Of a DNA stretch of 21,759 nt, positions 1-21,759 are shown one piece after another. The DNA is taken from positions 1-21,759 of IMG/VR virus record IMGVR_UViG_3300028569_000191; one strand, given 5' to 3'. The notes below the pieces were generated by a model that did no database searches, was not told the DNA's origin, and saw only the letters and a program-made list of their open reading frames with translations. Position 1 is the first letter of the stretch, and each line of letters opens with the position of its first letter. A program made the translations under genes and the position numbers. The DNA comes from a virus.

Positions 1-114
1 GTTTATTTTGGGGGTCGGCTGGCGGAGTATAAATACATGGACATGCACGTGGTAATAGAAAGTGCTTTAAATAAGTGGAAAAAATTAAAAAAAGTAAAAA
101 AAGTTCTTTTTTAG
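1..114 (+). CDS. glf: UDP-galactopyranose mutase, C-terminal end (partial)
   Basis: An open frame enters from the left edge and ends at TAG 112-114, giving 37 residues. It starts VYFGGRLAEYKYMDMHVVIE, which matches the C-terminal signature of UDP-galactopyranose mutases ('FGGRLGEYKYYDM..VI..AL'). These flavoenzymes interconvert UDP-galactopyranose and UDP-galactofuranose for surface glycans. The tail after the motif is very lysine-rich (KWKKLKKVKKV). Only the last part is visible, so the FAD and substrate sites cannot be checked. The next gene downstream is a DUF3431 glycosyltransferase-like protein, which fits a sugar-related pair. The family call rests on this short but distinctive block. 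Confidence 0.72.
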   Translation, partial: VYFGGRLAEYKYMDMHVVIESALNKWKKLKKVKKVLF

Positions 115-153
115 CTTAAAAAGAGTAACCTTAGTCGTCCATTTGGTTTTTAC

Positions 154-732
154 ATGGAAAAGCAACTTGTTTTGGCTAGGTACGAGGAGAATCTTGATTG
201 GGTGATCGAAAACAATTTAGTAGATAAAACAAAAATATATAACAAAGGAAGTGATTTACCTTCTAAATTTATTAATGTAACTAAGTTATCTAACGTTGGA
301 AGAGAAGCGCACACGTACTTACACCATATAATTTTAAATTATCACAAATTAGCAGATTTTACATATTTTTGTCAGGGTAACCCTTTTGATCACTCTCTAA
401 ACTTTGTAGAAAAATTTAATAATCTAGAAATAAATAAATTTACTTATTTAGGGGATTTTTCTCATAAAATTTATAAAGACTGTTTATATGACGAGAATAT
501 GTACGATAAAAGTTTACCCCTTGTGGCCTCTACGTTAAGTCTTATTTCTTTTTTACCAAATGAATACGAATTTAAAAGCGGGGCTATTTTTGCTGTTCCT
601 AAAAAAAATATACTAGATAGGTCATTAGCTTACTACGAGGAGGCGATTAGCTTTGTTGATTCAGATATCTCAGCTCCTGCTGGTCACGCTTTTGAACGCC
701 TTTGGGAGTTTATATTTTCTTTTAGAGCGTAG
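154..732 (+). CDS. DUF3431 family protein, glycosyltransferase-like
   Basis: 192 residues. The N-terminus (VLARYEENLDWV, residues 6-17) and the block NVGREAHTYLHHI (47-59) followed by FTYFCQGNPFDH (69-80) are hallmarks of DUF3431, a family found in fungi, bacteria and phages. Its sequence style (N-terminal 'ARYnE.l.W', 'GREaHTYLhHI', 'QGnPfdH') resembles nucleotide-sugar transferases, but to my knowledge no activity is firmly established. The ATG at 154 lies 39 bases after the stop of the glf end and has no clear Shine-Dalgarno. The gene is strongly AT-rich, more so than the capsid genes. Next to glf it probably takes part in glycan or fibre decoration, or in altering the host surface; this role is inference. 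Confidence 0.72.
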   Translation: MEKQLVLARYEENLDWVIENNLVDKTKIYNKGSDLPSKFINVTKLSNVGREAHTYLHHIILNYHKLADFTYFCQGNPFDHSLNFVEKFNNLEINKFTYLGDFSHKIYKDCLYDENMYDKSLPLVASTLSLISFLPNEYEFKSGAIFAVPKKNILDRSLAYYEEAISFVDSDISAPAGHAFERLWEFIFSFRA

Positions 733-750
733 AGTAAGCCTTTAATTATT

Positions 751-1002
751 ATGACAACAACTTCACTTACAGATCTTGTTAAAGCTTGTCAAGGAACTCT
801 TTTGGAAGAAGATAGAGATTCAAATTTTCCTAAAGAAAATAAAATAAGTAAAGATCCTTACAAAGATTTGTGTCGGGAGCTTGTTGAGACCTGGGATGAG
901 ACTATAGGAAAACCGACTCATTATAGTTTACGGCGCGTTGAGCTTTGTACAAAAGTTGGACTTATTGTTTCCAATGCCCGTGCACGTTTAGCTGGCTGTT
1001 AA
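751..1002 (+). CDS. hypothetical small protein
   Basis: 83 residues, ATG at 751, 18 bases after the preceding stop. I do not recognise a family. The sequence is soluble and mixed-charge, with a helical-looking C-terminal half (residues about 36-80: DPYKDLCRELVETWDE, then RRVELCTKVGLIVSNARARL). It has three cysteines but no CxxC pairing. It follows the DUF3431 gene in the same direction and is followed by an 86-base or longer non-coding gap, so it may close that transcription unit. Confidence 0.6.
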   Translation: MTTTSLTDLVKACQGTLLEEDRDSNFPKENKISKDPYKDLCRELVETWDETIGKPTHYSLRRVELCTKVGLIVSNARARLAGC

Positions 1003-1130
1003 ATTCAGTAGTCCCGCACACTAGTCCGGTCAACCACGTGGCTATTTATCGAGTTTAAAATAGATATACTCGGGATGTAAAAAAGCTATTGCTAAGTATA
1101 CTAAGTGAGAAGGTAAACTATAAAAAGTAC

Positions 1131-1382
1131 ATGCCTAACTGGCTTTGGCGCTCAATACTTGCTACCGCAACTTCAATTATGTTGCTTACTGTTGCTCAAT
1201 GGGCCGCCTGTAGATTTTATGTTTTTCCCACAGCGTGGCCTTGGTACGCTAAATACGTTGGTACGCCTGAGGGGAAAGCGATTGAAGCCCAACCAACTTG
1301 TGCCGATAGCGACAGTAGGGCTATAGCATCTATGATGGGGGTTCTTACAACGTTAATAAGTCTTAGCCGTAAGGCGGACTAA
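1131..1382 (+). CDS. small membrane protein, holin candidate
   Basis: 83 residues from ATG 1131; an in-frame TTG at 1089 would add 14 residues, and neither start has a good Shine-Dalgarno at normal spacing. Residues about 6-30 (LWRSILATATSIMLLTVAQW onward) form a clear hydrophobic segment. A second, weaker hydrophobic helix lies near the C-terminus (IASMMGVLTTLISL), followed by a basic end (SRKAD). Small size, one or two membrane segments and a charged tail fit holins, but many phage membrane proteins look like this. The recognised lysin gene is about 12 kb away, so position gives no support. Function is otherwise unknown. Confidence 0.6.
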   Translation: MPNWLWRSILATATSIMLLTVAQWAACRFYVFPTAWPWYAKYVGTPEGKAIEAQPTCADSDSRAIASMMGVLTTLISLSRKAD

Positions 1383-1461
1383 CTTTACTAACATAATTTT
1401 GTTTTTTGGTTTTACAAATTACGGGATAACAAGTACACTGAGTTCAAAAGCGTGTATTTCA

Positions 1462-1662
1462 ATGCCTAACCCGATTGGTCGGAAACGCAGTTCACCTGTT
1501 AATGCAGAGGTAGAGGCTTTAAAAAAAGAGCTTCAAGATTTTAGATCAATGTATTTTCAGGATATCAATAATATCAGTGCGGACATTCAGACTTTAGGTC
1601 AACAAACTCAAATTACTGAAACACCTTCTGAAGCACCCTCTGGGACACCTTCTGAAAGTTAG
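1462..1662 (+). CDS. small hypothetical protein with short coiled coil
   Basis: 66 residues from ATG 1462; an upstream in-frame TTG at 1399 would add 21 residues that look unlike protein (SSKACIS), so I prefer the ATG. After a basic N-terminus (GRKRS) come about 35 residues with heptad-like spacing (VEALKKELQDFRSMYFQDINNISADIQTL in outline), suggesting a short coiled coil. The C-terminal tail is a low-complexity TPSEAPSGTPSES stretch. No family recognised. It lies between the membrane protein gene and a putative virion protein gene, all on the same strand. Confidence 0.55.
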   Translation: MPNPIGRKRSSPVNAEVEALKKELQDFRSMYFQDINNISADIQTLGQQTQITETPSEAPSGTPSES

Positions 1663-1704
1663 TTTTTTTAAATAACTTATAATGAGGGTAACTAAATTCC
1701 CCCC

Positions 1705-2448
1705 GTGGTTTATACCCCTCTTTTTAATTACAAATACGACTCAGGCCCCCATCGTATTCAGTCGGGGCCAGATCACGAAGGGTTTTTAGTTGTAAGTTCA
1801 GGGATTTTAGATTTAGGTGCCGATCTCGGTGTAATTGTTGCTGGACCACCAAATAGTGGGGTTTACCGTACAACAGCGTGGCGAGCTGTTCCTGCTGCTG
1901 TTTCTGGGTACTGGACAAATAATCTGCCTGTCGACTACCAACCTAGTGGTGCTTTTCTCAGCTCTTATGAAGGATATAGGCCTTTAGGTGTTACCACAAT
2001 TGCTAATACAAAAGTTCAGACCTCTTATGGCCCTGAATGGGGGGTTAGAGATACCGGAAAGTACACTTATTTTGGAGGCGCTGCTCCTTCTACACAACAG
2101 TACAGCCCTTATAACACCCCAGATAGCAACTCATCTACGGACGGTTATACGGGTGGTCAGTCCCTACAGCAACGCTATGCTACTACACTGTTAACTCATG
2201 CAGTTGGAGGTTCAGGTGTCAGAAGTTCTTGGAGTTATAACCCTCCTGTTTACTGTCAAACTTTTATTGAGACTGTACGTAGTGAAGTCCCTGGCTTGAT
2301 GTCCGATGCTATTCGTTTTGTGTACAGAGGCAAAGCGTCTAAGTACGTCTCTAATTACGGATCTATTTACCATCAAAGTCCTGAAGGAGTCAGATCTTTA
2401 GTTCGCAGCTTTAGTTCGTCTGTTAATTCAAGTAACCAGAAAAATTAA
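1705..2448 (+). CDS. putative virion protein, unknown function
   Basis: 247 residues starting at GTG 1705. A GAGGG at 1684-1688 is the only nearby ribosome-binding candidate and its spacing is long. The protein is rich in Y, G, S, T and P and low in lysine, a composition typical of extracellular or virion proteins of this phage. No signal peptide or membrane segment is seen. The last 70 residues look more helical (FIETVRSEVPGLMSDAIRFV). It sits directly upstream of the capsid gene, so a head or decoration role is possible, but I recognise no family. Confidence 0.65.
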   Translation: MVYTPLFNYKYDSGPHRIQSGPDHEGFLVVSSGILDLGADLGVIVAGPPNSGVYRTTAWRAVPAAVSGYWTNNLPVDYQPSGAFLSSYEGYRPLGVTTIANTKVQTSYGPEWGVRDTGKYTYFGGAAPSTQQYSPYNTPDSNSSTDGYTGGQSLQQRYATTLLTHAVGGSGVRSSWSYNPPVYCQTFIETVRSEVPGLMSDAIRFVYRGKASKYVSNYGSIYHQSPEGVRSLVRSFSSSVNSSNQKN

Positions 2449-2531
2449 TAACGCTAAAATTGCGACAGTCAGTGTGCTATTAGGTTGTTAAATAGTTATA
2501 TTTAATATGTAGTTTTTCGGAGGTTGGCGCT

Positions 2532-3647
2532 TTGTTCGTCGACAATGATTTTCCGAAGCTGCTCGGTGCTGAGCTCTATCGTCCGCATCCTGCGTACGTT
2601 GTAGAGATGGCTGCGGAACCTGTAGTTGTTCATGACTTCAGTAAGCAACCAGGCCAGACTGTGCAGCTTGATCGTTACAGGTTCTGGGGAAATCCCGGAA
2701 GCAAGGAGTCACGTGAGCGTACTGCAGAGCAGACCATTGGTACTGCAAACAGCCGCAATATCGTGAAGGACAAAGTGCTCGTGACTCTTCGCGAGTACAC
2801 CGGTCCTGCTGACCCTAGTGATCCTACTCAGGCCAGCACTTTTAAGATTGCTCGCGAAACTTTAATTACCGCGCAGCGCCTCTTACTCGATACCGGCAAC
2901 CTGACTGCATTCCACCAGTCAATCGGCTCCCTCACTCTGCTTGACGATTATCGCCGTTGGCGTGATCGGGTGTTCATTAATGAACTCCTCAAAGCTGTTT
3001 CTAAGGGTCAGTCTTCTGACAGCCAAGGTGGTTACTACTACCCCGGCAGCCTAGCCGTGGGCAGTTTGACTTACTCCAACGCAGAACAAGCTAAGTTCGA
3101 CGTTAAGGATGACTTACTCCGCGTGGTTAAAAGCCTGCGTAAGCGTAATGTCCCCACTTATCAAGATGGTTTCTATCGCTGTGTTTGCGATCCTACCTTC
3201 TTGATGCACTTGCGTCAGAACAGTGACTTCCGCGAGATTGCTCGTTACCCCGGTAATGGGCAGATCAACCCCCTCATGTCTGCGATGCAGCCTAACGCTG
3301 CTATCTACATGGGTCAGGGTTTCGGCCAAGCTAGTTTTGTAGCTGGTGAGCCGATCATGCCGACTGGCTTTGTATTCGAAGGTGTTCGTTTCTTCGAGTC
3401 GACTAACATGCCGACTCAAAGTCAAACTGCCACCATTGGTGGTAGCAGCACATCCTACGAATCAGCAATCGGGATGTTCTTTGGTCCGCAATCTGTTGGA
3501 GTAGGCATCGGCGGTAACAACGCCCAGGTTCTACTTAACAACAATGACGATTTCAGTCGTTTTATCATGATGATTTGGAGCCTGTACGCAGGTTTCGAAC
3601 TTCTAAACGCTGATTTCGCCACGGTTGCTTATTCCTTTAACGCTTGA
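2532..3647 (+). CDS. major capsid protein (HK97-fold type, N4 gp56-like)
   Basis: 371 residues, probable main shell protein. Start TTG 2532 is supported by a strong GGAGG at 2519-2523, eight bases upstream; no ATG gives a better N-terminus. Recognisable features are the N-terminal MAAEPVVVHDFSKQPGQTVQ region, the long helical middle (FKIARETLITAQRLLLDTG then LDDYRRWRDRVFINELLKAV), and the P-domain-like PTYQDGFYRCVCDPTFLMHLRQ with FREIARYPG. These resemble phage coat proteins of the N4 gp56-like group. C-ending codons (cgc, ctc, ggc, aac) are much more frequent than in neighbouring genes, as expected of the most highly expressed virion gene. An accessory protein gene with its own good RBS follows after 14 bases. 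The exact coat family is uncertain; the capsid role is fairly secure. Confidence 0.8.
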   Translation: MFVDNDFPKLLGAELYRPHPAYVVEMAAEPVVVHDFSKQPGQTVQLDRYRFWGNPGSKESRERTAEQTIGTANSRNIVKDKVLVTLREYTGPADPSDPTQASTFKIARETLITAQRLLLDTGNLTAFHQSIGSLTLLDDYRRWRDRVFINELLKAVSKGQSSDSQGGYYYPGSLAVGSLTYSNAEQAKFDVKDDLLRVVKSLRKRNVPTYQDGFYRCVCDPTFLMHLRQNSDFREIARYPGNGQINPLMSAMQPNAAIYMGQGFGQASFVAGEPIMPTGFVFEGVRFFESTNMPTQSQTATIGGSSTSYESAIGMFFGPQSVGVGIGGNNAQVLLNNNDDFSRFIMMIWSLYAGFELLNADFATVAYSFNA

Positions 3648-3661
3648 GGAGATAACTAACC

Positions 3662-4534
3662 ATGGCAATTAATCCCGCTCAACTCTCAATCGCCAAAATC
3701 TATCCTGGGAACTACACCAACGTTCTTAGGTATTGGCACGAAACCAAGTCCGTTACTTATCTGAATGAGAACGGTACCAGCGAGACTCTCACCAATCAAC
3801 CTATTGGTGGACCCGTTGGCGTGGTGCTTCGTCCCGGTTGGATTGCTCAACAAGCCATTGGCTATGTTGACCTTTCATACCAAGCCGCCGGCACCACTAA
3901 TCAACTCGATTACTACACTAATGCGTATTCTTCGGGTTTAAACGGTGCGAATGCTGCGTTTGTTAACAGCAACGTTATCATTCCCTCTCCTGATTTCCAT
4001 AAGGATGTTAGGGCCGACATCACTAACGGTATTATTGTGCCCTCTGGCGCTTATGTATACCGGGCTTCTATCCGTCTTGATGGCGGTGATGTAGTTTCTA
4101 GCGGTGTGGGCGGAGCTTCTGCTACTCCGACTCTGGGCTTAGGTCCTGCTGTAAGTGTTGGTCTTACCGCTAGCCCTTCATCTAGTGGTTTCTTCGCCAC
4201 TGTTGTTGGTGCATCTAGCCGTATTGAAAACGGTTCATTCAATTCCAGCAATGCCTGGAACGCTGCCAACATGCACGTAGTTACTACTGACACAACTTAT
4301 AAGTTGTTTACAGTGGGTAACCTTGGAGGCGCTGTAGCTTCGGGTCTCGCCCAAGCTTCTGGCGTATATGATCCTCGCGCTACCAACGGCAAGCTTAACG
4401 GGAAAGATAAAGCACTCGCTATCTGCGAAGTATGCTGGCTCGTTCCTGATTCAGCTCCTGAGCGTAGTGATTTGGCTCTCCAGCCTGCTGGTGTTGTTGA
4501 ATCCAGCATCTATACCAGCACTGTCCCTGCTTAA
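3662..4534 (+). CDS. probable capsid accessory / decoration protein
   Basis: 290 residues, ATG 3662 with GAGGAG just after the capsid stop (3646-3651), about 10 bases upstream. The gene shares the C/G-ending codon preference of the capsid gene and is the last gene before the strong terminator at 4559-4583, so the pair probably forms one abundant transcript. The protein is Gly/Ser/Ala/Val-rich, nearly free of lysine after the first 30 residues, with beta-type composition (IIVPSGAYVYRASIRLDGGD) and a glycine/alanine/serine-rich centre (residues about 140-180). This fits a head decoration or cement protein. I recognise no named family; the role is inferred from position and composition. Confidence 0.65.
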   Translation: MAINPAQLSIAKIYPGNYTNVLRYWHETKSVTYLNENGTSETLTNQPIGGPVGVVLRPGWIAQQAIGYVDLSYQAAGTTNQLDYYTNAYSSGLNGANAAFVNSNVIIPSPDFHKDVRADITNGIIVPSGAYVYRASIRLDGGDVVSSGVGGASATPTLGLGPAVSVGLTASPSSSGFFATVVGASSRIENGSFNSSNAWNAANMHVVTTDTTYKLFTVGNLGGAVASGLAQASGVYDPRATNGKLNGKDKALAICEVCWLVPDSAPERSDLALQPAGVVESSIYTSTVPA

Positions 4535-4558
4535 TAAAAAGCTCGGTGTGTTTATAAG

Positions 4559-4583
4559 CCCCCTCTTTTTGAGGGGGTTTTTT
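4559..4583 (+). terminator. intrinsic terminator after the capsid pair
   Basis: A perfect 7-bp stem CCCCCTC (4559-4565) / GAGGGGG (4571-4577) with loop TTTTT, followed by six T (4578-4583). It lies 25 bases after the accessory-protein stop and just before the end of the convergent gene 4585-5097. There is no T-run on the other side, so it works as a terminator on the plus strand only. Confidence 0.9.
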
Positions 4584-4584
4584 A

Positions 4585-5097
4585 TTACTGGTTTATTTTT
4601 TCTTTTAATTGTCTAAGTCTTTCACTTATATCTAGGGAAGTAGGTAAAGTTCTTGTTTGTGGGTCCAAACGATCAACTAATGATCTTGCGTAAGCTTCGG
4701 TATTAAACCGATCTGCTATAAGAGCAGCGTTTTCAAGAGCTTTCGGATCCTCGAAGAACTGCCCTACTCCTATTTCAGTAGGGCCCATAAGCATCCGTGG
4801 GTCTTTGGCAGAAATAATAGGGGAACCAAATACTTTTTTTGCAGGGCCTCTCTCTTCTTCGTATCTCCTTGCTTTGGCAAGAGCTCTCAATGCTTCTGGA
4901 GCCACATTCGACACCCCAAAAGGATCCACAAGGTTTGTAAGCATTCCTGTTACCCCTACGGGGATAGCACGGGCAACACTTTTACGAGGACTAAAACCTG
5001 CGTCACGTTGATCTCTGTATTCGTTAAACGTGTTATAGACGTCCCCCAGGAAAGGGACGACCTTTAAAATACTTCCAGCAAATCTGCCAATTGGCAT
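4585..5097 (-). CDS. hypothetical protein on reverse strand, possibly virion-associated
   Basis: 170 residues, ATG at 5097 reading left, ending two bases beyond the T-run of the capsid terminator. Residues about 1-60 hold two amphipathic or hydrophobic stretches (GSILKVVPFLGDVYNTF; AIPVGVTGMLTNLVDPFGV) with glycines, followed by a charged helical region (ALRALAKARRYEEERGPAKK) and a C-terminal helix (ISERLRQLKEKINQ). The style resembles internal virion or tape-like proteins, yet the gene is alone on the minus strand, with a divergent neighbour at 5158. No family recognised. It may be a mosaic insertion between the capsid block and the following structural block. Confidence 0.65.
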   Translation of the reverse strand: MPIGRFAGSILKVVPFLGDVYNTFNEYRDQRDAGFSPRKSVARAIPVGVTGMLTNLVDPFGVSNVAPEALRALAKARRYEEERGPAKKVFGSPIISAKDPRMLMGPTEIGVGQFFEDPKALENAALIADRFNTEAYARSLVDRLDPQTRTLPTSLDISERLRQLKEKINQ

Positions 5098-5157
5098 TTT
5101 TAGACGTATGCTCTACTGGGAGTTTAATGTAAAATTGTTCAAGATGCTTTTCACATC

Positions 5158-5592
5158 ATGACCGCCACCCAGCTGAAAGAGTTCACCTACTCCCCCAATG
5201 GAGTAAAAATTGAAATTTTAGGAGAACACGATGAAGGCGAGTACAAAATGGTTCGCTCGTTAACCACGGGTAAAGTCTTTTTTGCTCACAAAGACCAAGT
5301 AATTGAAAGTTTTACAGAGGAGAAGGTAGATGAAAAACAGGTTAAGCAACGCCGCGGTCGTCAAATTGTTAAGCCTGAGGTACAAGCGTTTAACCGAGTA
5401 AATATAAACTCGGCTACTCCTCAGTTGCTGACTCAAGTACTTAAAGGAATAGGACTTAAAACGGCTACAGAAATTAAAGAGCTACAACAATCTCTACCCG
5501 GAGAGCGTTTTACCAAGCTTGAGCAGTTAAAGTCAATTTCCCGCGTGGATTGGGATTCTGTTTTAGAAGGTGATGTAGCTTATGTCGAGTAA
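5158..5592 (+). CDS. helix-hairpin-helix (ComEA-like) protein
   Basis: 144 residues, ATG 5158. The C-terminal half (residues about 80-131) reads VNINSATPQLLTQVLKGIG, then KTATEI…RFTKLEQLKSI, the classic ComEA-type helix-hairpin-helix (HHH_3) layout: 'vNiNtA…eL..l.GIG.ktA..I…….F…..L..i'. Such domains bind DNA non-specifically through the backbone. The N-terminal 50 residues look like a small beta domain (KIEILGEHDEGEYKMVRSLTTGKVFFAH), joined by a basic linker (KQRRGRQ). It begins a plus-strand group of structural-type genes, so binding DNA at the portal or neck, or during packaging, is possible; that is inference. No Shine-Dalgarno is evident. Confidence 0.72.
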   Translation: MTATQLKEFTYSPNGVKIEILGEHDEGEYKMVRSLTTGKVFFAHKDQVIESFTEEKVDEKQVKQRRGRQIVKPEVQAFNRVNINSATPQLLTQVLKGIGLKTATEIKELQQSLPGERFTKLEQLKSISRVDWDSVLEGDVAYVE

Positions 5593-5650
5593 ATTTAAAA
5601 AATAAGAATTTGATAAAGCGGTAGAATATGTTTATCGCTTACGGTGAAAG

Positions 5651-6271
5651 TTGGCTCAACTAACTACACAAGAGCTTGAGCAGATCCAGAGTTATCTAGC
5701 TCAACAAGGGGTTGTCTTCCAACCAGACACAACTGACGCAACAAAACGTGAAGTTGTTTATGCAGCTATAAATCAGCTGTCCAGAAACCCTGCGCAGGTT
5801 TTTGGATACCGTTTAGATGATTTTAACTTTAGTCGTGTTGCTTACCATTTAGGATTCAACATTGCGACTGTACCTGCAGGCGATTACGCACGGTTAATGG
5901 AAGCTTGTAATAGTATTCCTAGTGAGTTCTATTACGATAAAATAGTACAGCAAGTCGAGCGTTGTGAAGAAGCAGAGAGGTTAACAGAGCTTGCAACAGG
6001 TCGAGCAACTAGTCGTCAAGAACTTATTGCAGGAGATGTTAGTCGCTCCATTAATATTCAAGATAAAAGAGAAACAGCAAAAATTTGGCGAGAAAATTAT
6101 TTGTATGAGTGTGATCGATTGGCTCACATGTTATACATTCCAAATTATCGAGATCCTGTCGCTGCTCGGTACCGTTTTGAACGCAGTGGGGGCGAATTCA
6201 TACAAGCTATCCCTGGACCTCCTGATGTTTCGAGAGCAGATAGGCTTTATTTCTACTCAAACTGGAGATAG
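5651..6271 (+). CDS. putative head-tail connector-like or structural protein
   Basis: 206 residues from TTG 5651, with GGTGAAAG just upstream (5643-5650) as a poor RBS. The protein is largely helical and acidic/polar, with motifs such as LDDFNFSRVAYHLGFNIATV (residues about 55-74) and KIWRENYLYECDRLAHML (144-161), and no membrane segment. It lies between the helix-hairpin-helix gene and the long repeat protein, in a region that elsewhere would hold neck or completion proteins. I do not recognise a family, so the role is only positional. An internal +1-frame reading from 5991 is a shadow. Confidence 0.6.
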   Translation: MAQLTTQELEQIQSYLAQQGVVFQPDTTDATKREVVYAAINQLSRNPAQVFGYRLDDFNFSRVAYHLGFNIATVPAGDYARLMEACNSIPSEFYYDKIVQQVERCEEAERLTELATGRATSRQELIAGDVSRSINIQDKRETAKIWRENYLYECDRLAHMLYIPNYRDPVAARYRFERSGGEFIQAIPGPPDVSRADRLYFYSNWR

Positions 6272-6298
6272 AAGCTATAGTGATTCAAGGACTTATAG

Positions 6299-8149
6299 AT
6301 GTTTCTAATGACAAGAAGTGGACGCATTCTTGGAGACATTAATCAGCTTCGCCAAGCCGTAACAGAGTTTGGTTCTGATTTTATACGTGGAATTCGTCAA
6401 CAAGTACCTCAAGCACCAGGACAACTTCGTATTCCTTTTACTTCTCCTCGAGCACCCGGAGGAAAATTTCAATCTCCTTATGGTCCTCGTATATCTCCTG
6501 CTGATGTAGATGCACGACGTGCAATTCAGGAGAGGCAAAGCGTTGTGGATGTGATAAGAGACGATGAACTACGTAGAAACCTCCCTGTTAACCTTGGACC
6601 TTCCCGTAAAACACCAGGACAGCTTTCTATCCCTAGTAATCCTCCTCGCCCCCCTTCACCCGCACCCCAACAGCTTCCCAACATTGATCCGGGAACTTAC
6701 AAATCAATTCAAGATATTGCAAGGAGAGCATCTGATTATTATAAAACACCAATATCTGCAGAAGACTTAATGTCTCCTAGAGGACTTGGTATACTTGATG
6801 ATATCGAAGCCTCGATGGGAAGAGGACTTCCTTCCTCCCCCGGCGCCCTTATGAATAGAACACCGGGAGGAGCTCTAACAAGATCACCTGCTGGAGAGTT
6901 GACTGAGTATCAACGCAGCGCTTTTAGTCAAATGCCTGGAAGTAGTCCTAGAGGGTACTCAATGGATGACATTATAGATGTACCCGTAGCGGATTATCCA
7001 CGCAGGGCTCTCAATCCAGCATCCCAGACTGGTGCTAGAGGGTTCTCAACGGATGACTTTATAAAAGAATATCAAAATAGGGATTTCAGTCAAATGCCCG
7101 AGCCTTCTGCTAGAGGGTCTTTAATGGACGACGTTATAGGTTTACCCTCTGAAGTAAGAAATGTTGCCGGCGGTTTACGTACAGTCGATCTCCGGAAACC
7201 CATATTAAACATTCGACGCGCGGCTTCCAATCCAGCGACTGATGCTAGAGGGTATTCAGGGTATTCGACAGATGACTTTATAAAAGAATATCAACGTAGG
7301 GCTTTAAATCAAATGCCCGAGCCTTCTGCTAGAGGGTCTTTAATGGACGACGTTATAGGTTTACCCTCTGAAGTAAGAAATGTTGCCGGTGGTTTACGTA
7401 CAGTCGATCTTAGGAAACTTGCTGGTTTAGGTTTGCTGGGGACTCTTGTAGGGGGAGGATTAATTAGTCAAATGAATCGACCTTCCGGACCACAGGATAA
7501 TCTGGATCAAGAAGGAATAGGTGAACCTGCTCCACAAGGTACTCCACCTCCACCAGTGACTGTTCCACCCACTCCACCAGGGACTCTACCTCCCACCGGG
7601 AGAGCCGATGACCCTCTTATTGATTATGGAGACTCGACTCTACCCGGCCAGATAGGTGCAGGTACAGTTACAATTCGTCGTTACGGAGGGAGGGACGAAG
7701 CTTTAAATGCAGCACTTCAAAATGCTGGTTTACCTTCTGGAAGGACTAAACCCCAAGAGGATTTGCTTGCTTACTACCAGCAAAGAGAGGTTTATGCCGC
7801 CAATCAAGCAAATAAAAATAAAATAATGAGCGAACTAGCTAGTCTTGATCCAAGGTATTCTTCTCCGGACATTCAAGCGTGGGCAAACGCAAACCCTGAC
7901 TTAGCTTATGAGCTTATTAACAAAACAAAGAGGAGTCAAAGCTTAGTTAATCAGCAAATGCCTCAGAGAGAAAAGATAGCTACTCCTATAACTCAAATGG
8001 GTAGCGATACGAGCAAAAACGCTGTGGGCAACGCAAGAATGGCAGGAAGTTTATCAAGTTTGAATGATCAAGGCGCTTACGATTTGGAGAATGCAACGAC
8101 ACCTTACTACCCTATGGAAATTTCTAATCCCGGCGCTCTCTACAGGTAG
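6299..8149 (+). CDS. long repeat- and proline-rich protein, likely virion-associated
   Basis: 616 residues, ATG 6299 (a second ATG at 6308 is possible). Residues 1-240 are rich in R, P and S with no clear fold. A motif of type ARG-x-S-x-DD-x-I recurs about five times between residues about 215 and 345 (PRGYSMDDII, ARGFSTDDFI, ARGSLMDDVI, ARGYSGYSTDDFI, ARGSLMDDVI). Two near-identical copies (residues 251-300 and 324-373) come from a 219-base tandem duplication. A glycine-rich hydrophobic stretch (374-390, LAGLGLLGTLVGGGLIS) could insert in a membrane and is followed by a Pro/Thr linker (about 409-433). The C-terminus is helical and basic. This composition fits an internal or ejected virion protein; no family recognised. 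Confidence 0.65.
   Translation: MFLMTRSGRILGDINQLRQAVTEFGSDFIRGIRQQVPQAPGQLRIPFTSPRAPGGKFQSPYGPRISPADVDARRAIQERQSVVDVIRDDELRRNLPVNLGPSRKTPGQLSIPSNPPRPPSPAPQQLPNIDPGTYKSIQDIARRASDYYKTPISAEDLMSPRGLGILDDIEASMGRGLPSSPGALMNRTPGGALTRSPAGELTEYQRSAFSQMPGSSPRGYSMDDIIDVPVADYPRRALNPASQTGARGFSTDDFIKEYQNRDFSQMPEPSARGSLMDDVIGLPSEVRNVAGGLRTVDLRKPILNIRRAASNPATDARGYSGYSTDDFIKEYQRRALNQMPEPSARGSLMDDVIGLPSEVRNVAGGLRTVDLRKLAGLGLLGTLVGGGLISQMNRPSGPQDNLDQEGIGEPAPQGTPPPPVTVPPTPPGTLPPTGRADDPLIDYGDSTLPGQIGAGTVTIRRYGGRDEALNAALQNAGLPSGRTKPQEDLLAYYQQREVYAANQANKNKIMSELASLDPRYSSPDIQAWANANPDLAYELINKTKRSQSLVNQQMPQREKIATPITQMGSDTSKNAVGNARMAGSLSSLNDQGAYDLENATTPYYPMEISNPGALYR
7049..7198 (+). repeat. tandem duplication within the long protein gene, copy 1
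   Basis: First copy of a duplicated block with a period of 219 bases (73 codons); the second copy is at 7268-7417. The core 7090-7170 is identical in both copies, and the following 20 bases after one silent difference (C/T at 7171) are also identical. The phase is in frame, so the protein gains a repeat and not a frameshift. High nucleotide identity indicates a recent duplication. Confidence 0.9.
7268..7417 (+). repeat. tandem duplication within the long protein gene, copy 2
   Basis: Second copy of the 219-base-period duplication described for 7049-7198. It differs mainly at its left end (QRRALN in place of QNRDFS in the protein) and has one silent change near the right end. It runs directly into the glycine-rich hydrophobic stretch. 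Confidence 0.9.
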
Positions 8150-8153
8150 TCTA

Positions 8154-8537
8154 ATGTCGTTTTCATTCCCCTCTTTTGAAGTTGATTCTTCTTTTGCTTA
8201 CGGGACTCCCCTAAATTTTAATGAGGGGAATAATTTTACTCTTGAAAATCAACGTGTGTTCCCTTATCCAGGCCAAGATCCCCTTTCTAATAAGTATTCA
8301 GCCTTTGATTCTTTTAGTTCAGACTTTTACGGGGGCGTAAAAGACCCCTATACCTCTTTTGACCCTTATGGTTCAATAAGAAGTCTTCTTTCTTCGTCTA
8401 AAAAGTCGCCCGAGAGCTCGATGCGCATGGCAGGACAAAATCCTGAAATGCTTAGTACTTTTGGCCCCCAAGAATTTGCTTCTTTAGTTGCTCCTTTAGT
8501 CAAAACTCGTCCTATTCTCCCTGGTTTATATACTTAA
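8154..8537 (+). CDS. small hypothetical protein downstream of the long repeat protein
   Basis: 127 residues from ATG 8154, four bases after the preceding stop, so probably translationally coupled. A longer reading of this frame from 8064 lies inside the previous gene and is unlikely. The sequence is rich in F, S, P, Y and G (FSFPSFEVDSSFAYGTPLNF) with no lysine-rich or membrane segments, and ends with VAPLVKTRPILPGLYT. It shares the low-complexity flavour of the upstream 616-residue protein and may be its virion partner. No family recognised. Confidence 0.65.
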   Translation: MSFSFPSFEVDSSFAYGTPLNFNEGNNFTLENQRVFPYPGQDPLSNKYSAFDSFSSDFYGGVKDPYTSFDPYGSIRSLLSSSKKSPESSMRMAGQNPEMLSTFGPQEFASLVAPLVKTRPILPGLYT

Positions 8538-8586
8538 ATAGATTTAAAGAATTTAGTTACTGTAAATAAATCTATTTAATTTTTTT
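8536..8586 (+). terminator. AT-rich intrinsic terminator candidate
   Basis: An 11-bp perfect inverted repeat AAATAGATTTA (8536-8546) / TAAATCTATTT (8567-8577) with a 20-base loop is followed by AA and seven T. It begins at the stop codon of the gene ending at 8537. The stem is AT-only apart from one G-C pair, so termination may be weak. Confidence 0.55.
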
Positions 8587-8643
8587 ACCGAGGTTTTTAC
8601 AAGTAAACCCAGTCTGTACTAGACTTGTTTCAGTTCAACTGCA

Positions 8644-8676
8644 AACTAACACTCTAAGAGTGTTTAGTTAAGGAGG
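8644..8676 (+). promoter_or_regulatory. hairpin directly before a strong RBS
   Basis: Inverted repeat AACTA-ACACTCT (8644-8655) / AGAGTGT-T-TAGTT (8657-8669), 12 pairs with one bulged base, ends one base before AGGAGG (8671-8676). The TTG start follows at 8682. A hairpin this close to the ribosome-binding site could stabilise the mRNA 5' end or control translation of the virion gene 8682-9236. The function is inference; the pairing is seen in the sequence. Confidence 0.5.
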
Positions 8677-8681
8677 AAAAC

Positions 8682-9236
8682 TTGGCTAGCACCAGCACAA
8701 ACAAGCAACCTTGCTTAATAGATCGCCCTTTTTTACGTGGAGCACGGATTACTAGTGCTACGGGAACAGCCAATCCGATAAATCCAAATTTAACGGATTT
8801 AATACAGCTTGTCCGTGTAGGGGACCTTCCTTCAGAAGATGCCGCACTAGTGGAAGATATTACAGTTGTCAGTAACGAAGATTACCCAGATATAAGTGGG
8901 ATTCGTACATGTGACATCGGTCTATATGTTTATGCACCTAACCAAGCTGCTCCTTCGACTTCAGCCGGGCTAATGGTTGGCCGGGTAGAAGTAGGCTTAA
9001 GCGGTAGTACTTTTGGATACCCTCAACAAATTCAACTATTTGCCGTCAATGCTCCTGTTCCCGCTGTGGGAGATACAGGTTTAACAACCCCCATTCAAAT
9101 AGGCAAAGGGGAGGGACTTTACCTAGAAAAAGGTTATATTCTTTGCGCAGGTTATTTAGGCAATGGTCCTTCTGCAATTAGTGGAGGTTTGAGTCCTTCC
9201 GGTATAACAATATGGGCACAAGGAGGTTTTTATTGA
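8682..9236 (+). CDS. virion structural protein, unknown family
   Basis: 184 residues, TTG 8682 with an excellent AGGAGG five bases upstream (8671-8676). The protein is beta-rich and G/P/S/T-rich with few charges: DISGIRTCDIGLYVYAPNQA, then MVGRVEVGLSG and an end reading GITIWAQGGFY. There is no signal peptide or membrane helix. Such strong translation signals, a preceding hairpin and the location before a second virion gene (three bases between stop and next ATG) fit an abundant particle protein, for example a tail or decoration subunit. I do not recognise the family. Confidence 0.68.
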   Translation: MASTSTNKQPCLIDRPFLRGARITSATGTANPINPNLTDLIQLVRVGDLPSEDAALVEDITVVSNEDYPDISGIRTCDIGLYVYAPNQAAPSTSAGLMVGRVEVGLSGSTFGYPQQIQLFAVNAPVPAVGDTGLTTPIQIGKGEGLYLEKGYILCAGYLGNGPSAISGGLSPSGITIWAQGGFY

Positions 9237-9239
9237 TCA

Positions 9240-10778
9240 ATGGCCCGCAAAAAGGGTTCGGATGATTTTTCTTTTAAAGGTCAGAGACCGATAGAGTCCT
9301 TTAAACCTCTCTCACACGTTGTTGGTTCTGATAACAAAAATCAACTTATAAATTCCTTACCTTTTAAACGTCGTTTTCGACCTGCGGTTAATACAAAAGA
9401 TTTTAGTGTTTTAAGTGATTACAATTACGCTTCTCTGTGGGTGCGTTGGAGAAGAGGCTATGAGCTTAGTATGTACACACAGGGAGCCTATAGTGGTTTA
9501 GTTTATTCCTCATTTAAGTATTACGTTTCAGGTACAGCTGGAGTTGGAGGGTATATTCCCGGTATATTTTTTGTGTATCCGACTAAACGTGCCGACACAC
9601 GGATGCATATTGTAGGCATTCGTCCACGAGACACATTTAACTTTCTCGACTTTGGTATCTCAATTCAATCTGTAACTCAATACAACGACACAACTTATGC
9701 TGTTGTACTGAGTCAAAGGTTTGGTTCTCCTATTTCGTATTTTACAGGAGAAGTGCTTTCTAATAGATTTAACTCCGATGGTACCGCAAAAACCTACGGT
9801 TATAACAACTACACAGTTGTCGCTGTGGGTCTTAACGGTGTAGTCACCCCGCCGAGTATTAATCCTGACTTTAACACTTTATTTTTATCTGTTGCTGAGA
9901 ACCAGAGTTGGTCTGTAGTCAATAGTAATACCATTGTTGTTCCTGCAACTGGGCCTCCTTTAGTAGGAGAGTTTCTAACAACAGAAATTCGAGTTCAGTG
10001 CTCATGTCAAGATTTTCTAAACAGGGAAGGTTTTAACTTCTATAACTTATCCCTTAAGCAACGTTATCCTTACACCAAAGTTCAAAACATAGACCCTGGT
10101 TATTTTGATGCGGGTCCCAACGCTCCTACACGTTTATCTACTTCTAGTGATTATCCAGGTTACGTCCGAACCTTTGGTTTTATTTATTTAAATGAAATTT
10201 ATACAGTGCCTACTTACTCAGACACAGCTCTCTACTCAGATCCATTTTTATTTTATTATCAACCTAAATGGTGTAAGCATATCTACGCTGCGTTTTGGGA
10301 TATGCAACGTAAGTTTAATTTGTCTGATGTTACTTCTTATCGTTTACCTCAACCAAACGATGAGCCTATGAATGAATATTATCGTGAAAATTTTGAAGTC
10401 GATTTAAAAAAACAAATAAGTTTTTTAAAGAGAGACGAAGATTTTATTTGGTGGCAGAGATACAGCCCTTCTCTTAGTGGTCTACCTAAACATCTCTTAT
10501 ATTCTGATAAGTATAATATGATCGCTAAAACATTAAATTTTGGTCAGATTGATGACATAACTGAGTTACAGGATACAAACTTTCAGTTGTTCACTATTGA
10601 CCAATTTAATCCCTTAGACCCTGCAAGTTTGCCGCAAGACGTCTACGACGGTGGTACTTACGCTAACGGTGTTACTGTTACAAGCTCAACCAACGTTTTA
10701 GATGGGGGTCAGTATACTAACGGTGGATTAGTTCCCCCCAGCTATCCTCCGACATTTATAAACGGAGGTACTTACTAA
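9240..10778 (+). CDS. large virion/tail protein with a SWIM-like split zinc motif
   Basis: 512 residues, ATG 9240, coupled to the preceding gene (AGGAGG at 9221-9226). The beta-rich first half has many Y, F and G (residues 60-240). A metal-site pattern follows: VQCSCQDF with C254 and C256, and WCKHIYAAFW with C345 and H347. CxC…CxH with D-F after the first pair and K-H-I in the second resembles the SWIM zinc finger, but about 88 residues separate the halves, where SWIM fingers have far fewer. A helical section follows (RKFNLSDV to WWQRYSPSL, about 357-420), and the C-terminus has repeats of the type DGGTYANG / DGGQYTNGG / NGGTY (about 470-512). Probably tail or baseplate; the role is inferred from neighbours. 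Confidence 0.7.
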   Translation: MARKKGSDDFSFKGQRPIESFKPLSHVVGSDNKNQLINSLPFKRRFRPAVNTKDFSVLSDYNYASLWVRWRRGYELSMYTQGAYSGLVYSSFKYYVSGTAGVGGYIPGIFFVYPTKRADTRMHIVGIRPRDTFNFLDFGISIQSVTQYNDTTYAVVLSQRFGSPISYFTGEVLSNRFNSDGTAKTYGYNNYTVVAVGLNGVVTPPSINPDFNTLFLSVAENQSWSVVNSNTIVVPATGPPLVGEFLTTEIRVQCSCQDFLNREGFNFYNLSLKQRYPYTKVQNIDPGYFDAGPNAPTRLSTSSDYPGYVRTFGFIYLNEIYTVPTYSDTALYSDPFLFYYQPKWCKHIYAAFWDMQRKFNLSDVTSYRLPQPNDEPMNEYYRENFEVDLKKQISFLKRDEDFIWWQRYSPSLSGLPKHLLYSDKYNMIAKTLNFGQIDDITELQDTNFQLFTIDQFNPLDPASLPQDVYDGGTYANGVTVTSSTNVLDGGQYTNGGLVPPSYPPTFINGGTY

Positions 10779-10779
10779 A

Positions 10780-11358
10780 ATGACTTCAACGCCGGTTACC
10801 CTGCTTCAAAAAAGATCTGGTAATGCATCCGATCGCCCCAGTGGAATCACTCTTGTCAATGGCGAGCTTGCATTAACTTTTGGCGCTGCTGATCCGGGAG
10901 TTTATTTTGAGGACTCAGCCGGCAATATAGTTAAAGTAGGACCTAATTCTTTTGGAACGATTGCCCCAAACGCTGTACCTGTAGGTATAGCCGGAAACTC
11001 CGCTGGGGAGCTGTGGACAGACTCCAACGGGGGGAATTATTTTTTAAAAGTATGGACAGGGTCAGCTTGGCAAAAAGTATATGCTGGCTTTGCTGATTCT
11101 GCTACAAGCGCTACTACTGCAACGACTGCAGGGACCGCCACTAATGCTCTTTCTGCCTTAGTTGCTTCGGGTTCTCTGGTTGCTTCGGGTTCAATTATTT
11201 CTTCAGGCGTGGTTGCCGGGTGTTCAATAGTCTTAAGCGGACTACCTCCGGTCGGCACAAGTATCTCAGGGTCTTTGGTGTATCAGGTCCAAAGCTCAGG
11301 CACCACCCCCAGTGGTCTCTTTGTTCGCGTCCTTACCGGGTGGGCTTACACAGGCTAA
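10780..11358 (+). CDS. tail fibre protein
   Basis: 192 residues, ATG 10780, one base after the previous stop; GGAGG at 10764-10768 is a little far. Residues about 12-55 carry the cyanophage fibre N-terminal pattern: RSGNASDRPS, NGELALTF, DPGVYFEDSAGNIVKVGP. An ELWTDSNGG…LKVWTGSAWQKV unit (about 76-100) matches the GxLWxD module repeated in the fibre protein at 19468. An alanine/threonine/serine-rich segment with repeated ASGS (105-150) follows, and the end is GLFVRVLTGWAYTG. It probably forms part of the distal, host-contacting structure. Its stop overlaps the stop of the convergent Dps-like gene by three to four bases. Confidence 0.78.
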   Translation: MTSTPVTLLQKRSGNASDRPSGITLVNGELALTFGAADPGVYFEDSAGNIVKVGPNSFGTIAPNAVPVGIAGNSAGELWTDSNGGNYFLKVWTGSAWQKVYAGFADSATSATTATTAGTATNALSALVASGSLVASGSIISSGVVAGCSIVLSGLPPVGTSISGSLVYQVQSSGTTPSGLFVRVLTGWAYTG

Positions 11359-11891
11359 CAACGCAACGTGGCCTTTAAAAACCAAGCAGATTTAAATGAG
11401 TCTCCTATGTATTCGGCAAGGTAGTTTTCAACATCAGGAGCGTCTACTTCTTTTGCCACGTGTAAAACTTCTTTAGCTGTCATTCCCCCGTTATCTAGGT
11501 TATTTAAATAAGTCGTGAGCATATCCCGCATTTCGTATGTTTTTACGTTTTTAAAGTTCTTACAACATTGCTGTAAGCCTTTTGCACACATAGGCATAAA
11601 ATAGTCTAAAGATCTCACAAGCTCAGAGAGAGAGTCAAACTGCTTTATGTGAAGTTCGTACTGATCCTTTAGGAACTCATGGATTGAGAGAAAAAGAGGA
11701 CCCTCTACATTTAAGTGAATTAAGTGAGACTGGATGTACATCTGGTGTGTGTACGAAGCCAAACCAATCAGCTTTGAGGAGAGCTCTTCCACTGTTGGTT
11801 TTGGTTCGACTTCGGACTCTTGTTGAACTATTAACTCAACATTCTCCATTAGAGGGGTTGTGTTTTCCATGAAAGAGTCCGAATAAGTCAT
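11355..11891 (-). CDS. Dps-like ferritin-fold protein
   Basis: 178 residues from ATG 11891, which follows the upstream stop as TGATATG. A GTG at 11933 would add 14 residues and overlap the upstream gene by 41 bases. The block YTHQMYIQSHLIHLNVEGP to FLSIHEFLKDQYE matches the Dps family. Counting from the GTG start, the ferroxidase ligands align with E. coli Dps H51/H63/D78/E82 as H73, H85, D100 and E104; the D67 equivalent is lysine with an aspartate next to it. The C-terminus (NYLAEYIGDSFKSAWFLKATL) also fits Dps. These proteins oxidise and store iron, and some bind DNA. Four or more cysteines (MCAKGLQQCC) are unusual. It is the second gene of a minus-strand pair behind an HTH gene. Confidence 0.8.
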   Translation of the reverse strand: MTYSDSFMENTTPLMENVELIVQQESEVEPKPTVEELSSKLIGLASYTHQMYIQSHLIHLNVEGPLFLSIHEFLKDQYELHIKQFDSLSELVRSLDYFMPMCAKGLQQCCKNFKNVKTYEMRDMLTTYLNNLDNGGMTAKEVLHVAKEVDAPDVENYLAEYIGDSFKSAWFLKATLRC

Positions 11892-11892
11892 A

Positions 11893-12165
11893 TCAAAAAA
11901 CGCAAGCTTCAGCGCTGGCTGGTTCAGTTTCACTCTCCACTGTAGCTGACGCAGCTGAAGTGCGAAGATACTCTTCGAGTGCAGCTCGATTTACACGGAA
12001 CAAAGATTTTGCTCCATTAGGCTGCAGATTTATGTAGACAAACTTAGGCCAGCCACCGGGCTGACTAGCTTCGGATAAAGCAATCCTTTTGCGTACAAAA
12101 CCAGAACTGCAGTTTAAAAGTTCGGCGGTTTCCGCAATCGTAAGAAGGGGTTTGCTTTCCGACAT
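11893..12165 (-). CDS. excisionase/MerR-type helix-turn-helix protein
   Basis: 90 residues, ATG 12165. Residues about 7-33 (LLTIAETAELLNCSSGFVRKRI) form the HTH_17 'excisionase-like' helix-turn-helix, followed by a wing-like segment (FVYINLQPNGAKSLFRVNRAALEEYL) and a low-complexity Ala/Ser/Glu tail. Such small proteins act as excisionases or as transcription regulators. No integrase is seen, so a regulatory role is more likely here. It shares its transcript with the Dps-like gene and has a palindrome that reaches into its own start codon and another over its candidate promoter, suggesting self-control. Confidence 0.75.
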   Translation of the reverse strand: MSESKPLLTIAETAELLNCSSGFVRKRIALSEASQPGGWPKFVYINLQPNGAKSLFRVNRAALEEYLRTSAASATVESETEPASAEACVF

Positions 12166-12176
12166 TGTGTATGCAA
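12165..12176. promoter_or_regulatory. operator-like palindrome at the HTH start codon
   Basis: TTGTGTATGCAA, an imperfect palindrome (idealised TTGyGTACrCAA) that touches the ATG of the minus-strand HTH gene. It differs at one base of 12 from a second copy at 12211-12222. It is a candidate binding site for the adjacent HTH protein. Confidence 0.5.
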
Positions 12177-12194
12177 GAGAAAAGTTACGGCTTT

Positions 12195-12222
12195 ATATTA
12201 CATACGTTTCTTGTGTACGCAA
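12195..12222 (-). promoter_or_regulatory. sigma70-like promoter with overlapping operator-like palindrome
   Basis: Reading leftward: TTGCGT (12222-12217), 16-base spacer, TAATAT (12200-12195), about 30 bases before the HTH start. The -35 hexamer lies inside the palindrome TTGTGTACGCAA (12211-12222), so a repressor bound there would block the promoter of the HTH/Dps pair. A related half-site ATGCGTAA is at 12235-12242. Confidence 0.5.
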
Positions 12223-12275
12223 CAAGAGCTGTTCATGCGTAATAATTTTTTTACTATTTGAATGGTAGTATTAAA

Positions 12276-12539
12276 ATGAAACTCGAGACGCACATGATCC
12301 GCTTAGCAGGTGAAGTTTTTAAAAGTTATAACAAGCCAAAAACTGATGTGCAAGGAGGAAAACAGTTCGCTGTGGCGGCTAAAGAGGATGGTAACGTACG
12401 TTTAGTTCGCTTTGGGGACGCAAATATGGAAAATAAGAGTGATGATCCGGAACGCAGAAAGAACTTCAGAGCACGTCATAACTGTGATGAACCTAAGAGC
12501 AAACTAACAGCAGGGTACTGGTCCTGCCGCGCTTGGTGA
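12276..12539 (+). CDS. conserved small phage protein (RFGD…FRARH-C…YWSC motif)
   Basis: 87 residues from ATG 12276; a TTG at 12258 would add six. The pattern VRLVRFGDANM, then ERRKNFRARHNCDEPKSK and YWSCRAW is a recurrent phage block, seen as a stand-alone protein or as an extension of head-maturation proteases in other phages (from memory, not checked). The paired cysteines (HNC…WSC) and conserved tryptophans suggest a compact, possibly metal-binding fold. It is transcribed away from the HTH/Dps pair from a shared intergenic region, so the same operator sites could affect it. The biochemical function is unknown. Confidence 0.7.
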   Translation: MKLETHMIRLAGEVFKSYNKPKTDVQGGKQFAVAAKEDGNVRLVRFGDANMENKSDDPERRKNFRARHNCDEPKSKLTAGYWSCRAW

Positions 12540-12693
12540 TCTTTTTTTAGTAAAATTTACTTTTTTCAAAAGCTAAAAAAATATATGGTGTATATGTAAA
12601 AAGTTAGTGTTAGTCTATGTGCTTAGAGAGATTGCTTAACAAAAAATAAAAGCCTCTGAATTAACGAAAATTTTAGCTAGAGCTAGACTTTAA

Positions 12694-12963
12694 ATGTACC
12701 GCGATCTCGCCATGGACTCTCGCAAGTCAGAAGACGCCATAAATGTGTCTTGCGGGCTCACGCTTGAAGACGAGTTCGTTTTGACTCGGATAAGAACTAA
12801 AGCTTACGCTTTAAAAAACGCAGAAAGAGATCAGTATATGTGGGAAATGGTGTATAAACTAATTCTTAGAGAACGTGCTTTTAAGGCTGTGATGGACAGA
12901 GTTGGCATAGCTGTTGAAGCAGGTGTCGATTTGTTTGATGAGTTGGATCAAACAGAAAATTAG
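12694..12963 (+). CDS. NblA-like phycobilisome degradation protein
   Basis: 89 residues from ATG 12694 (ATG 12712 also possible). Residues about 22-72 align without gaps to cyanobacterial NblA as I remember it: LTLEDEFVL matches 'LT.EQ.F.L', and MVYKLILRERAFKAVM matches 'M.Y..MMVREAMYQ.FL', with the RE pair in register. NblA is a small helical adaptor that brings phycobilisomes to the Clp protease; phage copies are known from freshwater cyanophages such as Ma-LMM01 and from an uncultured marine cyanophage. Here there is a longer N-terminus and an acidic tail (VDLFDELDQTEN) absent from typical 60-residue NblA. No Shine-Dalgarno is clear. Moderately sure; it could be another helical cyanophage protein. 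Confidence 0.55.
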   Translation: MYRDLAMDSRKSEDAINVSCGLTLEDEFVLTRIRTKAYALKNAERDQYMWEMVYKLILRERAFKAVMDRVGIAVEAGVDLFDELDQTEN

Positions 12964-13002
12964 TCTTTTATTCCTATACTTAGTAAAGAATTTAAAAAAA
13001 AT

Positions 13003-14319
13003 ATGTCTTCTCTTACTCCGCAACAGCAAGCATGGTTAGACATGATTGCTTACGCAGAGGGCACAGATAGAAATAAAAGTAGAGGAGGATATAATATCTT
13101 GTTCGGAGGAGGGCGTTTTTCTGACCTTACAAGACACCCAGATAAAGTTGTAAAAGCGCCTGGAATAGCCAGTGCCGCTGCAGGTAGATATCAATTTATG
13201 CCTGATACATGGAAAGCTGTATCTACGGCACTAAAGCTCCCTGATTTTAGTCCTGCTGCACAAGATCTTGCTGCTCTCGAGTTAATCAGACGCCGTGGCG
13301 TTGATCCTAACAAACCTATTACAAAAGAGTTAGTCGCTAAGTTAGCTCCTGAGTGGGCCTCCTTACCTACTCTTGCAGGTAAAAGTTTTCACAATCAACC
13401 CGTAAAACAGTTTTCAGAACTACAAAAATATGCTGCATCCCCTTCACGTAATATTCCAGGAGATCAAGCCCCTCCTTCTACTCAGCCTAGTGCTCCCTCT
13501 ACCACCCAAGCACCGGACTTCAAACAGAAAGCTTTAGGTTTTTTGTTTAAAAAGTTAAGTGAAAATACGGAACAAAAGGATCCTTACAGTGCAGTTCTTT
13601 CTGCTAACGCAAAAGCAGAAATGATGGAAGATGAAGGAGGAGTAGAAGGAGAAATAGAAGCGGATGATATTCGTCGTAGAGCCTTGCTCAGCTCTTTAGC
13701 AGGCAATCAAGGAAATAACGAAATGGCTTTTATTGCAGATTTAGTTGATACAATAAAAAATTCTAGGTTAGCTCAAGCTAGTTCCGGCGCAGGCGATGTG
13801 GGAGCCCCGCCGGCATCAAAGCAAGGTTCTTTTCCGGCAACAAGTCTGAGTTCTTCGCTACCTTTTGGCTCTGGACTTGCGTTGAAGGGAGCCATAATAA
13901 CTGATCGTAATGATACAGGAGGTAAAGGAATTGATTTTGTACTTCCGGGGAGAGATCTTGTCTCCCCTTTTAAAGAAGCTCAAGTATTAAAAGTTGTAGT
14001 GGACCCCAGAAGAACAGATTTAGTAAAAAATCCAGGAGGACCTCGTTTTTACGGAACGTACGTTGATTTAAGAGTTCCTGGTCCTACTGGTCCTTATGAC
14101 GTACGTATGGCGCACTTCGATGCTCTTAACCCTCAGTTAAAGCCAGGGCAAAAAATACCCGCTGGATATAAGATAGGAGTAATGGGTTCTACAGGTTCTA
14201 CAACAGGACCACATCATTCTTTTGATTTTTATGATCCAGGAAAAACAACAGCTAGCGCTAGAGTTTTAACAATAAAAAATGAAATAGCACGTAGACTGGA
14301 GAGAGGTGAACCTTTGTAG
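13003..14319 (+). CDS. two-domain lysin: lambda R-like transglycosylase plus degenerate M23-like domain
   Basis: 438 residues, ATG 13003. Residues 8-140 match the phage lambda R endolysin: WLDMIAYAEGTD with E19 at the position of the lambda catalytic Glu, GGYNILFGGGRFSDLTRHP, AAGRYQFMPDTW, LPDFSPAAQDLAALELIRRRG, and EWASLP. A Pro/Ser/Thr linker follows (about 150-170), then a charged helical region. Residues about 300-425 look like a peptidase M23 fold (GGKGIDFVLPG; MAHFDAL; KPGQKIPAGYKIGVMGSTG; TGPHHSFDF). The M23 metal ligands are incomplete: the HxxxD histidine is G307 (D311 kept), and the HxH motif reads H404-H405-S406. So the second domain probably binds and does not cleave. With no signal peptide it needs a holin, or is a virion lysin. 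Confidence 0.82.
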   Translation: MSSLTPQQQAWLDMIAYAEGTDRNKSRGGYNILFGGGRFSDLTRHPDKVVKAPGIASAAAGRYQFMPDTWKAVSTALKLPDFSPAAQDLAALELIRRRGVDPNKPITKELVAKLAPEWASLPTLAGKSFHNQPVKQFSELQKYAASPSRNIPGDQAPPSTQPSAPSTTQAPDFKQKALGFLFKKLSENTEQKDPYSAVLSANAKAEMMEDEGGVEGEIEADDIRRRALLSSLAGNQGNNEMAFIADLVDTIKNSRLAQASSGAGDVGAPPASKQGSFPATSLSSSLPFGSGLALKGAIITDRNDTGGKGIDFVLPGRDLVSPFKEAQVLKVVVDPRRTDLVKNPGGPRFYGTYVDLRVPGPTGPYDVRMAHFDALNPQLKPGQKIPAGYKIGVMGSTGSTTGPHHSFDFYDPGKTTASARVLTIKNEIARRLERGEPL

Positions 14320-14320
14320 T

Positions 14321-15067
14321 ATGGCTTTTTCGTACGGTGATTTCGGCGGACCTGGAGGTTTTGGTGATTTCGGCGTGGCTGCCCCAGGTGCTTATGGGGG
14401 AGATTTTAATAATTTTGTTCCTAATCAAAGTAGTTCTGGAGGTTTTGATCTGGGAAAAATACTTGGAGGGGTTGGCACCAAGGTGGGAGAAGGCCTTGGC
14501 GGTCTTGCTGCAGGGCAAATAGGTAAAGCTTTCGGTAACCTACCAACAAGTTATGGTGCGGGTGTAGCGCAAAAACAGGTTGACGAAAGTATTTCGCAAA
14601 TTAAAGCTTTAATAAATGAACTTAAAAATCAAACAATGGCTTATAGAGTTTTAGGAGATCAAGAGCTTAATAAACTAGGTGGAATCAGTGGGATACAACT
14701 TCCTGAGTACAGAGTAAGTAGTATTGATCAATTTAATAAAGGAGTTCAGAGGGAAAGGGATTACGGTACAGGTTACCTAAAAGATTATGATCCAAATATT
14801 TTAACATCTCCCTCTGCAGGGCGTTTTAACCAAGCAATCGGTTCCGCTTCCTCTCAGTACGCAAATGCACTAAAAGGCTTAGGTGAGAGAGGAAGTCAGC
14901 GTATGTTTGAGGCAGCAGTGGCTCCAATACCCGCTTTTAAACAAATTGCGAACGATAAAGATTTTAATAATTTACTTAACCCAGAGTTTATGAACTTAGC
15001 TTCTAACCCTATGACTGTAAATATGGATAAAGATAGGTATAAGCCTTATATGCAGTACAATGTCTGA
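14321..15067 (+). CDS. glycine-rich virion-associated protein candidate
   Basis: 248 residues from ATG 14321, one base after the lysin stop; an upstream in-frame ATG at 14306 is inside the lysin gene. The N-terminus is a Gly/Phe repeat (FGGPGGFGDFG), partly from a 13-base direct repeat (GGTGATTTCGGCG at 14336 and 14363). Residues about 45-80 are a glycine-zipper-like stretch (KILGGVGTKVGEGLGGLAAG), able to insert in membranes. The rest is helical and polar. Position directly behind a lysin and the glycine-zipper suggest an internal or ejection protein; no family recognised. Its stop overlaps the next start (ATGTCTGA). Confidence 0.65.
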   Translation: MAFSYGDFGGPGGFGDFGVAAPGAYGGDFNNFVPNQSSSGGFDLGKILGGVGTKVGEGLGGLAAGQIGKAFGNLPTSYGAGVAQKQVDESISQIKALINELKNQTMAYRVLGDQELNKLGGISGIQLPEYRVSSIDQFNKGVQRERDYGTGYLKDYDPNILTSPSAGRFNQAIGSASSQYANALKGLGERGSQRMFEAAVAPIPAFKQIANDKDFNNLLNPEFMNLASNPMTVNMDKDRYKPYMQYNV

Positions 15068-15365
15068 TCGGTCAGGTAATTTAGCACACGAAAGAAAAGT
15101 AAGATCTTTCGAAAGAGCAGGGCTGACAAAATATCAACGTCGTTTTGAATCCAGAAAAGATATACGTTTAGCCGGTAAAATTTGGAGCCGTAGCGAAGGG
15201 GAGAACAACCGTATTTCAACTCGAGAAAGAAAAACGGAGGAAATGAAAACCAAACCCGTCGGCGTGGGATTTGGCGGAAGGGACAACATTGAGCCAGATC
15301 AACAATACTCTTCTGTAGAGTTTCTCAACAAAAAACTCGCCCAAATGAGCTATACAGATCAATAA
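15060..15365 (+). CDS. basic hypothetical protein
   Basis: 101 residues, ATG 15060 overlapping the previous stop by eight bases, so translationally coupled. The first 65 residues are very basic (RKVRSFERAGLTKYQRRFESRKD and RERKTEEMK) with helical character; then VGVGFGGRD and an acidic/polar end. A nucleic-acid-binding or scaffold-like role is possible. Its last 41 bases overlap the convergent methyltransferase-like gene (15325-15903). No family recognised. Confidence 0.62.
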   Translation: MSDRSGNLAHERKVRSFERAGLTKYQRRFESRKDIRLAGKIWSRSEGENNRISTRERKTEEMKTKPVGVGFGGRDNIEPDQQYSSVEFLNKKLAQMSYTDQ

Positions 15366-15903
15366 AATCTCTTATTCGTTTATCCGTATTTATAGAAGAA
15401 GGAAAATAGTAAATAAAGCCAAAACATCTTGTCTTAATAGATTTAGGTAAACCTGGAGAATCTATAAACAGTTCGGGTCTTTCTTTTGCGACACAAAGAG
15501 GAAGATCTAGCCCTATTTTTTGTGTTGTGAGAAGAGCTACTTCGGATGAGGTTAAAAAAACTATTGCTTCTTCAAATTCATTTTTTCTATACTTACTTAA
15601 ACAAGTTTCTAACCATACTCGCTGCGCAGAACGATGAAATCTTTTTCTTTTTTTAAACAAATAAGGATCTTTAGGTTGCTCCTCGTTAGACAACATGTCT
15701 CGCGGCGGGTATAAATACAACGATTTAGCTTTCCACTTTTGACGAAGACCATCGTCTTCTTTTGTAAAAAATCTTGTAGCACAAACTAAAGTATTAGCTT
15801 CTTTGCTTGAAGCAGGGTCCAGTTCTATTTCCCCATTAAAAAAAGAAGTTGTTATCCCTATTAACTCTGGGGGAGAAACAAAATCAACCTGCGCTAGCGG
15901 CAT
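15325..15903 (-). CDS. phage Dam-like (PF05869) DNA adenine methyltransferase with altered catalytic motif
   Basis: 192 residues, ATG 15903. The order GEIELDPASSKEAN (24-37), TRFFTKEDDGLRQKW (43-57) and YLYPPRD (63-69) follows the phage N6-adenine methyltransferase family, whose members read 'LDPAs…..N', 'FFT.eddGL.q.W' and 'NPPY'. In those enzymes the N/D of (N/D)PP(Y/F) is catalytic; here it is Y65-P-P-R. The codons on the minus strand read TAT CCC-equivalent (tac ccg ccg cga), so this is not a simple ambiguity. The C-terminal half (RVWLETCLSKY, EAIVFLTSSEVALL, RCFGFIYYFPS) fits the family's fold. It may bind target or SAM without methylating, or have shifted chemistry. It is the last gene of the minus-strand cassette. 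Confidence 0.72.
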   Translation of the reverse strand: MPLAQVDFVSPPELIGITTSFFNGEIELDPASSKEANTLVCATRFFTKEDDGLRQKWKAKSLYLYPPRDMLSNEEQPKDPYLFKKRKRFHRSAQRVWLETCLSKYRKNEFEEAIVFLTSSEVALLTTQKIGLDLPLCVAKERPELFIDSPGLPKSIKTRCFGFIYYFPSSINTDKRIRDFIDLYSSFGRVFC

Positions 15904-16306
15904 TTGCTTTTTTATTAAGGTTTTCTTCTGCTTGATTTATGTCGATTACATGGATGCTCATGCCTTTTTCATCCACTAAAACAACGACAGGTTTTTTTGA
16001 TTTTTCTTGGTTTTCAATAACAACCAGCAATTTACGTAAAAATTCAACTAAATTTTTATCCATTATTTCTTCTGCTAAAATTATATCTGTTTTAATAAGA
16101 GAAACCGTCATATATCGACTAAAAGAAGGTTGCGTGGGATTAAAAAACAGAGCCCCCGCCCCTTCTGTTTTTTGAAATTCTTCAAAAAGAGTGACTACAT
16201 CTCCAACAATGAGTTTGATTGCACTCAAAGCCACTCTGTTTTGAATTTCACTCGGGCCAAAAAGTTTTTCAGCTAGCTTAACTGCTTTTTCCCTGAAATT
16301 TTTCAT
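15884..16306 (-). CDS. hypothetical protein in the minus-strand cassette
   Basis: 140 residues from ATG 16306, which follows the upstream stop as TAAAATG; an ATG at 16336 would overlap the HTH gene by 29 bases. It overlaps the methyltransferase start by 20 bases. The sequence is helical at the N-terminus (MKNFREKAVKLAEKLFG) and has hydrophobic beta-like strands later (PVVVLVDEKGMSIHVIDI), ending in a charged tail. No recognised family. Tight packing on both sides argues that it is translated together with its neighbours. Confidence 0.68.
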   Translation of the reverse strand: MKNFREKAVKLAEKLFGPSEIQNRVALSAIKLIVGDVVTLFEEFQKTEGAGALFFNPTQPSFSRYMTVSLIKTDIILAEEIMDKNLVEFLRKLLVVIENQEKSKKPVVVLVDEKGMSIHVIDINQAEENLNKKANAASAG

Positions 16307-16307
16307 T

Positions 16308-16616
16308 TTAATAACCTGAAAAAGAAGACCATGCATCGCTTAGCACTTTAGCCGAATCGAATAGAAAATTAGAGATATTGTTTTCCGCCTTATCTATTTT
16401 GCAATAATGACGGCCTTCAATCAAACCAGAAGAACCTCCTGAAGTTATACCCTGATACACTAGTTTATCTATAGTTACAGGTTGTACTCCTAGTCGTAGA
16501 GCAATTACTTTTCGATTCACAAACACCGGAGTTGAGTTGCCTGAACTAGAACTTGCAATGGTCTGCAAACTCGCGTCAATACTTCGAAGAATGTCAAAAA
16601 CGTCTTTGGTAAACAT
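16308..16616 (-). CDS. putative helix-turn-helix DNA-binding protein
   Basis: 102 residues from ATG 16616; a GTG at 16646 would lie inside the upstream terminator hairpin, so I reject it. The middle part FVNRKVIALRLGVQPVTIDKLVYQG (about residues 32-56) looks like an excisionase-type HTH ('k..A..LgVs..Ti.klv..G'), followed by RHYCKIDKAENN. The N-terminal 25 residues look like a helix (VFDILRSIDASLQTI) and may mediate dimerisation. There is no Shine-Dalgarno: the start codon sits 11 bases beyond a terminator-like hairpin and T-run, so expression probably depends on read-through. Confidence 0.62.
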   Translation of the reverse strand: MFTKDVFDILRSIDASLQTIASSSSGNSTPVFVNRKVIALRLGVQPVTIDKLVYQGITSGGSSGLIEGRHYCKIDKAENNISNFLFDSAKVLSDAWSSFSGY

Positions 16617-16618
16617 AT

Positions 16619-16648
16619 AAAAAGATAAAAAGGGTTGCTTCGGCACCC
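16619..16648 (-). terminator. intrinsic terminator at the end of the structured leader
   Basis: Reading leftward: GGGTGC-CGAA-GCAACCC, a stem of six pairs with one bulged A and a four-base loop, then TTTTT-ATC-TTTTT. It lies directly before the ATG (16616) of the HTH gene. Confidence 0.75.
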
Positions 16649-16758
16649 GATATCAGGCATCGAAGTTCAGTTGCCACGATCAGGAAATGGTGAAAACTGA
16701 TCGTACCCTTGGAGGATACCGGAACAAGACCATTCTTACAAGTTCCGGCCTCTCAATT
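16619..16758 (-). ncRNA. structured leader RNA or small RNA candidate
   Basis: The 142-base gap between two minus-strand genes holds four or more hairpins. Listed in plus coordinates: 16719-16725/16742-16748 (CCGGAAC/GTTCCGG, with an inner AAGA/TCTT); 16676-16683/16697-16704 (ACGATCAG/CTGATCGT); 16656-16659/16672-16675 (GGCA/TGCC); 16632-16638/16643-16648 (terminator). On the minus strand the loop of the first contains AATGGT and the loop of the second contains ACCATT, a six-base complement that allows a loop-loop contact. The RNA ends in an intrinsic terminator 11 bases before the HTH start. It does not match any riboswitch class I recall and is not a tRNA. It could be a cis-acting attenuator or a free small RNA. 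Confidence 0.6.
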
Positions 16759-17181
16759 TTAAGGTTGCTTAAGCCATTCTGAGTCTGTCAGGTCAACTAT
16801 TTTTGTGGGTTTACGAGTAAAACCTGCCCTTATTGTCTTAGTTATATTTGGTTGTTCAAATCTAGACTTTAAATGAGCTGGGTTTACGCAACCAATTGTG
16901 CCACAAATTCGTTTTAAACAAAAATTACCGATATCAGCTTTATAAAAACCATAATAAATATTTTCTATTTTTAATTTTTTACCTTCTATATTTATGTTTT
17001 TATAATTAGTACTCCAACATTTGTCAAAATCTGTCTTTTGTTGCGTTAGTTGCAAGAAAAGACCTCTTAAATGAGGACTCAATTGATTTAAATCAGGTTT
17101 ACTAGCATTTTCATTAATATTTTTATAACACTCCGCACAAACTGTTTCTGTTTTTATATGATCTTTGTTTCTTAGACACAT
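16759..17181 (-). CDS. HNH-derived zinc protein (CVNPAH motif)
   Basis: 140 residues, ATG 17181. Zinc ligand candidates are C15/C18 (VCAEC) and the block RICGTIGCVNPAHL with C93, C98 and H103. 'C…C-V-N-P-x-H-L' is the C-terminal half of HNH_3-type nuclease domains, but the usual catalytic H-x-C before it is replaced by LKRIC and no second HNH histidine is evident. The upstream WSTNYKNINIEG…IYYGFYKADIG fits the 'W.G..n..GY…..R..Y…G' part. It may be a nuclease remnant used for DNA binding. The layout is the same as in the gene 17824-18486 of the same cassette. The stop is followed by the structured RNA region. Confidence 0.65.
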   Translation of the reverse strand: MCLRNKDHIKTETVCAECYKNINENASKPDLNQLSPHLRGLFLQLTQQKTDFDKCWSTNYKNINIEGKKLKIENIYYGFYKADIGNFCLKRICGTIGCVNPAHLKSRFEQPNITKTIRAGFTRKPTKIVDLTDSEWLKQP

Positions 17182-17183
17182 TT

Positions 17184-17609
17184 TTAAATTGATTTTAAAA
17201 TTAATTCTAGTTGCTCAATAAAATCAACAGGCTCGTGGATTAAAAGTTCAACAACTTTTTTTAATTTACCTTCAGGGTTTAACTCTTTTTCTGTTTCATT
17301 CAATATAAACCAGTAAGTATATGCGTTTAACATATATGTGTGCGTTTGTTTAGCTTTTAAAGCCTGGGTCTTCCATTTTTCATAGTCAAAATTTGATTGA
17401 TGTCTGCTGCTGCCTGTTTTTAGTTCCAGCTCCCTTATTTCTATTTGCAGTTCGATATCCCGAATTGTGTAGTTAAGAGCGGAAATTTTAGCTTTACACT
17501 CTTTTAAATTTTTTGGTTCTTCTGAATCTGAATAAATCCAAGGAGGAAGGTTTTCAATAACATATTCCTGAGCCCAGAGGCATGTTTTCTGCTCTACGTC
17601 ACTGACCAT
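17184..17609 (-). CDS. hypothetical helical protein
   Basis: 141 residues, ATG 17609, two bases from the next gene of the cassette. The central part (residues about 35-70, LKECKAKISALNYTIRDIEL onward) has heptad spacing typical of a coiled coil. SNFDYEKWKTQALKAKQTHTY and MLNAYTYWFILNE follow, a pattern I associate with small conserved cyanophage proteins, though I cannot name one. The C-terminus is helical. It overlaps the upstream winged-helix gene by 16 bases. No function can be stated. Confidence 0.65.
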   Translation of the reverse strand: MVSDVEQKTCLWAQEYVIENLPPWIYSDSEEPKNLKECKAKISALNYTIRDIELQIEIRELELKTGSSRHQSNFDYEKWKTQALKAKQTHTYMLNAYTYWFILNETEKELNPEGKLKKVVELLIHEPVDFIEQLELILKSI

Positions 17610-17938
17610 GGGACTAAAAAAGAAAGGATTAGTGGACTGTATTCACCGTTGAGCACATACAGAACGTGTGACTCAAAATTGACTCGGATAACCAAATTGT
17701 ACTTAATAAGTTGTTTTAAACTCCTTAAAGTATTTTGTTTTGATGTACCCAGCTCGTTAAGGATTTCTTTTAGGGATAAAGGTTGGTCACATAATAACAG
17801 ATGAATTAAAGCGGAATGATAATTTATGCAAGCACTGATTTTTTTAAATTCGTGATTGTTCTTAGCGAAATTGTGCGGCAATACTTTGTCTCCAACAACA
17901 GTTGAATGGATTTGTTGGACATTTTTTTGTTCAGCCAT
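17594..17938 (-). CDS. winged helix-turn-helix regulator
   Basis: 114 residues from ATG 17938, or 95 from TTG 17881. Residues about 38-95 form a winged HTH of the MarR/ArsR style: YHSALIHLLLCDQPLSLKEI, then LGTSKQNTLRSLKQLIKYNLV and a wing IRVNFESHVLYVLN. With the ATG start it overlaps the upstream gene by 115 bases, and its first 36 residues would be read through that gene's HTH in another frame. The TTG at 17881 has a GGAGA seven bases upstream and shortens the overlap to 58 bases; this phage uses TTG starts with good RBSs elsewhere. It is probably a transcription regulator of the cassette or of the host. Confidence 0.68.
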   Translation of the reverse strand: MAEQKNVQQIHSTVVGDKVLPHNFAKNNHEFKKISACINYHSALIHLLLCDQPLSLKEILNELGTSKQNTLRSLKQLIKYNLVIRVNFESHVLYVLNGEYSPLILSFLVPWSVT

Positions 17939-18486
17939 AAAAACACGTCATTTTTCATCTGTGGAGTCACTTTGCTAGCGGGACTTAGTGTACGCATCAT
18001 GTGATATGGATTTACACAGACCTCACACTTACAAGTGGGAAGAACTTTATCCTTGGTCTGCAGCTGAACTCCATAGAATTTAGAGTAAACAAATCTCCTT
18101 GGCCTCATAATAATCCCATCCGTGTCAACCAGCCGCTGAAACTGCTTAGGTAGAAGTAAGTGCTCCTCCTGGTTAAGACTTGGTTTGTTTTGCGCTAACC
18201 AAGCAGCAACTCTCTCGGAAGCACTTTTGGCTTCACGGTCCTCTTTTAAGCAAACAAGGCAAGCAAAGCGGCCAGCGACCGGATGCGAGCGTGTGAGATC
18301 CCTTGTGACGACAAGCGTGGGGGAACTTCTTTGGCAAGAGCAAGTAAGTCTGCTAAGGAACCCGAAGTCTTCGACCCTGTAAGAATCCAATTTATACGTT
18401 TTTAAGGGAAGGCCTTGGGTTTTTTGGTCGGATATAGGCGTCTGGACGACTAAGCCGAAGACAGAAAGTAAGGTCGGATCGGACAC
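17824..18486 (-). CDS. zinc-ribbon / HNH-derived / HTH regulator
   Basis: 220 residues from GTG 18486, first gene of the minus-strand cassette. Three parts are visible: cysteines C49/C51 and C76/C79 (TCSC; ACLVC), a probable zinc ribbon; RFVYSKFYGV…TCKCEVCVNPYHM (131-163), the HNH-type C-terminal half with C152, C154, C157 and H162 but no catalytic H-x-C; and a C-terminal HTH (about 173-216: VTPQMKNDVFLWLNKKMSNK, then RTISLRTITNLKK). The last two parts suggest a former homing-type nuclease turned DNA-binding regulator. It shares the CxxC / FYG / CVNPxH order with 16759-17181. The end overlaps the next gene by up to 115 bases. Confidence 0.7.
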   Translation of the reverse strand: MSDPTLLSVFGLVVQTPISDQKTQGLPLKTYKLDSYRVEDFGFLSRLTCSCQRSSPTLVVTRDLTRSHPVAGRFACLVCLKEDREAKSASERVAAWLAQNKPSLNQEEHLLLPKQFQRLVDTDGIIMRPRRFVYSKFYGVQLQTKDKVLPTCKCEVCVNPYHMMRTLSPASKVTPQMKNDVFLWLNKKMSNKSIQLLLETKYCRTISLRTITNLKKSVLA

Positions 18487-18830
18487 AGAATGTTTTTATT
18501 TAAACTAGAGCTCGCACAAAACTAGCACGGACTGCCTTGCTGGTAAAACCTTTTTTCTGTTTTAAAGGGTTATTTAACAAGTTTTGCGTGTCTCATGCGT
18601 CTAAAACCGCTTAGAAGAAGACGAAAATTTTCGTTTTTATTTATAGTAGTATATAACTTTATTTTTTATATATTTATAAGATTTAATTTTTAGAATTTTT
18701 TGTTAAGTCCTCGAGCCAACAAACTTTTTTCTTTAAAAAACGGGGGACAGACCTTGTGGACCCTCAGAATTATAGAATTTTGTTGTTATGTCTGTTATTA
18801 TAAGAGCATTAAACTCTCTTTTCCTGTCAA
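18487..18830. other. AT-rich intergenic region between divergent units
   Basis: 344 bases without a gene, between the leftward cassette (first start 18486) and the rightward gene at 18831, so it should carry promoters for both. It holds a perfect 14-base palindrome ACGAAAATTTTCGT (18621-18634) followed by TTTT, the direct repeats TGCGTGTC/TGCGTCT (about 18584-18603), and a long run of A/T with several TATA-like boxes (18638-18680). I cannot place a promoter with confidence: no good TTGACA is seen at correct spacing. No tRNA or ORF of useful length is present. Confidence 0.6.
18621..18634. promoter_or_regulatory. perfect 14-base palindrome, operator or hairpin
   Basis: ACGAAAATTTTCGT is fully symmetric and lies about 135 bases upstream of the first gene of the minus-strand cassette and about 200 bases upstream of the rightward gene. 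On the plus strand it is followed by TTTTA, so a weak terminator is the other reading. Confidence 0.35.
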
Positions 18831-18986
18831 ATGGTTACTGTACAACCTGTAACTAAGGAAAAACTAGAAACAGAGTACTGGCAAGAATGCCGAAAAAAAG
18901 CTGCACTTTTAAACATACCTGCCTGGCAGCTGGCTGAAAATGGGTATAAACACAGAGAACTAGACAAACGGGACAACAATTGGTAG
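18831..18986 (+). CDS. microprotein, hypothetical
   Basis: 51 residues from ATG 18831 to TAG 18984-18986. The sequence is ordinary soluble protein in character: KEKLETEYWQECRKKAALL, then IPAWQLAENGYKHREL and an end KRDNNW. No Shine-Dalgarno is visible. It precedes the double-HTH gene (27 bases apart), so it may be the first gene of a short rightward operon. The amphipathic helix and aromatic residues argue against a chance ORF, but the call is tentative. Confidence 0.42.
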   Translation: MVTVQPVTKEKLETEYWQECRKKAALLNIPAWQLAENGYKHRELDKRDNNW

Positions 18987-19013
18987 TATTCTGGGAACCT
19001 AGTTCATTTTAGT

Positions 19014-19361
19014 ATGGGCACCCAAAAAACAAAAGCTGAGTTAAGAGAAAGATTTGCAGATATGTACAAAATGTACTTAGGAGGAAACTCGTACGAGCAG
19101 ATAGGTAAGCATTACGGGGTAACACGAGAACGTGTTCGTCAGATTTTTAAAAGTTACAGCTCCCCAGAACAATATGCACAGATACAACAAAAAGTCCTAA
19201 GTCGACGTATCAGTCCTCGTCAGATCGAGACTATTTGCTCTCTAATCAAGCTGGGGGATTCTTGCAGCAAAATAGCAGAAACTTTAGGCTGCAGTGTTGA
19301 CTGCATTAAACGTGTTTCCTCTAAGTATAAACTTCAAGAATTAGCAAAAGTAAACACATAG
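19014..19361 (+). CDS. double helix-turn-helix protein, sigma region 4-like
   Basis: 115 residues, ATG 19014. The first HTH (residues about 24-46, GGNSYEQIGKHYGVTRERVRQIF) closely resembles sigma-70 region 4 ('t.eeIg..lgvTrErVRQI'). The second (about 65-102, RQIETICSLIKLGDSCSKIAETLG, then VDCIKRV) is a plain HTH. There is no region 2, so it is not a complete sigma factor. It could redirect RNA polymerase (anti-sigma or sigma-4-like coactivator) or bind DNA by itself. It lies upstream of the fibre cluster and could control it; this is inference. Confidence 0.68.
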   Translation: MGTQKTKAELRERFADMYKMYLGGNSYEQIGKHYGVTRERVRQIFKSYSSPEQYAQIQQKVLSRRISPRQIETICSLIKLGDSCSKIAETLGCSVDCIKRVSSKYKLQELAKVNT

Positions 19362-19412
19362 TAATTAAATTTAAAAAATTTTCCTAGTTAAGGGAGCGTA
19401 AAAAAAATAAAA

Positions 19413-19447
19413 ACCTTAGAATGCTCAGGTAGTGTCTAAACTAAGGT
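19413..19447. promoter_or_regulatory. inverted repeat before the fibre cluster
   Basis: ACCTTAG (19413-19419) / CTAAGGT (19441-19447), a perfect 7-bp inverted repeat with a 21-base loop, lies between the double-HTH gene and the fibre gene at 19468. No T-run follows, so it is not a terminator. It is a possible operator or 5'-UTR hairpin. Confidence 0.35.
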
Positions 19448-19467
19448 AATTCTCGGGTAAATATACG

Positions 19468-20232
19468 ATGGCAGCGTGTATACACTACCCTTCCAGAAAA
19501 GGTCTTCACGAGGCGAATTTTCGAGGTATAATTGAGTCTGTAACAGATATTATTTACACGGTAAGCGGTGTGGGAACTGTAAGCTTTATGTTAGACCCTA
19601 GCGGTTATGCCGCTAACTTTGACGGGGTCGTCCAAGTCTTAGAAGATTTAAATTTAACTATTTCAGGCATTTCTACACAGGCCTCAGCTGTTGTATCGGG
19701 TATTGTCGGGGGTTCTGGGGTATACATAACGGCGAGTGGGGGCTCCTCTGTAGTAAACATTGGGGTTGTCGGACAAGGGAGCACAAGCGTTACTTATAGC
19801 GGAAGTCAAGTTGTTATTTCTGGTTTAGTTACGAGTCCTACTACTATTTCTGGCGCACCTGGTTCTGGTTATAGCCCAGGGGCTCTCTGGTTCGACACTA
19901 ATGAAGGGCGCTTATTTATATATGCAAGCGGAACAGGAGTTTCTGCAGATGGTTGGTATCAAACCAACTCTGAAGCTGTTGCGGTTAAATCAGAGGTACC
20001 TCCATCCGGTGCCGGTTTAAACGCACCTCCAAGAGATGGAACCTTATGGTTTAACCAACTTTTAGGTAATTTATTTGTTTATGACGCGACGAGCTCCGGT
20101 TGGTACGAAACGGGATCCATTCGAAACGCAGCTTATGGGGTTGCTTCTCCCGCCCCGAGTCAAGAGGGCAGTTTGTGGTATGACAGCGGTACAAGCGTTC
20201 TAAAAGTATGGAATGGCACAGCGTGGGTTTAA
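19468..20232 (+). CDS. tail fibre protein with three GxLWxD modules
   Basis: 254 residues, ATG 19468. The N-terminal 70 residues (HEANFRGIIESVTDIIYTVSG, NFDGVVQVLEDLN) look like a trimer-forming attachment region. A Ser/Gly/Val-rich beta section follows (70-130). Three copies of the module G-x-L-W-[FY]-[DN]…L-x-[VI]-[YW]…GW[YV] start at residues 138, 191 and 234; the last ends the protein (LKVWNGTAWV). The same module occurs once in the fibre protein 10780-11358. Repeated small beta modules of this kind are typical of receptor-facing fibre shafts. Confidence 0.72.
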   Translation: MAACIHYPSRKGLHEANFRGIIESVTDIIYTVSGVGTVSFMLDPSGYAANFDGVVQVLEDLNLTISGISTQASAVVSGIVGGSGVYITASGGSSVVNIGVVGQGSTSVTYSGSQVVISGLVTSPTTISGAPGSGYSPGALWFDTNEGRLFIYASGTGVSADGWYQTNSEAVAVKSEVPPSGAGLNAPPRDGTLWFNQLLGNLFVYDATSSGWYETGSIRNAAYGVASPAPSQEGSLWYDSGTSVLKVWNGTAWV

Positions 20233-20265
20233 TAGTATTATTCATTTACCAACCGCTGCTTAACT

Positions 20266-20388
20266 GTGTCAACCAAGTCTACAAATAATAAAATTGAGTC
20301 CAAACCTAAGCGGACTAAGCAGGGTGATGGCCTTCACTCCAAACCAAATCATGGGCGTAAAAAATCACGAGGCCAAGGTAAAGGCTAA
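20266..20388 (+). CDS. basic microprotein conserved in phage fibre regions
   Basis: 40 residues from GTG 20266 to TAA 20386-20388. The sequence is very basic (KSTNNKIESKPKRTKQGDG, then HSKPNHGRKKSRGQGKG). Short proteins with a KQGDG.HS…RKK.RGQG pattern are, as far as I recall, common in cyanophage genomes, which supports a real gene despite the GTG start and weak RBS. It lies between two fibre-type genes. Function unknown; the charge suggests nucleic acid or ribosome contact. Confidence 0.55.
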   Translation: MSTKSTNNKIESKPKRTKQGDGLHSKPNHGRKKSRGQGKG

Positions 20389-20412
20389 AATTTATGTAAA
20401 TGAGTTTTAAAA

Positions 20413-20802
20413 ATGGCGCTAGTAAGTTTCAAGGCTTTAACTTCTATAACTGCAGGCCAGCCCGTAACGGTAGGGTCAGGGGGAACTATTTACCCTTCAT
20501 CAGCTACAACTTTAACTAACGCAAAATGTGTAGGGATTGCGCTAGATTCAGCAAATCCGAGCGATCTTGTTAGAGTCGACAAAGATGGCATTCAATATCT
20601 TTTTTCAAGTCAAACCGCAGGGAGTATTCCTTTTCTCTCTATAACTTCGGGCGTAATAAAACCTACTTACACTAGTTTACAAACAGAAGTTAATGCTTCT
20701 GCTTACTCAGCTGTATATATTGTTTCGTTAGGTCGCGCTGTCTCCAGCTCTGGCATCAACATCGAAATTGAACAACCGATTTTTGTTAATACTCCTATTT
20801 AG
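20413..20802 (+). CDS. small virion protein, fibre or decoration type
   Basis: 129 residues, ATG 20413. Nearly all beta-type sequence: LTSITAGQPVTVGSGGTIYP, AKCVGIALDSANPSDLVRVDKDG and an end EIEQPIFVNTPI. This style (a 'vTaGq.V.v…g.i.pa…..vGia…a..gd.v.V…G' pattern) occurs in capsid-cement and fibre-associated proteins of many phages. The next gene (20854) has the same plan, so the two are probably paralogues. Exact family not recognised. Confidence 0.65.
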   Translation: MALVSFKALTSITAGQPVTVGSGGTIYPSSATTLTNAKCVGIALDSANPSDLVRVDKDGIQYLFSSQTAGSIPFLSITSGVIKPTYTSLQTEVNASAYSAVYIVSLGRAVSSSGINIEIEQPIFVNTPI

Positions 20803-20853
20803 AATTGGGTAGGAAGAGGTATGATTAACTTAGAAGTAAGCATCTAACTGGTT

Positions 20854-21360
20854 ATGGCGGATAGGTCACTTTTCAACCGTAAATACACTTCTTTTACCCC
20901 AGCTGGCACTGAGGTGTGGCTTATTAATGGTACGGGAGTTACAACCTCTCTTTCCTCAACTCAAGTTTTTGTAGCAGGAACTAATTTAATACAAGGGGCA
21001 ATTGTTTACGCGAGCGGAACACAAGTATTTCCTGCTAGCGCCCTGAGCGGGATAGCTGCTTTTAATTACGGAGCAATAGGCATAACTGCAGGTGCTGCAG
21101 GAGTTACATCAGGCGTAAGCGTCAATGTGGACGATGTAGTCACTGTATCGTCAGCTAATATAACAGCAGAAACTTCTTTAGTTCCAGGAGAATACTACTT
21201 TTTATCTAAGTACACAGGTCAAATTACTCGTTTTGTAACTGCTTCTGGTTCTATTACTGCGTCCGGAACAGATCAGTATCAAGCTTTAGTAAATGTAGGT
21301 AAAGCTTTAAGCACAACTGAACTTGAAGTTGAAATTACACCTCCAACTCTTTTGGTGTAA
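20854..21360 (+). CDS. virion protein paralogous in plan to the preceding gene
   Basis: 168 residues, ATG 20854. It shares the plan of 20413-20802: LIQGAIVYASGTQVFPASA, AAFNYGAIGITAGAAGVTSG, NVDDVVTVSS, then PGEYYFLSKYTGQITRFV and an end LSTTELEVEITPPTLLV (compare NIEIEQPIFV). It is rich in Ser, Thr, Gly and Ala with very few basic residues. The repeated ASG tripeptides link it by style to the fibre genes on both sides. A role in the fibre or particle surface is likely but not proven. Confidence 0.65.
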   Translation: MADRSLFNRKYTSFTPAGTEVWLINGTGVTTSLSSTQVFVAGTNLIQGAIVYASGTQVFPASALSGIAAFNYGAIGITAGAAGVTSGVSVNVDDVVTVSSANITAETSLVPGEYYFLSKYTGQITRFVTASGSITASGTDQYQALVNVGKALSTTELEVEITPPTLLV

Positions 21361-21392
21361 GGACGCTAAACTTAATTTAGAGTGTTAAAACC

Positions 21393-21759
21393 ATGGCTGC
21401 TCGTAAACCACTAGTTATTGTTAGCGGACTCTTTTCAGAGTTACCTTCTGGCGATACTGTAGTTGCACTAGCAGCTAGTCCAAGTGGGCTTATTTACGTA
21501 GGTAGTGCTTTAGGAATTGATGGTTCAGCTCAAATTAGTGGTAACGCTGGTATTAGTACAGGTTTAACGGCACTTGCTTCAGGTAATGCTGCGCTTGTAA
21601 ATGCCTCTACAGCTCAAGCCAGCGGAAATGCAGGTATCAGCACTGGTATTACAGCACTAGCGTCAGGTAATGCCGCGTTAGTTGTCGGGACTACTGCTTT
21701 AGCTTCAGGTAATGCGGGTATTAGTGCGGCACTAACGGCGCAGGCTTCTGGTAACGCAG
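21393..21759 (+). CDS. repeat-containing tail fibre protein, N-terminal part (partial)
   Basis: Open frame from ATG 21393 (AARKPLVIVSGLFSELPSGD…) running off the right edge, at least 122 residues. After about 45 residues it enters a 14-residue repeat of the type A-[LQ]-[AI]-S-G-N-A-[AG]-[LI]-[VS]-x-x-x-T, five and a half copies to the edge. This is a common architecture of long cyanophage fibres, probably a trimeric helical or beta shaft. The gene continues beyond the window, so the length and tip domain are unknown. Confidence 0.7.
   Translation, partial: MAARKPLVIVSGLFSELPSGDTVVALAASPSGLIYVGSALGIDGSAQISGNAGISTGLTALASGNAALVNASTAQASGNAGISTGITALASGNAALVVGTTALASGNAGISAALTAQASGNA
21528..21759 (+). 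repeat. 42-base tandem repeat array in the fibre gene
   Basis: Degenerate in-frame repeats with a period of 42 bases (14 codons), about 5.5 copies to the window end. The protein units alternate ALASGNAALV-type and AQASGNAGIS-type, giving a possible 84-base superperiod. Wobble-position differences between copies indicate an old or selected array. Confidence 0.75.

Follow-up and report, generated by a model that had tools for sequence, protein, structure and literature searches.

Purine riboswitch aptamers, located in 5′ leaders, are built on a three-way junction in which two hairpins are held side by side through loop–loop pairing. Structured RNA motifs have also been described in cyanophages, namely manA, wcaG, and PhotoRC-II, of which manA and wcaG lie in likely 5′ UTRs (PMC2864571). 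In the OLE and GOLLD RNAs, palindromic loops with covarying adjacent bases have been argued to be evidence of intermolecular contacts or homo-oligomers (PMC12286853).

The window analyzed here is the whole of a 21,759-base virus record (IMGVR_UViG_3300028569_000191), which carries a structured RNA of ~125 bases directly upstream of a gene for a small helix-turn-helix (HTH) protein (Table 1). The modeled span is slightly shorter than the gap at 16619–16758 for which the original prediction had proposed a structured minus-strand leader-type RNA tied to the HTH gene, and this proposal is borne out by covariation, by the G–U bias of the paired positions, and by the constant coupling of the RNA to that gene. 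The major capsid protein of the window shares 68% identity with its counterpart in Synechococcus phage S-EIV1, the sole named relative found, and larger relatives of the record reach 87 kb. The capsid similarity agrees with the cyanophage origin that had been proposed, and at sequence level the assignment of this lineage to S-EIV1-related cyanophages is supported.

Table 1. Positions of the RNA, its parts, and the neighboring features in the window.
Feature	Position	Strand	Details
Conserved regulatory cassette	15325–18486	(−)	Strand opposite the structural genes
HTH gene	16308–16616	(−)	Putative MerR/excisionase-type winged helix-turn-helix, 102 aa; directly downstream of the RNA
Structured RNA	16627–16751	(−)	Span of covariance models R1/R2 (123 positions)
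P2, 3′ strand	16630–16635	(−)	ACCCUU; covariation; originally read as terminator stem plus U-run
P4 arm	16636–16669	(−)	Invariant U-G/G-U tandem wobble; 12-nt palindromic tip (16657–16646)
Junction J3/4	16670–16675	(−)	G-N-A-A, unpaired, conserved
P3 hairpin	16676–16704	(−)	8 bp; 13-nt loop UUUUCACCAUUUC bearing a kissing strand
Kissing helix, 3′ half	16686–16691	(−)	ACCAUU, in the P3 loop; pairs with 16734–16729
P2, 5′ strand	16705–16710	(−)	AAGGGU, closes the three-way junction; covariation, 70 sequences
P1 hairpin	16718–16749	(−)	9 model pairs; 12-nt loop GUAAGAAUGGUC (16739–16728)
Kissing helix, 5′ half	16729–16734	(−)	AAUGGU, in the P1 loop; pairs with 16691–16686
−10-like box	16756–16761	(−)	TAAAAT; TANNNT in 60/60 loci
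Optional HNH-type gene	16759–17181	(−)	Upstream of the RNA; phrog_1872, 4e-06; stop codon overlaps the −10-like box

Relatives of the RNA and comparative evidence for its fold

A search with the HTH protein returned 12 IMG/VR loci whose upstream regions kept this architecture despite extensive changes in sequence, and a pattern of the two loops alone returned 20 loci, each with the HTH gene downstream or sharing its contig with an HTH locus. An alignment of the 12 HTH proteins led to 80 loci, and two further loop-only patterns together with one search for a different neighboring gene raised the collection to ~100 IMG/VR contigs in total (80 + 11 + 10), from which 70 distinct sequences were analyzed. 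Ten records searched over their whole length contained one convincing copy of the RNA each. In cmsearch, the window copy scored 117.8 bits with R1 and 107.6 bits with R2, and R1 also detected sequences outside its training set at 105.6 and 56.7 bits.

The 70 sequences share one order of elements, in which P1 and a short linker are followed by the 5′ strand of P2, P3, the G-N-A-A strand, P4, and the 3′ strand of P2. P2 consists of five core pairs, usually with an outward extension, and P3 sits directly on it, while P4 has 15 pairs including the U-G/G-U tandem and leads directly into the 3′ strand of P2. The invariant unpaired bases comprise GNAA in J3/4 as well as UUUU and GNAANAA in the loops. 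Pairing was kept in 95.0% of the base-pair cells compared with 64.7% after shuffling, with 927 cells changed on both sides (287 shuffled) and a covariation score of 0.812 (0.226 shuffled), and none of 500 shuffles reached the observed pairing, double changes, or covariation score. Six slid structures brought pairing down to 30–49%, and the covariation result was repeated on smaller sets of 13 and 59 sequences. Both-side changes occurred at all nine pairs of P1 (88.7% of cells paired), at 8/8 pairs of P3 (97.5%), and at four of the five model pairs of P2 (96.9%). The P1 stem CCGGAAC/GTTCCGG (16748–16742 with 16725–16719) and the P3 stem ACGATCAG/CTGATCGT (16704–16697 with 16683–16676) are exactly as first described for the minus strand, and the test set beforehand, namely whether homologous gaps keep the stems by compensatory change, came out strongly in their favor.

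The loop segments AATGGT and ACCATT of P1 and P3, which had been recognized as exact complements, retain this relationship throughout: the kissing helix, of the form AANNNN/NNNNUU, is paired at all six positions in 70/70 sequences (420/420 cells), with compensatory change at four positions and ~18 different complementary hexamers. The kissing pairs are absent from the covariance models, so they had no part in shaping the alignment. On a tree of four neighboring proteins from 37 phages, which is independent of the RNA, the four variable kissing pairs underwent 14, 2, 8, and 7 changes of pair type (31 in total) with zero mismatches. A divergent subtype of the RNA (L106–L142, for example L120 at 2796–2919) has P1 loops of GUAAC or CCGG type and a C-G instead of a G-C pair at the base of P4, and matches a separate phage clade on the same tree.

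G-U cells outnumber A-C cells by 359 to 31 in the homologue alignment, which establishes its strand as that of the HTH gene. This bias disfavors any reading of the region as a DNA-level element, such as an operator, a cruciform, or a recombination or packaging site. Although 49/70 P4 tips are perfect 12-nt DNA palindromes, as such an element might have, G-U pairs are tolerated where A-C pairs are not, and the invariant U-G/G-U tandem of P4 makes sense only as RNA, so that we give scarcely any credence to a DNA-level function. Taken alone, the region in the window had only a moderate folding advantage over shuffles (z −2.7 to −2.9), a modest signal, and its minimum-energy fold breaks the true P3; single-sequence folding therefore could not decide the structure. 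By comparative standards, by contrast with such folding, the fold is certain, and because it and the two pairing loops were kept while most letters were rewritten, the element is almost certainly a functional RNA controlling or accompanying the HTH gene.

The remaining parts of the original description fared less well. The GGCA/TGCC hairpin falls outside the conserved fold, its sequence being the 3′ half of the three-way junction (P2 and P4), and the claimed intrinsic terminator is followed by a U-run in only 7/70 distinct sequences and was not listed by a consensus terminator scan. In the terminator-like GGGT...ACCC of the window, ACCC forms the 3′ side of P2 and is paired with AAGGGT on the 5′ side, and GGGT lies in P4. 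An attenuator, or a small RNA whose 3′ end is set by an intrinsic terminator before the HTH gene, could draw on this window hairpin and the Ts behind it, but the hairpin would compete with the strongly covarying P2 and P4, and we consider a mechanism of this kind extremely improbable. Given that the terminator is not conserved and that the first possible HTH start codon abuts P2 in some relatives, attenuation and a terminator-defined small RNA are unlikely as general explanations.

The RNA matched no known class, as had been anticipated. Searches with the 4227 families of Rfam 15 at gathering score gave no match in the window, in seven homologous loci, or in 20 further divergent loci, and a relaxed Rfam search gave chance-level matches only, the best to the element at E 1.5. 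A DNA similarity search of phage records with the element and a 4.1-kb region found nothing real, and tblastn of the HTH protein against phage records found none, so that the relatives come from IMG/VR only. An exact-sequence search with the P3 hairpin gave zero matches; a loose pattern run over bacterial genomes totaling 257 Gb produced three matches, all by chance and lacking the stems, one of them at 10.8 bits and E 4.3, and two loop-specific pattern scans gave five chance matches without a model match or the HTH gene. No description was found in the literature on cyanophage RNA of such type. The element is a real and hitherto uncatalogued, new RNA family.

Predicted transcript start and the coupled HTH gene

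The TANNNT box before the RNA is mostly TAGACT, TAAACT, or TAAAAT and is located 7–10 bases upstream of the first model position in 57/60 loci, with the usual box also visible in the remaining three. Its distance from P1 is nearly constant, while its reading frame relative to the upstream stop codon varies. The optional HNH-type gene is missing in many loci that retain the RNA and looks, from the comparison of loci, like a mobile insertion. As the box occurs in varying frames and is kept whether or not this gene is there, coding does not explain it. No −35 box is conserved among the homologous loci, and the −10-like site was not listed by a consensus promoter scan. Normal spacing from the −10-like box would put the first nucleotide of the transcript where the pairing of P1 begins, and we thus infer that transcription starts at 16749 or immediately beside it.

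The RNA was found directly upstream of the HTH gene in 80/80 HTH loci. Among the loci detected by RNA pattern, 36/41 matched the model, 35 of these 36 with the HTH gene and the last truncated by the edge of the piece, and the five without a model match were also without the HTH gene. Both were present in 34/34 loci found via a different gene, and the two coincide wherever both could lie inside the piece examined. S-EIV1 keeps the homologs of g15884 and of the methyltransferase gene side by side (E 3e-14 and 4e-29; KJ410740, about 75.9–76.8 kb) without the HTH gene and without the RNA, and both covariance models, plus an unfiltered search near the cassette, gave nothing above chance there. Since this phage retains the last two cassette genes and lacks both the HTH gene and the RNA, the RNA tracks the HTH gene, not the cassette. 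On the comparative evidence, the RNA has the sense of the HTH gene, consists of P1 and a three-way junction with pairing between the P1 and P3 loops, and is inseparable from that gene. Nevertheless, the constant adjacency could also follow from how compact phage genomes are, and the same cassette surrounds the RNA in all loci.

The cassette encodes, in order, an HNH-like protein, a MarR-like winged HTH protein, an unknown protein, the optional HNH protein, the RNA, the HTH protein, a further unknown protein, and a Dam-like methyltransferase. The optional HNH-type gene is present or absent exactly between the neighboring gene and the RNA, and the −10-like box is intact either way. The MarR-like protein lies at 17594–17938 (−), and a MarR protein of another cyanophage has been reported to increase host RNase E (PMC9692554). 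A small protein encoded at 19014–19361 (+) resembles, as judged by eye, sigma-70 region 4 (EQIGKHYGVTRERVRQIF).

The HTH protein of the window had no Pfam match at E ≤1 and no sequence match among proteins of solved structure. Its predicted structure, of fair confidence (pLDDT 84.7), had a Foldseek match at E 0.16, and in VIA-align reached Z 5–7 (maximum 7.2) to viral packaging-motor domains, BldC, Xis, and Nu1, so that the model resembles the winged HTH of small terminases, BldC, excisionases, and MerR about equally. This bears on the possibility of an analog of phi29 pRNA acting as the partner of the HTH protein as small terminase. The complementary loops and three-way junction would suit such a packaging RNA, the best VIA-align matches are among domains from a viral DNA packaging study, and 20/53 members gave matches to the terminase small subunit family phrog_57, at E 2e-4 at best. 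However, BldC, Xis, and MerR fit the fold at similar Z, the family also matches the MerR-like phrog_2474 at 2.5e-4, the cassette contains regulator-type and methyltransferase genes without a terminase, the ends of the RNA are not paired with each other, and Rfam gave no match; a packaging role appears very improbable. Because terminase, Xis, BldC, and MerR domains are all among the fold matches, these do not decide the function of the HTH protein.

The HTH gene starts without a Shine–Dalgarno sequence, as originally stated, but this is not special to it, since an SD-like motif precedes just 8/30 genes of the window. The proposal that the missing motif makes HTH expression depend on the element is accordingly weak, most genes of this phage being without one.

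Possible modes of action

A leader RNA would be expected to hold a constant position upstream of the same gene and to keep compensatory structure in the sense of that gene, and both were found. We think that the new RNA family is probably a 5′ leader acting in cis on the HTH mRNA. The conserved TANNNT box would belong to the promoter, with transcription initiating at the foot of P1, and, given that no terminator is conserved, the RNA would remain attached to the HTH mRNA. The HTH start codon lies a median of 8.5 nt beyond the end of the RNA model, which adds 4 unpaired positions, so that P2 ends only ~12 nt before the start codon. The folded leader would thus fall within the footprint of the initiating ribosome, which makes control of HTH translation or of HTH mRNA lifetime in cis the most likely mode. 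Binding of a partner may stabilize or destabilize the kissing-loop fold. Candidates are the HTH protein, a metabolite, some other factor from phage or host, and a further molecule of the RNA that docks via the palindromic P4 tip.

If the partner were a metabolite, the RNA would be a riboswitch for HTH translation, which is a specific form of the leader reading and shares in its likelihood instead of adding to it. The compact junction, the loop–loop contact, the invariant unpaired bases, and the 5′ leader position could all be expected of a riboswitch. However, no alternative pairing, terminator, or sequestered start site is conserved: the unpaired probability of the HTH start region was 0.52 against 0.47 in control starts, and because the start region is not more paired than the controls, no classical expression platform is visible. 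Moreover, the downstream gene always encodes a DNA-binding protein and never a metabolic one, and the RNA is absent from the bacterial genomes scanned with the sequence pattern, so that we regard metabolite sensing as unlikely.

The leader might also guard the phage mRNA against host ribonucleases by a hairpin at the first transcribed base, with no sensing involved. P1 begins at the predicted start site, and antisense cover of phage transcripts has been reported to be protective against RNase E in another cyanophage (PMC9692554). A plain hairpin would be sufficient for this purpose, though, leaving the conserved junction bases, the kissing helix, and P4 unexplained, as well as the restriction to one gene and to one copy per genome, and such a shield is distinctly improbable as the whole function.

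P4 is capped by a self-complementary segment of 12 nt in 68/70 sequences, with changing letters and with tetraloops such as GCGC, GUAC, ACGU, GAUC, AGCU, and AUAU. The palindrome includes the two central bases, which are unable to pair within one hairpin, and this middle dinucleotide changed 14 times on the tree with self-complementarity kept. Self-complementarity is 1.00 with wobble pairs allowed and 0.90 for Watson–Crick pairs, against 0.72 and 0.44 expected by chance from column make-up, and the combination C-A is absent where ~17% would be expected. Because chance self-complementarity is already high in these Y-R columns, the signal is suggestive of an RNA dimer contact at the P4 tip but does not amount to proof. 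A different explanation for the tip may lie in its 4-base DNA palindromes, found beside a Dam-like methyltransferase gene.

A palindromic and possibly dimer-forming tip would also be expected of an RNA that stands by itself, as GOLLD and ROOL do. In the spirit of these, the RNA could act in trans or as RNA only, whether excised from the transcript of the HTH gene or transcribed from a promoter of its own; it would dimerize through P4 tips and merely adjoin its partner gene. Its own −10-like box, its highly conserved unpaired bases, and the central tip bases that always self-pair through their changes on the tree are in keeping with this; the lack of a conserved terminator, the start codons abutting P2, and the high chance level of tip self-complementarity speak against it. 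We hold this trans-acting role to be doubtful, while taking it as an alternative to the cis-acting leader.

Within the preferred reading of a cis-acting leader, the tip raises the possibility of a homodimeric RNA switch, in which the leader docks a second copy via P4 while P1 and P3 kiss, and HTH output, and through it the timing of this reverse-strand cassette in the course of infection, is set by transcript abundance or by a bound factor. We offer this switch as a speculative and quite unlikely scheme.

Strongly covarying new RNA families are uncommon, and structured leader RNAs are few in phages outside the T4-like group. If regulation of the HTH gene holds true, a freshwater or marine cyanophage lineage would have RNA-level control of a conserved regulatory cassette, and if the P4 tip dimerizes, the short list of small natural RNA multimers would gain a member. 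The model and the 70-sequence alignment make the leader and dimer readings directly testable.

Comparison with known RNAs

With the purine riboswitches the RNA shares the three-way junction, the hairpins paired through their loops, and the location in a 5′ leader. Unlike in those aptamers, one of the kissing hairpins, P1, stands outside the junction, the kiss consists of six full base pairs, and there is neither a recognizable purine-binding core nor an Rfam match. The phi29 pRNA is likewise phage-encoded, of similar size class, and built with a three-way junction and two mutually complementary loops, here those of P1 and P3, which could pair within or between molecules. Here, however, the 5′ end forms its own hairpin, P1, the 3′ strand pairs internally as P2, the RNA always lies before the HTH gene, and its sequences match no Rfam model.

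The cyanophage motifs manA, wcaG, and PhotoRC-II resemble the present family in being structured RNAs of cyanophages, whereas theirs are T4-like phages with sugar or photosynthesis genes, and their Rfam models gave no match here (PMC2864571). GOLLD, ROOL, and OLE, two of them from phages, are structured RNAs with palindromic loops and covarying adjacent bases, a feature that the P4 tip may share; they are several hundred bases long, and GOLLD and ROOL lie near tRNA islands, whereas the RNA described here is ~125 nt long and tied to one gene (PMC12286853).
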